64,000 nt of DNA from Patulibacter minatonensis DSM 18081 (GTDB taxonomy: Bacteria; Actinomycetota; Thermoleophilia; Solirubrobacterales; Solirubrobacteraceae), in contig NZ_KI912613.1 of NCBI RefSeq assembly GCF_000519325.1, positions 3,801,859 to 3,865,858 on the forward strand. The letters run 5' to 3'. The notes under the pieces were generated by a model. It was given only the letters and a program-made list of their open reading frames with translations. It was not told the DNA's origin and made no database searches. Positions 1 to 64,000 of this stretch are shown one piece after another. Positions within the stretch are counted from its first letter, which is position 1; every line of letters starts with the position of its first letter. The position numbers were made by a program, and so were the translations under genes.

Positions 1-822
1 GACACGACGACGAGCACGAGCGAGCCCGCGAAGACCGAGACGAAGGTCAACACCGAGGCCGTGGCGCTGCTGCCGGCCGAGGTCAAGTCCAAGGGCACGC
101 TGACGGTCGCGGCCGACGCGTCGTACGCCCCCAACGAGTTCTTCGACAAGGACGGGAAGACCATCATCGGTCTCGACCCCGACCTCGCGAAGGGCCTCGG
201 CGAGGCCCTCGGCCTGAAGCTGGAGGTCAAGAACGCCGGCTTCGACGGCATCATCGCGGGCCTCCAGTCGGGCAAGTACGACCTCGGCATGTCGTCCTTC
301 ACCGACACGAAGGAGCGCGAGAAGGTCGTCAACTTCGTCACCTACCTGCGTGCCGGCACGTCGTTCTTCACGAAGGCCCAGGGCGGCCCGGAGGTCACCG
401 ACCTCGCGAGCCTCTGCGGCCTGAAGGTCGCCGTCGAGAAGGGCACCACGCAGGAGACCGACGCGCAGGCGCAGGCGAAGAAGTGCGGCGGGAAGAAGCT
501 CGAGCTGTCGTCGCTGCCCGACCAGAGCGCCGCGAACCTCGCGCTCTCCAGCGGCCGCGCCCAGGTCAGCATGGCCGACTCTCCGGTCGCCGACTACCAG
601 GTGAAGATCGCGGGCGGGCAGTTCAAGATCGCCGGTCAGCCCTACGGCACCGCCCCGTACGGCATCGCCGTGCCGAAGAAGCTCGGTGACCTGACCAAGG
701 CGCTGCAGGCGGCGCTGAAGGGCATGATCGCCGACGGCTCGTACCAGAAGATCCTCGACAAGTGGGGTCTCGAGAAGAGCGCGGCGATCACCGATCCGGT
801 CATCAACGGCGCCGAGAGCTAG
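1..822 (+). CDS. Amino-acid ABC transporter substrate-binding protein (5' end missing)
   Basis: Extracytoplasmic solute-binding protein of the bacterial family 3 (polar amino acid) type, which delivers ligand to the permease encoded next. The reading frame is open to the first base of the window, so the signal peptide and probable lipid-anchor cysteine lie outside. What is seen starts with a Thr/Ser/Glu-rich linker, then the first lobe ([48 protein letters not shown]) and the second lobe, ending with a typical C-terminal helix ([11 protein letters not shown]). It is followed after 5 bases by the permease start. The ligand cannot be told from sequence alone; similarity is to cationic and polar amino-acid binders. 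Confidence 0.9.
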
Positions 823-827
823 GCCCG

Positions 828-1769
828 GTGGCCACGAGCCCCACGTCCCCCGCGTCCGACGCGGGGGACATCAAGGCGGTCCCGGTCCGGCACTACGGCC
901 GGTGGCTGTTCGCGCTGATCGTCCTGGTCTTCGTCGCGTCCCTGCTGTCGTCCGCGATCCGCAACGACAACTTCAAGTGGGACGTCGTCGGCGACTACCT
1001 GTTCGCCGACCGCGTGCTGCGCGGTCTCTGGCTGACGATCTGGCTCTCGACGGTGGCGGTGGTCCTGGGCATCGCGCTGGGGACGCTCCTCGCGGTCATG
1101 CGGCTGTCGGACAACCCGGTGCTGCGCTGGGTCTCGCTGGCCTACATCTGGTTCTTCCGCGGGACCCCGGTCTACGTGCAGCTCCTGGGGTGGAGCTTCA
1201 TCGGGGCGCTGTACTCGACGATCAGCTTCGGCGTGCCCTTCGGCGGTCCGGTGCTGGTCAGCGCGAACGGCAACGACCTGATCACCCCGATCACGGCCGC
1301 GATCCTCGGTCTCGGCCTGAACCTCGCGGCCTACCAGGCGGAGATCGTCCGAGCCGGGTTGCTGTCCGTCGACGAGGGGCAGGTCGAGTCGGCCAAGGCC
1401 CTCGGCATGACCGGGGCGCAGTCGATGCGGCGGATCGTCCTGCCACAGGCGATGCGGGTGATCATCCCGCCGACGGGGAACCAGGCGATCGACATGCTGA
1501 AGACCAGCTCGCTGGTCGCCACGATCGGCGTCGCCGACCTCCTCTACAGCGTCCAGCTGATCTACGCGCAGAACTACCAGCAGGTGCCGCTGCTGGTGGC
1601 GGCATGCATCTGGTACCTCCTCATGACCTCCATCCTGTCGATCGGCCAGTACTACCTCGAGCGGCACTACGCGGCCGGCAACGTGCGCGAGCTCCCGCCG
1701 ACGCCGCTCCAGCGGGCGAGGGCACGAGCTGCGTCCGTGCGCTTCGGCGGACCGGGGAACCCGGGATGA
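828..1769 (+). CDS. Amino-acid ABC transporter permease (HisM/GlnP type)
   Basis: Integral membrane permease of the His/Glu/Gln/Arg type. The start chosen is GTG at 828, 5 bases after the binding-protein stop; an open extension upstream overlaps that gene and was not used. About 313 residues: a cytoplasmic N-terminal tail (~30 residues), a first membrane segment ([15 protein letters not shown]), then the ABC-permease core with [20 protein letters not shown] and further segments. The ATPase-contacting EAA loop is clear ([20 protein letters not shown], then [13 protein letters not shown]). It overlaps the ATPase gene by 4 bases (ATGA), indicating translational coupling in a three-gene operon. 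Confidence 0.93.
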
Positions 1770-2542
1770 ACGCCGCGAGCGGCACGCCGATGGTCGAGGC
1801 GTTGAACGTGCACAAGCGCTTCGGCCTCAACGAGGTGCTGAAGGGCATCGACATGACGGTGCAGCCCGGCGAGGTCGTCTGCCTGCTGGGGCCGTCCGGC
1901 TCCGGCAAGTCGACGTTCCTGCGCTGCATCAACCACCTCGAGACGATCCACCGGGGGCGCATCTCCGTCGACGGCGCGCTCGTCGGCTACCGCGAGAAGA
2001 ACGGCCGGCTGCACGAGCTGCCGGAGAAGGACGCCGTCCGGCAGCGCGCCGAGATCGGGATGGTCTTCCAGCGGTTCAACCTGTTCGCGCACAAGACCGC
2101 GCTGCAGAACATCGTCGAGGCGCCGGTGCTCGTGAAGGGCGTCGCGAAGAAGGACGCCGAGGCGCGCGCGGGCGAGCTGCTCACGCGGGTCGGCCTGGGC
2201 GACCGCGGCGGGGCGTACCCGTCGCAGCTGTCGGGCGGCCAGCAGCAGCGCGTGGCGATCGCCCGCGCACTGGCGATGGATCCGAAGCTCATGCTGTTCG
2301 ACGAGCCGACGTCCGCGCTGGACCCCGAGCTCGTGGGCGACGTCCTCGACGTCATGCGCGACCTCGCGAAGGCCGGCATGACGATGGTCGTGGTCACGCA
2401 CGAGATCGGGTTCGCCCGCGAGGTGGGGGACCGCGTCGTCTTCATGGACGGCGGGGTGGTCGTCGAGGAGGGCCCGCCCTCGCAGGTGCTCGACGCCCCG
2501 CGCGAGGAGCGCACGAAGGCCTTCCTCTCGAAGGTCCTCTGA
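1766..2542 (+). CDS. Amino-acid ABC transporter ATP-binding protein
   Basis: Cytoplasmic ATPase of the GlnQ/HisP family that powers the preceding permease. 258 residues from ATG 1766; ATG 1790 ([12 protein letters not shown]) is an alternative start close to the usual family N-terminus. All motifs are present: Walker [11 protein letters not shown]-loop [10 protein letters not shown], signature LSGGQQQR, Walker [13 protein letters not shown] and switch His in VVTHEIGFA. An insertion between Walker A and the Q-loop ([20 protein letters not shown]) is common in this subfamily. Last gene of the operon; a strong hairpin follows at 2621. Confidence 0.95.
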
Positions 2543-2620
2543 GCAGCGGCCGGGTCCCGCCCCGGGCGTCTCGGGGGCCGGGCGCGTCGGACCGCGGCCG
2601 GGACCGGGGCACCCGGGAGG

Positions 2621-2656
2621 GACGGTCGGGCGGTCGGTGACGACCGCCCGACCGTC
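2621..2656 (+). terminator. Strong hairpin, probable terminator of the ABC operon
   Basis: Perfect 16-bp inverted repeat (2621-2636 with 2641-2656) closed by a GTGA tetraloop. It lies 79 bases after the ATPase stop and 64 bases before the next gene. There is no T-run, as usual in very GC-rich genomes, so efficiency is uncertain. Confidence 0.6.
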
Positions 2657-2719
2657 TACGCTGCTGGCAGTGCTCGCGCACGCGGGCACGTAGGTCGTTC
2701 GGTCCCTCCGGGAGGTCCC

Positions 2720-3925
2720 ATGCGTCACGACCCGATCAACGCCACCAGCGGCTCCGCGCCGCCGAGGGGCAAGAGCGACCGGCGCCCGCGCCGTGCGGCC
2801 ACGCGCCCGCCGACGCCGCTGGATCTCGGGATCCCGGTGGCGGCCACGGAGGACCAGGGCGAGCTCCTCGCCGCTGAGGTCATGGATCCGGAGCGCACCG
2901 AGCCGATCGTCTGCCTGTCGACCCGCGCGGGGGAGGACCGTCCCGCGTTCGACCACCACCGCGTGCGCAAGGAGGTCGGCCGCGACGCGATCATCCGCGC
3001 GGTCCGCACCGGTCCTGCCAGCCGCTTCCTCTCTGCCCTCCTGCCCACGCAGCTCGGCGTGTTCGGCGGCGCGGCGCGGATCTGGTGGCCCGGCGTCGAC
3101 GACGACTCCGACCCGCGCGATCACCCGCTGGTCCTCGACCGCATGGGCCGCTACGGCCCGCGGGCGCTCGAGGTCCTGGGGGAGCGCTTCAACGAGGGCC
3201 CGCCGACCGGCCCGTCCAAGCGGCCCCCGATCGCGCCGAAGCACGGCGGCAAGCTCGTCGCGCTCCCCGGCGGGGCGGAGCGCGAGCGCCGGGCGGAGTC
3301 CCAGCACTGGACCCCACCGGCGTCGCCGGACCGCGATCAGCAGCTCCTCCTCGGGGCCCTCGACACGGCCCGCGACGAGATCCGGACGCTACGCGAGAAG
3401 CTGGCCGAGCTCCGCCTGGACGCGATGACCCCGGGCGACCGCAACGCCGCGATCGCGCGTCGCAGGGCGACGGAGGTCCCCGAGCAGGCGACGCCCCCGT
3501 CCGTCCGCGTCGACCAGCTGGCCCAGCTCGCGATCCCGGAGGCCGTGCACCGGGACCGCGTGCGCGCCCACCACCTGGAGATCGTCGCCGCGTGGCTCGC
3601 CCGCGACCACGACGCCGGCCGTCGCGACCGCCCGCTCGGGCCGTTCGCGATCGGTGCCGACTACCTGGAGTCCGTCGACCGCAACCGCGGTCGCGTGTCG
3701 CCGGAGGCCCTGGCCGCCGTCGCGGCGCGCATCGCGTCGGGCAAGCAGGGGGAGGCCGACGACCTCGACGTCGGCGCATGGACGACGGACGCCGGCGATC
3801 AGGAGCTCCGCGCCGAGGACGGGTCGCCCTGCTGGTCCTGTGCGGTCCCCGGGGTCGACGGCGGGCTGCGGCTGCGCTGGTGGACCCGCGAGGACGGCGC
3901 GGTCGAGCTGCGCGACCTGGTCTGA
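2720..3925 (+). CDS. Protein of unknown function with a predicted coiled coil
   Basis: 401 residues; I do not recognise the family. Start ATG 2720 is preceded by GGAGGT at 2711-2716 with a short spacer. The first ~40 residues are basic and disordered-looking. Residues ~45-150 look folded (FLSALLPTQLGVFGG, ARIWWPGVDDDSDPRDHPLV, then a hydrophobic RYGPRALEVLGERF). A charged helix around residues 210-245 (LDTARDEIRTLREKLAELRL) probably forms a coiled coil. The C-terminal ~150 residues are acidic, with a CWSC motif near the end. No signal peptide or membrane segment. It stands alone between the ABC operon and convergent rnd, so context gives no function. Confidence 0.7.
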   Translation: MRHDPINATSGSAPPRGKSDRRPRRAATRPPTPLDLGIPVAATEDQGELLAAEVMDPERTEPIVCLSTRAGEDRPAFDHHRVRKEVGRDAIIRAVRTGPASRFLSALLPTQLGVFGGAARIWWPGVDDDSDPRDHPLVLDRMGRYGPRALEVLGERFNEGPPTGPSKRPPIAPKHGGKLVALPGGAERERRAESQHWTPPASPDRDQQLLLGALDTARDEIRTLREKLAELRLDAMTPGDRNAAIARRRATEVPEQATPPSVRVDQLAQLAIPEAVHRDRVRAHHLEIVAAWLARDHDAGRRDRPLGPFAIGADYLESVDRNRGRVSPEALAAVAARIASGKQGEADDLDVGAWTTDAGDQELRAEDGSPCWSCAVPGVDGGLRLRWWTREDGAVELRDLV

Positions 3926-3949
3926 GGGGCCGGGGTCGGCCGCCGGGCG

Positions 3950-5119
3950 TCAGCGCTCGGCGGTCACCGTCCGGTCCGGGCCGACCCGCAGCGTCAGCTC
4001 GCCGTTGAGCAGCGCGAAGATGTCCTTGCCGACGACGTCGCCGCGCCAGCCGGTGAGCGTCCGGATCTGGGGCTGGTCGGTGCCGTCGCGCCACGCGGCG
4101 ATGATGCGCTGGAGGTCGGAGCGGTTGGCGAGCAGCTCGTAGGCGAGCTCCTCCTGCTTCGCGCGCGTCCGGACCAGCGTCTCCGTCAGCGCGACGAGCT
4201 CGGGGTCGACCGGGTCCTGGCGGACCGGGCGCTCCCGCTCGACGGGGATCGGCTCGTAGTCGCGGCCCTCGGCGATCGCGCGCAGCAGGCGGTCGCCGCG
4301 GCGGTGCAGCGTCGCCTCGGTGACGCCGCGGATCTGCTGGAGCCGCTCGCGGTCCCGCGGGCGGCGCTTGGCGAGCTCCACGAGCGTCTGGTCCTGGAGC
4401 ACGGTGGAGGGCGGACGGTCGGCCTTCGACGCCTCCTCCTCGCGCCACTCCAGGAGCCGGAAGGCGACGGCGCGCTGGGCGGGGTCGAGGCCGTCGATCC
4501 GCGGCAGCCGGGGGAACAGGAGCTCCGGCTCGCGGCTGTCGCTGACGTCCTCGAGGACGCGGCACTCCTCCAGCGCCCAGTCGAGGCGGCCGAGGTCGAC
4601 CAGGCGGTTCTGGATCGCGACCGAGAGCTGGAGGATGTGCTGGACGTCCTCCGCGGCGTACCGCTTCTGCTCGTCGCTCAGCGGCCGCTGCTCCCACCGC
4701 GTGAAGCTGGCGGACTTCTCGAGCTTGACCTTCAGGACCTCGCGCAGCAGGGCGTCGTAGCCCATCTGCGACCGCAGGCCCGCGAAGCCGGCGGCGAGCT
4801 GGGTGTCGAAGACCCCGCGGACCTCGGTCTCCCACGTGCGCTTGAGCAGCGCGACGTCCTGCCGGCCCGCGTGGAAGACGATCTCGATCGCCGGATCGGC
4901 CAGGACCTCGGCCAGCGGCGCGGGATCGAACTCGTCGGCGATCGGGTCGAGCAGCTCGATCCGGATGCCGCCGCTGGGGGTGTCGACGGCCACCTGCGCC
5001 AGGCAGAGCAGCGGGCGGTAGCGGCCCTCGCCGACGAACTCGGTGTCGATGCCCAGCCGTCCGTACTGGCGAGCGGCCTCGGCGAGTTCGCGGACGACGG
5101 TGTCGGTGGAGCGCGGCAC
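3950..5119 (-). CDS. rnd: Ribonuclease D (3'-5' exoribonuclease, DEDD family)
   Basis: Exonuclease that trims 3' ends of tRNA precursors and other stable RNAs. 389 residues from GTG 5119. The DEDDy catalytic motifs are visible: DTEF near residue 24 (Exo I), FHAGRQDVALL (Exo II) and YAAEDVQHIL (Exo III, Tyr four residues before Asp). A first HRDC domain follows (AVAFRLLEWREEEA to IRGVTEATLHRRGDRLL) and a second helical region completes the RNase D layout. A TAGGCT -10-like box lies 11 bases upstream. The C-terminus converges on the unknown protein ending at 3925. Confidence 0.93.
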   Translation of the reverse strand: MPRSTDTVVRELAEAARQYGRLGIDTEFVGEGRYRPLLCLAQVAVDTPSGGIRIELLDPIADEFDPAPLAEVLADPAIEIVFHAGRQDVALLKRTWETEVRGVFDTQLAAGFAGLRSQMGYDALLREVLKVKLEKSASFTRWEQRPLSDEQKRYAAEDVQHILQLSVAIQNRLVDLGRLDWALEECRVLEDVSDSREPELLFPRLPRIDGLDPAQRAVAFRLLEWREEEASKADRPPSTVLQDQTLVELAKRRPRDRERLQQIRGVTEATLHRRGDRLLRAIAEGRDYEPIPVERERPVRQDPVDPELVALTETLVRTRAKQEELAYELLANRSDLQRIIAAWRDGTDQPQIRTLTGWRGDVVGKDIFALLNGELTLRVGPDRTVTAER

Positions 5120-5174
5120 AGGTGGGAGGGAGCCTATCCCCGTGGGGCGACGGTCCGCCCGCCGTCCGGGGGAC

Positions 5175-5690
5175 TCAGCGCCTCCGCGGCCGGCGGGACC
5201 CGGGCCGCCCTGCGCGGCGAGCGCCCGAATGTGGATGGGCTCCCGGCTCCGGCGCGGGCTTCCGGGGGGCGTGGGGGTCTTCCCGGGCCGCGGGAGACGG
5301 CGTGGCAGGCGCGGACGTGGCCGATGCGGCGTGCGCCGGGGCCGGTCCGATCGGGGCGGGCCCCGCGGCGACGGACCCGGGGAGCGGCCCGCGCGGCAGG
5401 ATGTCGCCCGCCCGCTCGGCCTCGTCGAGCAGGTCCTCGGACGCCTCGTCGGGCCACACGCCGTACTTCTGCATGAAGGTCCGGGCGCCGAGCTCGTCGT
5501 CGCGGTCCCGCTCGCCGCGCAGGCCCATGCGGTGGATCTTGTTCGACACGACCACGCCGAGCCCGCCGCCGAGCATCAGCGCCGCGCCCTCGAGCCCGAT
5601 GATGTCGGGGCTGATCACGACCATCGCCAGGCCGACGGCGAAGATCAGCGCCGGCAGCCAGAAGCGGACGATCTTGACCGGCGTGAACAC
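5175..5690 (-). CDS. Small membrane protein with Pro/Ala-rich tail
   Basis: About 171 residues from GTG 5690. Two hydrophobic segments near the N-terminus (FWLPALIFAVGLAMVVI and LEGAALMLGGGLGVVV) probably form a hairpin in the membrane. A charged cytoplasmic part follows (MGLRGERDRDDELGARTFMQ, then YGVWPDEAS, EDLLDEAERAGD), and then a low-complexity Pro/Ala/Arg tail of ~70 residues. Family not recognised. The frame remains open upstream into the antisense of gluQ, but composition there is that of a shadow frame, so the short version was chosen. Downstream of gluQ in the same direction, 85 bases away. Confidence 0.6.
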   Translation of the reverse strand: MFTPVKIVRFWLPALIFAVGLAMVVISPDIIGLEGAALMLGGGLGVVVSNKIHRMGLRGERDRDDELGARTFMQKYGVWPDEASEDLLDEAERAGDILPRGPLPGSVAAGPAPIGPAPAHAASATSAPATPSPAAREDPHAPRKPAPEPGAHPHSGARRAGRPGSRRPRRR

Positions 5691-5748
5691 GTACCCGAGT
5701 GTCCCACGCGGACGGTCCGGGCCGACCACGCGGGCGGCGGGGGGCAGG

Positions 5749-5804
5749 CGAGCGGCCCGGCGACCGGGTCCCGGGTCAGACGAGCGGCCCGGCGACCGGG
5801 TCCC
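5749..5804. repeat. 24-bp direct repeat copying the 3' end of gluQ
   Basis: Identical 24-base copies at 5749-5772 and 5781-5804 (period 32). The right copy encodes the last residues of GluQ-RS (around DPVAGPLV); the left copy lies just beyond its stop. This looks like a local tandem duplication. Confidence 0.8.
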
Positions 5805-6705
5805 AGCGCAGCGGCACGACACCGCGGAGGTGGTCCACCTCGAACCGCGCGACGAGCTCCTCGGGGGACGGACGGTCGCCGGGCCCGCACAGCCCGAGAC
5901 TCGCGGCGAGCTGGGACCGCACGGCGACCGCGTCCTCGCCGAGCGCGGCCCGGTCGGCCAGCGTGACCGCCCCGTCGCGCTTGGCCAGTCGTCGGCCGTC
6001 GGGGCCGAGCACGAGCGGGACGTGCAGGTACGTCGGGGGCGCGTGCCCGAGTGCCTCGGCCAGCCAGGCCTGCCGCGGGGCGCTCGTGGCCAGGTCGTCC
6101 CCGCGGACGACCTCCCCGACGTCCTGCCAGGCGTCGTCGACGACGACCGCCAGGTTGTAGGCGAAGCCTCCGTCCCCCCGGCGCACGACGAAGTCGTCGA
6201 CGACGGCCGAGAGCTCGCCCAGGACCGCGTCATGGGCGGACTGACGGACACCCTCGGCGCGCACCCGCAGCGCGGCGGGTCGGCCGCGCTCCTCGTGCGC
6301 CGCGCGTGCGGCGGCGTCGAGGTGGGCGCAGGTCCCCGGGTACGCGCCCTCCGGTGCGTCGGCGTGTGGCGCCCCGGCGGCCTCGCGGATCTCGGCGCGG
6401 GTGCACCAGCACGGGTAGACGAGGCCGAGGTCCGCGAGGCGCCGGACGGCGTCCGCGTAGGCGTCGTCGCGGTCGGACTGCCGGACGATCTCGCCGTCCG
6501 AGTCGATCCCGAGGGCCGCCAGGTCCCGGAGCTGCGACGCCTCGTGCTCCGGCCGGCTGCGCCCGCGGTCGAGGTCCTCGACCCGCATGAGGAACCGGCC
6601 ACCGGTGCTGCGCGCGCGGAGCCACGCGACGAGCGCGGTGCGGAGGTTCCCGAGGTGCAGCGGCCCGCTCGGACTCGGGGCGAACCGGCCGTCGTGGTGG
6701 GCCAT
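5776..6705 (-). CDS. gluQ: Glutamyl-Q tRNA(Asp) synthetase
   Basis: A tRNA-synthetase paralogue that glutamylates the queuosine base of tRNA(Asp) and lacks the anticodon-binding domain. 309 residues, far shorter than GltX, from ATG 6705 (MAHHDGRFAPSPSG). HIGH-type motif HLGNL near residue 16; KMSKS-like LAKRDG near residue 235. The family zinc site C-x-C-xn-Y-x3-C is present (CWCTR and YPGTC). TACCCT at 6712-6717 sits 6 bases before the start, fitting a leaderless transcript. A longer in-frame start at 6777 was rejected because the added residues precede the conserved N-terminus. Confidence 0.92.
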   Translation of the reverse strand: MAHHDGRFAPSPSGPLHLGNLRTALVAWLRARSTGGRFLMRVEDLDRGRSRPEHEASQLRDLAALGIDSDGEIVRQSDRDDAYADAVRRLADLGLVYPCWCTRAEIREAAGAPHADAPEGAYPGTCAHLDAAARAAHEERGRPAALRVRAEGVRQSAHDAVLGELSAVVDDFVVRRGDGGFAYNLAVVVDDAWQDVGEVVRGDDLATSAPRQAWLAEALGHAPPTYLHVPLVLGPDGRRLAKRDGAVTLADRAALGEDAVAVRSQLAASLGLCGPGDRPSPEELVARFEVDHLRGVVPLRWDPVAGPLV

Positions 6706-6838
6706 GCGGGCAGGGTAGCGACGGTCGCCCGGCGGCCGTGCGGCCGGTGCGACGGGCGGTGCCTGCGCGGCGACCATCCGTCCGCCGGTACCACGGCGCT
6801 ACGCAGAGCCCTTCCGCGCGTGCGTATCCTCGGCCCCG

Positions 6839-7327
6839 ATGGAGTCCAGCCAGTTCAGCAAGCGCGGGGCGAAGGCCCGCGGTCTCGACGAGGGGTCGGC
6901 GGACGCCCCTGCGGTCGACGAGGCGCACCGCGAGTGCTGGGTCTGCCGCAGCACCGGCAAGCTGATCTCCGGCGCCGACGGCGAGCCGCACGAGGTCGTC
7001 TGTCCCTGGTGCGAGGGCACCAAGCTCACGATCCCGGCGCACGACGCCCAGCTGAAGCCGTCCGAGACCCCCCGCGAGAAGACCCCGGAAGAGGTCGAGG
7101 CCGCGAAGGAGCGCGCGAAGGCGATGCTCGCCAAGCGCGGGGCGGCGAAGAAGTCGGCCGACGCCAAGGCCGCGGGCACGAAGCCCGCCGCGAAGAAGCG
7201 CGCGCCCGCCAAGAAGGCCGGCGCGAAGAAGTCGACGCGCAAGCCGGCGGCGAAGAAGGACGTCCCGCCGGCGAACGCGCCGATCCCGCGTCCGATGACG
7301 CGCAAGACCGTCAAGTCCGACGGCTGA
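6839..7327 (+). CDS. Zinc-ribbon protein with histone H1-like Lys/Ala tail
   Basis: 162 residues from ATG 6839, with TATCCT at 6825-6830 eight bases upstream. Residues ~33-62 carry two Cys pairs (CWVC and CPWCEGTKL), reminiscent of DnaJ/RNHCP-type zinc ribbons. A short charged helix follows (EEVEAAKERAKAMLAKRG). Residues ~100-145 consist of AAKK/PAKK-type repeats like those of H1-like and mycobacterial HU tails. A nucleic-acid-binding role is inferred from the zinc ribbon plus polycation; no characterised family is recognised. Confidence 0.7.
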   Translation: MESSQFSKRGAKARGLDEGSADAPAVDEAHRECWVCRSTGKLISGADGEPHEVVCPWCEGTKLTIPAHDAQLKPSETPREKTPEEVEAAKERAKAMLAKRGAAKKSADAKAAGTKPAAKKRAPAKKAGAKKSTRKPAAKKDVPPANAPIPRPMTRKTVKSDG

Positions 7328-7372
7328 CGGGCCGACCGGCGGCCCGGGGGGCCGACCGCCGCCCCGGCTCCC

Positions 7373-7867
7373 TCAGAACGCGGCGCCGACCGCGGGCCCC
7401 TGCGCCGCGGTCGCGGGCGCCGTCTCCGGCGTCGACGGCTTCTCGGGCGCGGGCTCGGCCGGCTGCTCCCCGGCGGGCAGCGCGGGCTTGACGACGAGCT
7501 CGCCGATGCTCGTGCCGGAGTCCTCGAGCTTGAGCGGGAAGCGCCCCGCGGTGATCGCGGTGACGATGACCGGCGTGGGCACGTTCGCGGCGATCGACTC
7601 GTCGAGCCCGAACGCCTCGAGCGTCAGGGTGTCGAGCTCGGGGATCGTCACGTTCAGCGTCACGGTGTCGCCGACACGCATCTCGATCGGCTTCTTCGCG
7701 GGCACGTCCGCTTCCAGCTCCTTCGACGGCGCCGTCGAAGGCGGGGTGGCCCGCGTCGTCGTCGTACGACCCCGCTCGACCCGGTCGTTGGTGGCCGCGA
7801 GGCCGGCGACGAGCGCGAGCAGCGCGACCATCGCGGTGGCGACGACGAGGAGACGGAGGGGCTGCAT
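7373..7867 (-). CDS. Secreted or membrane-anchored protein, possible cupredoxin-like fold
   Basis: 164 residues from ATG 7867 (an in-frame GTG lies one codon upstream). An N-terminal signal/anchor (LLVVATAMVALLALVAGLAA) is followed by a Thr/Pro linker. A ~65-residue beta-rich domain follows (MRVGDTVTLNVTIPELDTL, then TAGRFPLKLEDSGTSIGELV), resembling cupredoxin-like domains used in EfeO-like and other exported proteins. No copper-ligand His/Cys/Met set is seen, so metal binding is not supported. The tail is Pro/Ala/Glu-rich. Separate from the pilus genes that end at 7923. Confidence 0.6.
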   Translation of the reverse strand: MQPLRLLVVATAMVALLALVAGLAATNDRVERGRTTTTRATPPSTAPSKELEADVPAKKPIEMRVGDTVTLNVTIPELDTLTLEAFGLDESIAANVPTPVIVTAITAGRFPLKLEDSGTSIGELVVKPALPAGEQPAEPAPEKPSTPETAPATAAQGPAVGAAF

Positions 7868-7922
7868 CACCCTGCATCATGGCGCACCGCCACCCGAGCG
7901 GGTGGCGGTGCGGCCGGTGGAC

Positions 7923-10094
7923 TCAGGTGCCGGGAACCCCGGTCGGCGGCACGGACCGGAACGTGCCGCTGACGACCGTCGTGCTGTCGCTGACCGGCGC
8001 CTTGGCCTTCGCGATCTCCGTCGCGTCGCGGATCACCAACGGCGGGCTGTTGCTCAACGTCGCCCCGAGGGCGTTGACGACGGCGTTGAGGGTCCCCGTG
8101 GTGCCGAGCAGCTGCGAGATCAGCGATTGGTCGTTGGCCGGGTTGACGAGTGACAGGACCGTCGTGCTCGACACCTTCGTCCAGGCGCTGCAGATGAACA
8201 GGAGGCACGAGCGGGTGTACTTCTCGTAGCCCACGGGCGTCGTGCCACCGACGCCGAGGAAGCTGGTGAGCGATGACGGCGCGAGCGCCTTAAGCGTCCC
8301 CTGGAAGAGGCCGCAGGCCTGCGTCGTCGAGGTCGGCGGTGCGCCGGAGGGGACCGCACTGCCGGTCGGGACCAGCTGTTCTTGGTTGCCGGTGCCGACA
8401 GCGTTCAGGACGCCGGTCAACAGGTTCCCGACGAGGTTGGCCAGGGACGCCACGAGCCCGTTCGCCGCGCCGCTGCTGCAGAGCGTCGAGTCGAGATTCT
8501 GCAGCAGCGCTCCGGTGACCGACGAGTTGGTGCTGAGCGCGGTGGGGTAGAGCCCGACCTGGCCACCGGCACCGTCGGCCCAGACGGCCCCACGCACCTG
8601 CCCGCCGGCCTCCACGCGGACCACTTCGTGCCTCGAGTTCTTGGTGCCGTCGGTCGTCGAGCTGGTGGCCGCGCTCCGCGCGGTCGAGGAGCAGGAGTCG
8701 ATCGACGCGTCACTCGCGGCCCCGGACGGGTCGCACTCCTCGAGGTTCGCGCCGTAGACGACGCCCTTGAACGTGCCGGTGACGCGCACGCCGCCGCGTG
8801 CGACCACGATGATCTTCGCCTGGTGGGTGCCGGAGAGCGTGCAGTACTGGCTCCCGGCGTTGGAATCGGTGTTCTTCCCGACGCGGTCGATGTAGATGAT
8901 GGAGTTCGTACCGAGAGTGGACCACTCGGTGTCAGTCACGCAGGGCTGATCGGTGCCGGTGACGTTCTTCGTCCGGTTGTCGCCGTATCCGGGAGTCTGG
9001 CCGGCGGTCTTCAGCAGGTTCGCGGCGTCCCGGTAGGCCTGGACGGTGCGCGACGAGGTCATGCTCCAGGAATCGAGCGACGCGAAGCGGTCGAGGCCGA
9101 GCAGGCCGCTGACCGCGCCGAGACCGAGGCTCGACGTCGCCGAGCTGGCCCCGCCGAGCGTGCCGCCGAGGCAGAGGTCGAGGTTCGTCTGGTTCAGGTT
9201 GACGCTCTGACCGGACCCGAGCTTCACCCCGGTGAGGAGGCCGCACCGCAGGCCGATCTTGGCCGCGGACGGGCTGTTCGGCGCGACCGGATCGTCCGGC
9301 GAGTTCGTGACGACCGGCTTGGTCCCGAGGATCGTCGAGAGCAGGCTGCCGACGGACCCTGAGGTCGTGAGCCCGGACAGCGTGGTCGAGAGATCGGTCG
9401 ACATCGATGCGGCACCGATCGCGTAGTCGGTCGGAGGCGTGTTGTCGCCGCCGCTCTGGCGGATCTTCTCGGCGGCAGCGCGGGACTTGGACACCGTTGC
9501 CGTGCCGCCGGCGTTCGTGCTGGACCGCAGGTTTCCCTGGGCGCGGAGCCACAGCGTCCGGAGCCCGGCCTGCTTGCCGGTCACCCCGGTCCGGGTCAGC
9601 ATCGTGTCGGACCACCGGGTCTCGCCCCCGGTCAGGGTCGACGTGTTGTCGGTCGTGGGGCAGACGTTGACGGTGAACGTCGCGCGCTTGCCGCCCTTGA
9701 CGATGTACTCGGTCGCCTGCGTCGTGTCGTCGCTCTGGCGGTCGCGGAACGACGCACGGACGGCGTTCTCGACCGCGACGGCCACGGGGTCGGTGCCCGC
9801 GGCGGACGCGCCGGTCAGGGAGCCGTTGTAGGTGCTGCACCCTGCGGTACGCCAGCGTGCGTTCCCGCTGTCGGACGCCAGGACGTTCGCCGTCGCGCTG
9901 AGTGCGCCTTCGGCGAGGGCCTCGGTCGCATCCGCCTCGCGGTTCTCCTGCGCGCCGGCGGTCTGCCGGTCGACGAGAGCGAGCGCGACGAACGCGAGGG
10001 CGAGCCCGAGGGCGAGCATCGCCATGACGGGCACCATCACGAAGCCGGCGTCGTTCGCGGGGCGCCGGCGGGGGCTGGACGTGCGGGAGATCAT
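7923..10094 (-). CDS. PilX-like minor prepilin, unusually large
   Basis: 723 residues from ATG 10094 (AGAGG about 10 bases upstream). An in-frame ATG at 10112 would overlap the pilW-like stop as ATGA and is an alternative. The N-terminus is a prepilin leader with basic residues ending at Gly17, then FVMVPVMAMLALGLALAFVA. Position +5 of the mature protein is Pro rather than Glu, as in tip-type minor pilins (PilX/GspK). The remaining ~680 residues are Ser/Thr/Gly-rich with scattered Cys and motifs such as GGVRVTGTFKGVVYGANL and GGQVRGAVWADGAGG. Third gene of the pilV-pilW-pilX-like operon; function in pilus priming is inferred. Confidence 0.8.
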   Translation of the reverse strand: MISRTSSPRRRPANDAGFVMVPVMAMLALGLALAFVALALVDRQTAGAQENREADATEALAEGALSATANVLASDSGNARWRTAGCSTYNGSLTGASAAGTDPVAVAVENAVRASFRDRQSDDTTQATEYIVKGGKRATFTVNVCPTTDNTSTLTGGETRWSDTMLTRTGVTGKQAGLRTLWLRAQGNLRSSTNAGGTATVSKSRAAAEKIRQSGGDNTPPTDYAIGAASMSTDLSTTLSGLTTSGSVGSLLSTILGTKPVVTNSPDDPVAPNSPSAAKIGLRCGLLTGVKLGSGQSVNLNQTNLDLCLGGTLGGASSATSSLGLGAVSGLLGLDRFASLDSWSMTSSRTVQAYRDAANLLKTAGQTPGYGDNRTKNVTGTDQPCVTDTEWSTLGTNSIIYIDRVGKNTDSNAGSQYCTLSGTHQAKIIVVARGGVRVTGTFKGVVYGANLEECDPSGAASDASIDSCSSTARSAATSSTTDGTKNSRHEVVRVEAGGQVRGAVWADGAGGQVGLYPTALSTNSSVTGALLQNLDSTLCSSGAANGLVASLANLVGNLLTGVLNAVGTGNQEQLVPTGSAVPSGAPPTSTTQACGLFQGTLKALAPSSLTSFLGVGGTTPVGYEKYTRSCLLFICSAWTKVSSTTVLSLVNPANDQSLISQLLGTTGTLNAVVNALGATLSNSPPLVIRDATEIAKAKAPVSDSTTVVSGTFRSVPPTGVPGT

Positions 10095-10108
10095 GGGGAG
10101 ATGGCCTC

Positions 10109-10777
10109 TCATGCGGGGACGTTGCGCAGCGTCACGGCGCTTCGGGTGGTCAGGCTGCGGGCGTCCGACGAGCTGCTCTCTCGGACGCTGAGCTGGATGC
10201 CGACGGCGCGGATCGCCGCGGCGGTGCGGGTGCACGCGACGGTGTAGGTCGTGCAGGTCGTCGTCGTGTAGTCGAAGAGCTGCGATCCGGCGGACAGGCG
10301 GCCGGAGACGAGGGCGGCGTAGCGCCATCCGCCGGAAGTCTCGCTCGTGGCGCAGGTCCCGGGGGCCGGAGGCGCCGTGGCGGTGCCGGTGGCGTCGGTG
10401 ACCTGGCCGCGCAGCAGCGACTGCCCGTCGCTCGTGACGCAGTACCGCACCCAGCCGGTCGAGCCGTCGGGGAGGTAGACCGAGGCGATCAGGTCGCTGC
10501 GGGAGGCGGCGTCGGTGGACGCGACCGGGCTGATGTTCGTGGCCGGTCCGCGGGCCTGCCGGAGCTCGGTGGTCATCGTCCGCATCACCGCGCGGGACTG
10601 CTCCTGCGCGTCGGTCAGGCGGCTCGACTTCTGCTGTCCCGTCCGCAGGAGGTCGCCGGCCTGGAGGGTGGCGAGCAGCACGACGATCCCGAGGGTCATC
10701 GCGACGAGGAGCTCGACGAGCGTGAAGCCGTCCTCCGACGTCCGTTCGTCGGACGCGGTCTCGTGGATCGCGGTCAT
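10109..10777 (-). CDS. PilW-like minor prepilin
   Basis: 222 residues from ATG 10777. Class III signal: a 17-residue leader ending DG, then FTLVELLVAMTLGIVVLLAT with the conserved Glu at +5 (Glu22). PilD is predicted to cut after Gly17. The C-terminal ~170 residues form the pilin head, with a Cys pair region (RYCVTSDGQSLLRG, APGTC, TCTTYTVACT). It overlaps the upstream pilV-like gene by 4 bases (ATGA) and touches the pilX-like gene, so all three are probably translationally coupled. Confidence 0.88.
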   Translation of the reverse strand: MTAIHETASDERTSEDGFTLVELLVAMTLGIVVLLATLQAGDLLRTGQQKSSRLTDAQEQSRAVMRTMTTELRQARGPATNISPVASTDAASRSDLIASVYLPDGSTGWVRYCVTSDGQSLLRGQVTDATGTATAPPAPGTCATSETSGGWRYAALVSGRLSAGSQLFDYTTTTCTTYTVACTRTAAAIRAVGIQLSVRESSSSDARSLTTRSAVTLRNVPA

Positions 10778-11772
10778 GCGGCGGCCCGCCTCACGAGCGC
10801 GGACTGCACGACGCGCACAGGTGCGGTCCGTCCCGGCGGGGTCCAGGTCACGGTCACCTCGACGTCCGTGGAGGATCCGATGTGGTACGGCAGGTTGCTC
10901 GACGTGTTGCCCGGCGTCGACGGGCAGACGCTGAGCTGGGCCTGCGACCCGAGCGACCCGAGCACGCCGTTCAGCAGGCCGTTGACGCTGCTGAGCGCGT
11001 TCGTGCCGTTGCCGAGGAGCTGGCAGACCGGGTTCATCAGGTTCCCGAGCCCGACGGCGTTGAGGATCCCGCCGACGCAGGCGTTGACCCCGAGCACGCC
11101 GAGCAGCTGGACGCGCGCGACGACGTTGGCCGCGGGGACGCCGCTCTGGATCTGCGTGGCGATGTCGGACGGCGACGTCAGGAGCGCCGACGCGCAGGCG
11201 GTCGGGTTGCCGCCTCCGCCGCCTCCACCACCGCCCCCTCCGCCACCGCCACCGGACGTGGCGACGCGGTCGCAGTCGTAGGCGCCGAGGATCTGGACGT
11301 GGTCCACGACGTCCGAGTGGGTGCACGCCTTGTAGCTGACGGTGTAGGTGGTCCCGCCCCGCCGCAGCTGCCAGGTGCTGGTGCGCCGGCCGATGTAGGT
11401 GGCGTCGACGGTCTCGGTCGGCGCTGTGGCGGATGCGGCGTCCGGGGACATCGCCTGCTGGATGCGCCGGCCGGGCGTGTCCCCGGTCGTCGCGTCCGGC
11501 TCGACCATCTGGTTGACGAGCGGTGAATAGGTCATGCCCTGGGCGCGCTCGACGAGCTCCTCGGCGATGGCCGTGGCGCGATCCTTCTGCAACGACGTGG
11601 CCGTGGCACTCGCGCCGCGGTCCATCAGCGCGAGGGTGGCGAGGACCCCGATCACCAGCAGGGCGGCGGCGACGACGACCTCGATCATCGTGAACCCCTC
11701 GTCGCCGGCGAGCCGGCGGCCGGACGAGGCTCGTCCCGCGCGGAGCGATCGGTGCTGGGGAAGGGGGAGCAT
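10774..11772 (-). CDS. PilV-like minor prepilin with poly-glycine tract
   Basis: 332 residues from ATG 11772, with AAGGAGA just upstream. A 26-residue leader ends at Gly26, then FTMIEVVVAAALLVIGVLAT with Glu at +5 (Glu31). The head is divided by a run of 15 glycines (codons at 11209-11253) separating the N-proximal pilin domain from a Cys-containing C-terminal domain (NACVGGILNAVGLGNLMN, TDVEVTVTWTPPG). First gene of the leftward minor-pilin operon, divergent from the major pilin genes. Assigned as PilV/FimT-like from the prepilin signal and operon position; the exact minor-pilin class is uncertain. Confidence 0.85.
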   Translation of the reverse strand: MLPLPQHRSLRAGRASSGRRLAGDEGFTMIEVVVAAALLVIGVLATLALMDRGASATATSLQKDRATAIAEELVERAQGMTYSPLVNQMVEPDATTGDTPGRRIQQAMSPDAASATAPTETVDATYIGRRTSTWQLRRGGTTYTVSYKACTHSDVVDHVQILGAYDCDRVATSGGGGGGGGGGGGGGGNPTACASALLTSPSDIATQIQSGVPAANVVARVQLLGVLGVNACVGGILNAVGLGNLMNPVCQLLGNGTNALSSVNGLLNGVLGSLGSQAQLSVCPSTPGNTSSNLPYHIGSSTDVEVTVTWTPPGRTAPVRVVQSALVRRAAA

Positions 11773-11998
11773 GGTTCTCCTTCGACCACCTCACTGGGAC
11801 GCCCCGCGACGGTTTGAGGCATCTCGGCGGATGTTTGAGTCCCATGTCGTGGAGAGTGGACGCCGGGCCGGTCGGTGGCAGGGGCGGCGAGCGAGCCTAG
11901 GACGATCGTCGCTCGAAGGGCCTCGGCCTCCCGCGTGGGGCGGCTCGTCGTCTCGAAGGTGTATGACGTCGAACGAACGTCTAGTCCGATCAAGGTCG
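11773..11998. promoter_or_regulatory. Divergent control region between minor- and major-pilin genes
   Basis: 226 bases separating the leftward minor-pilin operon from the first riboswitch. It must hold promoters for both directions. A possible rightward -10-like TATGAC and TAGTCC lie at about 11961-11990, but neither is convincing. No gene seen. Confidence 0.4.
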
Positions 11999-12035
11999 AG
12001 GGATCTCGCCCCGATGGGTTGGGTGCAAGCAGCCA

Positions 12036-12128
12036 GCACCGAGGTGCCAAGGGCAAACCGTCTGTGAGGGCGGGACGCAAAGCCACGGGCCTCTCTTCGG
12101 GGAGGGAGCCGGGTCGCCACCGGGGTGC
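12036..12128 (+). ncRNA. Cyclic di-GMP-I (GEMM-I) riboswitch aptamer, copy A
   Basis: Matches the class I c-di-GMP riboswitch core: AGGGCAAACC (12050-12059), then P2 CCGTCT/GGGCGG with a GTGA (GNRA) tetraloop (12058-12073), then the nearly invariant GACGCAAAGCC (12074-12084). P3 contains CCTCTC-TTCG-GGGAGG. P1 is formed by 12036-12046 with 12118-12128, with a small internal mismatch. The base equivalent to G20 of the Vibrio Vc2 aptamer is G, which favours c-di-GMP over cGAMP. It lies 79 bases before the start of the first major pilin gene. Confidence 0.93.
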
Positions 12129-12187
12129 GTGATTGACCCCGCGGCTAGGTCGCGGAGCTGGGTCTTGCAACCCATCCCAATCACCGA

Positions 12188-12203
12188 ATTCTCAGGAGAG
12201 AAT
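12188..12203 (+). promoter_or_regulatory. Hairpin enclosing the pilin ribosome-binding site
   Basis: ATTCTC (12188-12193) can pair with GAGAAT (12198-12203) around AGGA, so the Shine-Dalgarno AGGAG (12194-12198) would be partly sequestered. The start codon is at 12208. An identical copy is at 13070-13085. Together with the aptamer this suggests translational control; the switching mechanism is inferred. Confidence 0.5.
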
Positions 12204-12207
12204 CCGC

Positions 12208-12684
12208 ATGCTGCAGAAGGCAATTCGCAACTTGAAGAACCAGGAGGGTGAGGGCGAGGGCGGCTTCACGCTCATCGAGCTCCTCGTCGTCATCCTGATC
12301 ATCGGCATCCTGGCCGCGATCGCGCTGCCGACGTTCCTCGGTCAGTCCGACAAGGCCAAGGACGCCTCGGCGAAGTCGGATGCTCGAAACCTCGTGTCGC
12401 AGGTCGAATCCTGCTACGCGACCGAGCAGACCTACGTGAACTGCCACACTGCCGCGCAGATCGGCGACCCGTCGGGCCTCCCGGTTGTCGACGCGGCAAC
12501 GGCGGCAGCGGTGGCGGCCGGCAAGGTCTCCGTGACGTCGGCGGCCGCCAACACGTACACGATCGTCGCGAAGTCGAAGTCGAGCGACGGAACGGCCTTC
12601 ACGATCACGAAGTCGACCTCGGGTATTGCCCGCTCCTGCGACAAGCCGGGCAAGGGCGCCTGCTCGTCTAACAGCGACTGGTAG
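12208..12684 (+). CDS. pilA: Type IV major pilin, copy 1 (c-di-GMP riboswitch controlled)
   Basis: 158 residues from ATG 12208, behind AGGAG at 12194. The 19-residue leader ends GEGG; PilD cleavage gives mature FTLIELLVVILIIGILAAIA with Glu at +5 (Glu24), a canonical major pilin stalk. The globular half has two Cys pairs in outline (C69 and C79; C in IARSCD and GACSS), probably disulfides. Residues 1-79 are identical to copy 2, and from residue 80 (HTAAQ) the sequences diverge, then become similar again toward the C-terminus. A GC-rich hairpin follows the gene. Confidence 0.95.
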   Translation: MLQKAIRNLKNQEGEGEGGFTLIELLVVILIIGILAAIALPTFLGQSDKAKDASAKSDARNLVSQVESCYATEQTYVNCHTAAQIGDPSGLPVVDAATAAAVAAGKVSVTSAAANTYTIVAKSKSSDGTAFTITKSTSGIARSCDKPGKGACSSNSDW

Positions 12685-12709
12685 ACCCGCCGACATAGCG
12701 AAAGGTCCT

Positions 12710-12735
12710 GCGGGGCGGTCTTATGACCGCCCCGC
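12710..12735 (+). terminator. Terminator hairpin after pilin copy 1
   Basis: 11-bp perfect stem (12710-12720 with 12725-12735) around TTAT, followed by TTCGCGTT. The stem core GCGGGGCGGTC is shared with the hairpin after pilin copy 2, so the hairpins are probably paralogous. Confidence 0.75.
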
Positions 12736-12880
12736 TTCGCGTTGTGGCGCGATCGACTGCCGTAGTGCGCTGATCCACGTCGATGTCAGGCAACGGGAGA
12801 GCATCTCGGTTGGCCGGCACGGCAAACTGATACGCGATTGGTACAGACGTCCATTTCCAACTCGTGTTGCTTCAGGCGGC

Positions 12881-13326
12881 AGGGATCTCGCCCCGATGGG
12901 TTGGGTGCAAGCAGCCAGCACCGAGGTGCCAAGGGCAAACCGTCTGTGAGGGCGGGACGCAAAGCCACGGGCCTCTCTTCGGGGAGGGAGCCGGGTCGCC
13001 ACCGGGGTGCGTGATTGACCCCGCGGCTAGGTCGCGGAGCTGGGTCTTGCAACCCATCCCAATCACCGAATTCTCAGGAGAGAATCCGCATGCTGCAGAA
13101 GGCAATTCGCAACTTGAAGAACCAGGAGGGTGAGGGCGAGGGCGGCTTCACGCTCATCGAGCTCCTCGTCGTCATCCTGATCATCGGCATCCTGGCCGCG
13201 ATCGCGCTGCCGACGTTCCTCGGTCAGTCCGACAAGGCCAAGGACGCCTCGGCGAAGTCGGATGCTCGAAACCTCGTGTCGCAGGTCGAATCCTGCTACG
13301 CGACCGAGCAGACCTACGTGAACTGC
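12881..13326 (+). repeat. 446-bp perfect duplication, copy B
   Basis: Identical to 11999-12444. The ~145 bases before it, after the first pilin terminator, are unrelated to the bases before copy A, so each copy has its own promoter region. Confidence 0.95.
12918..13010 (+). ncRNA. Cyclic di-GMP-I (GEMM-I) riboswitch aptamer, copy B
   Basis: Sequence-identical to the aptamer at 12036-12128, including the GNRA-capped P2, GACGCAAAGCC and UUCG-capped P3. It lies 79 bases before the second pilin start. The two aptamers are 882 bases apart and each precedes its own gene, so they are not a tandem logic-gate riboswitch. Confidence 0.93.
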
Positions 13327-13554
13327 GACACGGTCGCGGAGCTCAACGCCTCGGGTCTGCCCCTGGTCGACTCCGCGGACCTCGCCAAGGGCAAGGTCAC
13401 GGTGAGCGCGGCCGCCGCGAACACCTACACGATCGTTGCCGAGTCCAAGTCGAGCGACGACACGAAGTTCACCATCACGAAGTCGTCCTCGGGTATCGCC
13501 CGATCCTGCGACCAGCCGGGCAAGGGCGCCTGCTCCTCGAACAGCGACTGGTAG
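13090..13554 (+). CDS. pilA: Type IV major pilin, copy 2 (c-di-GMP riboswitch controlled)
   Basis: 154 residues from ATG 13090, same leader, cleavage site and first 79 residues as copy 1. From residue 80 (DTVAELNASGLP) it differs by substitutions and a 4-residue deficit. It regains similarity at AANTYTIVAESKSSD and IARSCDQPGKGACSSNSDW, where many synonymous differences from copy 1 occur although the 5' half has none. A mature alternative major pilin subunit is the likely product. A 12-bp terminator hairpin follows. Confidence 0.95.
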   Translation: MLQKAIRNLKNQEGEGEGGFTLIELLVVILIIGILAAIALPTFLGQSDKAKDASAKSDARNLVSQVESCYATEQTYVNCDTVAELNASGLPLVDSADLAKGKVTVSAAAANTYTIVAESKSSDDTKFTITKSSSGIARSCDQPGKGACSSNSDW

Positions 13555-13580
13555 ACCCTTCGGCTCACGCCGCTGGAAGA

Positions 13581-13608
13581 CGCGGGGCGGTCGTTCGACC
13601 GCCCCGCG
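13581..13608 (+). terminator. Terminator hairpin after pilin copy 2
   Basis: 12-bp perfect stem (13581-13592 with 13597-13608) around GTTC, followed by TTTCT. Same stem core as the terminator after pilin copy 1. Confidence 0.8.
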
Positions 13609-13770
13609 TTTCTGCGTTGTATGACGCGTCCTGCTGGCGGCCGGTCCTACAAGCGCCAGCAAACTGGATCGGGTTTTTGCTGCCCCGACGACTGGTGTGC
13701 AGGTCCAGATTCTCACCGCTGGTTCGCGAAAGCCCACGTAGTTGTTCAACGGTTTCTGGGCTCTGACCCC

Positions 13771-14271
13771 TCAGTACCAGACCACCCGGAACCGCTGCCC
13801 CGAGCACCACTTCCGCAGCTTGATCCCCTGGACCGAGCCGGCGCCGCGGTTCTGGGCGGAGTCCACGTAGGCCACGTCTGCGTCCGGCGTCGTCCTCGCC
13901 ATCGCCGGTGGGTACTCGTCGCGGTCGTCTCCCGGGCGGGTGGGGATGCCGCGCAGGAGGATGCGGCGGCGGTCCGCCGCGCCGGCGCGGTTGATGGTCA
14001 GGATTCGCGGGCGTCCCGCGCGGACGGCGCGCTCCCAGTGGGCGCGGACCTCGGGATAGCGCGTGCCGGAGATGCCGAGGTCGACCACCCCCGAGGTCCG
14101 GCGACAGCCCTCAGGGTCCTCCGCCGTCCGCGGGTCCGTCCCGGCGCGGGGGGCCGTGGTGTTCGGCGCGCGATCGCCGGGGTCCTCCGCGCCGTCCCCG
14201 AGGATCAGGACGCCTCCGCCGCCGAGGGCGACGAGCAGGACCATCACGACCGTGAGCAGGCTGCGGGACAC
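13771..14271 (-). CDS. NucA/NucB-type secreted deoxyribonuclease
   Basis: 166 residues from GTG 14271. An N-terminal signal/anchor (LLTVVMVLLVALGGGGVLIL) is followed by a short acidic linker. The nuclease domain (residues ~65-166) carries DRDEYPPAMA, then YVDSAQNRGAGS and a C-terminal RFRVVWY; these match the DREEYP and NRGAGS blocks of the NucA/NucB family. Bacillus NucA cuts DNA at the cell surface during transformation. Placement convergent to the pilins suggests a similar role in DNA uptake, but a nutritional or sporulation-type nuclease cannot be excluded. Confidence 0.85.
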   Translation of the reverse strand: MSRSLLTVVMVLLVALGGGGVLILGDGAEDPGDRAPNTTAPRAGTDPRTAEDPEGCRRTSGVVDLGISGTRYPEVRAHWERAVRAGRPRILTINRAGAADRRRILLRGIPTRPGDDRDEYPPAMARTTPDADVAYVDSAQNRGAGSVQGIKLRKWCSGQRFRVVWY

Positions 14272-14412
14272 GACGGCGGAGGGTAGGGGGCGGGTCGGAC
14301 CGGACGACGGTGGGCCTGCTCCGGGCGGCCGGCCCTACGCGGGATCGCCGTCGACCCCGCCCATTCGTCGACCCCGCTCGTCGTCGGCGACGGCCCGCGC
14401 CACCATCGAGGG

Positions 14413-14868
14413 ATGCGCACGACCTCGGGAGCCATCGCCACGCGGCTCGCGGTCGTCGGCGGTGCGGTGGCCGGGGCGATCGCCGGCACGCGGCACGTGA
14501 CCGGCCGGCCGCTCGACGCCCTCACCAGCGCCGCGTGCGTGGCGCACCTCCCGGGCACGGCCGCCCGCTGCGACACCGACCGCTTCCTCGCGGAGAAGGG
14601 CCCGTTCATCGGGCCCGCCGTCGTCGGGGGACTGGCCGGCCTGGTGCTGGCGATCGTGCTCGTCGTCCTGGTGTCCGGGGCGCTCCGGGCGCTCACGTCG
14701 ACGAGACGGACCACGGCCGTCCCGGCGGCCGCGCCCGCATGGGTGCTGTCGTCGTCCGTGTCCGCTCCCGCGCAGCGGTGCTCCTCGTGCGGGCGTGCAC
14801 TCGATCCGGTCGCCGCGCGGTACGCGGGGGCGCGGTGCGGCACCTGCCGCGACGGCGCGGGCGGCTGA
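14413..14868 (+). CDS. Small membrane protein with C-terminal zinc ribbon
   Basis: 151 residues from ATG 14413. Two hydrophobic segments (LAVVGGAVAGAIAG and FIGPAVVGGLAGLVLAIVLVV) flank an extracytoplasmic loop with two Cys (SAACVAHLPG, ARCDTD). The C-terminal 35 residues contain CSSCGRALD and CGTC, a likely zinc ribbon on the cytoplasmic side. Family not recognised; the neighbours give no functional hint. Confidence 0.6.
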   Translation: MRTTSGAIATRLAVVGGAVAGAIAGTRHVTGRPLDALTSAACVAHLPGTAARCDTDRFLAEKGPFIGPAVVGGLAGLVLAIVLVVLVSGALRALTSTRRTTAVPAAAPAWVLSSSVSAPAQRCSSCGRALDPVAARYAGARCGTCRDGAGG

Positions 14869-14923
14869 CTCGCGCGGGTGCTGGTCGCGGGCCGTTTCAC
14901 AAGAAGCCGAGGTGTAGGTCTCC

Positions 14924-15001
14924 GGGGCGGCGGATCCCGCCGGTTGCCCCGGTCGTCCGGCAGGGGCCCCGGGGCGCAGGCTTCAGGGGCGGCGGATCCC
15001 G
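14924..15001. repeat. 16-bp direct repeat in an intergenic region
   Basis: GGGGCGGCGGATCCCG occurs at 14924-14939 and 14986-15001 (period 62), between the small membrane protein and the lipoprotein gene. No function evident. Confidence 0.7.
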
Positions 15002-15037
15002 TCGATCGGCACGCGCCGCGTCGGTCACGATGCCCGG

Positions 15038-15493
15038 GTGCGCCGCCTCGTGGTCCCCGTCCTCTGCTGCTCGGTCGTCGCCCTCGCCGGGTGCGGTGGG
15101 GGAGGCGACGGTCCATCGACGTCGGGCTCGGACGAGGATCAGATCCGTGCCGTGGCCGAGGACTTCTTCGCCGCCTACGACGCCAAGGACTGGGACCGTG
15201 CGTGCGACCTGCTGTCGCCGAAGGCCAAGAAGCAGATCGCGCAGGCCGCGGTGTTCGTCGGCGCCGACCCGGGCGACTGCCCGAAGACGCTCGAGAAGGC
15301 CGTCGCGGCGTCGCGCCAGTCGAAGTCGACGCTCGCGCTGAAGACGGTCCGAATCACCGGCGACACCGCGATCGCACCGGACGGGTCGATCGAGGACGGC
15401 AAGCCGACGGACCTCTCGTTCGAGCGGGTCGACGGCAGGTGGTACGCGGGACCGGACCCGGAGGAGCGGACAGGGTCCGACGAGACGCCGTGA
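15038..15493 (+). CDS. Lipoprotein with NTF2/SnoaL-like domain
   Basis: 151 residues from GTG 15038. The signal peptide has a lipobox (VVALAGC), so the mature protein is anchored through Cys19 in the outer leaflet. The ~110-residue domain (EDQIRAVAEDFFAAYDAKDW, then RACDLLSPKAKKQ) has the pattern of NTF2-like/DUF4878-type lipoproteins found widely in actinobacteria. No catalytic residues can be assigned. The stop overlaps a possible GTG start (15490) of the next gene. Confidence 0.75.
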   Translation: MRRLVVPVLCCSVVALAGCGGGGDGPSTSGSDEDQIRAVAEDFFAAYDAKDWDRACDLLSPKAKKQIAQAAVFVGADPGDCPKTLEKAVAASRQSKSTLALKTVRITGDTAIAPDGSIEDGKPTDLSFERVDGRWYAGPDPEERTGSDETP

Positions 15494-15585
15494 CGAGCGC
15501 TCGAGAGCGTCCTGGAGCTGGCCGCGCTGCTGCCGACCGTCCACGCGCCCCAGCTCCGATTCCCCCGTCTGCCGGTACGGACGCG

Positions 15586-16125
15586 GTGACCCTCGCCGAG
15601 CGTCTGATCGCCATCCACCGGGCGCTCGACGCCGCGGAGGTCCCGCACGCCTTCGGCGGCGCCATCGCCTACTGGACGCTCGACCCGCGCGGGACGAGCG
15701 ACATCGACGTCAACATCTTCGTCCCGGCCGAGGACAACGGTCCGGCGCTCTCCGCGCTACCCGATGGCATCGACTTGCCGGACGGGGCCTCGGCCACGAT
15801 CGCGGACGACGGCCAGATGCGCCTGTGGTGGGACGGCACGCCCGTCGATGTCTTCTTCGACTACGCGCCGGTGCACGCCGAGGCGGGCCGGTACCGGAGG
15901 ATCGTGCCCTTCGCGGGGGGCGAGACCCCGGTCCTCGGGCCCGAGGAGCTCGTCGTGTTCAAGGTGGTCGGGGACCGCACGAAGGACTGGGCGGACATCG
16001 AGGCCGTCGTCGCGGCGGGGACCGTCGACCTGTCGATCGTCCGGACGCTGCTCCACGAGATGGTCGGTGACGACGACCCGCGCCTCGACCGCCTCGTCGA
16101 GGCGGAGCGCCGGGGCCGCGGCTGA
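15586..16125 (+). CDS. Nucleotidyltransferase-fold protein
   Basis: 179 residues from GTG 15586; GTG 15490, overlapping the previous stop as GTGA, would add a low-complexity 32-residue N-terminus. Residues 17-40 hold the motif of MNT/AbiEii-like nucleotidyltransferases (HAFGGAIAYWTLDPRGTSDI followed by DV), with a third acidic position likely in TPVDVFFDY. LGPEELVVFKVVGDRTKDWA, then DIEAVV matches the helical part of the same superfamily, including some toxin nucleotidyltransferases. No HEPN or antitoxin partner lies next to it, so a toxin-antitoxin role is unsupported. Confidence 0.75.
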   Translation: MTLAERLIAIHRALDAAEVPHAFGGAIAYWTLDPRGTSDIDVNIFVPAEDNGPALSALPDGIDLPDGASATIADDGQMRLWWDGTPVDVFFDYAPVHAEAGRYRRIVPFAGGETPVLGPEELVVFKVVGDRTKDWADIEAVVAAGTVDLSIVRTLLHEMVGDDDPRLDRLVEAERRGRG

Positions 16126-16177
16126 CGTCGCCTCGAACGCCGCTCGCCAGCAGCACCGCCCGTCCCGCCGTGATCGC

Positions 16178-17629
16178 TCAGTACGGATTCGGCTGCAGCG
16201 TCGCGACCGCTGCCTGCTCGCCCGGGGCCGGACGCACCGGGTCGGTGCGCGGGTCGGCGCCGTCGGTCCAGGTCAGGGCATCGCCCATGAAGGACGGGGT
16301 CGTGGTCGTCGTGCCCACGTCGCGGCGGCCGGCCGCGTCGACGAGCGTGAGCGTCGAGCGGGCCGGATCCGATGTCGGGGAGATCGGCGTCGTCCACGCG
16401 ACCGCGCCCGGACGGACGACCGCGCCGACCGGGAACTCGACGCGCCCCGTCCGACCCGGATAGGTCGGCGGTCCGGGGATCCCCGGACCTGCGAGGCCAC
16501 CCGGCACCGTGGTCGTCGAACGGTCCCCGAGGCGCAGGATCTCGGTCGAGTACGAGAAGGAGACGGAGCTGTACGACCGGGCCAGGAGGGTGCGCTCGAC
16601 GAGGAGCCACGACCCGGTCCGCGCCACGCGGACGACCCTTCGCGTGTGCCCGGCGACGCCGTCGCCCCGCGTCACGACGACCCGGCGGAGAGCGCCCGAC
16701 GACGGATCGCAGACCAGGAGGAACGCCCACTCGGTGGGCTTGCGGGCCTCGGGCGCGTCGGTCGCGCCGCCGATGTCGGCGACGCGCAGCCCCGCCAGCG
16801 GCGACCACCGGGTCGCGTCGACCCGCGGGCACCGGCCCTTCACGGCGGGTGCGAACCTCAGCAGCGTCGCGCTGCCGTCGAGCGCGACGTGCTGGTCGTC
16901 GGCGACCCGGACGACGTGCGGGTCAGCGACGCCGGACGGCCGGCGCAACGCCTTCACGGATCCTCCGCGCGACCAGGCCCAGACGTTGCGACGGGCGTCA
17001 CCGGACCGGCGGGTGAGCGCCCACGCGACGTCCCCGTGGGCGGAGACCTGGAGACGACCGTCGACCGCCCGGCCCGCCCGTGTCGGCACCGTCGACGTCT
17101 GCCGCACGCCTTTCACGCGGCCGCCGACGATCCTGCCGACGTGGACCGACCCGCGGGCGCCCCGGGTCGTGCGCCACGCGACGAAGGCCCCGCCGACGCT
17201 CACGCCTGCGAGGCGGGTTCCACGGGCCGGGGAGGGCAGGACGGCCAAGCGCCCACGCTCGACGCACAGCGTCACGTGGCGACGCCCCCGTCGGTCGCGA
17301 TCGTCGCGGACGAACGGCTGCTTGCTGTCGCCGTCCCCGTACAGCCGGTCCTCGTCGAGGCCGAACTGCAGGGTGGTCTGCCGGAAGTCGACGGGGTAGT
17401 CCGAGCGCGGGCGTCCCTGCCGGGTCAAGGTCGTGCGGCGGTCGTCGACGCCCTGCGTCACGAGGATGTCCGTCGTGGTGGCGGTCGCGGCCGGACAGGC
17501 GGCGGCCCCCGCCGTGGCGGGCATCACCGCGATGGCGGCGGCTGCGGACACGGCGACGAGGAGTGGGCCGAGGCGCCCGCGGGTCGTGCGGGGCGGACGG
17601 GAGAACGGGAAGAACGATCGAGCGAGCAC
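16178..17629 (-). CDS. Secreted beta-propeller-like protein of unknown function
   Basis: 483 residues from GTG 17629. A Sec signal (LGPLLVAVSAAAAIAVMPATAGAAA) is followed by repeated beta-strand segments with WAW, VSVGGAFVAWRTT and GDVAWALTRRSG motifs spaced ~45-60 residues apart. This resembles WD40/TolB-like propellers, but no family signature is clear. Cys residues are few. It lies just after the diguanylate cyclase gene in the same direction (83-base gap) and may be co-transcribed, but no functional link can be shown. Confidence 0.65.
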   Translation of the reverse strand: MLARSFFPFSRPPRTTRGRLGPLLVAVSAAAAIAVMPATAGAAACPAATATTTDILVTQGVDDRRTTLTRQGRPRSDYPVDFRQTTLQFGLDEDRLYGDGDSKQPFVRDDRDRRGRRHVTLCVERGRLAVLPSPARGTRLAGVSVGGAFVAWRTTRGARGSVHVGRIVGGRVKGVRQTSTVPTRAGRAVDGRLQVSAHGDVAWALTRRSGDARRNVWAWSRGGSVKALRRPSGVADPHVVRVADDQHVALDGSATLLRFAPAVKGRCPRVDATRWSPLAGLRVADIGGATDAPEARKPTEWAFLLVCDPSSGALRRVVVTRGDGVAGHTRRVVRVARTGSWLLVERTLLARSYSSVSFSYSTEILRLGDRSTTTVPGGLAGPGIPGPPTYPGRTGRVEFPVGAVVRPGAVAWTTPISPTSDPARSTLTLVDAAGRRDVGTTTTTPSFMGDALTWTDGADPRTDPVRPAPGEQAAVATLQPNPY

Positions 17630-17712
17630 GGCTCATCCTGGGACGACGACGGGACGATGCCATCATCCACGACCGCCTGACCCGGACGGGCGTTCGTCGA
17701 TCTCGTCCCGGC

Positions 17713-19422
17713 TCAGCCGACGACGACGCGGTCGCGCCCCGCGACCTTCGCGGCGTAGAGCGCGGCGTCCGCACGGGCCACGAGCGTCGTCGCACCCTCG
17801 ACGCGGTCCCAGGTGGCGACGCCGAACGAGCACGTGACCTCGGTGGGCATGGAGGACCGCAGGCGCTCGATGACGCTGCCGGCGATCTGGCCGTCGACGC
17901 CGGGGAGGAGCAGCAGGAACTCCTCGCCGCCGAAGCGCCCGACGATGTCGTCGCCGCGCAGCTCGGCACGCCAGGCCCCGGCGATCTCCGCCAGGATCCG
18001 GTCGCCCTCGGGGTGGCCGTAGGTGTCGTTGAACGCCTTGAAGCGGTCGACGTCGACCATCGCGACGGTGAAGGGCTGTCCGGAGCGGTCGGCGCGCTTG
18101 ACGCCCTGGTCGAGCGCCATGTCGAGCGCGCGGCGGTTCGGCAGGCCCGTGAGGCCGTCCACCAGCGCCTGCTCGCGGAGCCGGGCGACGAGGTCGGCCC
18201 GCTCGATCGCGACCGCGGACTCGGCGGCCAGGAGGGCGGAGATCGCGAGCCGTCGCTCGCCCGGGGCCGAGATCCGGCTCGTCCAGCCGCAGAGGAGCAC
18301 GCCGATCGACCGCTCGTCGAGGAGCACCGGCTCGATCACGACGGAGACGACGCCGGTCCGCTCGATGACGGCGCGGTCGGTCCCCGCGATCACCTGCATG
18401 TCGGGGATGAACCGACGGCGGGCGGTGCGCAGGACGTCCCCGGCGATCGACCGGCCCTCGGCCACGTCGACCTGGATCGGGCCGGCGTCGCCCGACCACG
18501 CACGCGCCACGAGGCGTCCGTCCCCGTCGGGCTCGAAGAGCATCGCGACGTCGCAGCCGATGAGCTCCTGGGCGGCGACGCAGATGGTGGTCCGGGCGTC
18601 GCCCCGCCGGCCGATGTCGCGGGAGACGCGCGCGAAGATCGCCAGGTCGCCCGCCATCTCGGCGCGGCGCTTGTGGCGGCTGCCGTCGATCGTCACGACC
18701 AGCAGGAGGACCGACGCGCCGAGCCCGAGGATGGTGGCGAGCGCCGAGGACCCCAGATCCAGGCCCGTCCCGGTGCTCCCGGGCGGTGCCGGCCCGAAGG
18801 TCACGGCCGCCATGCCCGTGTAGTGGAGCCCCGCGACCGCGATCCCGAGGCTCGTCGCCGCCCCGAGGCGCCCGAGCGGGCTCCACTCGGTGTTCTCGCC
18901 CTGCATCGACGCGACCGACCCGAGGGCGAGGAGCGACGCGGCGTACGCGATCACCATCGAGACGACGACCAGCGTGACGTCCCATGTCATGCTGGCGTCC
19001 GACCGGATCCCGGCCATGCTCGTGTAGTGCATCGCCGACACCGCGAGCCCCATGAAGGACGCGGAGAGGAACACCCGGCTGCGCGTGACGCGCGGCTGCG
19101 CGACGAGCGACAGGGAGATCGTCGACCCGGCCGCGGCGAAGACGACCGACAGCAGGACGAGGTCGATCCGGAACGAGAAGCCGTGGCTGTCCTCGAGCCC
19201 GAGCATCGCCAGGAAGTGCATGCCCCAGATGCCGCACCCCATGGTGAGGCCCGACACGATCAGCAGGCGGCGGCGCTGCGGCGCGTCGGCGCGGAGCGCC
19301 CGGGCGGCGATCTCGAGGGCGACGAAGGCGGTGGCGACGGCGGCGACGAACGACACGATCGCCAGGCCGGGGTCGACGTCGGTGAGCAGATGCCGCGTCG
19401 CGCCTCCTTCCATGCCGACCAT
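17713..19422 (-). CDS. Membrane diguanylate cyclase, MHYT-GAF-GGDEF
   Basis: 569 residues from ATG 19422; ATG 19413 has better spacing (10 bases) to GGGGAG and may be the true start. The N-terminal ~240 residues contain three MHYT-type motifs (MHFLAM, MHYTSM, LHYTGM) in a multi-pass sensor domain proposed to sense gases or copper. A GAF-like segment follows (residues ~275-400). The C-terminal GGDEF domain has GGEEF at 498-502 and an RGDD inhibitory I-site five residues before it, so it should be active and feedback-inhibited by c-di-GMP. It makes the ligand of the pilin riboswitches in this window. Confidence 0.92.
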   Translation of the reverse strand: MVGMEGGATRHLLTDVDPGLAIVSFVAAVATAFVALEIAARALRADAPQRRRLLIVSGLTMGCGIWGMHFLAMLGLEDSHGFSFRIDLVLLSVVFAAAGSTISLSLVAQPRVTRSRVFLSASFMGLAVSAMHYTSMAGIRSDASMTWDVTLVVVSMVIAYAASLLALGSVASMQGENTEWSPLGRLGAATSLGIAVAGLHYTGMAAVTFGPAPPGSTGTGLDLGSSALATILGLGASVLLLVVTIDGSRHKRRAEMAGDLAIFARVSRDIGRRGDARTTICVAAQELIGCDVAMLFEPDGDGRLVARAWSGDAGPIQVDVAEGRSIAGDVLRTARRRFIPDMQVIAGTDRAVIERTGVVSVVIEPVLLDERSIGVLLCGWTSRISAPGERRLAISALLAAESAVAIERADLVARLREQALVDGLTGLPNRRALDMALDQGVKRADRSGQPFTVAMVDVDRFKAFNDTYGHPEGDRILAEIAGAWRAELRGDDIVGRFGGEEFLLLLPGVDGQIAGSVIERLRSSMPTEVTCSFGVATWDRVEGATTLVARADAALYAAKVAGRDRVVVG

Positions 19423-19632
19423 GCTCCCCGAAGTCGACGGTTGCGCAAGGGATCTTGAGCGTTCGGTACGAATTGATACGCGCCCGACACGCGAACGACA
19501 CCCCCGCGGCGTACACGTGCGGGAATCGGTGGGTCGGCCGGTGTGGATCGGGTGGTGCGAGCTCAGGTCAACCGCCGCCCGGGCCGGGCCATCTGCGGAC
19601 GACACCGTTCCCAAACGATCGGCGGGCCTGCG

Positions 19633-19638
19633 TAGTCT
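19633..19638 (+). promoter_or_regulatory. -10 box of the acylase gene (leaderless type)
   Basis: TAGTCT ends 6 bases before ATG 19645, so transcription would begin at or next to the start codon. No Shine-Dalgarno is present. Confidence 0.5.
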
Positions 19639-19644
19639 GCGCAG

Positions 19645-22281
19645 ATGACGCAGGCGTCACGATTCCGCACCGTCCTCCTCGCCCTGGCCCTCGCGGTCCC
19701 GGCGACGTTGGGCGCCCGACCAGCGTCGGCCGCCGACCGGTACGACGTGACGGTCGCCCGCACCGCGTACGGGATCCCGCACATCAAGGCCAAGGACTTC
19801 GCGTCCCTGGGCTACGGATACGCGCAGGCGCTGGCCGAGGACGACGCCTGCACCGTCGCGGAGACGTACGTCACGGTGGCCGGTGAACGGTCGCGGTGGT
19901 TCGGGCCCGACAAGAGCTACGAGATCCGGGGCAACGGGTCGCGCGCGAAGAACCTCAACAGCGACTTCTTCTACCAGCGGATCAAGGACCGCGGCACCGT
20001 CGAGCGGCTCGTCGCCGTCCCGCCGCCGGTCGGCCCGAAGCCGGAGATCATCCAGGCCGTCCGCGGGTACGTCGCCGGCTGGAACGCCTGGCTGAAGCGC
20101 ATCGGCGGGCCCGCCGGCATCACGAACCCCGCGTGTCGCGGGAAGGCCTGGGTGCGGCCGATCACCGCGATCGACGTCTACCGACGGTTCCACCAGCTCG
20201 CGATCCTCGCGTCCGGCGGCGTCGCCATCGACGGCATCGCGGAGGCCCAGCCGCTGACGGGCCCGGTCGACGCGCAGGCCGCGGCGCGCACCGTCGCGCC
20301 CGGCGAGCTCGACCGCCGGCTCGGTGGACTCGGGTCCAACGCCTACGCGATCGGGAGGACGGGCTCGCGCGACGGCCACGGCCTGCTCTACGGCAACCCG
20401 CACTTCCCGTGGCAGGGTTCCGAGCGCTTCTACCAAGCGCACCTCACGGTCCCCGGGAAGCTCGACGTCACCGGCGGATCGCTGCTGGGCGTCCCGATCG
20501 TGCTGATCGGCGCCACGCATGGCGTCGCCTGGAGCCACACCGTGTCGACCGCGCGGCGGTTCGTGCCGTACCAGCTGCAGCTCGTGCCGGGTGTGCCGAC
20601 GAAGTACGTCGAGGACGGCGTCGTCAAGGACATGCGCGGCGATCGCGTCACGGTCCAGGTGCCCGGGAGCGGGGGGAAGCTCGTCCCACGGACGCGGACG
20701 CTGTGGTCGTCGGACCACGGCCCCATCTTCACCTCGCTCCTCGGGCTCTCGCTGTTCCCGTGGTCGCCCGTGAACGCCTACGCGCTGTACGACGGCAACG
20801 CCGAGAACTTCGGCCGACTGATGAACCACTTCTTCGACATGGACCAGGCCCAGTCCACGCAGGACGTGGAGTCGATCCTGAAGAAGTACGAGGGCATCCC
20901 GTGGGTCAACACGATCGCGGCCGACACCGCCGGGAACGCCTACTACGCGGACATCGGCAACGTGCCGAACATCGACGCGAAGAAGTACGACGCGTGCGAG
21001 ACCGTGCTCGGGCGGACGACCGACACCCTGCAGCGGCTGCCGATCCTCGACGGCTCCCGGACCGCGTGCCGGCCCGGGACCGACGCCGACGCCGCGGTGC
21101 CCGGGATCCTCGGGCCCAAGGCGCTGCCGTCGTTGCGCCGGGACGACCACGTCTCGAACATGAACGACTCGTACTGGCTGACGAACCCGGCGAAGCCGCT
21201 CGAGGGCTTCAGCCGGATCATCGGCGACGAGCGCACGGCCCGGACGCTCCGGACCCGCCTCGGGATCACGCAGCTGCAGGAGCGCCTGGCGGGCACCGAC
21301 GGGCTCCCCGGCAAGGGCTTCGACCTGGAGAACCTCATGCAGGTCGGGATGGGCAACCGGGTCCTCAGCGGCGAGCTCTGGCGCGACCAGCTCGTCGCCG
21401 GGTGCACGTCGGAGGCCTGCCGGGTCCTGCGGGGCTGGGACCTCCACAACGACCTCGACTCGAAGGGCGCCGTCCTGTGGCAGCGCTTCGTCGAGCGGCT
21501 CGGGACCGTGATCCCGAGCATCGTCACCGGGCTGCCGGTCGCGTCGTCGGTCGTCGGGCCGTTCCGGACGCCGTTCGACCCCGCCGACCCCGTGAACACC
21601 CCCGGCGGGCTCAACGCGCTCACGCCGACCGTCCCGGTCGCGCTGAACCAGGCGGTCGACGACCTCGCGAAGGCCGGCCTGCCGATCGACGCGACGCTCC
21701 GCCAGGGGCAGACGGTGACGCGACGCGGCGAGCGGATCCCGATCCCCGGCGGTCCCGGCCCGAGCGGCATCTTCAACGTGATCACCCCCGTCTGGAACCC
21801 CGCGAAGGGGTACACCGAGGTCGTCCACGGCTCGTCGTTCGTGCAGGCGGTGCACCTGACCCCGGGCTGCCCCGAGATCCGCACGATCCTGACCTACGGG
21901 GAGTCCGACGACCCGACGTCGGAGCGCTCGAGCGACCAGACGAAGCTCTTCAGCCAGAAGAAGTGGGTCACCGCGCCGTTCTGCGCGAAGGACCTCGAGG
22001 CCGACCGCTCCGCGGTGCGGGTCCACGCCGCCGACGACGGCTCGGTCGTCGCACGGGTGGAGGAGGCACGGGGGAAGTCACGCCCGCGCGTGACGGTGAC
22101 CCGGACCTCCGGTCGCGCCGGCAAGGTCGTCGTCCGCGTCCGCCGCGGGAAGCGCGTGCTGCGCACCGTCCGGCGGCGCGGGGTCGAGGTCACGACGTCC
22201 CCGACCGTGAAGCGCGGGACCTACCGGATCGACGTGATCGTCGGGAAGCGGGTGCTGCGGATCCCGGCGAAGCAACGCTGA
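19645..22281 (+). CDS. Secreted penicillin/acyl-homoserine-lactone acylase family protein
   Basis: 878 residues from ATG 19645. Sec signal (TVLLALALAVPATLGARPAS). The family is an Ntn hydrolase made as a proenzyme: alpha chain (DVTVARTAYGIPHIKAKDFA, GYGYAQALAEDDAC), linker, then autocleavage before Ser231 in GLG-SNAYAIG, the new N-terminal nucleophile. GNPHFPWQGSERFYQ and NDSYWLTNPAKP match the oxyanion and substrate regions. A basic C-terminal extension (residues ~790-878, RVTVTRTSGRAGKVVVRVRR) looks like a beta-sandwich cell-wall tail. Substrates could be N-acyl homoserine lactones, acyl peptides or beta-lactams; sequence does not decide. Confidence 0.88.
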   Translation: MTQASRFRTVLLALALAVPATLGARPASAADRYDVTVARTAYGIPHIKAKDFASLGYGYAQALAEDDACTVAETYVTVAGERSRWFGPDKSYEIRGNGSRAKNLNSDFFYQRIKDRGTVERLVAVPPPVGPKPEIIQAVRGYVAGWNAWLKRIGGPAGITNPACRGKAWVRPITAIDVYRRFHQLAILASGGVAIDGIAEAQPLTGPVDAQAAARTVAPGELDRRLGGLGSNAYAIGRTGSRDGHGLLYGNPHFPWQGSERFYQAHLTVPGKLDVTGGSLLGVPIVLIGATHGVAWSHTVSTARRFVPYQLQLVPGVPTKYVEDGVVKDMRGDRVTVQVPGSGGKLVPRTRTLWSSDHGPIFTSLLGLSLFPWSPVNAYALYDGNAENFGRLMNHFFDMDQAQSTQDVESILKKYEGIPWVNTIAADTAGNAYYADIGNVPNIDAKKYDACETVLGRTTDTLQRLPILDGSRTACRPGTDADAAVPGILGPKALPSLRRDDHVSNMNDSYWLTNPAKPLEGFSRIIGDERTARTLRTRLGITQLQERLAGTDGLPGKGFDLENLMQVGMGNRVLSGELWRDQLVAGCTSEACRVLRGWDLHNDLDSKGAVLWQRFVERLGTVIPSIVTGLPVASSVVGPFRTPFDPADPVNTPGGLNALTPTVPVALNQAVDDLAKAGLPIDATLRQGQTVTRRGERIPIPGGPGPSGIFNVITPVWNPAKGYTEVVHGSSFVQAVHLTPGCPEIRTILTYGESDDPTSERSSDQTKLFSQKKWVTAPFCAKDLEADRSAVRVHAADDGSVVARVEEARGKSRPRVTVTRTSGRAGKVVVRVRRGKRVLRTVRRRGVEVTTSPTVKRGTYRIDVIVGKRVLRIPAKQR

Positions 22282-22294
22282 GCGGCACCGAGCA

Positions 22295-22316
22295 GCGTCC
22301 AGATTCGTCTGGACGC
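22295..22316 (+). terminator. Hairpin after the acylase gene
   Basis: Perfect 9-bp stem (22295-22303 with 22308-22316) closed by a stable TTCG loop, 14 bases after the acylase stop. No T-run. Confidence 0.6.
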
Positions 22317-22438
22317 GGTCAAGGACGATCGGCGGAGCGCCGATGGGTGAGGGACTCGCCACAGACTCGGCACGGTTCGCCGGTCACACGGCGGGATTCG
22401 CTCCGTAGGTTCGGCACTCCGACCCCCAGCTCCTCGTC

Positions 22439-23194
22439 ATGCTCCCGATGCTCATCGCCTTCGCCGCCGCCTTCGGGCTCCTGATCGGCTCGTTCCTCAA
22501 CGTCGTCGTCTACCGGATGCCCAACGGCATCTCGGTGGTCTCCGGCCGGTCGGAGTGCCCGGACTGCCACCACCAGATCCGCGCGTACGACAACGTGCCC
22601 GTGTTCTCGTGGCTCCTGCTGCGCGGCCACTGCCGCGACTGCCGCGCGCCGATCTCCGCGCGCTACCCGCTCGTCGAGGCCGTCACCGCGGTGCTCTGGG
22701 CGCTCGTCGCCGCGGTCGCCGACAGCACCGTGGACGCGGTCCTCGGGATCGTCCTCGTCACCGCCCTGGTGCCGGTGACGCTGATCGACCTCGAGCACTT
22801 CCGGATCCCGAACAAGATCACGTACCCGGCCGCGGTGATCGCGCTGGTCGCCGGGCTCGCGCTCGACCCGTCGGGCGAGCCGGACCGCCTGATCGCCGCC
22901 GCTGCGGCCGCCGCGTTCCTGCTCGTCCCCGCCGCCCTCATCAGCGGCGGGATGGGCCTGGGCGACGTCAAGCTGATCGCCGTCCTCGGTCTCTGCCTCG
23001 GGCCGCCCGTCGCGGTCGCCCTGCTGGTCGCGCTCGTCGCCGGCAGCGTCGTGGGCGTCGTCCTCGCCGCTCGCAAGGGCGTCCAGGAGGCCCGCAAGAC
23101 GAAGATCCCGTTCGGCCCCTACATCGCCTTCGGCGGGGTCGTCGCGATCGCCGTCGGCCAGCCGCTGATCGACGCGTACCTCAAGGCGTTCTGA
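22439..23194 (+). CDS. pilD: Prepilin peptidase / N-methyltransferase
   Basis: Membrane aspartic peptidase that removes prepilin leaders and methylates the new N-terminus. 251 residues from ATG 22439. The N-terminal methyltransferase region has the expected paired cysteines (CPDCHHQ and CRDC). Catalytic aspartates are in LIDLEHFRIPN and GMGLGDVKL. About seven to eight membrane segments, usual for the family. It precedes the pilM-pilN-pilO operon by 133 bases and should process the five prepilins at 7923-13554. Confidence 0.96.
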   Translation: MLPMLIAFAAAFGLLIGSFLNVVVYRMPNGISVVSGRSECPDCHHQIRAYDNVPVFSWLLLRGHCRDCRAPISARYPLVEAVTAVLWALVAAVADSTVDAVLGIVLVTALVPVTLIDLEHFRIPNKITYPAAVIALVAGLALDPSGEPDRLIAAAAAAAFLLVPAALISGGMGLGDVKLIAVLGLCLGPPVAVALLVALVAGSVVGVVLAARKGVQEARKTKIPFGPYIAFGGVVAIAVGQPLIDAYLKAF

Positions 23195-23327
23195 ACGTCA
23201 AACCCGGCCACCGCGACCGCTCGTCGCGCCTCGGACGAACGTCCAGCGCGTCGACGAACGGTCACCCGCCCCCGAGCCCGGCGTCGATACGACGAGCGAC
23301 CCCTCGGACAACCCGCGGTCCCCACCT

Positions 23328-24371
23328 ATGCCCAGCCGCCAGCTCACCCTTCCCCGACTGCCGAAGAGCCTCCCGACGCGGCGCCCGCAGAACGCGGCAC
23401 CCGTCGCCGGGATCCGCATCGGCGCCACCCACGTCTCCGTCGCGGTCGCCGCTCCGGCCTCCGGGCCGCTCGCCCCGCGCATCGCGGCGTCGGCCCCGCT
23501 GCCGGCCGGCGCGGTGAAGAACGGCGAGGTCGTCGACGCCGTCGCCGTCGCCCAAGCGCTCCGCCAGGCCGTCGCCGGGCACAGCGGCCTCGGCAAGCAG
23601 GCGCGCATCGGCGTCGGCTGCCAGAAGGTCGCCGTCCGCGTGATCGACCTGCCGCCGGTGCAGCGCGAGGAGGACGTCGTCGCCGCGGTCCGGATGCTCG
23701 CCAAGGAGCGGATCCCGACCGCCGCGGACAACGCGCTGATCGACTACCGGCTGCTGCCCGACGGCGTGACGGAGAACGGCCAGCCGCAGAAGCGGGCCCT
23801 CGTCGTCGCCGCCCGCCGCGAGCTCGTCGACGGCCACGTCGCCGCCGTCCGCGCCGCCGGCCTCGATCCGGTCGGCGTCGATCTCCTGGCGTTCGGGCTG
23901 TCCCGGACGGTCCGTCCGTCGGCCGCCACGCTGCTGCTCGACCTGGACGGCGTGACGACGCTCGCGATCAGCGGGCGGGACGACTGCCGTTTCGTGCGGA
24001 CCATCCCCGCTGGCATCGGCACCGTCGCCGAGGACCTGGCACAGCGCACGGGAGGCGACGTCGCGGCCGTCGAGGCCGCCCTGCTCGGCGACCGCAGCGG
24101 CGTCGACTACGAGCAGGACGAGGAGGGGCCCGCGATCGCCCGCACGATCCGCGCGATCGCGTCCACCGTCCGCACGTCGATCGACTTCCACGTCGAGCAG
24201 GAGGACGGCACCGCGCCCGAGACCTGCGTGATCAGCGGCCCCCTGGCCGCGCTGCCCGGCGTCGCCGCGCTGCTGCACGAGACGCTGGGCCTGCCCGTGG
24301 AGTCCGCCGGAGCGTTGTCCGGCGGTGCCGACCCCGTTGCGCTCGGTCTGAGCGTCGAGGAGGTGCGCTGA
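23328..24371 (+). CDS. pilM: Type IV pilus assembly ATPase-like protein PilM
   Basis: Cytoplasmic actin-like protein of the pilus platform, which binds the PilN N-terminus. 347 residues from ATG 23328. The fold is indicated by GIRIGATHVSVAVAA near the N-terminus (first phosphate loop), RVIDLPPVQREEDVVAAVRM (1B region) and ATLLLDLDGVTTLAI (second phosphate loop), then CVISGPLAALPG (adenosine motif). Its stop overlaps the pilN start by one base (TGATG). Length and order match PilM of other bacteria. Confidence 0.93.
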   Translation: MPSRQLTLPRLPKSLPTRRPQNAAPVAGIRIGATHVSVAVAAPASGPLAPRIAASAPLPAGAVKNGEVVDAVAVAQALRQAVAGHSGLGKQARIGVGCQKVAVRVIDLPPVQREEDVVAAVRMLAKERIPTAADNALIDYRLLPDGVTENGQPQKRALVVAARRELVDGHVAAVRAAGLDPVGVDLLAFGLSRTVRPSAATLLLDLDGVTTLAISGRDDCRFVRTIPAGIGTVAEDLAQRTGGDVAAVEAALLGDRSGVDYEQDEEGPAIARTIRAIASTVRTSIDFHVEQEDGTAPETCVISGPLAALPGVAALLHETLGLPVESAGALSGGADPVALGLSVEEVR

Positions 24372-25165
24372 TGCGCGCGATGAACCTGCTGCCGGTCGAG
24401 GAGCGCGGGGGAGCCCGCGCCGCCGGCGCCCCCAGCCGCCTGAACGCCGTCCATGGCATCGCCGGTGTCGGCGCGCTCGTGACGATCGGGATGCTCGGCA
24501 CCTGGGCGATGGCCAAGCAGGACACGTCCGACGCCAAGCAGTCCGAGGCCGCCGCGATCGCCCAGAGCGCCGCGTCGCAGGCCCAGGTCACGCGCCTGGC
24601 ACCGGTCGTCGCGTTCGACGCCCGGCGGGCGTCGCGCGAGGCCGCCGTGCTGCAGCTCGCCGCCGGTCGCACCGACTGGGCGGGCGTGCTCCGCGCGACC
24701 GCCGGCTCCCTGCCGTCGAACGTCACGGTGAGCACCCTGAAGCTCGCCGCCGCGGACGCCTCGGCCGCCGGCGCCACGACGACGTCCGCCGCGACGCCGG
24801 CCGGTCTCGGCGGGTCGGGCTCGGTCACCCTCTCCGTCTGCGCCGACACGCAACCGCGCGTCGCCACCACGCTGCGCCGCTTCCGGGCGCTGCCGCAGGT
24901 CGCGGACGTCGCGCTCAGCCAGACCAGCCGCGCCGGCAAGAGCGCCGACGGCGGGTCCGGCACGGCCGGGGCCCAGACCTGCACCGGCGTCCAGGCCGAC
25001 GCCGCGCTCGGCCTGTCCGCGGAGACGGTCATCGACGGCGCGTCCACCGCGACGCCCGCGTCCACCACCGGCACCGCCACGCCGGGGGCGACCCCGACGG
25101 CCACGACGACCACCCCCGGGGCCGCCACGCCCGCGGCGTCCACCACTACCGGAGCGAGCCGATGA
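24371..25165 (+). CDS. pilN: Pilus platform protein PilN with Thr/Pro-rich tail
   Basis: 264 residues from ATG 24371. The N-terminus (MRAMNLLPVEERG) carries the NLLP motif by which PilN docks on PilM. A single membrane segment follows (IAGVGALVTIGMLGTWAM), then a coiled-coil stretch and a ferredoxin-like domain (NVTVSTLKLAAAD, FRALPQVADVALSQ). The last ~40 residues are Thr/Ala/Pro repeats not usual in PilN. The gene overlaps pilO by 4 bases (ATGA). Confidence 0.9.
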   Translation: MRAMNLLPVEERGGARAAGAPSRLNAVHGIAGVGALVTIGMLGTWAMAKQDTSDAKQSEAAAIAQSAASQAQVTRLAPVVAFDARRASREAAVLQLAAGRTDWAGVLRATAGSLPSNVTVSTLKLAAADASAAGATTTSAATPAGLGGSGSVTLSVCADTQPRVATTLRRFRALPQVADVALSQTSRAGKSADGGSGTAGAQTCTGVQADAALGLSAETVIDGASTATPASTTGTATPGATPTATTTTPGAATPAASTTTGASR

Positions 25166-25953
25166 CCGCCAACATGCAGAAGGTGCTGATGGTCCTCGGG
25201 ATCATCGTCGTCGGCGCGCTGCTCTGGGTCGGGCTCGTCGGGCCCGCCCGCGACGACGCCGACGCCGCGAAGAGCGCCCAGACCCAGGCCGAGACCGCGG
25301 CCGCCGCGGTCGCCGGCCAGCTCGCGACCGCCAAGCAGGCGGCCGAGCGGACCCCCGAGAACGCCCGCACGCTCCGCCGGCTCGCCGTCGCGGTGCCGGA
25401 GAAGGTCGAGGCCCCCGCGCTGATCGACCAGCTCGACTCGACCGCCCGGCGCTACGGCGTCAGCTTCGACGTCCTGAAGGTCAGCAACGGCGCGGCCTCG
25501 GCCGCCCCGACGGCGACCCCGACCGCGACCACGGCGGCGACCCCGGCGGGGACCGCCGCGGACGGCAGCGCCGTCCCCGGCACCCCGGGGACGCCCACCG
25601 CACCGGCGGGCAGCCTCCCGGTCGAGCTCAACGTCGAGCTCGCCGGCACCTACGTCGCGGTGACGAAGTTCGTCAAGGCGGTCCAGGCCGACGTCCGCAC
25701 GAAGGGCGGCACCAAGGTCAGCGCCAGGGGCCGGCTGCTGCGCATCGAGTCCGTCGACCTCTCCGCCGACGGCGAGGGTGGCGGGAAGACGCTGAAGGGC
25801 ACGCTCTCGGTCGTCGCCTACCTGCTGCCGAAGGACTCGGCCGCGGCGCCCACGGCGACCACGGGCACCGCCACCACACCCGGCGCACCGGCGGCCACCA
25901 CGGGCACCGCCACCACACCCGGCACCCCGACCACCACCGGGAGCACGAAGTGA
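25162..25953 (+). CDS. pilO: Pilus platform protein PilO with Thr/Pro-rich tail
   Basis: 263 residues from ATG 25162. An N-terminal membrane segment (VLMVLGIIVVGALLWVGLV) is followed by a coiled coil (DDADAAKSAQTQAETAAAAV) and the ferredoxin-like PilO domain (LIDQLDSTARRYGVSFDVLK, then LAGTYVAVTKFVKAVQADV). It pairs with PilN outside the membrane. The C-terminal ~35 residues are a Thr/Ala/Pro repeat. It overlaps the next gene by 4 bases (GTGA). Confidence 0.9.
   Translation: MTANMQKVLMVLGIIVVGALLWVGLVGPARDDADAAKSAQTQAETAAAAVAGQLATAKQAAERTPENARTLRRLAVAVPEKVEAPALIDQLDSTARRYGVSFDVLKVSNGAASAAPTATPTATTAATPAGTAADGSAVPGTPGTPTAPAGSLPVELNVELAGTYVAVTKFVKAVQADVRTKGGTKVSARGRLLRIESVDLSADGEGGGKTLKGTLSVVAYLLPKDSAAAPTATTGTATTPGAPAATTGTATTPGTPTTTGSTK
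25858..25923 (+). repeat. 27-bp direct repeat in the pilO tail
   Basis: Two identical 27-base copies at 25858-25884 and 25897-25923 (period 39, i.e. 13 codons) encode TTGTATTPG units. This in-frame repeat could expand or contract. Confidence 0.85.
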
Positions 25954-26891
25954 GCCGCCTGCCGAACCCCAGCTTCGACGTCAACGTCGATCCGGTCCTC
26001 GGCGCCATCGTCGGGGCCGTCATCGTCCTCGGCGGCGGCGCCGCGGCCTACGGCGCGACCCGCGACACCGAGCCCGACCCCGCACCGCCGGCGACCGCAC
26101 AGGCCGCCGACCCGGTGGTCGAGCGCGCACTCGCGATCGTCCAGCGCGTCGACGGCACCACCGCCGCCGACGGCACGACGCCGGAGCAGCAGGCCGCGCG
26201 CGCCCGGGCCGCGAAGGCCGCGAGCGCGAAGGGCCGCAGCGTCGACCCGTTCCCCGCCGTGAAGGACCCGGAGGCCGCGTCCACCGCCGCCGCCGGCGGC
26301 GGCCCGACGACGGCGACCACCACCGCCTCGGCGGCCACGGGCTCGAGCAGCCCCTCGGCGGTCGCGCAGGCCACGGGCGCCGCCGCGAAGTCCGACGCCG
26401 CCAACGCCGCCGTCCAGAAGGCGACGGGCGGGTCGACCGCGACCACGACCACGAGCGCGAAGCCCGCGACCGGCGGGGGCTCGGCCAAGGACTCCAAGGC
26501 GGTCGCCCGCCGCCTCGCCGCGTCGAAGCCCGCCAAGGTCACGCTCCGCATCGCCACCCAGAAGCGCCGGACGACCGTCAACAAGCGGTCGCTCGGACTC
26601 CTCGTCCCGACCACCACGACGTCGGTCGCCCGGGTCGTGGAGGTGTCGTCCTCCAACAGGGTCGTCACCCTGCGCCTGCGGTCCGGCGCGTACCTCACGG
26701 GCAAGCAGTCCAAGGGCACCATGTGCGTCCAGCGGCTGAGGACCGGCTCGAAGGACTGCCGGCTGATCCGCGTCCGCACGGGGCGCACCGCCGTCATCCG
26801 GGCGCCGAGGACGGCGAAGGGCAAGAACGGCGCGGTCACCGCGCTGCGGGTCCTGAGCGTCTGGCGCGGCGGCTTCAAGCTCGCGGAGTAG
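25950..26891 (+). CDS. Pilus-operon membrane protein, positional counterpart of PilP
   Basis: 313 residues from GTG 25950, coupled to pilO by a GTGA overlap. One membrane segment near the N-terminus (VLGAIVGAVIVLGGGAAAYG), then a long Ala/Thr-rich linker (residues ~40-180). A C-terminal basic beta domain of ~130 residues follows (KVTLRIATQKRRTTVNKRSL, VVEVSSSNRVVTLRLRSGAY, CVQRLRTGSKDC). The two cysteines may form a disulfide. It occupies the place of PilP, but there is no lipobox and no similarity I can point to. No PilQ-type secretin gene follows. Confidence 0.7.
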   Translation: MSRLPNPSFDVNVDPVLGAIVGAVIVLGGGAAAYGATRDTEPDPAPPATAQAADPVVERALAIVQRVDGTTAADGTTPEQQAARARAAKAASAKGRSVDPFPAVKDPEAASTAAAGGGPTTATTTASAATGSSSPSAVAQATGAAAKSDAANAAVQKATGGSTATTTTSAKPATGGGSAKDSKAVARRLAASKPAKVTLRIATQKRRTTVNKRSLGLLVPTTTTSVARVVEVSSSNRVVTLRLRSGAYLTGKQSKGTMCVQRLRTGSKDCRLIRVRTGRTAVIRAPRTAKGKNGAVTALRVLSVWRGGFKLAE

Positions 26892-27003
26892 GCGGACGGG
26901 CCCGGGGCCCGGCCGCGCGGCGACGGCGGACGGCGCGGCGACCCCGCGCGACGGCCGTCCGCGCGCCACCCCGGGGCGGACCGCCGCCCCGGCGGGCCGC
27001 CCG

Positions 27004-27009
27004 TAGAAT
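27004..27009 (+). promoter_or_regulatory. -10 box of aroC (leaderless type)
   Basis: TAGAAT ends 8 bases before ATG 27018, predicting a transcript starting at or next to the start codon. No Shine-Dalgarno present. Confidence 0.55.
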
Positions 27010-27017
27010 CCGCCGCC

Positions 27018-28208
27018 ATGTCCCTGACCCTCTCCACTGCAGGCGAATCGCACGGTCCAGGGCTCACGGCGCTCGTCGAGGGACTTCCTGCGGGCCTCGA
27101 GCTCGACCGGGACGCGATGAACCGCGACATGGCCCGCCGCCAGCTCGGCTTCGGTCGCGGCGGCCGCATGAAGATCGAGACGGACACCGCCGAGGTCCGC
27201 TCGGGCGTCCGGCACGGCCGCACGCTCGGCGGCCCCGTCGCCCTCTGGGTCGTCAACCGCGACTACCAGAACTGGGAGGAGCGGATGAACCCGTGGCCGG
27301 TGGACGCCGAGACCCCGCCCGTCCACATGCCGCGCCCCGGCCACGCCGACATGGTGGGCGTCTGGAAGTACGGGCACGACGACGTCCGCAACGTCCTCGA
27401 GCGCGCCTCCGCCCGAGAGACCGCGGCCCGCGTCGCCGGCGGCACGCTCGCCAAGGCGTTCCTCCGCGCGCTCGGCGTCGAGATCCGCTCCCACGTCACC
27501 CAGATCGGCCCGGTCCACGCGCCGGTGGCCGACCGCCCGCTGACGGTCGCCGACTTCGAGGGCATCGATGACGACCCGGTCCGCACGCTCGACGCCGACA
27601 CGTCGAAGGCGATGGTCAAGCACATCACCGTCGAGCGGAAGGCGAACGAGTCGATCGGCGGCGCCTACGAGGTCCTGACCTTCGGCCTGCATCCCGGCAT
27701 CGGGTCGCACGTCTCCTGGCAGGAGCGCCTCGACGGCCGCCTGGCCCAGGCGATCTGCTCGATCCAGGCGCACAAGGGCGTCGAGTTCGGCGACGGCTTC
27801 ACGCTGGCCGAGACCCCCGGCTCGCGGGCCCAGGACGAGATCTTCGGCGCCGACGACGCGGAGGACGGCGACGTCCACACCGGCGCGGTCCGCCGCCGCA
27901 CGAACCACGCGGGTGGCCTCGAGGGCGGCATGACGAACGGCAACGTGCTCGTCGTCCGCGCCGCCGTCAAGCCGATCCCGACGATCACGAAGCCGCTGCG
28001 CTCCGTCGACCTGTCGACCGGCGAGCCCGCCAAGGCCCTGCGCGAGCGCACCGACAACTGCGTCGTCCCCGCCGCCGGCGTCGTCGGCGAGGCCATGATC
28101 GCCATCGTCCTGGCGGCCGCCTACCGCGAGAAGTTCGGCGGCGACCACATCGACGACGTCAAGGCCGCCGTCGCCGCCTACGAGGCGCGCATCGGCTGGA
28201 CGCGCTGA
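27018..28208 (+). CDS. aroC: Chorismate synthase
   Basis: Converts 5-enolpyruvylshikimate-3-phosphate to chorismate using reduced FMN, the last shikimate step. 396 residues from ATG 27018, full length. Signature regions: GESHGPGLTALVEGLPAG near the N-terminus, the RRQLGFGRGGRMKIE segment, RASARETAARVAGG and the C-terminal LRSVDLSTGEPA. It is followed after 5 bases by aroKB, so the two are co-transcribed. Confidence 0.97.
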   Translation: MSLTLSTAGESHGPGLTALVEGLPAGLELDRDAMNRDMARRQLGFGRGGRMKIETDTAEVRSGVRHGRTLGGPVALWVVNRDYQNWEERMNPWPVDAETPPVHMPRPGHADMVGVWKYGHDDVRNVLERASARETAARVAGGTLAKAFLRALGVEIRSHVTQIGPVHAPVADRPLTVADFEGIDDDPVRTLDADTSKAMVKHITVERKANESIGGAYEVLTFGLHPGIGSHVSWQERLDGRLAQAICSIQAHKGVEFGDGFTLAETPGSRAQDEIFGADDAEDGDVHTGAVRRRTNHAGGLEGGMTNGNVLVVRAAVKPIPTITKPLRSVDLSTGEPAKALRERTDNCVVPAAGVVGEAMIAIVLAAAYREKFGGDHIDDVKAAVAAYEARIGWTR

Positions 28209-28213
28209 GCGTC

Positions 28214-29752
28214 GTGCCCGAGAAGCGCCCCGCCATCGTCCTCATCGGCTTCATGGGGGCCGGCAAGACGACCGGTGCCCGGATGGTCGCCGGCGCCCTG
28301 CGCGCCCGGATGGTCGACACCGACAAGCGGATCGAGAAGCACGTCGGGATGACGATCCCGCAGTACTTCGGGCGGCACGGCGAGGCGTCGTTCCGCGAGG
28401 TCGAGGAGCACATCACGCTCGAGGTCCTCGACCGCGCCGACGGCGACGTCGTGTCGCTCGGCGGCGGGACGCTGCAGTCCGCGAAGGTCCGCGAGGCCCT
28501 GCGCGCCCACATCGTCGTCCTGCTGCAGGTCAGCCTGCCGACGGCCTGGCGCCGGGCCAAGCGCTCGAGCCGCCCGCTCGCCAAGGACAAGGGCGCGTTC
28601 GAAGCCCGGTACCACGAGCGCCAGGCGACCTACGAGGCCGTCGCCGACGTGATCCTCCCCGAGGTCGACCGCCAGCTCCTGCGCCCGGCGATCCCGGTGA
28701 TCCAGTCGGTCAAGGAGGCCAAGGGCGCGCAGCTCCTGTGGGCGCACACGGACTCCGGCGGCTACCCGGTGTGGCTCCGTCCCGGCCTGCTGCGCGACCT
28801 CCCGCCGTGGCCGCTGCCCGAGACCTCGCGCCGGATCGCCGTCACCGACGAGAACGTCGCCGAGCACCACGCCGGTCGGGTGCCCGGCCTCGCGGGACTG
28901 ATCGAGTTCCCCGCGGGAGAGGCCCACAAGACGCTCGCCACCTGCGAGGCCGTCTGGGGGGCGATGATCCAGCAGGGCGCCACCCGCAGCGACCACGTCG
29001 TCGCGATCGGCGGCGGCGTCGTCGGCGACCTTGCGGGCTTCGTCGCCGCGACGTTCCAGCGCGGCCTCCCCGTCGTCCAGGTCCCGACGACGCTCGTCGC
29101 CCAGGTCGACTCGGCCTACGGCGGCAAGACCGGCGTCGACCTCCCGGCGGCCAAGAACTACGTCGGCGCGTACCACCAGCCCGCCGCGGTGATGGTCGAC
29201 CCCGACGCGCTGGAGACCCTGCCGCGCGAGGAGCTCGCCGCCGGGTACGCCGAGGTCGTCAAGACCGCGCTGATCGCCGGCGGCGCCCTCTGGGAGCAGG
29301 TGTCCTCCGGCGCGCCGGTCGACCCGCTGACGGTCATGCGCTGCGCCCGGACGAAGCTCCAGGTCGTCGCCGACGACGAGCGCGACGGCGGACGCCGACA
29401 GGTCCTGAACCTCGGCCACACCATCGGCCACGCGATCGAGACCGTCACCGACTACCGGCGCTACCGCCACGGCGAGGCCGTCGGCCTCGGGCTCCTCGCG
29501 GCGCTCCGGCTCTCCGGCCAGGACGCGCTGCGCGACCAGGTCTCGGGCCTCCTCGCGAACGCGGGCCTGCCGACCACGATGGACGCCGCGGTCGACGTCG
29601 ACGAGGTCCACGAGGCCACGGCCAAGGACAAGAAGCGCCTCGGCTCCGCGCCGGTGCCGTTCGTCGTCGTCCGCGAGCCCGGCGATGTCCGCTTCGGGCA
29701 GCAGCTCGCGGCGAAGGACGTGCGGCGCGCGGTCGCCGAGCTGGCCGGCTGA
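28214..29752 (+). CDS. aroKB: Fused shikimate kinase / 3-dehydroquinate synthase
   Basis: 512 residues from GTG 28214, with no break in the frame. Residues 1-~165 are shikimate kinase: P-loop GFMGAGKTT (12-20), DTDKRIEKHVG, FREVE and GGGTL. Residues ~180-512 are dehydroquinate synthase: AGEAHKTLATCE, IGGGVVGDLAGFVAATF, PTTLVAQVDSAYGGKTGVD, and metal ligands in NLGHTIGHAIE and YRHGEAVGLG. It combines two separated shikimate-pathway steps in one chain. In most bacteria aroK and aroB are adjacent but separate. Confidence 0.95.
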   Translation: MPEKRPAIVLIGFMGAGKTTGARMVAGALRARMVDTDKRIEKHVGMTIPQYFGRHGEASFREVEEHITLEVLDRADGDVVSLGGGTLQSAKVREALRAHIVVLLQVSLPTAWRRAKRSSRPLAKDKGAFEARYHERQATYEAVADVILPEVDRQLLRPAIPVIQSVKEAKGAQLLWAHTDSGGYPVWLRPGLLRDLPPWPLPETSRRIAVTDENVAEHHAGRVPGLAGLIEFPAGEAHKTLATCEAVWGAMIQQGATRSDHVVAIGGGVVGDLAGFVAATFQRGLPVVQVPTTLVAQVDSAYGGKTGVDLPAAKNYVGAYHQPAAVMVDPDALETLPREELAAGYAEVVKTALIAGGALWEQVSSGAPVDPLTVMRCARTKLQVVADDERDGGRRQVLNLGHTIGHAIETVTDYRRYRHGEAVGLGLLAALRLSGQDALRDQVSGLLANAGLPTTMDAAVDVDEVHEATAKDKKRLGSAPVPFVVVREPGDVRFGQQLAAKDVRRAVAELAG

Positions 29753-29951
29753 CCGCGTCGGCCCGCCGGACACCCGTTTCCGCGTCGTCGCTCAGCCGTC
29801 GGCCGACCGCGTCGCCGCGGCGAGCCCGGCGTCTCGCGGGTCTGTGGTTCCGGCCGGGCGTCCTCCTGCCGGGGCCGTCCACCCGCCGGTCGCCCCGGGG
29901 GTGGACGATGGATTCATGCCGCTCCGGAGGCCGCCGTGGAACGATCCGGCG

Positions 29952-31766
29952 ATGCGCGTGCGTGTGGCGGACAGCCGACCGGTGACGTGGTGGGGGCGGG
30001 TACCCGGACGGGGACGATCAGCCGACACCTGCCGCCGGTCCACGGCCGCCGGGGTCGTCGTCGCCGCGCTCCTGACGGGCGGGCTCGTCGTGACCCCCGC
30101 CCACGCCCAGACGGCCGGTGCGCCGGCCGGGATCGAGACGACGCAGCCGGGCAGCGACACCACCCGCCGCAACTGGGTCGCCGACAGCGGGCTCCGGGCG
30201 CCGCTCCGGCAGCGCTGGCGGGTGAACTTCGACAAGAAGGTCGGCCCGCCCGTCGTCGGGGACGGCCGCGTCTACGTGCCGCTGCCCGACGCGGTCGTCG
30301 CCCTCGACCTCGCGACCGGCAAGCAGCTCTGGGTGTCGCCGGGCGCCGCGGCGACGGTCAGCTACGCCCGCGGCCGCGTCGTCGCCGCCGGGAGCGGGAT
30401 CCGCGCGATCGACGCCGCATCGGGGGCCGCGGCGTGGAGCGCGGTCCTGGACCCGGGCGAAAGCGGTGGCGACCACGTCCTCGTGACGGACGGCCTCGTC
30501 GTGGCGCAGGGTCAGCGGCTCCGGGCCTACGACCTGGGCAGCGGAGCCCTCCGGTGGACGGGCGGGGTGGAGGACGGGACCGACGGCGAGCCCGCCGCGG
30601 CCGGCGACAAGATCTTCGAGCTGGCGGCCTGCACCGTCGCCGCCGTCTCGCGCAGCACCGGCGCCGTGCTCTGGAAGGTCAACGGTGGGTGCTCCGGCGG
30701 TGGCGGGGGACGGGTCCTCCTCGACGGCGAGCGGGTGCTCGGCGGGCCACGACTCCCGCCGCTGCGCACCTCCGACGGGGCCGGGCTGCCCGGCACCGCG
30801 GAGCCCCGCGTCCTGGCCGGCGGCGTCGGACTACGCACCGCCGACCATGGCCTCCAGGCCTTCGACGCGCTGACCGGTGCAGTGCGCTGGACGGCCCCCG
30901 AGCCCGACCTCTTCGAGACGTTCGACGAGCCGCTCGTGATCGGCGACACCGTCGTGCGCGCGCACATCTCGGGCGACCTGCGCCTCCGGCGGCTCTCGGA
31001 CGGCCTCGAGACGTGGGCAGGGAACATCGGTAAGCCGACAGACGTGTTCACCGGCTCCCAGGACCAGGACGCCGACCTCGCGGCCGGCACGGGGACCGTT
31101 GTCGTCGGGCGCAACGGGACGGTCCAGGCACTCGAGTCGGCACCGGCGGGCAGCGCCGGGCGGGTCCCCGTGACCCGGAGGACCCGCGCCACGCTGTCCG
31201 AGTCCGGGACACGCGAGCGCTTCGCCGGGCGCATCCGGAGCACGATCGTCTCGCCGCTGCGGCTCGAGATCGACGAGCACCCGTTCGGCGGAGGCTTCCG
31301 CCCGACGGGCCGGAGCGTGGTGCCCGACGCGAAGGGCCGATTCTCGCTGCCGACCACCGTCCGCGGCAACGTCCGTGTGCGGGTGGTCGAGAGCGGCGGG
31401 CTGCACGGCCCATCGTCGACGACCACGGTGTACGTGCAGCCCCGTATCCGGTTCTCGGCGCGGAACGTGAACAACCGCGTCACGGCGCGCCTCACCGTGA
31501 GCGGCTCGCCCCGTGTCCGCTTCCGCGGGCGCCGGGTCGCGGTCTACCACGTGCGCGTCAGGTCGAAGACGCTCGTGCGCATCGCGACCGCGCGCATCAG
31601 CGGCCCACGGTTCCGCACGGGCCGCGCGACTGTGCGCTTCGCGGCGCTGCGCGCGTTCGGCCGGCGCGACTCCGTGATCGCGTGCGTGGTCGGCGGCACG
31701 CGCCTGGGCCAGGGGCCGCCCGTCGGCTATCTGGCGCGTTGCGGCCGTTCGCGGATCGGCTACTGA
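29952..31766 (+). CDS. Secreted PQQ-type beta-propeller protein
   Basis: About 604 residues from ATG 29952; in-frame ATG 29916 is an alternative and neither has a good ribosome site. A signal peptide (AGVVVAALLTGGLVVTPAHA) is followed by BamB/PQQ-like propeller repeats with the typical GxVVALDLATGKQLW, IDAASGAAAW, YDLGSGALRW and RSTGAVLWKV blades. The C-terminal ~180 residues are an Arg/Val-rich beta domain. No PQQ ligands can be assigned, so a structural or binding role is more likely than dehydrogenase activity. Inserted between aroKB and aroQ. Confidence 0.78.
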   Translation: MRVRVADSRPVTWWGRVPGRGRSADTCRRSTAAGVVVAALLTGGLVVTPAHAQTAGAPAGIETTQPGSDTTRRNWVADSGLRAPLRQRWRVNFDKKVGPPVVGDGRVYVPLPDAVVALDLATGKQLWVSPGAAATVSYARGRVVAAGSGIRAIDAASGAAAWSAVLDPGESGGDHVLVTDGLVVAQGQRLRAYDLGSGALRWTGGVEDGTDGEPAAAGDKIFELAACTVAAVSRSTGAVLWKVNGGCSGGGGGRVLLDGERVLGGPRLPPLRTSDGAGLPGTAEPRVLAGGVGLRTADHGLQAFDALTGAVRWTAPEPDLFETFDEPLVIGDTVVRAHISGDLRLRRLSDGLETWAGNIGKPTDVFTGSQDQDADLAAGTGTVVVGRNGTVQALESAPAGSAGRVPVTRRTRATLSESGTRERFAGRIRSTIVSPLRLEIDEHPFGGGFRPTGRSVVPDAKGRFSLPTTVRGNVRVRVVESGGLHGPSSTTTVYVQPRIRFSARNVNNRVTARLTVSGSPRVRFRGRRVAVYHVRVRSKTLVRIATARISGPRFRTGRATVRFAALRAFGRRDSVIACVVGGTRLGQGPPVGYLARCGRSRIGY

Positions 31767-31980
31767 GCCTTGCTCCTCGCGACCCGCTGTGAGGACGGCG
31801 GCGGTCATCCGGCCGACCACCTCCTGCTCAAGGGCGACGACAGTGCCCTCGGGCAGCTCGTGTTCCAGCGGGCGGGCTGAGCGAGCGGCGCGGTGCGATC
31901 TCCGCGGACCCCTGGGTCGGCCGAGGGCCGAGCCGACCGGATCTCGGGCCGCCCGACCGAAGCGGTCGCCGGCCCGGCGC

Positions 31981-33966
31981 CTACCGCCGGACGACCACCT
32001 TCGCCGTGCGGCTCGTCCCGGCGGAGACCCTGACCGTCGCCGTGACGGACGCCCGGCGGCGCAGCGTCGTCGCGACCTTCGCGGTCGGCCGCAGGCGCAC
32101 CGACCACGCGCGCTTCCCGGTCGTCCGCTTCGTGGCGATCGTCCGCGACCCGAGCTTCAGGCGCTTCGCCGTCGTGGCCGACACGACGAGCGACACACGG
32201 ACCCGCCTGGCCTTCGCGGCGTCGCCACGGAGGACGACGCCCGTCGCGCGGAGTGTCTTCAGGCGGATCCGCTTCGTGCCGGGCCTCCGCGGCCTGGTCG
32301 TCGCCGCGGGCGCGGCGGCCGTCGTCCCCGCGACCCCGTTCACGAACGTCGGATCGGCCGTGGTCCCGGCGGCGTCGCCGACCGGCAGCGCGATCCGAAC
32401 GTCCTTCAGGTCGACCGCTCCGACCCCGGTGGTCAGGCCGTAGACGTTGGAGCCGTCGCTGACCTGCAGCCGGTACCGGCTGCCCGGCGTCACGCGCATC
32501 GCGACGCCCTCGAGTGGCCGCTCGACGGTGTGCTCCCGGCCGTCCAGGACGACCGGGATCGGCGTCACCTGGTTGCCGACGACGACGCCGCGGGTCTCGT
32601 CGACGATCTGCGCGAACAGGTGCGACTGCACGTCGGTCGACGTCCCCGAGTAGCGGAGGCGCAGCGTGGGCACGCCGACGACGTCCCTCGTGCCGGTCTG
32701 CGCGGGGATCGGCGCCTCGACGGCGTTCAGCGCGCGCGTCGCGGCGACGACCAGGCCCGACGCGGTGCCCAGCGGCGTGATCGTGAGCTTCCCGGACCCC
32801 TGGGCGGTGATCTCGCCCGCGGGCTTCAGCGGCAGGTCGGCGGCACTGCGGAGCTTCCCGTCGTCGGCGACCCATTCGAACGCCGGTCCGACCTGGGCCT
32901 TCGCGTCGCCCTTCAGCCAACGATCCATCCAGGCCAGCACGCGCGGCCGCACGACGTCCTCGCCGCCGGTGCCGGTCAGGCAGAGGCCATGGCCGCCACA
33001 GAACCAGAGGACCTTCGTCGGCGTGCCGGCCTGCCGCAGCAGGCGGCGCATCTCGATCGACTGGTCCAGGCCGATGACCGTGTCGGGGGTGCCCTGGATG
33101 ATCAGCGCGGGAGCCTCGACCTTCGCGATCGCCTCGCCGGTCGAGCGCGCCCGGATGTACTCGGTGAACTCCGGGCCGGCCTTGCCGGTGAGCACCGCCT
33201 GGGCGGAGAGCCGGATCAGTTCCGGCGGGAGAGCGCCGAGCTCCGGGCCCTGCGGGGCGATCGCGCCGAACGCCAGGCCACTGAGCTCACCACCGCCGAC
33301 GAGCGGCAGCCACCAACCGAGCTTGAGTCGCCGGTCGCGACCGATCGCCTGCACGAGCGACGTCCACGAGAGCGAGGGGGTCAGCGCGTCGATCCGGCGG
33401 TCGCGCGACGCGGCCGCCCACTGCACCCCGCCACCGTAGGACGCGCCGCTCATGCCGACGCGCGGGTCGCCGGGACCGTCGAGCCGCGCCTCCGGACGGG
33501 TCGCGACGTAGCTGACGACGGCCGACGCGTCGCGTCCCTCGAAGTCCGGCGAATCGAGCTCGATCTCACCGCCCGAGCGCCCGAACCCGCGCGAGTCGTA
33601 CGTGACCGTGTTGTACCCGGCCTTCCGGAACGCGCCGGCGGGCACCTGACCGAGCAACCCCAGCAGCCCGCTCTCGGTGCTCTCGCGGGTGAAGAGGAAC
33701 CCGTGCGTCATGACGACCGTCGGCGCCTTCTCCCCCGCCTTCAGCCCCTCGGCGGGCAGGAAGTCCGCGTCCAGCTTCGTCCCGTCGAAGGACGTGATCG
33801 TGACCTGCTCGGCCGACGCGACGGCCGGGACGGCGGCGAGAGCGCCGATAGCGGCGAGGGTCGCAGCGGCGGCGGCACGGGTGGTGCCGGCGCGGGCACG
33901 AGTGGCCGGACGGCGAGTCGTCGAAGCGGGGACGCGGCGGAAGCGAGAACGTGACACGACGCACAC
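31981..33966 (-). CDS. Secreted alpha/beta hydrolase, X-Pro dipeptidyl-peptidase (CocE/S15) type
   Basis: 661 residues from GTG 33966; GTG 33957 gives a start three codons later. A basic signal region is followed by VPAVASAEQ. The hydrolase core includes VVMTHGFLFTRES (oxyanion region), VTYDSRGFGRSGGE, the nucleophile elbow GMSGASYGGG, IIQGTPDTVIGLDQ (acid) and CGGHGLC (His). An S15-type C-terminal jelly-roll domain and an Arg/Thr-rich tail follow. CocE relatives cleave esters or X-Pro peptides; substrate unknown. Convergent with the propeller gene. Confidence 0.82.
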   Translation of the reverse strand: MCVVSRSRFRRVPASTTRRPATRARAGTTRAAAAATLAAIGALAAVPAVASAEQVTITSFDGTKLDADFLPAEGLKAGEKAPTVVMTHGFLFTRESTESGLLGLLGQVPAGAFRKAGYNTVTYDSRGFGRSGGEIELDSPDFEGRDASAVVSYVATRPEARLDGPGDPRVGMSGASYGGGVQWAAASRDRRIDALTPSLSWTSLVQAIGRDRRLKLGWWLPLVGGGELSGLAFGAIAPQGPELGALPPELIRLSAQAVLTGKAGPEFTEYIRARSTGEAIAKVEAPALIIQGTPDTVIGLDQSIEMRRLLRQAGTPTKVLWFCGGHGLCLTGTGGEDVVRPRVLAWMDRWLKGDAKAQVGPAFEWVADDGKLRSAADLPLKPAGEITAQGSGKLTITPLGTASGLVVAATRALNAVEAPIPAQTGTRDVVGVPTLRLRYSGTSTDVQSHLFAQIVDETRGVVVGNQVTPIPVVLDGREHTVERPLEGVAMRVTPGSRYRLQVSDGSNVYGLTTGVGAVDLKDVRIALPVGDAAGTTADPTFVNGVAGTTAAAPAATTRPRRPGTKRIRLKTLRATGVVLRGDAAKARRVRVSLVVSATTAKRLKLGSRTIATKRTTGKRAWSVRLRPTAKVATTLRRRASVTATVRVSAGTSRTAKVVVRR

Positions 33967-34124
33967 ACCAGCGACGCTAACAGCCTCGGTGGGGTCGGTA
34001 GGGGCCGTAGCCGCGCTCTCCCCCCGTCCCGGCGACCGCTCCGACTCGTCACGGGCGACCGTGTCGGGCTGCCCGATCCGGCACGGAACGCGGGTGGTGC
34101 GCTGACCGTGCGAGGATCACGCCC

Positions 34125-34775
34125 ATGCGTCGCTTCCGTGTCGCCGTGGTCCACGGCGTCAACCTCGATCAGCTCGGCCGGCGGGACCCGAAGCACTACG
34201 GTCCGCTGACCTTCCGCGAGCTCGAGCGGCAGATCGACGAGTGGGCGGGAGATCTCGAGCTGATCCCGCGGTTCTTCCAGACGAACCACGAGGGCGCGCT
34301 CGTCGAGTACCTGCACCGTGCCGAGGGCCTGGTCGACGGCATCATCCTGAACGCCGGCGCCTGGACCCACTACTCGTGGGCGCTCCGTGACGCGCTCGAG
34401 CTCGCCGACGTCCCGGCCGTCGAGGTGCATCTCTCCGACGTCGAGGCGCGCGACGAATGGCGCCGCACGTCGGTCTTCGACGGCGTCGTGGTGAAGAAGA
34501 TCTCCGGCAAGGGCCCGGAGGGCTACCGCGAGGCCCTGACGTTCCTGCACGAGCACCTCGTCGAGGTCGCGCCGGAGCGCGTCCCGCCGTCCGGCACGCC
34601 GACGGAGGAGCACCTCTCGAGCTCCACGACCCCGCAGATCACCGACACCGACGACCACGCCGGACCGGGGCTGCACGACGACAACGAGGCCGACCCGGCC
34701 GCCGCACCGCCGATGCCCGCACAGGACCCGTCGCCGCCGACCTCCCAGGCCTCGCCGGACGGAGCGGCCTCGTGA
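34125..34775 (+). CDS. aroQ: Type II 3-dehydroquinate dehydratase, divergent, with C-terminal extension
   Basis: Third shikimate-pathway step. 216 residues from ATG 34125 against ~145-150 usual. Catalytic elements are recognisable: HGVNLDQLGRRDPKHYG (usual GPNLNLLG.REP..YG, Tyr25), QTNHEGALVEYLH, LNAGAWTHYSWALRDAL and VEVHLSD. The last ~65 residues are Ser/Thr/Pro/Asp-rich and probably disordered. Several normally invariant positions differ (Val for Pro in the NLN loop, Ala for Pro in NPGA). It overlaps the peptidase gene (GTGA at 34772). Confidence 0.87.
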   Translation: MRRFRVAVVHGVNLDQLGRRDPKHYGPLTFRELERQIDEWAGDLELIPRFFQTNHEGALVEYLHRAEGLVDGIILNAGAWTHYSWALRDALELADVPAVEVHLSDVEARDEWRRTSVFDGVVVKKISGKGPEGYREALTFLHEHLVEVAPERVPPSGTPTEEHLSSSTTPQITDTDDHAGPGLHDDNEADPAAAPPMPAQDPSPPTSQASPDGAAS

Positions 34776-35875
34776 GCGCCCCGGAGTCGCGTGGCGACCG
34801 CCTGGACGCCCTGGCGAAGAAGAAGGGCCTCGACGCCCTCGTCGTCACGAACCTGCACGACATCCGCTGGCTCACCGGGTTCACCGGCTCCAACGCCGTC
34901 GTCGTCGTCGGCCGGGACTCCGAGGGCGATCCGGTCCGCCGCTTCATCACCGACTTCCGGTACGTCGCCCAGGCCGAGGACCAGGTCCCGGAGCCGTGGC
35001 AGCGGATCGACGGCGGCCGCGACCTCGGCGGCGCCGGCCTCGCCGCCCATCTGCCCCACGGGGTGAAGAAGGTCGGCTTCGACGACGCGCAGCTGACCGT
35101 CGCGGCGCACCGGCGGCTGAAGAACGCGGTCGAGATCGGCCAGGAGCTCGTGCCTGCCCAGGGCCTCGTCTCCGGTCTCCGTGCCGTCAAGGACCCGTCG
35201 GAGCTGTCGGCGATCCGCGCGGCCTCCGAGCTCGCTGACGCCGCGTTCGTCGAGGTCGTGCTCGAGGGCGGCGTCGTCGGACGCACCGAGCGCGAGCTCG
35301 GCCTGCGCCTCGAGACCCGCCTGCGCGAGCTCGGCGCATCGGGCAACAGCTTCGATCCGATCGTCGCCTTCGGCGCCCACGGCGCCCTGCCGCACGCGTC
35401 GCCGAGGGACGAGGTCATCCCGAAGGACGTCCTGCTCACGGTCGACTGGGGCTGCATCCTCGACGGCTACTGCTCCGACTGCACCCGCACCGTCGCGACC
35501 GGCACCGTCGGCGACGAGGCCCGCGGCGTCTACGAGCTCGTGCTCGACGCCCAGAAGCAGTCGCTGGCCGCCGTGAAGGCCGGCGCGGACGCTCGCGCGA
35601 TCGACAAGGTCGCCCGCGAGATCATCGCCGCCGGCGGTCACGGCGACCACTTCGGCCACGGTCTCGGCCACGGCGTCGGTCTCGAGGTCCACGAGGCCCC
35701 GACCCTGAGCCCTCGCGGTCAGGGAGCCCTCGTCGCCGGCCAGATCGTCACCGTCGAGCCCGGCGTCTACGTGCCGGGCCACCACGGCGTCCGCATCGAG
35801 GACCTCGTCGCGGTCACCGACGACGGCTCCGACGTCTTCACCACGGTCAGCAAGGACCTCATCGAGGTCTCCTGA
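34772..35875 (+). CDS. Xaa-Pro aminopeptidase/dipeptidase (M24B)
   Basis: 367 residues from GTG 34772, coupled to aroQ. N-terminal creatinase-like domain (LVVTNLHDIRWLTGFTGSNA), C-terminal pita-bread metallopeptidase. The five metal ligands are present: Asp in VDWGCILDGYCSDC (two), His in GHGLGHGVGLEVHE, Glu in TVEPGVYVP and Glu in GVRIEDLV. The aroQ-pepQ-efp order is common in Gram-positive bacteria and supports the call. Confidence 0.93.
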   Translation: MSAPESRGDRLDALAKKKGLDALVVTNLHDIRWLTGFTGSNAVVVVGRDSEGDPVRRFITDFRYVAQAEDQVPEPWQRIDGGRDLGGAGLAAHLPHGVKKVGFDDAQLTVAAHRRLKNAVEIGQELVPAQGLVSGLRAVKDPSELSAIRAASELADAAFVEVVLEGGVVGRTERELGLRLETRLRELGASGNSFDPIVAFGAHGALPHASPRDEVIPKDVLLTVDWGCILDGYCSDCTRTVATGTVGDEARGVYELVLDAQKQSLAAVKAGADARAIDKVAREIIAAGGHGDHFGHGLGHGVGLEVHEAPTLSPRGQGALVAGQIVTVEPGVYVPGHHGVRIEDLVAVTDDGSDVFTTVSKDLIEVS

Positions 35876-35984
35876 GCGCGGGCCCGGGCCGCGCCGCGGC
35901 CGGGACCCGACGCGACGCTCGGTCGGGCCCGGGTGGTCCGCCGTGCGTCGGCCGACCGCGCGAGGACCCGCACCCGCCCGCGGC

Positions 35985-37259
35985 TCAGTCCACGACCGGG
36001 ACGACGCCGGAGATCGCCGTCCGCTCCGTGGCGATCGTCCGCGCAGGCCGCGTCCGGTACGCCGCGACGGCGACCAGGAGGGCGAGCACCGCGACGATCG
36101 CGCCGAACACGCGGAACGTCGGCAGGAGGCCCCAGGACGACACCATCAGGCCGGCCGCGAGCGCGGGGATCGAGAGCGACGCGTACGCCACGAGGTAGAA
36201 CGCGGACATCGTCCGGGCGCGCGTGGCGGCGGGGATCACCGCGGTCAGGGACCGCAGGGCGCCGAGGAACGCGAGGCCCCAGCCGACGCCGGTGAGGACG
36301 GAGGCCGCGAGGAACAGCGCGGCGGAGTCGAGCGAGAGCGACCCCACGACGCTCGCCAGGCCGACGGCGAGGACGACCGCGCCGCCGCTGGTCAGGCGCC
36401 ATGGCGCGACGCGCTGGAAGACGAGCTGGGCGACCGCGCCCGACCCGGTGAGCGCGAGGATCGCCACGCCGCCGGCGAGGTGGTTGTCGGTGTGGAGCTC
36501 GATCGCGGCGAGCTGCGGCCCGAGCGACATGAACAGCCCGCCGATCGACCACGAGGCCAGCACGCCGAGACCCGACAGCAGGAAGGCGCCGCGGATGGTC
36601 GCCGGCACGTGCGGGGCCTCGAAGCGGAGGTTCAGCCGGCGACGCTCCGCGACGGGCTCCGGCATCAGGATCGAGCCCACCAGGAGCACGGCGAAGATCA
36701 CGAGCAGCACGAGGTACGGGGTGCGCATCGGCAGCGGCGCGTACTGGACGAGGATCGCGGCGACGAACGCTCCCAGGCCCATGCCGGCGGTGCTGAAGAC
36801 GCCGTTGGCGAGCCCCGCGCTGTGGCTGTCGCGGCGGGGGTGGAGGTCCAGCAGCGCGGCGCCGGCGGATCCGAGCGCGACGCCGGTGGCGAGCCCCTGG
36901 AGCGCCCGGCCGGCGAACAGCCAGACGACCGAGTCCGCGACGACGAACATCCCCGTCGAGACGAGCAGCACCGCCAGCGACCCGATCAGCACCGGCCTGC
37001 GGCCGACGTCGTCGGAGATCCGGCCGGCGACCAGGAGGGCACCGAGGACGCCGATCGCGTACACGGCGAAGATCGCGGTCAGGACGAAGGGCGAGAAGCC
37101 CCACTCGGCGCGGTACGTCGCGTACAGGGGGGACGGCGTCGCGGACGCGAACAGCGCGAGGCCGATGATCGCGGCCATCAGCCAGTACGCGACGGTCGGC
37201 GGGAGGGTCGGGCGGTCGCGGCGCGGCGCGGGGGAGGCGGTGGTCGGTGGAGTGGGCAT
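35985..37259 (-). CDS. MFS transporter, probable drug/metabolite efflux
   Basis: 424 residues from ATG 37259 (GTG 37268 possible). Twelve predicted membrane segments. The MFS motif A region is GRISDDVGRRPVLIGSLAVL between segments 2 and 3, and motif C-like GLATGVALGSAGAALLD follows. Substrate unknown. It is divergent from an ArsR-type regulator with a palindromic operator between them, so expression is likely controlled by that regulator. Confidence 0.9.
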   Translation of the reverse strand: MPTPPTTASPAPRRDRPTLPPTVAYWLMAAIIGLALFASATPSPLYATYRAEWGFSPFVLTAIFAVYAIGVLGALLVAGRISDDVGRRPVLIGSLAVLLVSTGMFVVADSVVWLFAGRALQGLATGVALGSAGAALLDLHPRRDSHSAGLANGVFSTAGMGLGAFVAAILVQYAPLPMRTPYLVLLVIFAVLLVGSILMPEPVAERRRLNLRFEAPHVPATIRGAFLLSGLGVLASWSIGGLFMSLGPQLAAIELHTDNHLAGGVAILALTGSGAVAQLVFQRVAPWRLTSGGAVVLAVGLASVVGSLSLDSAALFLAASVLTGVGWGLAFLGALRSLTAVIPAATRARTMSAFYLVAYASLSIPALAAGLMVSSWGLLPTFRVFGAIVAVLALLVAVAAYRTRPARTIATERTAISGVVPVVD

Positions 37260-37276
37260 GGCGTTCACCTCGATCA

Positions 37277-37300
37277 GAAGTTCCAAATGTTTGGAACTTC
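37277..37300. promoter_or_regulatory. Palindromic operator of the ArsR/MFS pair
   Basis: Perfect inverted repeat GAAGTTCCAAA (37277-37287) TG TTTGGAACTTC (37290-37300), 18 bases upstream of the MFS start and 20 bases upstream of the regulator GTG. Symmetry and position fit a dimeric HTH repressor site. Its A/T content is high for this genome. Confidence 0.8.
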
Positions 37301-37320
37301 GGATGTTGTAGCATAGCCCC

Positions 37321-37761
37321 GTGTCCGCATCCGTGACTCCCCCGGCAGAAGGCACCGCGACGGCGGAGGGCACCCGGGCGGCGGGTGCGAGCCCGGCGTC
37401 CCCGGGCGTCGCCCCGGAGCCGCCCGCCGCGTCCCGCGACACGATCCGGCATCCGGAGACGTCGACGCTCGACCTGGCGCACGTGCTGCGCACCGTCGGC
37501 GATCCGCTCCGTCTCTCGATGGTCCGGGTCCTCGCGGCCGAGGGCGAGCTCCTCTGCGGCGCGCTCGGCGAGCACACGGGTCTGCCGAAGTCGACGACCT
37601 CGTACCACACGCGTCTGCTGCGGGAGGCCGGTCTGACCCGGACCCGGCAGGACGGCACGCTGCGGTACATCTCGCTGCGGTCCGACGATCTCGAGTCGCG
37701 GTTCCCGGGCCTCGTAGACGTGCTCGTGACGGGCGGCGAAGGCGCCGGGACGACGGGCTGA
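37321..37761 (+). CDS. ArsR-family winged-helix regulator
   Basis: 146 residues from GTG 37321, with TAGCAT (37309-37314) six bases upstream. The first ~45 residues are low-complexity. The wHTH spans residues ~50-130: LAHVLRTVGDPLRLSMVRVL, the recognition helix in TGLPKSTTSYHTRLLREAGL, and the wing in RTRQDGTLRYISL. No typical metal-binding CxC motif of ArsR/SmtB is present, so it probably senses an organic ligand. It likely represses itself and the divergent MFS gene. Confidence 0.9.
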   Translation: MSASVTPPAEGTATAEGTRAAGASPASPGVAPEPPAASRDTIRHPETSTLDLAHVLRTVGDPLRLSMVRVLAAEGELLCGALGEHTGLPKSTTSYHTRLLREAGLTRTRQDGTLRYISLRSDDLESRFPGLVDVLVTGGEGAGTTG

Positions 37762-37841
37762 GCGCCGCGGGTCGCCGTCCGCGGGACCGCCCGGCGCGGC
37801 GCCCCCGATCGGCGGGCACGCCCCGCCCGGCCACGCGTGTC

Positions 37842-37847
37842 TAGACT
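37842..37847 (+). promoter_or_regulatory. -10 box upstream of efp
   Basis: TAGACT ends 11 bases before ATG 37859, so the predicted leader is only a few bases long. Confidence 0.45.
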
Positions 37848-37858
37848 CGTCCGCGGCC

Positions 37859-38419
37859 ATGATCAGCACGAACCAACTGAAGAACGGCAATCACATCGAG
37901 GTCGACGGTGTCGTCTTCAAGGTGCTCGAGACGCAGCACGTGAAGCCCGGCAAGGGCGCGGCGTTCGTGCGCTCGAAGCTCCGCCGCACCAGCGACGGCA
38001 ACGTCATCGACAAGACGTTCCGGGCCGGCGAGAAGTTCCGCGCGGTCCACACGGAGGCCCGCAACATGCAGTACCTCTACGATGACGGCACCGACGCGCA
38101 CTTCATGGACACCGCGTCCTACGAGCAGCTCGCGATCCCGGTCTCGAACGTCAAGTCGGCCCTGCGCTTCGTCCGTGCCAACGACGAGGTCCAGATCCTC
38201 TTCATCGACGAGCAGCCCTCCGACGTCCAGCTCCCGCCGTCGGTCGAGCTCGAGGTCACCTTCACCGAGCCGGGCCTCCGCGGCGACACGGCCTCCGGCG
38301 GCGGCGACAAGCCGGCCACCCTGGAGACCGGCGCCGAGATCCGCGTCCCCCTCTTCGTCAACATCGGCGACCGCGTGAAGGTCCAGACGGAGACCGGCGA
38401 CTACATGTCTCGGGCCTGA
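37859..38419 (+). CDS. efp: Elongation factor P
   Basis: Translation factor that rescues ribosomes stalled at polyproline. 186 residues from ATG 37859, full length with KOW-like domain I and two OB domains. The tip loop HVKPGKGAAFVR has Lys32 at the position modified in many bacteria. No EpmA- or YmfI-type modifying enzyme is seen in this window. Conserved SNVKSALRF, then EVTFTEPGLRGDTA and GAEIRVPLFVNIGD confirm the family. Confidence 0.97.
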   Translation: MISTNQLKNGNHIEVDGVVFKVLETQHVKPGKGAAFVRSKLRRTSDGNVIDKTFRAGEKFRAVHTEARNMQYLYDDGTDAHFMDTASYEQLAIPVSNVKSALRFVRANDEVQILFIDEQPSDVQLPPSVELEVTFTEPGLRGDTASGGGDKPATLETGAEIRVPLFVNIGDRVKVQTETGDYMSRA

Positions 38420-38508
38420 CCGTGTCGCGGGCCTGACCGGCCCGGGCAGGTGCCGTCGCAGCCTTGACCTTCCGGCAGGCGCTCCGTGCCCCCGGACGAT
38501 GTGATGCG

Positions 38509-38532
38509 GAGGGCGCCCGAAGGGGCGCCCTC
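38509..38532 (+). terminator. Hairpin, probable efp terminator
   Basis: 10-bp perfect stem (38509-38518 with 38523-38532) around GAAG, 90 bases after the efp stop. No T-run. Confidence 0.5.
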
Positions 38533-38644
38533 GCTGCGATCCGGGGGCGGGAATGGGCGCCCCACGCGTACGACGGGGTGCCGGTCGGGGCCTGACCTGC
38601 GGTCCAGCGGCGTACGGTGGTCCCGGGCTGTCGGGCGGAGCGAG

Positions 38645-38848
38645 TTCTGCGTTGTCGTCGGCATGCGACGCCAACGCAGAACCGGTGGTGGGTGGCGGTG
38701 GCCTAACGATGGACGTCGTGCGCGACTTCTGCGTTGTCGTCGGCATGCGACGCGAACGCAGAACCGGTGGTGGGTGGCGTCGGCCTATCGACGTACGACG
38801 TGCGCCACTTTTGCGTTGTCGTCGGCATGCGACGCGAACGCGGAACCG
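38645..38848. repeat. Palindromic tandem repeat, period 82 bp, about 2.5 copies
   Basis: Units begin at 38645, 38727 and 38809. Each opens with a ~37-base imperfect palindrome (TTCTGCGTT ... GTCGTCGGCATGCGACG ... AACGCAGAA), followed in the first two by ACCGGTGGTGGGTGGCG and a more variable part. The third copy is cut after its palindrome, which has TTTTGCG and AACGCGGAA ends. A related palindrome is at 40145-40184. Confidence 0.9.
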
Positions 38849-39094
38849 GGCTCCACCCGCCGCCGCCCCCGCTATCCCTGTTGCCCCCGCTGCCCGCCGC
38901 TGCCCCCCGCGCACCTCCGGTACCTCGTGCAGCTCATGTCGGGGACGGCCGGTGCCTCCGGGAGCGCCGACCCGGTGAGCGTTTCGGCGGCCGGCCCGTG
39001 CGGGCGACGTTCGATTCGTGTCGGAGGTGCGCCGAGATCGGTTCGACATCGCAGCACCGCGGGCGAAGCGCGGGCACGGGTGCACGATCGGGTC

Positions 39095-40081
39095 GTGGAA
39101 CGGCCAGCGTCGATCGATCGGATCATCGCGGGACTCGCTGCATCCCAGGACGGCGTGTTCTCACGCTCCCAGCTCCGGGCGCGCGGAGTCTCGGACCAGG
39201 TGATCGACCGCCGGCTCCGATCCGGACTGCTGGCGTCCCGTCATCGCGGGGTGCTCGTGCTCAACGGGGCACCGCTCTCCCAGGACGGTCGCCATCGAGC
39301 GGCACTGCTCGCGGGTGGGGCGGCCGCGGCGCTCAGCTACTCCTCGTCCGCGGTGCACTGGGCGCTGCTTCCGCCGTCTCGTGGCCCCGTCCACATCACG
39401 GTGCCGACGAGTCGGCGCCGGCAGACCGGGTTGGCACATCACGTCGCCGGTCTGCCCGGTCGCTCGATCACCGTCCATCGCGGCCTGCGGTGCACGACGG
39501 TCGCCCGCACGATCGTCGACGTCGCGGCGAATCACGGCCCGGCCGCAGCGCGGAGAGCGTGGACGACCGCCGCGGCCCGGCGGCTGATCCGGAGGGCGGA
39601 CGTCGCGTTCGAGCTCGGACGCGCCGCCGGCCGCCCCGGCGCGCGGTTCGTGGCGGAGCTCGCTGCGGCACAGGACGAGTACGCCACGCCCGGGACGCGG
39701 AGCGCTCTGGAGCGACGCGCACTCCAGATGCTTCGCGACGCGGGGATCCGACCACCAGCGGTCAACGTGCTGGTCGTCGTCGACGGGCGCGTCTTCGAGG
39801 TGGACCTGACCTGGGGGCCGGACCGCGTGGCCGTCGAGATCGACACGCGGGGCACGCACGGGCACGGCGTGGCGTTCGACGACGATCGAGAACGGGACGC
39901 CGTCCTCGGCCTCGCCGGCTGGCGCACGGCACGATGGACCGAACGGGACATCGACGTCCATCCACGACGAACCATCGCCCGGATCCGCGCGATGCTCGCG
40001 CAGGCGCCGCTCGAGCGCGCTCCCAGCACGTTCGAGGCACGAGTGGTCGGGCCGGACGGCAGCCTCGACGGCGTCCCCTGA
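39095..40081 (+). CDS. AbiEi-like HTH / DUF559-type nuclease-fold protein
   Basis: 328 residues from GTG 39095; the frame is open further upstream but runs into the repeats. Residues ~1-60 form a winged helix (IIAGLAASQDGVFSRSQLRA, then GVSDQVIDRRLRSGLL) as in AbiEi-type antitoxins. The C-terminus resembles DUF559/Vsr-like PD-(D/E)XK folds: FEVDLTWGPDRVAVEIDTRG, then DDDRERDAVLGLAGWRTARW. Many actinobacteria carry large families of such genes with no assigned role. It is bracketed by the palindromic repeats at 38645-38848 and 40145-40184. No AbiEii-like toxin is adjacent. Confidence 0.78.
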   Translation: MERPASIDRIIAGLAASQDGVFSRSQLRARGVSDQVIDRRLRSGLLASRHRGVLVLNGAPLSQDGRHRAALLAGGAAAALSYSSSAVHWALLPPSRGPVHITVPTSRRRQTGLAHHVAGLPGRSITVHRGLRCTTVARTIVDVAANHGPAAARRAWTTAAARRLIRRADVAFELGRAAGRPGARFVAELAAAQDEYATPGTRSALERRALQMLRDAGIRPPAVNVLVVVDGRVFEVDLTWGPDRVAVEIDTRGTHGHGVAFDDDRERDAVLGLAGWRTARWTERDIDVHPRRTIARIRAMLAQAPLERAPSTFEARVVGPDGSLDGVP

Positions 40082-40144
40082 GCTGGGCTCGCCCACCGCG
40101 TCCGGGTCGCGGCCGCCGCTGCGGTCGCCGCCGGAGACGACCGG

Positions 40145-40184
40145 TTCTGCGCTGTCGTCGATATGCGAGGCGAATGCAGAACCG
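40145..40184. repeat. Isolated fourth copy of the palindromic repeat
   Basis: TTCTGCGCTGTCGTCGATAT ... GAATGCAGAACCG matches the palindrome of the units at 38645-38848 with several changes, mostly compensated across the stem. It lies 63 bases beyond the AbiEi-like gene. Confidence 0.8.
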
Positions 40185-40237
40185 ACGGCCGCTGCAGCGG
40201 GCGCCCCCGTTCACCGAACCGTTACGGACCGCGGTCC

Positions 40238-40263
40238 ACTTAAGTCGTTGACTCGTGTAGTAT
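40238..40263 (+). promoter_or_regulatory. Candidate operator/promoter of the YceI gene
   Basis: Contains the palindrome ACTTAAGT (40238-40245), overlapping AGTCGTTGACT (40243-40253), then a -10-like TAGTAT (40258-40263). The A/T-rich island in a GC-rich genome and the symmetry suggest a repressor site, possibly MarR/HxlR-type. Start codon at 40319. Confidence 0.4.
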
Positions 40264-40318
40264 CTGTCCCGACCGAACTACCGATACCGGATCCGAGATC
40301 CGGGAACTGGAGCATCCC

Positions 40319-40846
40319 ATGGCCCTCCCCGCCGGCACCTGGACCACCGACACCGTCCATTCGAGCGTCACGTACGCGATCAAGCACAACAAGCTGACGC
40401 TCTTCCGCTCGGGCTTCTCCGAGTACGAGGTCACGCTGGAGGTCGGCGAGGACGGCGCCGCGTCGCTCAACGGTGACGTGACGGTGGAGTCGTTCACGAT
40501 CAGCAACGAGCAGTTCGTGCAGCACCTGAAGAGCGAGGAGTTCTTCGACACCGCGAAGTTCCCGAAGATCACCTTCGCGTCGACCGAGGTCGGGCAGCAC
40601 GACGACCACCTCCACATCACGGGCGACCTCACGATCCACGGCGTGACCAAGTCGGTCTCCGGCACCGCCGCGTTCACCGGCCCGGTCGAGGGCGCGTTCG
40701 GCGGCACCCGCGTCGGCGTCCAGGTCACGTACACGGTCGACCGCCGCGACTTCGGCATCACGTGGCAGGTGCCGCTCGCCGGTGGTGGCGACTACCTCGG
40801 CAACGACGTCGAGCTGGCGCTGCAGCTGGAGCTCGTCAAGGCCTGA
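40319..40846 (+). CDS. YceI-family lipid-binding protein
   Basis: 175 residues from ATG 40319. YceI proteins form a lipocalin-like barrel that binds polyisoprenoid or amide lipids. Signatures: GTWTTDTVHSSVTYAIKH at the N-terminus, EEFFDTAKFPKITFAST and TGDLTIHGVTKSVSGTAAFT. No signal peptide, so this member is cytoplasmic. Its separate A/T-rich promoter suggests individual regulation. Confidence 0.93.
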   Translation: MALPAGTWTTDTVHSSVTYAIKHNKLTLFRSGFSEYEVTLEVGEDGAASLNGDVTVESFTISNEQFVQHLKSEEFFDTAKFPKITFASTEVGQHDDHLHITGDLTIHGVTKSVSGTAAFTGPVEGAFGGTRVGVQVTYTVDRRDFGITWQVPLAGGGDYLGNDVELALQLELVKA

Positions 40847-41074
40847 GCGGCCTCTGCGGCCCTGGTCGGTCCGTTCCTCGCCACCTGCACGGCGGCGGGG
40901 ACGCCGCGGCCGACCACCGCGGTGGAGGCCGCGACTCCGGGCACCCGTTCTTCGGACGGGTCGCCCGGGCGGGCCTCGGCCCTGACACCCGGCCGGGGCT
41001 CCCGCTCTCCCGCGGCCCCCGCCCTTCGCCACCGCCCGCCGGTCCCGCGGCCGGTGGCGTAGCCTTCCGCCCGC

Positions 41075-41479
41075 ATGTCACGTCGGAGCGACCAGCGGCG
41101 CGAAGCCGTCTTCACCGTCTATCAGCACGATCTGACGGGGCGCCCGCTCCACGACCTGTTCGACCAGGACGCGGCGATGTTCACCCGGTCGCTCGCCCAC
41201 GCGACGACCGACCTCCAGGACGAGTTCGACGTCCTCATCGGCAAGCACGCCAAGGGGTGGAGCGTCGAGCGCATCAACCCGCTGGAGCGCTCGATCATGC
41301 GGGTGGCGCTGCTCGAGATGCTGCACCCCGAGATGGTGCCCGCCGACAGCCCGATCCCCGCCGAGGGCGCGATCTCCGAGGCCGTCGACACGGCCAAGAA
41401 GTTCTGCGACGCCGAGGCCCCTGGCTTCGTCAACGGGATCCTGTCGGCGATCCTCAAGGACGCCCCGCCGCGCTCCTGA
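41075..41479 (+). CDS. nusB: Transcription antitermination factor NusB
   Basis: 134 residues from ATG 41075, with TAGCCT at 41060-41065. All-helical RNA-binding factor of the rRNA antitermination complex. Typical segments: RREAVFTVYQHDLTGRP, WSVERINPLERSIMRVALLE and a C-terminal AISEAVDTAKKFCDAEAPGF followed by VNGIL. A 22-bp tandem duplication overlaps the stop codon (CGCTCCTGAG at 41471 and 41493). It normally follows efp; here a repeat region, an AbiEi-like gene and a YceI gene intervene. Confidence 0.94.
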   Translation: MSRRSDQRREAVFTVYQHDLTGRPLHDLFDQDAAMFTRSLAHATTDLQDEFDVLIGKHAKGWSVERINPLERSIMRVALLEMLHPEMVPADSPIPAEGAISEAVDTAKKFCDAEAPGFVNGILSAILKDAPPRS

Positions 41480-41593
41480 GCGCCGACCGCCGCGCTCCTG
41501 AGCGCCGACCGCCGCGGGCCGCCGCAGGCCGCCTGCACAGGACCCGCGCACCCTCCGCACACGACCTTCCGGCCGATCCTTCACACTGTCGGG

Positions 41594-41782
41594 GTGAGCG
41601 ATCCGGCGGCCGACCAGGACCTGCAGATCCAGATCGCGCGTCTGGAGCACGCGCTCGGCCGGGTCGCCGACGACACCGCGGACCCCGACCAGCAGGTGAC
41701 CGCCGCCGAGCAGGTCGCCCAGTCGGCCACCGACGCGGGAGCGGCGTTCGACCGGCTCGTGCGCGAGGCCGGCCAGCGATGA
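41594..41782 (+). CDS. Small helical protein in the xseB position
   Basis: 62 residues from GTG 41594. Predicted helical hairpin (LQIQIARLEHALGRVADD and QQVTAAEQVAQSATDAGAAF). Size and place (between nusB and the prenyl synthase, overlapping the latter as ATGA) match the small subunit of exodeoxyribonuclease VII, but the usual FEEALxxLExIVxxLE pattern is weak and no xseA is adjacent. Treat as XseB-like with low certainty. Confidence 0.5.
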   Translation: MSDPAADQDLQIQIARLEHALGRVADDTADPDQQVTAAEQVAQSATDAGAAFDRLVREAGQR

Positions 41783-42711
41783 GCGGTCCGTACCCCGACG
41801 ACCTGCGGGCCGCGGTCGACGCCTACCTCGCCGAGCTCCGCTTCCCGGCCCGCGCGGCCGCGGTCGGCGGGCTCGAGGAGGCCATGCGCTACTCGCTGCT
41901 CGCCGGCGGCAAGCGGATCCGGCCCGTGCTGGCGCTCGCGACGGCGCGGGCGCTCGGGATCGAGCAGGCCGCCGCGATGCCCCTGGCCGCCGCGATCGAG
42001 CTCATCCACACGTACTCGCTGATCCACGACGACCTGCCGGCGATGGACGACGACGACCTCCGCCGCGGCCGTCCGACGTGCCACGTGGCGTACGGCGAGG
42101 ACGTCGCGATCCTCGCGGGCGACGCGCTCTACGCCGAGGCCTTCAAGCACCTCCTGACCGCGGGCCTCGCCGCCGGCGTCCCGGCGGAGCACCTGCTGGT
42201 CGCCGCGGCCGAGCTCGCGGACGCGACCGGCGTCGACGGGATGGTCGGCGGCCAGTACCTCGACGTCACGGCCGAGAAGGCGCTCGCGGCGCCCGCGACG
42301 GGTGCCGCCGTCCCCGGCCTCGCCACCGCAGAGGACCTCCGGGTCCTGCACGAGCTGAAGACCGGCCGCCTGATCGGCGCGTCCGTCGGCTGCGTGCTCC
42401 GGATCGCCGGCGTCGATGACGAGCGCGCCGTCGCCCTGCGGAGCTTCGCGGCCGACCTCGGCGTGCTGTTCCAGGTCGTCGACGACATCCTCGACGTGAC
42501 CGGCACCGACCAGGATCTCGGCAAGCCGCGGGGCAGCGACGAACGTCACGGGAAGCGGACCTACGTGACCGAGTACGGTTTGGAGGGAGCACGCACGATG
42601 GCGGCGGAGCTCCACGACGCCGCATCCACGGCCCTGCGCTCCGTCGTACCCTCCGTACGAGCGCAGGACCTGCACACCCTCACCGCGTTCATCCACACGA
42701 GGACCAACTGA
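41779..42711 (+). CDS. Polyprenyl diphosphate synthase (farnesyl/geranylgeranyl type)
   Basis: 310 residues from ATG 41779, coupled to the upstream small gene. Extends allylic diphosphates with isopentenyl diphosphate. First Asp-rich motif DDLPAMDDDD; second motif VVDDILDVTGT. GGKRIRPVL, the LKTGRLIGASV region and GKRTYVTEYG fit the IspA family. Chain length (C15 or C20) cannot be fixed from sequence alone. Directly followed by dxs, so precursor supply and chain extension are co-expressed. Confidence 0.93.
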   Translation: MSGPYPDDLRAAVDAYLAELRFPARAAAVGGLEEAMRYSLLAGGKRIRPVLALATARALGIEQAAAMPLAAAIELIHTYSLIHDDLPAMDDDDLRRGRPTCHVAYGEDVAILAGDALYAEAFKHLLTAGLAAGVPAEHLLVAAAELADATGVDGMVGGQYLDVTAEKALAAPATGAAVPGLATAEDLRVLHELKTGRLIGASVGCVLRIAGVDDERAVALRSFAADLGVLFQVVDDILDVTGTDQDLGKPRGSDERHGKRTYVTEYGLEGARTMAAELHDAASTALRSVVPSVRAQDLHTLTAFIHTRTN

Positions 42712-42714
42712 CCC

Positions 42715-44685
42715 GTGACCCGACTGCTGGACCGCATCGATCGCCCGCAGGACCTGCACGCCCTCAGCGAGGAGCAGCTGCAGCAGGTCGCGCAGGAGGT
42801 CCGCGAGCACATCATCGACACGGTCGGTGAGATCGGCGGCCACTTCGGCGCGAACCTCGGGACCTGCGAGATCGCGGTGGCCCTGCACTCGCTGCTGGAC
42901 AGCCCGAGGGACAAGATCCTCTGGGACGTCGGGCACCAGTCGTACCCGCACAAGATCCTCACGGGCCGACGCGACCAGCTGCCGACGATCCGCAAGTACG
43001 ACGGCCTCGCCCCGTTCTGCGCGATCCACGAGTCCGAGCACGACATCATGGGCGCCGGCCACGCGTCGACGTCGATCGGCTACGGCGTCGGGCTCCGCGA
43101 GGGCATGAAGCTCCGCGAGGCGAACTCGAACGGCGCCGAGACCCCGGGCCGCGTCGTCTCGGTCATCGGCGACGGCGCGATGACCGGCGGCGTCGCGTTC
43201 GAGGCCGCGCACCAGGCCGGCGGCCTCGGCACCCCGCTCGTCGTGATCCTCAACGACAACGGCATGTCGATCTCGCCGAACGTCGGCGCGCTCTCGCGGT
43301 ACTTCCAGGGCGTCCGGCTGCACCCGAAGCTCTGGCACGGACGCGAGCGGGTCGAGGAGAAGCTGACCGACCTCCCCGGCGTCGGCGGGCTCGTCGAGCA
43401 CGTCGGGCCGAAGCTCAAGGGCTCGATGAAGCTCCTGAACGCCCAGGGCGAGCTGTGGGAGTCCCTGGACTGGGCGTACGTCGGCGTCGTCGACGGCCAC
43501 GACGTCTCCGCCCTGCGCACCGCGCTGCGGCAGGCGTTCAAGGCCGATCGCCCGGTCGTCGTCCACGTCAAGACCGTCAAGGGCAAGGGCTTCGCGCCGG
43601 CCGAGGACGGCGGCCTGGAGGGGATGGAGCAGTGGCACGCCGCCAAGCCCGGCTCCATCGTCGCCGGCGCGCCCGCCCCGAAGAAGGCGGTCGACCCCGA
43701 CGCGCCCCCGAAGCCGCCGACGTACACGCAGGTGTTCGGCGAGCGGATGATCGAGGAGGTCCGCGCGGACCGTCGGGTCGTCGGCATCACCGCCGCGATG
43801 AACACGGGCACCGGGCTGAACCTGCTCCAGGTCGCCGAGCCGGAGCACTACTTCGACGTCGGCATCGCCGAGCAGCAGGCGCTGCTGTTCGCGTCCGGCC
43901 TGGCGCTCGAGGGCCTCAAGCCGGTCGCCGCGATCTACTCGACGTTCCTGCAGCGCGCGTACGACCAGATCGTCCACGACGTCGCCCTCCAGGAGCTCGA
44001 CGTCGTCCTCGCCATGGACCGCGCCGGCCTCGTCGGCGACGACGGCCCCACGCACCACGGCGTCTTCGACATCGCCTACCTGCGGCACCTGCCGAACATC
44101 GTGCTCGCCGCCCCGCGCGACGAGTCGCAGCTCGTCCACCTGCTGCACACGGGCATCGACCACCCCGGCACGTTCGCGCTGCGCTACCCGCGCGGCGAGG
44201 GGACCGGCGTCCCGCTCCCGAGCGACGAGTCCGGCGTCCACGTCCTGCCGATCGGCAAGGGCGAGATCCTCCGCCAGGGCGACCGCGTCGCGATCCTCGG
44301 CTACGGCTCGGGCGTCGGCATCGGCCTCGAGGCCGCGGCGATCCTGCACGAGTCCGGCATCGAGGCCACCGTCGCCGACGCCCGCTACGCCAAGCCGATC
44401 GACGTCGAGCTCGTCCGCGACCTCGCGGCGCACCACGAGGTCCTCGTCACGATCGAGGAGGGCGTCCTCCAGGGCGGCTTCGGCTCGGCCGTCTGGGAGG
44501 CCGGCGACGAGCACGGCGTCGACTGGGGCTCCTGCCGGATCGTGCGCATCGGCCTGCCCGACCGCTACGTCACGCACGGGACCCCCGCGCTCCTGCACGC
44601 CGAGGTCGGGTTCACCGGCCGCGACGTCGCGAGCCGGATCGGCGTCGCGCTCGGGGTCCCCGTCGGGGCGTCGTCGGCGGACTGA
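42715..44685 (+). CDS. dxs: 1-deoxy-D-xylulose-5-phosphate synthase
   Basis: First enzyme of the MEP isoprenoid pathway (pyruvate + glyceraldehyde 3-phosphate, thiamine diphosphate dependent). 656 residues from GTG 42715, 3 bases after the prenyl synthase. Visible: GHQSYPHKILTGR, GDGAMTGGVAFEAAHQAG with LVVILNDNGMSISPNVG (thiamine site), the linker VVDGHDVSALRTAL and the pyrimidine domain (STFLQRAYDQIVHDVALQ, then MDRAGLVGDDGPTHHG). The Ala/Pro-rich hinge near residues 318-340 is a little longer than usual. Confidence 0.97.
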   Translation: MTRLLDRIDRPQDLHALSEEQLQQVAQEVREHIIDTVGEIGGHFGANLGTCEIAVALHSLLDSPRDKILWDVGHQSYPHKILTGRRDQLPTIRKYDGLAPFCAIHESEHDIMGAGHASTSIGYGVGLREGMKLREANSNGAETPGRVVSVIGDGAMTGGVAFEAAHQAGGLGTPLVVILNDNGMSISPNVGALSRYFQGVRLHPKLWHGRERVEEKLTDLPGVGGLVEHVGPKLKGSMKLLNAQGELWESLDWAYVGVVDGHDVSALRTALRQAFKADRPVVVHVKTVKGKGFAPAEDGGLEGMEQWHAAKPGSIVAGAPAPKKAVDPDAPPKPPTYTQVFGERMIEEVRADRRVVGITAAMNTGTGLNLLQVAEPEHYFDVGIAEQQALLFASGLALEGLKPVAAIYSTFLQRAYDQIVHDVALQELDVVLAMDRAGLVGDDGPTHHGVFDIAYLRHLPNIVLAAPRDESQLVHLLHTGIDHPGTFALRYPRGEGTGVPLPSDESGVHVLPIGKGEILRQGDRVAILGYGSGVGIGLEAAAILHESGIEATVADARYAKPIDVELVRDLAAHHEVLVTIEEGVLQGGFGSAVWEAGDEHGVDWGSCRIVRIGLPDRYVTHGTPALLHAEVGFTGRDVASRIGVALGVPVGASSAD

Positions 44686-44737
44686 ACGGTTCCGCCCGTC
44701 GTCACCGTCGCCGCGCCGTCCGCGTAAAGTGCCGCTG

Positions 44738-45274
44738 ATGCCGACGCGTCCAGTCGATCGCACACAGACGACGTCCCTCATCGTGGTGGGCCTCGCGGTC
44801 GCGGCGGGACTGACCGGATGCGGGGACGCGAAGGTGAAGACGGTCCAGTTCGAGCGCCCCGTCACCGAGCAGTTCGCCGCCCAGGGCATCCAGCTCCGGG
44901 ACGTCTCGTGCATGGACGACACCAAGGCGAAGCCGGGGGCGAAGATCTCCTGCACGGCCAAGAACGCGGTCGACACGAAGATGTACATCGAGGGCCGGGT
45001 CACGGCGATCGAGGACAAGCGCGCCATGTTCCGCGTCGTCGGTCTCCGCGGTGAGGCCAAGGGCACGGTCATCGCGGCGGACGTCGTCCGCATCGCGCGC
45101 GCCCAGGGCCTTCGCGACGCTCGGTCCGCCTCGTGCCCGTCGACGGTGCCCGTGCCGACCGCAGGGACCGTCACGTGCGGCCTCACGAGGGCGGGCGGGA
45201 AGGTCTACGACGCGAAGGTGTCGCTCGACACCCGGAGCCGCGCGACGGTCGTGGTGGCGAAGCGGCCGCGGTAG
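44738..45274 (+). CDS. DUF4333-type lipoprotein
   Basis: 178 residues from ATG 44738, with TAAAGT (44725-44730) seven bases upstream. GTG 44729 is an alternative but would place the start at the box. Signal with lipobox GLTGC, then two similar ~65-residue DUF4333-like repeats: VTEQFAAQGIQLRDVSCMDD ... ISCTAKN and RSASCPSTVPVPTAGTVTCG ... VYDAKV. Each has a Cys pair, probably disulfide-bonded. Function unknown; the family is common in actinobacterial envelopes. Confidence 0.82.
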   Translation: MPTRPVDRTQTTSLIVVGLAVAAGLTGCGDAKVKTVQFERPVTEQFAAQGIQLRDVSCMDDTKAKPGAKISCTAKNAVDTKMYIEGRVTAIEDKRAMFRVVGLRGEAKGTVIAADVVRIARAQGLRDARSASCPSTVPVPTAGTVTCGLTRAGGKVYDAKVSLDTRSRATVVVAKRPR

Positions 45275-45295
45275 CACCGCCGGGCCGCAGCGCCG

Positions 45296-45649
45296 TCAGC
45301 GTCCCGTGTAGCGGGTCGCCAGGCTGAGCCCGAGAAGGGCGAGGGACCCGACCAGTACGGCGACGGCGACCGGCAGCTCGCCGACGACCGCCAGCGCGAC
45401 CGCCCCGCCCGCGCCGCCGAGGGCGAGGGCCAGGTCGTAGGACTCGTGGGTGGAGAGCGGGATCGCGCTGCCGGACGCGCCGCCGACGGAGGTCAGGGCG
45501 ACGCCGGCGATCAGCACGCCGAGCGTGACGGCGACCACGGTGCCGGCGGGGTCGGCGCCGAGGACGAACGGCGCGGCCATCAGGGCCAGGCCGAGCGGGA
45601 ACTCGGCGGCGCCGTGGGCGGCGAACGGGATGCGTCGGGGGAAGGTCAT
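45296..45649 (-). CDS. Small four-helix membrane protein
   Basis: 117 residues from ATG 45649. Four hydrophobic segments (EFPLGLALMAAPFVLG, GTVVAVTLGVLIAGVAL, LALALGGAGGAVALAVVG, AVAVLVGSLALLGLSLA), similar in layout to SPW-type membrane proteins. Function unknown. Convergent with the DUF4333 lipoprotein and divergent from tlyA. Confidence 0.65.
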   Translation of the reverse strand: MTFPRRIPFAAHGAAEFPLGLALMAAPFVLGADPAGTVVAVTLGVLIAGVALTSVGGASGSAIPLSTHESYDLALALGGAGGAVALAVVGELPVAVAVLVGSLALLGLSLATRYTGR

Positions 45650-45766
45650 CGTCGGTGGATGGTCCTCCGGCCCGCGCGCCGACGGTGTGGTCGGAGTCAC
45701 GGAAGCTACCGAGGGTCGCAAACGCGCCGGGGGCGCCGGGCGGCCGACCGGTACCGTTGCAGCCGC

Positions 45767-46579
45767 ATGCCCAAGGTCCGCCTCGACTCGCTCCTGCACC
45801 AGCGGGGGCTCTATCCCTCGCGCTCGGCGGCCGCGGCCGCGGTGCTCGCGGGGGCGGTGCGCCTGGGCGGCCCCGGGGCCAACCCGCACGCGCGGCCGCT
45901 GAAGCCGGGGCTCCAGGTGACCGAGGACGTCGAGGTCGAGACGGCCGAGGCCGCGCGGTACGTGTCCCGGGGCGGCACGAAGCTCGAGAACGCCCTCGAC
46001 GCCCTGGGGATCGACGTCGCCGGGCGCCACGCGCTCGACGTCGGCGCCTCCACCGGCGGGTTCACCGACTGCCTGCTCCAGCGCGGCACCACCGCCGTGG
46101 CGGCCGTCGACGTCGCCTACGGCGAGCTCGCCTGGTCGATCCGGGAGGACGAGCGCGTCACCGTCATCGAGCGCCAGAACGCTCGGGAGCTGACGCGGGA
46201 GCAGCTGCCGTTCGCCCCGGACCTCGTCGTCGCGGACGTGTCGTTCATCTCGCTCACCAAGCTGCTGCCCGCGCTCAGCGGCGTCGTCGCCGACCGCTTC
46301 GACGCGCTGCTGATGGTCAAGCCCCAGTTCGAGCTCGGTCGCGGACGGGTGGGGCGCGGCGGCGTCGTGCGGGAGCCCGAGCTCCGCCGCGAGGCGATCC
46401 GCACGGTCGCGGGGGCCGCGGCGGCCGCGGGCTGGGCGGTGCTGGCGGCCGCCCCGTCCGGGCTGCCGGGCCCGAAGGGCAACCGCGAGACCTTCCTGCA
46501 CCTCGCCGAGACCGGGCGCGGTGGCGTCGACGACCTCGACGCGCTGGCGCTGCGGGCCGAACCGGAGCCGACCCCGTGA
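45767..46579 (+). CDS. tlyA: rRNA 2'-O-methyltransferase TlyA
   Basis: 270 residues from ATG 45767. N-terminal S4 RNA-binding domain (MPKVRLDSLLHQRGLYPSRS), C-terminal FtsJ-type methyltransferase with the SAM motif LDVGASTGGFTDCLL, then VVADVSFISLTKLLP and LLMVKPQFELGRG. Mycobacterial TlyA methylates 16S and 23S rRNA and its loss gives capreomycin resistance. TACCGT lies 9 bases before the start. It overlaps nadK (GTGA), an arrangement conserved in actinobacteria. Confidence 0.95.
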   Translation: MPKVRLDSLLHQRGLYPSRSAAAAAVLAGAVRLGGPGANPHARPLKPGLQVTEDVEVETAEAARYVSRGGTKLENALDALGIDVAGRHALDVGASTGGFTDCLLQRGTTAVAAVDVAYGELAWSIREDERVTVIERQNARELTREQLPFAPDLVVADVSFISLTKLLPALSGVVADRFDALLMVKPQFELGRGRVGRGGVVREPELRREAIRTVAGAAAAAGWAVLAAAPSGLPGPKGNRETFLHLAETGRGGVDDLDALALRAEPEPTP

Positions 46580-47442
46580 GCGGGGGGACGCCCGTGCGCA
46601 GCGCGTCGGTGCTGACCCACGGGCGCCCGGCGCAGTCGGCCGGCGCCCTCGAGATCCTCCGGGCCCTGGCGGCCGACGTCGGCACGGAGCTGCGGTTCGA
46701 CGACCAGGAGGCCGAGAAGCACGGCCTGACCGCCGCGCCGGGCCTGGTCGTCGGCGGTCCGTACCGGAGCGACTCGGACCTCTGCGTCGTGCTGGGCGGC
46801 GACGGCACCATCCTGAAGGGCCTGCGCCGTCAGATCTGGACCGGCGTTCCCGTCTACGCGGTGAACCTGGGCGAGATCGGGTTCCTGGCGACGATCGACC
46901 CGGTCGACCAGGACGCCGGGCTCCGCCGGGCGCTGGCGGGAGACTTCGCGGTCCTCGGCCTGCCGGCGCTCGAGGCGACGCTGCCCGACGGCTCGTCGTA
47001 CTCGGCGATGAACGACGTCAGCGTCAACCGGCGGTCCGGCGATCGCGTCGCCGAGCTCCGCTACGGCATCGACGGCGAGGACGTCGGCGAGGTCCGGTGC
47101 GACGGCCTCGTGGTCGCCACCCCGGCGGGATCGACCGGTTACAACCTCGCCAACGGCGGGCCGGTGCTCGCCTGGGGCGTCGAGGGGTACGCCGTGTCGT
47201 TCATCGCCCCGCACACGCTCTCGGCCCGCGCCCTGGTCGTCGCCCCGGACGGCGAGCTGGAGCTGCACAACGACTCCTCGTCGCCGGTCGAGCTCGGCGT
47301 CGACGGCCGGCCGCGCGGCCTGATCGGCGCCGGAGAGGTGCTGCGGATCCACTTCCGGCGCGAGGCGGCGGTGCTCGCCCAGACCGAGGGCACGAGCTTC
47401 TACGGGCGCCTGCGCGAGAAGTTCGGGCGGCTCGCCGGGTAG
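46576..47442 (+). CDS. nadK: NAD kinase
   Basis: 288 residues from GTG 46576, overlapping the tlyA stop. Makes NADP from NAD. Motifs: GGDGT (residues 74-78), NLGEIGFLA, the NDVSV segment, GLVVATPAGSTGYNLANGGP (catalytic/NAD-binding) and APHTLSARALVV. tlyA-nadK-recN order is typical and supports the call. Confidence 0.95.
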   Translation: MSGGTPVRSASVLTHGRPAQSAGALEILRALAADVGTELRFDDQEAEKHGLTAAPGLVVGGPYRSDSDLCVVLGGDGTILKGLRRQIWTGVPVYAVNLGEIGFLATIDPVDQDAGLRRALAGDFAVLGLPALEATLPDGSSYSAMNDVSVNRRSGDRVAELRYGIDGEDVGEVRCDGLVVATPAGSTGYNLANGGPVLAWGVEGYAVSFIAPHTLSARALVVAPDGELELHNDSSSPVELGVDGRPRGLIGAGEVLRIHFRREAAVLAQTEGTSFYGRLREKFGRLAG

Positions 47443-47524
47443 CACCCGGGTCCGTTGCGATCCTGCGCCGGAACCGCGCCGACACGACATCGTCACGCGA
47501 TCCGTCCGCCCGCGATGCGAACCT

Positions 47525-49267
47525 GTGTTCGTGTTGCTCGAGCTGCGCGTCGAGAACCTGCTCCTGATCGAGCGGGCGGAGCTGGACCTCGTCCCGGGAC
47601 TGAACGTCGTGACGGGGGAGACCGGCGCGGGCAAGACCGTGCTGGCCCACGCGCTCGACCTGCTCCTGGGCGCGAAGCCCCGCAGCGGGATCGTGCGCCC
47701 CGGTGCGTCGGAGGCGTGGGTCGAGGGCGTGTTCGCCCTGAACGGCCGGACGGACGTCCTGCCGCCCGAGATCGCCGAGCGCCTGCCCGAGGGCGAGGAC
47801 GAGGTCGTGCTCGCCCGTCGCGTCACGGCCGAGGGGCGGTCCCGCGCGTTCATCGGCGGGCGCTCGGCGACCGCGGCCGACCTGCGCGAGGTCGGTGGCG
47901 CGCTGCTCGCCTTCCACGGGCAGCACGAGGCCCGGCGCCTCCTGTCGCCCGCGGCGCAGCTCGACCTGCTCGACGCGTTCTGCGAGCGCGCGGCGAAGGG
48001 CGCCGGCGGGGCGAAGCGGACGGGGTCGCGGGCCACGAAGGCGAAGGCCGGCGTCGGATCGACGGGGCACCTCGCACGTCGCGACGCCCACGCGGCCGCC
48101 CACGCGCAGGAGCGGGACGCCCGGCGACGGCTGGCGGAGCTCCACGACGCCGCCGGCGCGCGCGAGCGCGAGCTCGACCTGCTGCGGTTCGAGCTGCAGG
48201 AGATCGACGACGTCGCGCCGGTGGAGGGCGAGCAGGAGGAGCTCGCCGCCGTGCGCGAGCGGCTGCGGCACGTCGAGGCCCTGCGCGGCGCCGCGTACGT
48301 GGCTTCGCAGGCCCTGGGCTCGGAGGAGGGCAGCGCCGGTGCCGGGCTGGCGGCGGGCGAGTCCGCGCTGGACGGCGTGGCCGGGGTCGACCCCGAGCTC
48401 GACGTGCTGGCCGCGCGGCTCAGCTCGCTGCGGATCGAGGCCGACGACCTCGCCGCCGAGCTCGCCCGCCATCTCGAACGGCTCGACGCCGATCCCGCCG
48501 AGCTCGAGCGCGTGGAGGAGCGCCTGCAGGCCCTCTCGCGGCTCGAGCGCAAGCACGGCGGCAGCATCGCCGCGGTGCTGGACCACGCCGAGCGCTGCCG
48601 TCAGCGGATCGCGGAGTACGAGGACGTCGAGGGCGCGACGGAGACCGCGGAGGCCGATCTGGCCGAGGCCCGCGCCCGCAGGGAGATCCTGGCCGACGAG
48701 CTGACGGCGGCCCGGGCGGCCGGCGGTCCGCTCCTCGCGGCCGCGGTGGTCGAGCGCCTCGTCGACCTGGCGATGCCGTCGGCGACCCTCGAGGTCCGGC
48801 TGGAGCCCCGCGAGCCCGGGCCCACCGGTGCCGATCAGTGCGAGCTGCTCCTGGCACCGAACCCCGGGGTCCCCGCGGCCCCGGTGCGCGACTCCGCATC
48901 GGGCGGCGAGCTCTCACGCGTGATGCTGGCGCTGCTCGCCGTCGCGGGGGCGGGCACCGACGCCACGCAGGTCTTCGACGAGATCGACGCCGGGGTCGGC
49001 GGGCAGACGGGCCGCGCGGTCGGTGAGCAGCTGCGGGCGCTCGGCCGGGAGGGCCAGGTGCTCTGCATCACCCACCTGCCGCAGATCGCCGCGCTGGCGG
49101 ACCGCCACTTCGCGATCGAGAAGGACACCTCGCAGGACACCGCGGTGACGGCCGTCCGTCGGCTGGACGACCCCGAGGTCGTCGGCGAGCTCGTGCGGAT
49201 GCTCGGCGGCGAGTCCGGTGACGAGGGCGCGCGCCGCCACGCCGAGGAGCTCCGCAGCGCCGCCTGA
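47525..49267 (+). CDS. recN: DNA repair ATPase RecN
   Basis: 580 residues from GTG 47525 (GTG 47531 and TTG 47534 also possible). SMC-like protein of double-strand-break repair. Walker A GETGAGKT (31-38), coiled-coil arms, signature SGGELSRVMLALLAVAG and Walker B TQVFDEIDAGVGGQTG, then LCITHLPQIAALAD. An extra basic stretch around residues 155-195 (KGAGGAKRTGSRATKAKAG) interrupts the first arm and is not usual in the family. Confidence 0.95.
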   Translation: MFVLLELRVENLLLIERAELDLVPGLNVVTGETGAGKTVLAHALDLLLGAKPRSGIVRPGASEAWVEGVFALNGRTDVLPPEIAERLPEGEDEVVLARRVTAEGRSRAFIGGRSATAADLREVGGALLAFHGQHEARRLLSPAAQLDLLDAFCERAAKGAGGAKRTGSRATKAKAGVGSTGHLARRDAHAAAHAQERDARRRLAELHDAAGARERELDLLRFELQEIDDVAPVEGEQEELAAVRERLRHVEALRGAAYVASQALGSEEGSAGAGLAAGESALDGVAGVDPELDVLAARLSSLRIEADDLAAELARHLERLDADPAELERVEERLQALSRLERKHGGSIAAVLDHAERCRQRIAEYEDVEGATETAEADLAEARARREILADELTAARAAGGPLLAAAVVERLVDLAMPSATLEVRLEPREPGPTGADQCELLLAPNPGVPAAPVRDSASGGELSRVMLALLAVAGAGTDATQVFDEIDAGVGGQTGRAVGEQLRALGREGQVLCITHLPQIAALADRHFAIEKDTSQDTAVTAVRRLDDPEVVGELVRMLGGESGDEGARRHAEELRSAA

Positions 49268-49354
49268 CACCGGCGGGCGCGCCGGGCACCGCGGCGTCGG
49301 GCGGCCGGCGTCGGCGCGCTCCGGCCCTCGGGCCGGCACGCGCCGTCCGGGTGC

Positions 49355-49768
49355 TCAGCCCTTGGGGGCGAGGTCCAGCGACGCAGAGTTGATGCACCAG
49401 CGCTGGCCGCTGGTGCCCGGACCGTCCGGGAAGACGTGGCCGAGGTGGCCGCCGCAGTTCGCGCACTTGCACTCGATGCGGACCATCCCGTAGGCGCGGT
49501 CCTCGTGGAGGGTCACGGCCTCGGCGACGACCGGGTCCGTGAAGCTCGGCCAGCCGGTGCCGGAGTCGAACTTCGTGTCGCTCGCGAAGAGCTCCGTGCC
49601 GCAGGCCGCGCAGCAGTAGGTGCCGTCGTCCTTCGTGTCCCAGTACTTGCCCGAGAACGCGGGCTCGGTGCCGCACTGGCGGAGCACCTGGTACTGCTCG
49701 GGCGTGAGCTCCTCGTCCGGCTTCACGTTCACGCCGGCGGGCTTGGTGGTGGGGGTGGAGTCGGACAT
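49355..49768 (-). CDS. msrB: Peptide-methionine (R)-S-oxide reductase MsrB
   Basis: 137 residues from ATG 49768. Repairs oxidised methionine. Zinc site C53xxC56 and C102xxC105; catalytic Cys125 in [23 protein letters not shown] is the substrate-binding signature. Single cytoplasmic domain, not fused to MsrA. Convergent with recN, divergent from pyrG. Confidence 0.97.
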
Positions 49769-49824
49769 TCCTGGGGTCTCCCGGGTTGCGGAGGGCGGAC
49801 CGGCGCCGCGGAGCTGGTCCGTGA

Positions 49825-51759
<1,935 letters not shown>

Positions 51760-51794
51760 CACCGGGGGGCCACGACGGCCCGGTACCGGGCTCG

Positions 51795-53030
51795 CTGTTC
51801 GACGTCGCCGGCGTCCCGTCGGGCGCCGACCACGAGCGACTTCGGGCGACGTTCGCCGCGCTGTGCGCCGTCCCGAGCCCGTCGGGCGCCGAGCGGGCGA
51901 TCGTCGACCACGTCGCCGGGCGCCTGCGGGCGCTCGGCCTCCGTCCGACCGAGGACGGCGCCGGGGACGTCCTGGGCGGCAGCGCGGGGAACCTGCTCTG
52001 CCGGATCCCGGCCGCGGGCGGCACCGCCGAGGACCCCGACCGCGGCGGTCACGCGCCCTGGGTGCTGCTCTGCGGCCACGTCGACACCGTCCCCGTCGCG
52101 GCGACGATCCGTCCCGAGCTCGTGGACGGCACCTGGCGCGACGCGCTGGGCGGGGTGCTCGGGGCCGACAACAAGGCCACGGTCGCCGCGCTGCTCGTCC
52201 TGGCGGAGGTCCTCTCCGCCCGCCCGGTCGCGGTCGCGGTGGAGCTGCTCCTGACCGTGCAGGAGGAGCCGCAGCTGCGCGGCGCGACGGTGTTCGACCA
52301 CACGGTGCTGCGCTCCACGACGGGCGTCGTCGTCGACCACCCGAGCCCGATGGGCGGGATCGTCGTCGGGGCGCCCGGGCACGTCCGCTTCGAGGCCCAC
52401 CTGACGGGCCGGGCCGCGCACGCCGGGATCGCCCCCGAGCAGGGCCGCAGCGCCGTCCTGGCCGCCGCCCGCGCCGCCCTGGCGCTGCCCGCCGGCCGGC
52501 AGGAGGACGGCAGCACGGTGAACGTCGGGCTGCTCGAGGGCGGGGCGGGAACGCCGGCCCCGGGGCAGGACGTCGTCACGAACGTCGTGCCGCCGCGTGC
52601 CCGGCTCGTCGGTGAGGTCCGCTCGCCCGACGACGCAACGCTCCAGCGGACGGTCGATGTCGTCGAGGCCGCGCTGCACGACGCCGTCCACGACCCGGCG
52701 GGGCCCGTCGACCTCGACCTCACGCTCGAGACGCGCTTCCGGCCGTACGCCCACGCACCGACCGCCCCGGTGGTCCGCGCCGCGGAGGACGCCCTGCGCG
52801 CCGTCGGTCTGGCTCCCCGGCCGTTCCGGGACCCCGGCGGCAGCGACGCGAACGTCCTGAACGCCCGTGGCATCGCGACGGTCAACCTCGCCGGCGGCAA
52901 CGCGGGGGCGCACGAGGCGGGGGAGCGGATCGCGGACGAGGACCTCGGGCGCACGCTGGACCTCCTCGCGGCCGTCGTCCGCGGGGCCGCGCGGCAGGGA
53001 GCGGCCGGCCGCACGCCGCCGGCGACCTGA
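51795..53030 (+). CDS. M20-family metallopeptidase (PepT-like) with no standard start codon
   Basis: About 412 residues if initiated at CTG 51795; no ATG, GTG or TTG occurs in frame between the last part of pyrG and the conserved N-terminus, so the start is unresolved. Metal ligands: HVDTVP, GADNKA (Asp), EEPQ (Glu pair), VVVDHPSP (Asp) and NLAGGNAGAHE (His). The dimerisation domain lies at about residues 190-310. Tripeptidase- or carboxypeptidase-like; substrate unknown. It begins ~36 bases after pyrG in another frame and precedes the Nudix gene. Confidence 0.82.
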   Translation: MFDVAGVPSGADHERLRATFAALCAVPSPSGAERAIVDHVAGRLRALGLRPTEDGAGDVLGGSAGNLLCRIPAAGGTAEDPDRGGHAPWVLLCGHVDTVPVAATIRPELVDGTWRDALGGVLGADNKATVAALLVLAEVLSARPVAVAVELLLTVQEEPQLRGATVFDHTVLRSTTGVVVDHPSPMGGIVVGAPGHVRFEAHLTGRAAHAGIAPEQGRSAVLAAARAALALPAGRQEDGSTVNVGLLEGGAGTPAPGQDVVTNVVPPRARLVGEVRSPDDATLQRTVDVVEAALHDAVHDPAGPVDLDLTLETRFRPYAHAPTAPVVRAAEDALRAVGLAPRPFRDPGGSDANVLNARGIATVNLAGGNAGAHEAGERIADEDLGRTLDLLAAVVRGAARQGAAGRTPPAT

Positions 53031-53054
53031 CCGGCGCCGCGCTAGGTTCCCCCG

Positions 53055-53606
53055 ATGACCGAAGCCCGCGATCGGCAGTTCGAGCGGACCGGCGGGACGG
53101 TGCTCCACGACGGGCGGATCGTCCACCTCGTCGAGGACACCTTCCGCTTCGCGGACGGCAAGGAGGTCAAGCGGGAGATCATCCGCACCTCCGGGTCGGT
53201 CGGGATCCTCGTCCACGACGGCACCGACCTGCTGCTGACGCGGCAGCCGCGCGAGGCGATCGGCCAGCCCGACAGCCTGGAGATCCCCGCCGGCCGGCTC
53301 GACAAGCCCGGCGAGCCGCCGATCGAGTGCGGGAAGCGCGAGCTGACGGAGGAGATCGGCTTCGCCGCGTCGGGGTGGCAGCCGATCCTCACCTTCCAGC
53401 CGTCCGTCGGGATCCTCGACGAGACCTGCCACCTGTTCTGCGCGTGGGACCTGGAGCCCGAGTGGAACGACAGCGGCGAGGACGAGCGCATCGAGATCGT
53501 GCGCTGGCCGGTCGACGACCTCGACGGTGCGCTGGAGCGGGTCTCCGACGGCAAGACGGTGATCGCCCTGCTGTGGGCCAAGGCCAACGGGCTGCCCGGC
53601 CTCTGA
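53055..53606 (+). CDS. Nudix hydrolase, ADP-ribose pyrophosphatase type
   Basis: 183 residues from ATG 53055, with TAGGTT ending 6 bases upstream. N-terminal swapped-strand region (GTVLHDGRIVHLVEDTFRF), then the Nudix box PAGRLDKPGEPPIECGKREL followed by TEEIGF. GILDETCHLFCA fits ADP-ribose hydrolases. It commonly sits next to xerD in actinobacteria. Confidence 0.9.
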   Translation: MTEARDRQFERTGGTVLHDGRIVHLVEDTFRFADGKEVKREIIRTSGSVGILVHDGTDLLLTRQPREAIGQPDSLEIPAGRLDKPGEPPIECGKRELTEEIGFAASGWQPILTFQPSVGILDETCHLFCAWDLEPEWNDSGEDERIEIVRWPVDDLDGALERVSDGKTVIALLWAKANGLPGL

Positions 53607-53701
53607 CCGCGCGCCCGGGACGCACGCCCGGTTGCACCGGGCGCACGGGCCGTTGCACCGCGCAGGGTCGCGGGCGGGGGAGGCGCATCAAGCCCCCGTC
53701 C

Positions 53702-54673
53702 ATGACCCCACCGCCCGCTGCGTCCACCACGCTCCCGACCGTCGAGACCCTCGTCCTCGACTTCCTGGCGTACCTCGAGTTCGAGCGCGGCCTCTCGCGC
53801 AACACGCTGGACGCGTACCGCTCCGACCTCGGGCAGTACGTGGCGTTCATGGACGGCCGGGACCACGGGGTGTTGACCGCGACGTCGGAAGACGTGACCG
53901 CGTTCCTGGACGAGCTGGCGGCCGGCAGCACGGCCGCGGACGGCACCGAGCGGCGCCCGGCGGCCGCCGCGACCGTCCAGCGCAAGGCCGCGTGCCTGCG
54001 GTCGTTCTACCGCCACGTGCGCCGCGAGGGGATCCTCGAGGCCGACCCCACCGCCGACGTCCGCGGCCCGCGCAAGCGCGAGCAGCTGCCCAAGGTGCTG
54101 ACCCGCGCAGAGGTGGCCAAGCTCCTCGCGATGCCCGGACGCGACGGGAGCGCCGAGCCGATCGTCCTGCGCGACAGTGCGATCCTCGAGCTGATGTACG
54201 CCTGCGGGCTGCGGGCCAGCGAGGCGACCGGCCTGGAGGTCGGCGACATCGACCTGGAGGACGCGATGCTCCGCGCCCGCGGCAAGGGCAGCAAGGAGCG
54301 GATGGTCCCCGTGGGCCGACGCGCGATCGACGCGCTGGTCCGCTATCTCCGCGACGCCCGGGGCGACCTCGTCGGCGGCGGCAGCGAGCGCGCCCTGTTC
54401 GTCAACGCCCGGGGGACGAAGCTCAGTCGGCAGGGGCTCTACAAGATCGTGCAGCGCCACGCCAAGAGCGCCGGGCTCGACGACCGCATGAGTCCGCACA
54501 CGCTCCGGCACAGCTTCGCGACGCACCTGCTCGCCGGGGGTTGCGACCTCCGGACCCTGCAGGAGATGCTCGGCCACGCCGACATCGCCACCACGCAGAT
54601 GTACACCCACCTCTCCGCGCAGCGCCTGCAGGACGTCTACCGCGATGCGCACCCACGGGCCCAGCACGCCTGA
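53702..54673 (+). CDS. xerD: Tyrosine recombinase XerD
   Basis: 323 residues from ATG 53702. Resolves chromosome dimers at dif. N-terminal core-binding SAM-like domain (FLAYLEFERGLSRNTLDAYR). Catalytic residues: Arg in YACGLRASEAT, Lys in ARGKGSKERMV, His and Arg in SPHTLRHSFATHLL, His in LGHADIATT and Tyr301 in QMYTHLS. Placement next to the Nudix gene and away from any mobile element supports housekeeping XerD rather than a phage integrase. Confidence 0.95.
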   Translation: MTPPPAASTTLPTVETLVLDFLAYLEFERGLSRNTLDAYRSDLGQYVAFMDGRDHGVLTATSEDVTAFLDELAAGSTAADGTERRPAAAATVQRKAACLRSFYRHVRREGILEADPTADVRGPRKREQLPKVLTRAEVAKLLAMPGRDGSAEPIVLRDSAILELMYACGLRASEATGLEVGDIDLEDAMLRARGKGSKERMVPVGRRAIDALVRYLRDARGDLVGGGSERALFVNARGTKLSRQGLYKIVQRHAKSAGLDDRMSPHTLRHSFATHLLAGGCDLRTLQEMLGHADIATTQMYTHLSAQRLQDVYRDAHPRAQHA

Positions 54674-54735
54674 CCGCGGCGGTCGCCCGGGGCGGCACTG
54701 CGCGCGCCGGGGGACGGGTGCGCCAGAATCGCCGC

Positions 54736-55470
54736 GTGGCCCCCGCACCCCGCACGCCTCGTCGTCTGCCACGACGTCCGATCACCGCACCCGGGACCCC
54801 GGTGCGTCGGCGGACGTGGTGGCGGGTCGGTCCGGCGGCCGTCGTCGTGTTCTGCGTCGTGATCCTGCTGGTGCCGCTGCTCGGCGGCGGGCGCGAGCGG
54901 ACCCCCGCGCGGGAGATCGTCCGGCCGGCACCGCCCAGCGGCGGGTTCATCAAGAAGAACGTCGGGCTCGGCACGCTCATGGACCTGCCGCGCGACCCGT
55001 GGAGCATCCGCGGCTGCGACGACCGCGGCGTGCCGCCCGACAAGGCGCAGCCGGACCTCGTCTGCGTCGTCACGAGCGGCCCGGGCGTCCTGTCGGTCTG
55101 GATCTACCCGCGCGGACGGAAGGGCCCGCGCGGCGAGCAGGCGCTCGACCTCGCGCGGCGTCGGCTGCTCTCCGCGGCGCGACAGCGCGACCGGTCGTTC
55201 CGCCGGATCGCCGCCGTGGTCACGCGGTACGACGGTCTGCCCGCGATCCAGATCCGCGGCACCGCCAAGATCGGCGACCGGCCCCGCACGATCCGGTCGA
55301 CGCACATCTTCGTCGGCGGCCGCGAGATCGTCGTCGACGCGTACGCGACGAACTCGTCGTTCCGCCGCGTCGACCAGACGGTGTTCCGCCCCGTCCTCCG
55401 CTCGCTGAGGATCGCCGACGACTGGCGCGTCGTCCGCGCCCAGGACGAGGTCCCGGGCCAGAGCCGGTGA
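54736..55470 (+). CDS. Single-pass membrane protein of unknown function
   Basis: 244 residues from GTG 54736 (GTG 54718 possible), with CAGAAT six bases upstream. A basic cytoplasmic N-terminus, one membrane segment (AAVVVFCVVILLVPLLGG) and an extracytoplasmic domain with two Cys (IRGCDDRG, DLVCVVTSG). Repeated beta strands (VLSVWIYPRGRKGP, AAVVTRYDGLPAIQIRGTAK). Family not recognised. It overlaps deoB as GTGA, so the two are coupled. Confidence 0.7.
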   Translation: MAPAPRTPRRLPRRPITAPGTPVRRRTWWRVGPAAVVVFCVVILLVPLLGGGRERTPAREIVRPAPPSGGFIKKNVGLGTLMDLPRDPWSIRGCDDRGVPPDKAQPDLVCVVTSGPGVLSVWIYPRGRKGPRGEQALDLARRRLLSAARQRDRSFRRIAAVVTRYDGLPAIQIRGTAKIGDRPRTIRSTHIFVGGREIVVDAYATNSSFRRVDQTVFRPVLRSLRIADDWRVVRAQDEVPGQSR

Positions 55471-56666
55471 CGGCACCGTCCGGGTCGCCCGCCCAGGCGC
55501 ACCGCCGGGCGTTCGTGGTGGTCCTCGACGCCTGCGGGGTCGGGGCGCTCCCGGACGCCGCGGACTACGGCGACGACGGCACGGACACCCTCGGCCACCT
55601 CGCGCGGATCGAGGGCGGGCTCGAGCTCCCGGTGCTCGGCGGGCTCGGCCTCGGGCGGCTCACGGACATCGCGGGGGTCCCGCCGTCCACGACGCCGGCG
55701 ATCCACGGGCGCCTCGCCGCGATCGGTCCGGGCAAGGACTCGATCGCCGGGCACCGGGGCCTCATGGGCGTCGCGCTCCCCGCGGCGTCGCCGCAGTGGC
55801 CCGACGGGGTGCCCGCCGACGAGCTCGCGGCGATGGAGCGGGCCGCCGGCCACCGGCTCCTCGCCGGGGCCGTGACCGACGGGCTCCGGGCGCTCGACCG
55901 GTGGGGCACCGAGCACCTCCGGACCGGGCGCCCGATCCTCTACACGTCCGCGGTGGACTCCGTGCTCCAGATCGCCGCGCACGTCGACCGCGTCCCCGTC
56001 GACGAGCTCCACGCGCTCTGCCGCCGGCTGCACGCGGGGCTCCCCGCGGAGCTCCGGCCCGCCCGCGTGGTCGCCCGGCCGTTCCGCGGCCCGGAGGGCG
56101 CCTTCGTCCGCACCCCCGGCCGGATCGACGTCGCGACCCCGCCGACGACGCCGTCGCACCTCGACGTGCTCCGCGACCGCGGGACGCCGGTCCACGGGGT
56201 CGGCAAGGTGGTCGACGTCTTCGCCGGACGCGGCTTCGACACGACGAGGACGGCGACCACGAACGCCGGCGCGATCGACGCCCTCGACGAGCTGCTCGGC
56301 ACCATGACGCGCGGGTTGGCGTTCGTGAACCTCGTGGAGACCGACGACCGCTTCGGGCACCGGAAGGACACCGCGGGGTTCCATGCGGCACTCCGCGACA
56401 TCGATGCGGCGACGGGGCGCTGGCTGGAGCGCCTGGGGCCGGAGGACCTCCTCGTCCTCACCGCCGACCACGGGGTCGACCCTGCGGCGCCGCACGCCTT
56501 CCACACGCGCGAGCACGCGCCGTTGCTGGCGGTCGCCGCCGGCCCGGACGGCACCGCCGTCCGAGCCCGTCACGACGGCGTGCTCGCGGACGTCGGCGCC
56601 ACGGTCGTGCGGTGGCTCACCGGCGCGGATGCGCCGGAGCTCCCCGGCCGGTCGTTCGTCGCCTGA
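55467..56666 (+). CDS. deoB: Phosphopentomutase
   Basis: 399 residues from GTG 55467. Interconverts ribose/deoxyribose 1- and 5-phosphates in nucleoside salvage. Manganese ligands are kept: VVLDACGVGALPDA (Asp), ETDDRFGH (Asp, His), TADHGVDP (Asp, His) and FHTREHAPLL (His). The activating phosphothreonine of the Bacillus enzyme (T85 in GKDTMTGHWE) is Ser here (GKDSIAGHRGLMG), still phosphorylatable, while the following TGHW positions are altered. YTSAVDSVLQIAAHVD matches the family. Confidence 0.93.
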   Translation: MTAPSGSPAQAHRRAFVVVLDACGVGALPDAADYGDDGTDTLGHLARIEGGLELPVLGGLGLGRLTDIAGVPPSTTPAIHGRLAAIGPGKDSIAGHRGLMGVALPAASPQWPDGVPADELAAMERAAGHRLLAGAVTDGLRALDRWGTEHLRTGRPILYTSAVDSVLQIAAHVDRVPVDELHALCRRLHAGLPAELRPARVVARPFRGPEGAFVRTPGRIDVATPPTTPSHLDVLRDRGTPVHGVGKVVDVFAGRGFDTTRTATTNAGAIDALDELLGTMTRGLAFVNLVETDDRFGHRKDTAGFHAALRDIDAATGRWLERLGPEDLLVLTADHGVDPAAPHAFHTREHAPLLAVAAGPDGTAVRARHDGVLADVGATVVRWLTGADAPELPGRSFVA

Positions 56667-56806
56667 CGGAGGCCGGTCGACGGGCGCACGACGGGGTGCC
56701 GTGCACCGGACCGGCCGGCGCCGATGGTCGGCGGTGCCGCGCGGCCGGATCCGCGCACCGCGCGCCGGGCGCGGGTCGCACGGGCCGAGCCACTACCGTC
56801 GACGTC

Positions 56807-57676
56807 GTGCCCGAGCTGCCCGAGGTGGAGACGATCACGCGCCAGCTCCGTCCGCACCTGGAAGGGCGGGTCGTCGAGGGCGTCGAGATCCTCGACCCGC
56901 GCTGGTGCGCCCCGGACGACGCCGCCGGGACCGAGGAGGCGCTCACCGGCCGCCGCCTGCTCCGGCTGGACCGGCGCGGCAAGCACGTGGCCTGGCGGAC
57001 CGACGGCGGCACGCTCCTGCTCCACCTGCGGATGACCGGGACCCTGCTCGTCGGGGCGGACGCCGACGTGCCGTACCAGCGCGTCGTGCTCGCCCTGGAC
57101 GACGGCACCGTCGTCCGGTTCTGCGACCCGCGACGGTTCGGGACCGGCCGCTGGTTCGACGACGACGCCGCGGCGACCGCGTATCTCGACGACCGCCTGG
57201 GCCCGGAGCCGCTCGGCGACGCGTTCGACGGCGCGGCGCTCCACGAGGCGGTTCGCCGGCGACGGTCGCCGATCAAGGCGCTCCTCCTCGACCAGCTCGT
57301 CGTCGCCGGGGTCGGGAACATCTACGCCGACGAGGCGCTGTTCTTCGCGCGGATCCACCCGCAGCGGCCGGGCGACCGGCTCACCCGCGCGCAGTGCACC
57401 GCGTTGGCCGAGGGCGTCCGGGTCTCGCTGCAGCACGGCATCGCGTCGGGCGGCGCCACGATCGACGACTTCCGCCACGTCGACGGCGTCGAGGGCTGGT
57501 TCCAGAACGACTTCCAGGTCCACCGCCGCGCCGGGCTGCCGTGCCCGGCGTGCGGGGCACCCGTGATCAAACGCGTCGTCGCCGGACGCGGGACCTACAG
57601 CTGCGACCGCTGCCAGCCGCGCCCACGGGCACGGCGGACGACGGCGCCGGGGCTCAGGCCCCGACGAGCTCCTTGA
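56807..57676 (+). CDS. mutM: Formamidopyrimidine-DNA glycosylase
   Basis: 289 residues from GTG 56807, with TACCGT 7 bases upstream. Removes 8-oxoguanine. The processed N-terminus is PELPEVET, so catalytic Pro and Glu are present. Further: the LHLRMTGTLL region, the Lys in KALLLDQLVVAGVGNIYADE, and a C-terminal zinc finger (CPACG ... CDRC). The last 23 bases overlap the convergent glutaredoxin gene. Confidence 0.96.
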   Translation: MPELPEVETITRQLRPHLEGRVVEGVEILDPRWCAPDDAAGTEEALTGRRLLRLDRRGKHVAWRTDGGTLLLHLRMTGTLLVGADADVPYQRVVLALDDGTVVRFCDPRRFGTGRWFDDDAAATAYLDDRLGPEPLGDAFDGAALHEAVRRRRSPIKALLLDQLVVAGVGNIYADEALFFARIHPQRPGDRLTRAQCTALAEGVRVSLQHGIASGGATIDDFRHVDGVEGWFQNDFQVHRRAGLPCPACGAPVIKRVVAGRGTYSCDRCQPRPRARRTTAPGLRPRRAP

Positions 57677-57908
57677 GGCGTCCCGACTTGTCGGCGGCGG
57701 AGAGCTCGTCGAACCCGCCGACGAGCTGGTCGTCGATGAGGATCTGCGGGAAGGTCATCATCCCCGTCTTCTTCGCGAGGTTCGCGCGGTCCTCGGGGTC
57801 GCGCCCGAGGTGGATCTCCTCGTACGGGAGGCCGCGGGCGTCGAGCAGCGCCTTGGCGCGGACGCAGAAGGGGCAGGCGTTCGTGGTGTAGACCGTGATC
57901 GAACTCAT
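57654..57908 (-). CDS. Glutaredoxin (dithiol type)
   Basis: 84 residues from ATG 57908. Thioredoxin fold with active-site CPFC (residues 12-15) and the MTFPQILIDDQLVGGFDEL cis-Pro/glutathione-binding region. The reductant may be glutathione, mycothiol or another thiol, depending on the organism. Overlaps mutM at 57654-57676; shares a compact divergent promoter with recO. Confidence 0.95.
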   Translation of the reverse strand: MSSITVYTTNACPFCVRAKALLDARGLPYEEIHLGRDPEDRANLAKKTGMMTFPQILIDDQLVGGFDELSAADKSGRLKELVGA

Positions 57909-57918
57909 GACTTCACAA

Positions 57919-57926
57919 AGTATAGT
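57919..57926. promoter_or_regulatory. Overlapping divergent -10 boxes of glutaredoxin and recO
   Basis: On the plus strand TATAGT (57921-57926) ends 6 bases before GTG 57933. On the minus strand TATACT (57924-57919) ends 10 bases before ATG 57908. The shared AGTATAGT is near-symmetric, and the genes are only 24 bases apart. Confidence 0.65.
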
Positions 57927-57932
57927 CACGCT

Positions 57933-58655
57933 GTGAGCGGCACTCGTGTGAGCACGGAGGCCGTCGTGCTCCGCTCCATGCGGTACGGCGAGGCCGACCG
58001 CATCATCCACGCGATCAGCCCCGAGCACGGCCGCGTCGGCGGCGTCGCCCGCGGCGCCCGCCGGCCGAAGAGCAAGCTCGGCGGCCGGCTCGAGCCGCTC
58101 GCGGTCGTCCGTCTCGAGCTGATCCGGGGACGCAGCGACCTCCACACCGTCGTCGGGGCGGACACCGTCGCCGTCCATCACCGGATCCTCACGAGCCACG
58201 CGGCGCTCACGCACGCCCAGCGGGCGTGCCACGTCGTCGACCGCACGGCCGCGCCGGACGAGCCCGCGGAGCGCGTGCACGGCCTGCTGCGCACCCTCCT
58301 GGCGTTGCTCGACGCCCGCCCGGACGCGGCGCACGAGGGGCTCCAGCTCGCGTTCCGGCTGAAGCTCCTCTACGCGCTCGGCGTCCCGCCGGCCCTCGGC
58401 GCCTGCGTCCGCTGCGGGCGCACCGAGCACCTCGTCGCGTTCGACGCCGCGGCCGGCGGCGTGGTGTGCGCGAGCTGCCAGGCCGGCGCGCCCGGGGTCG
58501 ACGCCGACGCGCTGCGCTTCATGGTGCAGGCCCTCGGCGCGCCGCTGTCGGAGGCCCCGTCGATCGACGACCGCCCGGCCCGGCAGGTGGCCCGCGCCTT
58601 CGAGGGGGTCGCGGCCCACCACCTCGGCGTCGACCTGCGCCCGCGCGACGACTGA
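57933..58655 (+). CDS. recO: DNA repair protein RecO
   Basis: 240 residues from GTG 57933 (GTG 57948 also possible; the -10 spacing favours 57933). RecF-pathway annealing factor that loads RecA with RecR. N-terminal OB fold (TEAVVLRSMRYGEADRIIHA, GRVGGVARGARRPKSKLGGR), helical middle, and a zinc motif CVRCG ... CASC near residue 155-180. Confidence 0.93.
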   Translation: MSGTRVSTEAVVLRSMRYGEADRIIHAISPEHGRVGGVARGARRPKSKLGGRLEPLAVVRLELIRGRSDLHTVVGADTVAVHHRILTSHAALTHAQRACHVVDRTAAPDEPAERVHGLLRTLLALLDARPDAAHEGLQLAFRLKLLYALGVPPALGACVRCGRTEHLVAFDAAAGGVVCASCQAGAPGVDADALRFMVQALGAPLSEAPSIDDRPARQVARAFEGVAAHHLGVDLRPRDD

Positions 58656-58736
58656 CCCGCGCCGGACACCGGCCGCACCGTGCCGGCTTCGTGCCGCACC
58701 GGGGCCCGTCCCGTCCGGGTGCGATCATGGGTCCTG

Positions 58737-59858
58737 ATGTCGGCCGTCGCCCCCACCCCGAGCCTCGGCGACCCGCACGCCCGGCGACGGGAGTTCGAGG
58801 CGTCGTTCCTCGCCCCGTCCGCCGCGCGCACGTGGCCCACGCGCCGGGCGGTCGAGGAGGCCGACGACCCGCTCCGCACACCGCTGCAGCGCGACCGCGA
58901 CCGCATCGTCCACAGCAAGGCGTTCCGGCGCCTGAAGCACAAGACGCAGGTCTTCCTCGCGCCGGAGGGCGATCACTACCGGACCCGGCTGACCCACACG
59001 CTCGAGGTCACGGGCATCGCGCGCACGGTCGCGCGGGCGCTCGCGCTCAACGAGGACCTCGTCGAGGCGATCGGCCTCGGCCACGACCTCGGGCACGCGC
59101 CGTTCGGGCACATCGGCGAGGAGGCCCTCGACGCCTGCCTCCAGGAGCACGGCCGGCACTTCCGGCACTGGGAGCACTCGGTACGGATCGTCACGGCGCT
59201 CGAGGACGCCCCCAGCACGGTCCGCGAGGTCGGCGGTCGCGCGCTGAACCTCTGCGGCGACGTCGTCGACGGGATCGCCTGCCACTCCGGTCGCGCGCCG
59301 ATGCCGCGCACGCTCGAGGGGCGGATCGTGCGGATCGTCGACCGCATCGCGTATCTCAACCACGACATCGACGACGCGATCCGCGCCGGGGTGCTGCGCG
59401 AGCGCGACCTCCCCACCGGCCCGATCGGCGAGCTCGGGCCGACGCCGTCACGGCGGATCGACCGCCTGGTGCAGGACCTCGTCGCCACCTCCGCCGAGCG
59501 GGGCGACATCGCGCAGGGCGACGCCGCCGGACAGGCGATGGACGAGCTCCGCACCTGGATGTTCAAGAACGTCTACCTCGCGCCGGACGCCCAGGACCAG
59601 CACCGCCGGGCCCACGACCTGGTGCGCCGGCTGTTCGACCACCACATCGAGACGCAGGCCCGCGACGACGACCCGGCCGCGGCGCGTCTGCCGCTCGGGA
59701 TCGACGACGGCGGCTGGGACCAGTACCACGTCCAGCGCGAGGCCGATCCCGACGCCGACGCGCTGCAGCGCGCCACCGACTGGGTCGCGGGGATGACCGA
59801 CCGCTACGCCCTGCGCGCGTACGCGGACCTCGTGATCCCCCGCGTCCACGCGGGCTGA
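58737..59858 (+). CDS. dgt: dGTPase-like dNTP triphosphohydrolase (HD superfamily)
   Basis: 373 residues from ATG 58737. Hydrolyses dNTPs to nucleoside and triphosphate. The HD metal set is visible: His in RTRLTHTLEVTGIAR, His-Asp in AIGLGHDLGHAPFGHIGE and Asp in RIVDRIAYLNHDIDD. DRDRIVHSKAFRRLKHKTQV is the conserved N-terminal signature. dgt directly before dnaG is typical of actinobacteria. Confidence 0.94.
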   Translation: MSAVAPTPSLGDPHARRREFEASFLAPSAARTWPTRRAVEEADDPLRTPLQRDRDRIVHSKAFRRLKHKTQVFLAPEGDHYRTRLTHTLEVTGIARTVARALALNEDLVEAIGLGHDLGHAPFGHIGEEALDACLQEHGRHFRHWEHSVRIVTALEDAPSTVREVGGRALNLCGDVVDGIACHSGRAPMPRTLEGRIVRIVDRIAYLNHDIDDAIRAGVLRERDLPTGPIGELGPTPSRRIDRLVQDLVATSAERGDIAQGDAAGQAMDELRTWMFKNVYLAPDAQDQHRRAHDLVRRLFDHHIETQARDDDPAAARLPLGIDDGGWDQYHVQREADPDADALQRATDWVAGMTDRYALRAYADLVIPRVHAG

Positions 59859-59877
59859 GGCGGGGCGCACCACCGCC

Positions 59878-61878
59878 GTGCCCCGCTACGCCCGGGAGGA
59901 CCTCGACCGGATCCGCGACGCGATCGACTTCGCGTCGCTGATCGAGGCGCGGGTCGAGCTGCGTCGTGCCGGCACGGGCCGCATGACGGGGCTCTGCCCG
60001 TTCCACGACGAGCGGACGCCGAGCTTCTCGGTCAACGTCGACGACAAGCTCTTCCACTGCTTCGGCTGCGGCGAGGGCGGCGACCTCTTCAAGTACGTCG
60101 AGCTGATCGAGGGCGTCGACTTCAACGGGGCCGTCGAGCTCCTGGCCGACAAGGCCGGGATCCAGCTGAAGACGGAGGAGGAGGATCCGGAGACCGCCGC
60201 CCGCCGGGCCCGGGAGCGCCGGCTGCTCGAGCTCCTGGACCGCACCAACCGCTTCTACGAGCGCCAGCTGTGGGACTCCGCCGAGGGCGCCCAGGCGCGG
60301 GCCGAGCTCCAGCGCCGCGGGCTCGATCCCGCGCTGCTGAAGGAGTTCCGCGTCGGCTACGCGCCGAGCCAGTGGGACAAGGTCCTGATCGGCTCGCGCC
60401 ACGCGGGCTACACGGAGGACGAGATGGTCGCCGCTGGCGTCGTGCAGCGCAAGCACGACAACCCGCAGCGGATGTTCGACCGCTTCCGTCGGCGGATCAT
60501 GTTCCCGCTCGCCGACCGCCGCGGCCGGATCCTCGGCTTCGGCGGCCGCGCACTGGGGCCGGACCAGAAGCCGAAGTACATCAACAGCTCCGACGGCGTC
60601 GTCTACCGCAAGGGCCGGCACCTGTTCGCCGCCCACCACGCCCGCAAGCAGGCCGCGCGCACGGGGGAGGTCATCCTCTGCGAGGGCTACACCGACGTCA
60701 TCGCGCTGCACCAAGCGGGACTGACGAACGCCGTCGGCCTGATGGGCACGGCCCTGACGCCGGAGCAGGTCCAGGCGCTCGGCAAGCTCGCCCCGTCGGT
60801 GATCCTCGCCCTCGACGCCGACCGCGCCGGCCGCGAGGCGATGCTCCGCGCCGCGCAGCTCGCCGCCGGGTCGGGCCTGAAGCTGCGGGTCGTCCTGATG
60901 CCCGACGGCATGGATCCGGCCGACCTCCTCGTCAAGCGGGGAACCGAGGCCATCAAGCGCGCGTTCGAGGAGCCGATGGCGCTCGGCCGGTTCCACGTCG
61001 GCCACGTGCTCGCGCAGGCGGACCTCTCGTCGGCCGAGGGCAAGGACCGCGCGATCGAGGACCTGCGGCCGGTCTTCGCGCAGCAGGCGCCGGGTGTCCT
61101 GCGGATGGAGCTCATGCGCGAGGCCGCCGGCCGGCTCCGGCTGGACCCGGCCGCGTTCCAGTCGTTCCTCGAGAACGCGCCGCCCGCGACGGCGGGGCCG
61201 CGGACGGCTGCCGGTCCGGTCGGGGGGACGGGCGGCCGGCCGCCGGGCGGCGGCGCGCGTCCCGGGGACGGCAGCGGACCGGGGTCCCGCGGCGTGCACC
61301 CGGACGGTCGGGCGGAGCACGGGTCGTGGCAGGGCGACGGCGCGGGTCGGGGACCCCGGCAGGGTGGTCGCCCCGGGGCCGGGGCCGGGGCCGCGCCCCG
61401 TCCGCCGGCCCCGCGTCCGCCCGTGCCCTCGGGGCAGGCCGGCGGCGACCCGGTCATGCGCCTCGAGCTGTCGTTCCTCGCCGAGTGCTGGGCCGCCGGG
61501 ACCGAGGCGGCGGAGCTCCTCGACGACCGGCGGATCCGGACCCAGATGCGCGGCGACGCCCACCGCGCGGCGGCGATCGCGCTCCGCGACGCCCTGCGCG
61601 CCGGAGCGGACCGGCCGCAGCCCACCGACGACTCCTCGCGGCTCGTGCTCGACGTCGTGCTGCAGAAGGCCGCGCTCGTCGAGCACCCGTCCTGCGCCGC
61701 CGCCGAGCTCTGCGGGCTCGAGCTCGAGCTCGGGATCGTCAACGAGGCCCTCCGCTCCGGTCGCGGGCTGGCGGAGGGCGGCTCCCAGCACGACCTCGTG
61801 ATGCGCCGCCTCGAGCTCAAGCAGCGCATCGACCGCGGGGCGGGGGAGATCTGGAAGGGCCCGCGCCGCACCGCCTGA
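59878..61878 (+). CDS. dnaG: DNA primase
   Basis: 666 residues from GTG 59878. N-terminal zinc-binding domain (CPFHDERTPSFSVN, then HCFGCGEGGD), TOPRIM core with EGYTDVIALHQAG and ALDADRAGREAML, and a C-terminal helicase-interaction domain after residue ~525. A Gly/Pro/Arg-rich linker of ~85 residues (about 440-525) separates core and C-terminal domain, longer than usual. Follows dgt after 19 bases. Confidence 0.96.
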   Translation: MPRYAREDLDRIRDAIDFASLIEARVELRRAGTGRMTGLCPFHDERTPSFSVNVDDKLFHCFGCGEGGDLFKYVELIEGVDFNGAVELLADKAGIQLKTEEEDPETAARRARERRLLELLDRTNRFYERQLWDSAEGAQARAELQRRGLDPALLKEFRVGYAPSQWDKVLIGSRHAGYTEDEMVAAGVVQRKHDNPQRMFDRFRRRIMFPLADRRGRILGFGGRALGPDQKPKYINSSDGVVYRKGRHLFAAHHARKQAARTGEVILCEGYTDVIALHQAGLTNAVGLMGTALTPEQVQALGKLAPSVILALDADRAGREAMLRAAQLAAGSGLKLRVVLMPDGMDPADLLVKRGTEAIKRAFEEPMALGRFHVGHVLAQADLSSAEGKDRAIEDLRPVFAQQAPGVLRMELMREAAGRLRLDPAAFQSFLENAPPATAGPRTAAGPVGGTGGRPPGGGARPGDGSGPGSRGVHPDGRAEHGSWQGDGAGRGPRQGGRPGAGAGAAPRPPAPRPPVPSGQAGGDPVMRLELSFLAECWAAGTEAAELLDDRRIRTQMRGDAHRAAAIALRDALRAGADRPQPTDDSSRLVLDVVLQKAALVEHPSCAAAELCGLELELGIVNEALRSGRGLAEGGSQHDLVMRRLELKQRIDRGAGEIWKGPRRTA

Positions 61879-61966
61879 GGACGCCGGGGGGACCGGTCAC
61901 CGGCCGCACCCGCAACGGGTAGGCTGCTCGCGCCCGTATTCCGTCCCGTCGTCCCCTGGGGAGCAC

Positions 61967-64000
61967 GTGGGTCCTTCAGCGAAGCGCCACAGCGCGGCCC
62001 GGTCCGGCGGTTCCCCGGGCCCGGCGCAGCCGTTCCGCGACCCGACGCTCGTCGGTGCCCGGTCCGTGCGCGTCGTGGGCCTCGCCCTGGCGCTCGGGGT
62101 CGCGCCGCCCCTGGTCGACGGTGCCGTCGCGGCCCGGACCGCCTCGGGGTCCTTCGGCGTGCTGCAGGCCGGGACGGTCCACGCGACCGCGACGACCACC
62201 GGCGTCCCCGGCGGCGAGCGCATCGTGCTCGAGGGCCGGGCCGGGGGCGGGACCACGGCGATCCGGGCGCGGTCGGTCGTCCGCGGCGGCGGCGCGCGGC
62301 TCCGGTGGCGCTACCCGAGGACGACCCAGGCGCTGCACCTCCGGATCCGGGTGGTACGCGGGACGGGGTCCCGGACCCGCACGCTGGCCGCCTCGCCCTG
62401 GCGAGTGCTGTGGCTAGGCGGGCTGCGTCGCGCGCGCCGGCTCGCGCCCGTCGGTCCGGGCGCGGTGATCAGCGCGCCCGTCGCCGGCCGCCACGGGGAC
62501 CTCGTCCTGCGCGGGACGCCGTCGGTCCGGGTCGGGGACGTCGTCGCGCTTCCCAGCAGATCCGCGACCCCCGACGGCCTGATCGTCCGGGTGGTGGGCG
62601 TCCGCACCGACGGCGGGCGCACGGTCGCCCGGGTCGTGCCCGCCCGGCTCCCGGACGTCCTGCCCGTCGCCGACCTCGCCGTCGCGGTCCGCGCCACCGA
62701 CCCGCCCGCGCTCGGCGGCCGGTCGCGCGTCGGCGCGCTGCGCGCCACGCCGTCCTGCGACAACCCGTTCGCCGCGACGATCGCGGGGCGCGCGTCGATG
62801 TCCGCCGGGCTCCGCATGCACGCGGCCTGGCGGGCGAGCACGTCGCTGGAGCGGCCGAACGTGACGGCGGACATCCGCTCCGACGTCCGGACGTCCGTCG
62901 ACGCCGGGATCTCGGTCTCCGGCGGCGGCAGCTGCGGGTTCAGCGCCCGGGCGCTCTTCCCGGCGCCCGTCGTGCTCAGCAGGACCGCCACGTCGCTCGG
63001 TCCCGTGCCGATCGTCGTGACCGTCGACGGTCAGGTGGTGCTCTCGGGGTCCACGTCGACGCTGGGCCGGGTCGCGTCCGCGGCCCGGGGCGGGGTGCGG
63101 GCACAGGTCCGCACGGTCTACGACGGGTTGCAGGCGACCCAGCGCGGACGCCTGACCACCCGGCTGCGTCCCCACGACGTGGCCATCGCGGCGTCGGGCG
63201 GTGCGCAGGTCGGGGTGACGCCGAACGTCGAGGTGCGCGTCAACGGGCTCGCCGGCCCGTCGATCGACTTCGGCACCGGTGCGCGGACGGTCGCCGACAT
63301 CGGCCGGGCCCCGGCGCGCCCGTGGTGGACGACCACCGCGCCCGACGAGCTCGGGGCGAGCTTCGCGCTCCTCGCGCTCCGGCCGGACCTCGTCGAGCCG
63401 CGGACGACGCTCCAGACCCACGACGCGGAGATCGGGCGCGCTTCCGCCCTCCCGGGCGGGACGTCCGCCGATCCCGGAGCGGCGACGCCGGACCAGCTCC
63501 CGGAGGGCGTGGCGGCGCAGGTCACGTGGGACAGCGCGGCGAACGTCGCGCTCCACGCGTGGGACGCCGACGGGCACCACGCCAGCGCCGCCGCGCCCCG
63601 GGCGATCCCGGGGGTGACGCTCTCGTCCGGCTTCGTCGACGGCATCCCGACCGCCCGGGTCACGGGCGTCGATCCGGGCCGGCCCGTGACCCTCGGGCTC
63701 TGCCTCGACGACGGCACGGAGGCCGCGGCGCGGCTCGACGTGCGCGGTGCCGGCGGGACGACCCGTCACGCGGTGGTCCTGCGCGGCGAGCGGGCGGCGG
63801 CGATGGTCGCGGTGGCCCCGGAGGGCGGACCGGCCTCCCAGCCCGTGAGCGGCTGGTGCGGGTTGCCGTCGGGCGACCCGGTGCTGCTCGGTCAGCTGAC
63901 CGACGGGATCCTGCCCACCGCCCGTCCGCGCTTCGTCCTGCGCTCCGCGGAGCCCGGGGGCGGCGCGCGCGGTGGCGCGGTGCGCAAGACTGGACGCGTG
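61967..64000 (+). CDS. Secreted protein of unknown function (3' end missing)
   Basis: Open from GTG 61967 to the right edge without a stop, at least 678 residues. A basic N-terminus (~35 residues) is followed by a probable signal segment (VVGLALALGVAPPLVDGAVA) and then beta-rich sequence: TGVPGGERIVLEGRAGG, VVRGGGARLRWRYPR, VISAPVAGRHGDLVLRGTPS. This resembles other secreted Arg/Val-rich proteins in this window. Cys are few (PSCDNPF, GGSCGFS, LGLCLDD). Family not recognised. A long open frame on the opposite strand (62414-63769) is judged a shadow. Confidence 0.7.
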   Translation, partial: MGPSAKRHSAARSGGSPGPAQPFRDPTLVGARSVRVVGLALALGVAPPLVDGAVAARTASGSFGVLQAGTVHATATTTGVPGGERIVLEGRAGGGTTAIRARSVVRGGGARLRWRYPRTTQALHLRIRVVRGTGSRTRTLAASPWRVLWLGGLRRARRLAPVGPGAVISAPVAGRHGDLVLRGTPSVRVGDVVALPSRSATPDGLIVRVVGVRTDGGRTVARVVPARLPDVLPVADLAVAVRATDPPALGGRSRVGALRATPSCDNPFAATIAGRASMSAGLRMHAAWRASTSLERPNVTADIRSDVRTSVDAGISVSGGGSCGFSARALFPAPVVLSRTATSLGPVPIVVTVDGQVVLSGSTSTLGRVASAARGGVRAQVRTVYDGLQATQRGRLTTRLRPHDVAIAASGGAQVGVTPNVEVRVNGLAGPSIDFGTGARTVADIGRAPARPWWTTTAPDELGASFALLALRPDLVEPRTTLQTHDAEIGRASALPGGTSADPGAATPDQLPEGVAAQVTWDSAANVALHAWDADGHHASAAAPRAIPGVTLSSGFVDGIPTARVTGVDPGRPVTLGLCLDDGTEAAARLDVRGAGGTTRHAVVLRGERAAAMVAVAPEGGPASQPVSGWCGLPSGDPVLLGQLTDGILPTARPRFVLRSAEPGGGARGGAVRKTGRV

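What the first reader, a model, noticed from the sequence alone, without database searches (positions are those of the whole stretch)
38645..40184. 82-bp palindromic repeat array and a distant copy bracketing an AbiEi/DUF559-like gene
Three units with an exact 82-base period begin at 38645, 38727 and 38809; a diverged fourth palindrome lies at 40145-40184 on the other side of the nuclease-like gene. Changes in the fourth copy largely keep the stem, suggesting selection on structure (RNA hairpin or protein site). The region splits the otherwise conserved efp-nusB neighbourhood. It may be a REP/BIME-like or non-autonomous mobile element family.
Basis: partly seen in the sequence, partly recalled or inferred. 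Interest (0 to 1): 0.55.

Follow-up and report, generated by a model that had tools for sequence, protein, structure and literature searches.

The report
Palindromic repeats paired with nuclease gene
Scattered 37-base mirror-image DNA repeats surround a gene for a likely DNA-cutting protein, and many related bacteria carry their own version of the same gene-and-repeat pair, which points to an undescribed kind of small selfish DNA in bacteria.

Summary
In detail: a 37-bp palindrome lies at 38645, 38727 and 38809 (82-bp pitch) and, diverged, at 40145. It belongs to a dispersed family: 30 places at E<=1e-4 in the 5.52-Mb genome, in 18 loci, 17 of them between predicted genes. No congener locus read holds the family; efp is followed closely by nusB in 5 of 5 congeners whose locus reaches nusB. 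No RAYT was found.

The unexpected part is the gene: an AbiEi-type N-terminus plus a nuclease domain related to 'Mobile intron protein' 3r3p. Homologs in the order often have long palindromes at their start or stop: 44 of 192 near windows against 11 of 377 far ones. The sequences differ from gene to gene; 22 of 30 chosen palindromes recur at three or more places in their own genome, and none of the listed matches lies in another searched genome. This is the logic of REP/RAYT with an unrelated enzyme. The pairing is shown by sequence; mobilisation by the nuclease is inferred. Selection on the stem, argued from the fourth copy, is not supported.

The parts
38645..38681 (+). palindrome copy 1 (37 bp)
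38682..38726 (+). 45-bp spacer 1; 38 of 45 bases as in spacer 2
38727..38763 (+). palindrome copy 2 (best-scoring of the four against the family model)
38764..38808 (+). 45-bp spacer 2
38809..38845 (+). palindrome copy 3 (as DNA strand its fold is not beyond shuffles)
39098..40081 (+). gene for an AbiEi-type N-terminus fused to an MTES_1575/DUF559-like nuclease domain; the true start is uncertain (the open frame runs back to 38486)
39710..39997 (+). nuclease part: codons of E205 (39710), D236, E247, D249, H254 and D263 (39884), invariant in 28 of 28 aligned homologs
40145..40181 (+). palindrome copy 4, diverged, same orientation as copies 1-3, 63 bases between it and the stop codon
40319..40846 (+). 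YceI-family gene, also not found between efp and nusB in the congener loci read

Best explanation
The array belongs to a lineage-specific family of REP-like palindromes whose partner is the bracketed gene, an AbiEi-type DNA-binding domain fused to an EDxHD/Vsr-like nuclease. Proposed mechanism: the protein binds its own palindrome as a symmetric dimer (the conserved TT and AA lie about 21 bp apart, two helical turns), nicks or breaks DNA there, and repair or copying spreads the palindrome to new sites and lengthens arrays, while the gene keeps palindromes at its own ends. Shown by sequence: dispersal, lineage specificity, association of gene and palindrome, gene-specific palindrome families, conserved catalytic residues. 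Inferred: binding, cleavage, mobilisation.
For: 30 distinct places at E<=1e-4 (my count, strands merged; 22 of them built the model). Seven congeners: 0-2 matches each, best E 6.4e-4 (stricter filters); 25 congener loci at five orthologous sites: no match at E<=0.01, two marginal ones at E 0.08-0.09. Homologs taken by protein similarity have long palindromes near start or stop in 44 of 192 windows against 11 of 377 far windows (Fisher p 1.5e-13), about 2 of 192 expected after dinucleotide shuffling. 22 of 30 chosen gene-side palindromes have 3 or more listed places in their own genome and none of the listed matches lies in another of the searched genomes; G015 holds four such families and G028, which is Conexibacter arvalis, five, each beside its own gene. 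Shared geometry: T at -11 in 32 of 47, A at +11 in 32 of 47. Nuclease residues invariant in 28 of 28; profile hits to PDB 3hrl (E 2.8e-8) and 3r3p 'Mobile intron protein' (E 6.7e-4). Family loci: 6 convergent gaps, 10 tandem, 1 divergent, 1 inside a reading frame (own crude gene finder).
Against: No movement was observed, and no exact insertion boundary could be drawn, because the intergenic DNA of congeners does not align. In the window the gene has no palindrome at its own start (the array ends about 250 bp upstream) and copy 4 is diverged. Three palindromes at other paralogs of this genome and five of 18 have only 1-2 listed places. 55 of 96 homolog loci show no long palindrome at the threshold. 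The 5' palindrome usually overlaps the beginning of the coding frame, which a simple transposon with palindromes as ends would not predict. The window protein scores below the curated Pfam cut-off for MTES_1575 (29.9 against 38.2 bits). Homologs are related, so the windows are not independent. Covariation among the copies of this genome is not above shuffles.
Confidence: 0.6

Rival explanations
1. The palindromes are operators of the AbiEi-type protein: it represses its own gene through the palindrome at the 5' end, and the dispersed copies form a regulon.
For: Upstream palindromes keep a nearly fixed place over the start of the gene: 24 of 33 begin 27-39 bases before the homologous start. Pfam describes AbiEi_4 as 'Transcriptional regulator, AbiEi antitoxin'.
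Against: Dispersed copies of this genome lie mainly in convergent and tandem gaps and once inside a reading frame, only 1 of 18 loci between divergent genes; the family is not found in congeners; arrays and copies after the stop codon are not expected; the nuclease residues are conserved.
Confidence: 0.15
2. The nuclease gene is a homing endonuclease gene that targets palindromes spread by some other, unknown machinery; the palindromes on both sides are copies of its target.
For: Nuclease domain related to a mobile-intron protein; passages of the review PMC3943268 say that the EDxHD enzyme I-Bth0305I dimerises on a target of nearly 60 bp.
Against: Needs a second mobiliser; no Y1 transposase in this genome, though other transposases were not searched for; each gene has its own palindrome family.
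Confidence: 0.15
3. The palindromes are structural or RNA elements (terminators, mRNA stabilisers) that multiply by recombination, and the gene association is secondary.
For: Some copies follow a predicted stop codon closely, for example at 4, 20 and 37 bases; several stems fold well.
Against: No terminator-like T-run in 38400-40320; no covariation among copies; association and specificity of gene and palindrome.
Confidence: 0.08

Closest known systems
REP elements with RAYT (REPtrons; PMC3733652: abstract, the CGTC section and found passages seen)
   Same: Short palindromes dispersed between genes, preferring tandem and convergent gaps, species-specific, several types per genome, beside a cognate enzyme gene (abstract and passages). 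That REP stems often carry internal mismatches is recalled.
   Different: No RAYT found in this genome; partner is an AbiEi-nuclease fusion; no unpaired GTAG or CGTC tag at one end; direct arrays at a near-constant pitch, whereas that abstract speaks of close units in opposite orientation.
CGTC-tagged REPs without a known transposase (same paper)
   Same: REP-like families said to lack a dedicated transposase.
   Different: Unpaired terminal CGTC motif and 8-9-bp stems; the passages seen do not mention an AbiEi or DUF559 gene.
EDxHD homing endonuclease I-Bth0305I (review PMC3943268, passages seen)
   Same: Related nuclease domain (that 3r3p is this enzyme is recalled) and a long target.
   Different: The review lists it among homing endonucleases of group I introns; here the genes are free-standing, have palindromes at their ends and share a genome with many dispersed palindromes.
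Type IV toxin-antitoxin AbiE (recalled; PMC3985639 seen as the start of its abstract)
   Same: AbiEi-like N-terminal region (PADLOC AbiEi model, E 1.2e-24, residues 12-170).
   Different: Fused to a nuclease domain; the next genes downstream are of the YceI and NusB families, not an AbiEii toxin.

Membership tests
REP/RAYT (REPtron) | short palindromes dispersed in intergenic space | tested here: met
   30 places, 17 of 18 loci between predicted genes (own crude gene finder)
REP/RAYT (REPtron) | HUH/Y1 transposase (RAYT) in the genome | tested here: not met
   PF01797: 0 matches at E<=1; rings in 10 of 14 control genomes
REP/RAYT (REPtron) | unpaired GTAG or CGTC tag at one end | tested here: not met
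   consensus CCGnTTCTGCGTT...AACGCAGAAnCGG can pair to its ends; no unpaired tag seen in 22 copies
REP/RAYT (REPtron) | enzyme gene flanked by its own repeat family | tested here: met
   met in layout but with a different enzyme
BIME | copies in alternating orientation | tested here: not met
   copies within each array share one orientation
CRISPR array | unique spacers between repeats | tested here: not met
   spacers within an array are near copies of each other; cas genes were not searched for
EDxHD homing endonuclease | EDxHD nuclease domain | tested here: inconclusive
   E, D, E-x-D, H, D invariant in 28 of 28 and profile hit to 3r3p at E 6.7e-4, but that hit spans 60 columns without E205, in the printed alignment the H column stands over W, and the residue pattern of the family is recalled
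EDxHD homing endonuclease | site-specific cleavage and homing | not testable with these tools
   needs protein and strains
AbiE toxin-antitoxin | adjacent AbiEii toxin gene | tested here: not met
   the two genes downstream belong to the YceI and NusB families, the gene upstream is efp
MITE of a DDE transposon | target-site duplication and exact insertion boundary | tested here: inconclusive
   congener sites lack the palindrome, but the flanks do not align base by base; a DDE transposase was not searched for

The most novel reading that the evidence does not exclude
A class of bacterial selfish DNA, common in Solirubrobacterales and independent of RAYT: AbiEi-EDxHD nucleases that each copy and disperse their own 37-57-bp palindrome, so that many orphan 'AbiEi / DUF559' genes of Actinomycetota are mobilisers of REP-like repeats and not antitoxins. 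The near-constant 81-83-bp array pitch with mostly unrelated spacers would then be the footprint of a cut at a fixed distance from the palindrome.
Probability: 0.42. Interest if true: 0.9.

Novelty: new variant of a known kind. Interest (0 to 1): 0.8.

Why it matters
REP-like palindromes are widespread in bacterial genomes, and one superfamily is said to lack a dedicated transposase (CGTC REPs, PMC3733652, abstract). A second, unrelated enzyme class paired with palindrome families would suggest that this kind of genome parasite arose more than once, would give a testable function to a large group of genes that profile libraries call AbiEi antitoxin or DUF559, and would supply many natural nuclease-target pairs whose specificities seem to have changed together.

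Tried and rejected
Tried and rejected: Rfam families in 37500-41500 (0 matches at E<=1); RAYT; CRISPR, because spacers within an array are near copies; terminator or sigma-70 signals at the window copies (none); structural selection read from covariation among copies; carriage by phages (no match of one homolog in 50,697 phage records; no confirmed relative in one scan of viral contigs) or plasmids (4 of 72,556 records). The odd centre of the palindromes (46 of 47) is not used as evidence, because palindromes far from the genes are odd-centred too (10 of 11), although fully shuffled DNA is even-handed (162 odd, 172 even). The AlphaFold model of the window protein from two sequences is poor (mean pLDDT 52.8; the first 60 residues average above 70 per block except the last), so no fold search was run.

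Rows dropped before counts: L135 was left out because its palindrome had brought it in (it is among the 97 and the 47 palindromes). The 30 palindromes were chosen for strength. For one search I retyped the listed rows, leaving out opposite-strand rows of the same place; both listings were cut, so the counts are lower bounds. Orthologous sites: seven anchors were searched in seven congeners; only matches that were given loci were read (25 congener loci at five sites; none for the sites L111 and L117).

Full report
Observation. The window holds three 37-bp imperfect palindromes at 38645, 38727 and 38809 with an exact 82-bp pitch and a diverged fourth at 40145, all in one orientation. The consensus of 22 oriented copies from the genome is CCGnTTCTGCGTTGTCGTCGCnnTGCGACGCGAACGCAGAAnCGG, with a two-base mismatch, mostly GT against CG, between an outer and an inner stem.

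Dispersal. A covariance model from 22 copies finds 30 distinct places at E<=1e-4 in the 5,521,807-base contig (my count, strands merged; eight of the 30 were not in the model). They form 18 loci: one inside a predicted 1,530-residue reading frame (two copies 81 bp apart), six in convergent, ten in tandem and one in a divergent gap (own simple gene finder, which does not call the window's AbiEi-type gene, perhaps a sign of unusual codon use). Eight loci are arrays; seven have a pitch of 81-83 bp and one of 71 bp. One search compared spacers of seven arrays: lengths 44-46 bp in six and 34 bp in one; spacers are near copies within an array; between arrays only the pair at 4871k and 4872k is alike, and two further pairs reach only z 2.6 and 3.0. 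No Y1/RAYT transposase was found.

Lineage specificity. The model gives 0-2 matches with best E 6.4e-4 in each of seven congeners (stricter filters). Seven coding anchors beside family loci were searched in the seven congeners, with 25 congener loci read at five sites. The model finds no match at E<=0.01 in these 25, and only two marginal ones at E 0.08-0.09, while it finds the palindromes in the four own loci of the same set. By site: efp, 6 loci, of which 5 reach nusB and have it within about 110 bases of efp, without the AbiEi-type gene or YceI; SpoU methyltransferase gene, 7 loci (one congener has there a 59-bp-period array of a different palindrome); purM, 4; argS, 2; aspS, 6, of which by eye only one keeps the downstream neighbour. 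Exact insertion boundaries could not be drawn.

The gene. The frame at 39098-40081 matches AbiEi_4 (E 2.8e-6, above its cut-off) and REase MTES_1575 (E 6.1e-7, below its cut-off); of 28 aligned homologs 26 match AbiEi_4, 25 MTES_1575 and 25 DUF559 at E<=0.01. A PADLOC AbiEi model matches residues 12-170 at E 1.2e-24. E205, D236, E247, D249, H254 and D263 are invariant in the 28. The family profile matches PDB chains 3hrl (E 2.8e-8) and 3r3p, 'Mobile intron protein' (E 6.7e-4); the second hit covers 60 columns, without E205. That 3r3p is the EDxHD homing enzyme I-Bth0305I is recalled.

The association recurs. In two relatives, G052 and G009, the model picked up palindromes of the same design with other outer arms; 3 of the 20 loci then fetched from G052, G009 and G051 carry an AbiEi-type homolog at the palindrome. 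I next took homologs by protein similarity alone: 46 of 61 genomes, own included, have at least one. Of 96 loci (the 97 without L135), 41 have a long palindrome (score 10 or more, at least 34 nt) within 140 bp outside or 40 bp inside a gene end: 31 upstream, 13 downstream, 3 on both sides. That is 44 of 192 near windows against 11 of 377 windows farther out (one of these is the window's own array), Fisher p 1.5e-13; about 2 of 192 expected after dinucleotide shuffling; 5 of 318 windows inside the genes. The loci are homologous, so p is only a guide. Of 33 upstream palindromes, 24 begin 27-39 bases before the homologous start, and the nearest in-frame start codon usually lies close to or within the palindrome. 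In at least five cases the stop codon lies inside the downstream palindrome (L135, L152, L163, L199, L205). Sequences differ among genes, but the geometry is shared: T at -11 in 32 of 47, A at +11 in 32 of 47, with lower pairing at positions 8, 9 and 12 than at their neighbours.

Pairing with dispersed families. Twelve gene-side palindromes from three genomes (E<=0.1) and eighteen from eighteen genomes (E<=1e-4) were searched as two joined queries, each in the genomes that gave them. Distinct listed places: G015 13, 9, 13 and 11; G028 10, 13, 3, 5 and 9; three paralogs of the window's genome 2, 1 and 1 (one of these, L047, has a further local array); 21, 22, 9, 7, 7, 7, 7, 6, 6, 5, 5, 5, 4, 2, 1, 1, 1 and 1. 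So 22 of 30 have three or more places, and none of the listed matches lies in a genome other than that of the palindrome's own gene. Listings were cut and palindromes were chosen for strength. The eight with one or two places show that a strong palindrome is not dispersed as a matter of course. G028 is Conexibacter arvalis DSM 23288 (100% identity), which the NCBI taxonomy places in Solirubrobacterales.

Reading. The layout and the pairing resemble REP/RAYT systems, with another enzyme. The distance of about 21 bp between the conserved TT and AA equals two turns of DNA and would suit a dimer (inference). Review passages say that the EDxHD enzyme I-Bth0305I dimerises on a target of nearly 60 bp (PMC3943268). 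I propose that the nuclease acts on its palindrome and so spreads it; binding, cutting and spreading are untested. The operator rival explains the fixed 5' position but not the gene-gap distribution, the arrays or the absence in congeners. Among the papers listed by the eight searches named in Tried and rejected I saw no report of this pairing.

Noticed in passing
G000 arrays; L172; L110: Pitch of 81-83 bp in seven of eight arrays of the family with mostly unrelated spacers; 83 bp between two palindromes in another genus (L172) and 81 bp in what looks like a second palindrome family of the own genome (L110); 59-61 bp in other families (L047, L264).
   Followed up: partly
L264 659-1420: A congener has a 59-bp-period array of about 13 units of another palindrome at the orthologous SpoU-gene site.
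   Followed up: partly
L108 4764-4889: Two family palindromes 81 bp apart (27 codons) inside a predicted 1,530-residue reading frame.
   Followed up: partly
L124 4864-6671: Two arrays with the same spacer about 1.7 kb apart, one with three units and one with two, perhaps a segmental duplication with gain or loss of a unit; the stretch also holds a run of N.
   Followed up: no
40319-40846: A YceI-family gene lies between efp and nusB here; it was not found in the five congener loci that reach nusB.
   Followed up: partly
L232: Near-identical palindromes of another type recur 135, 198 and 333 bp apart downstream of an AbiEi-type homolog in another family of the order.
   Followed up: no
41465-41516: A perfect 22-bp tandem repeat (2.4 copies) across the end of nusB.
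   Followed up: no
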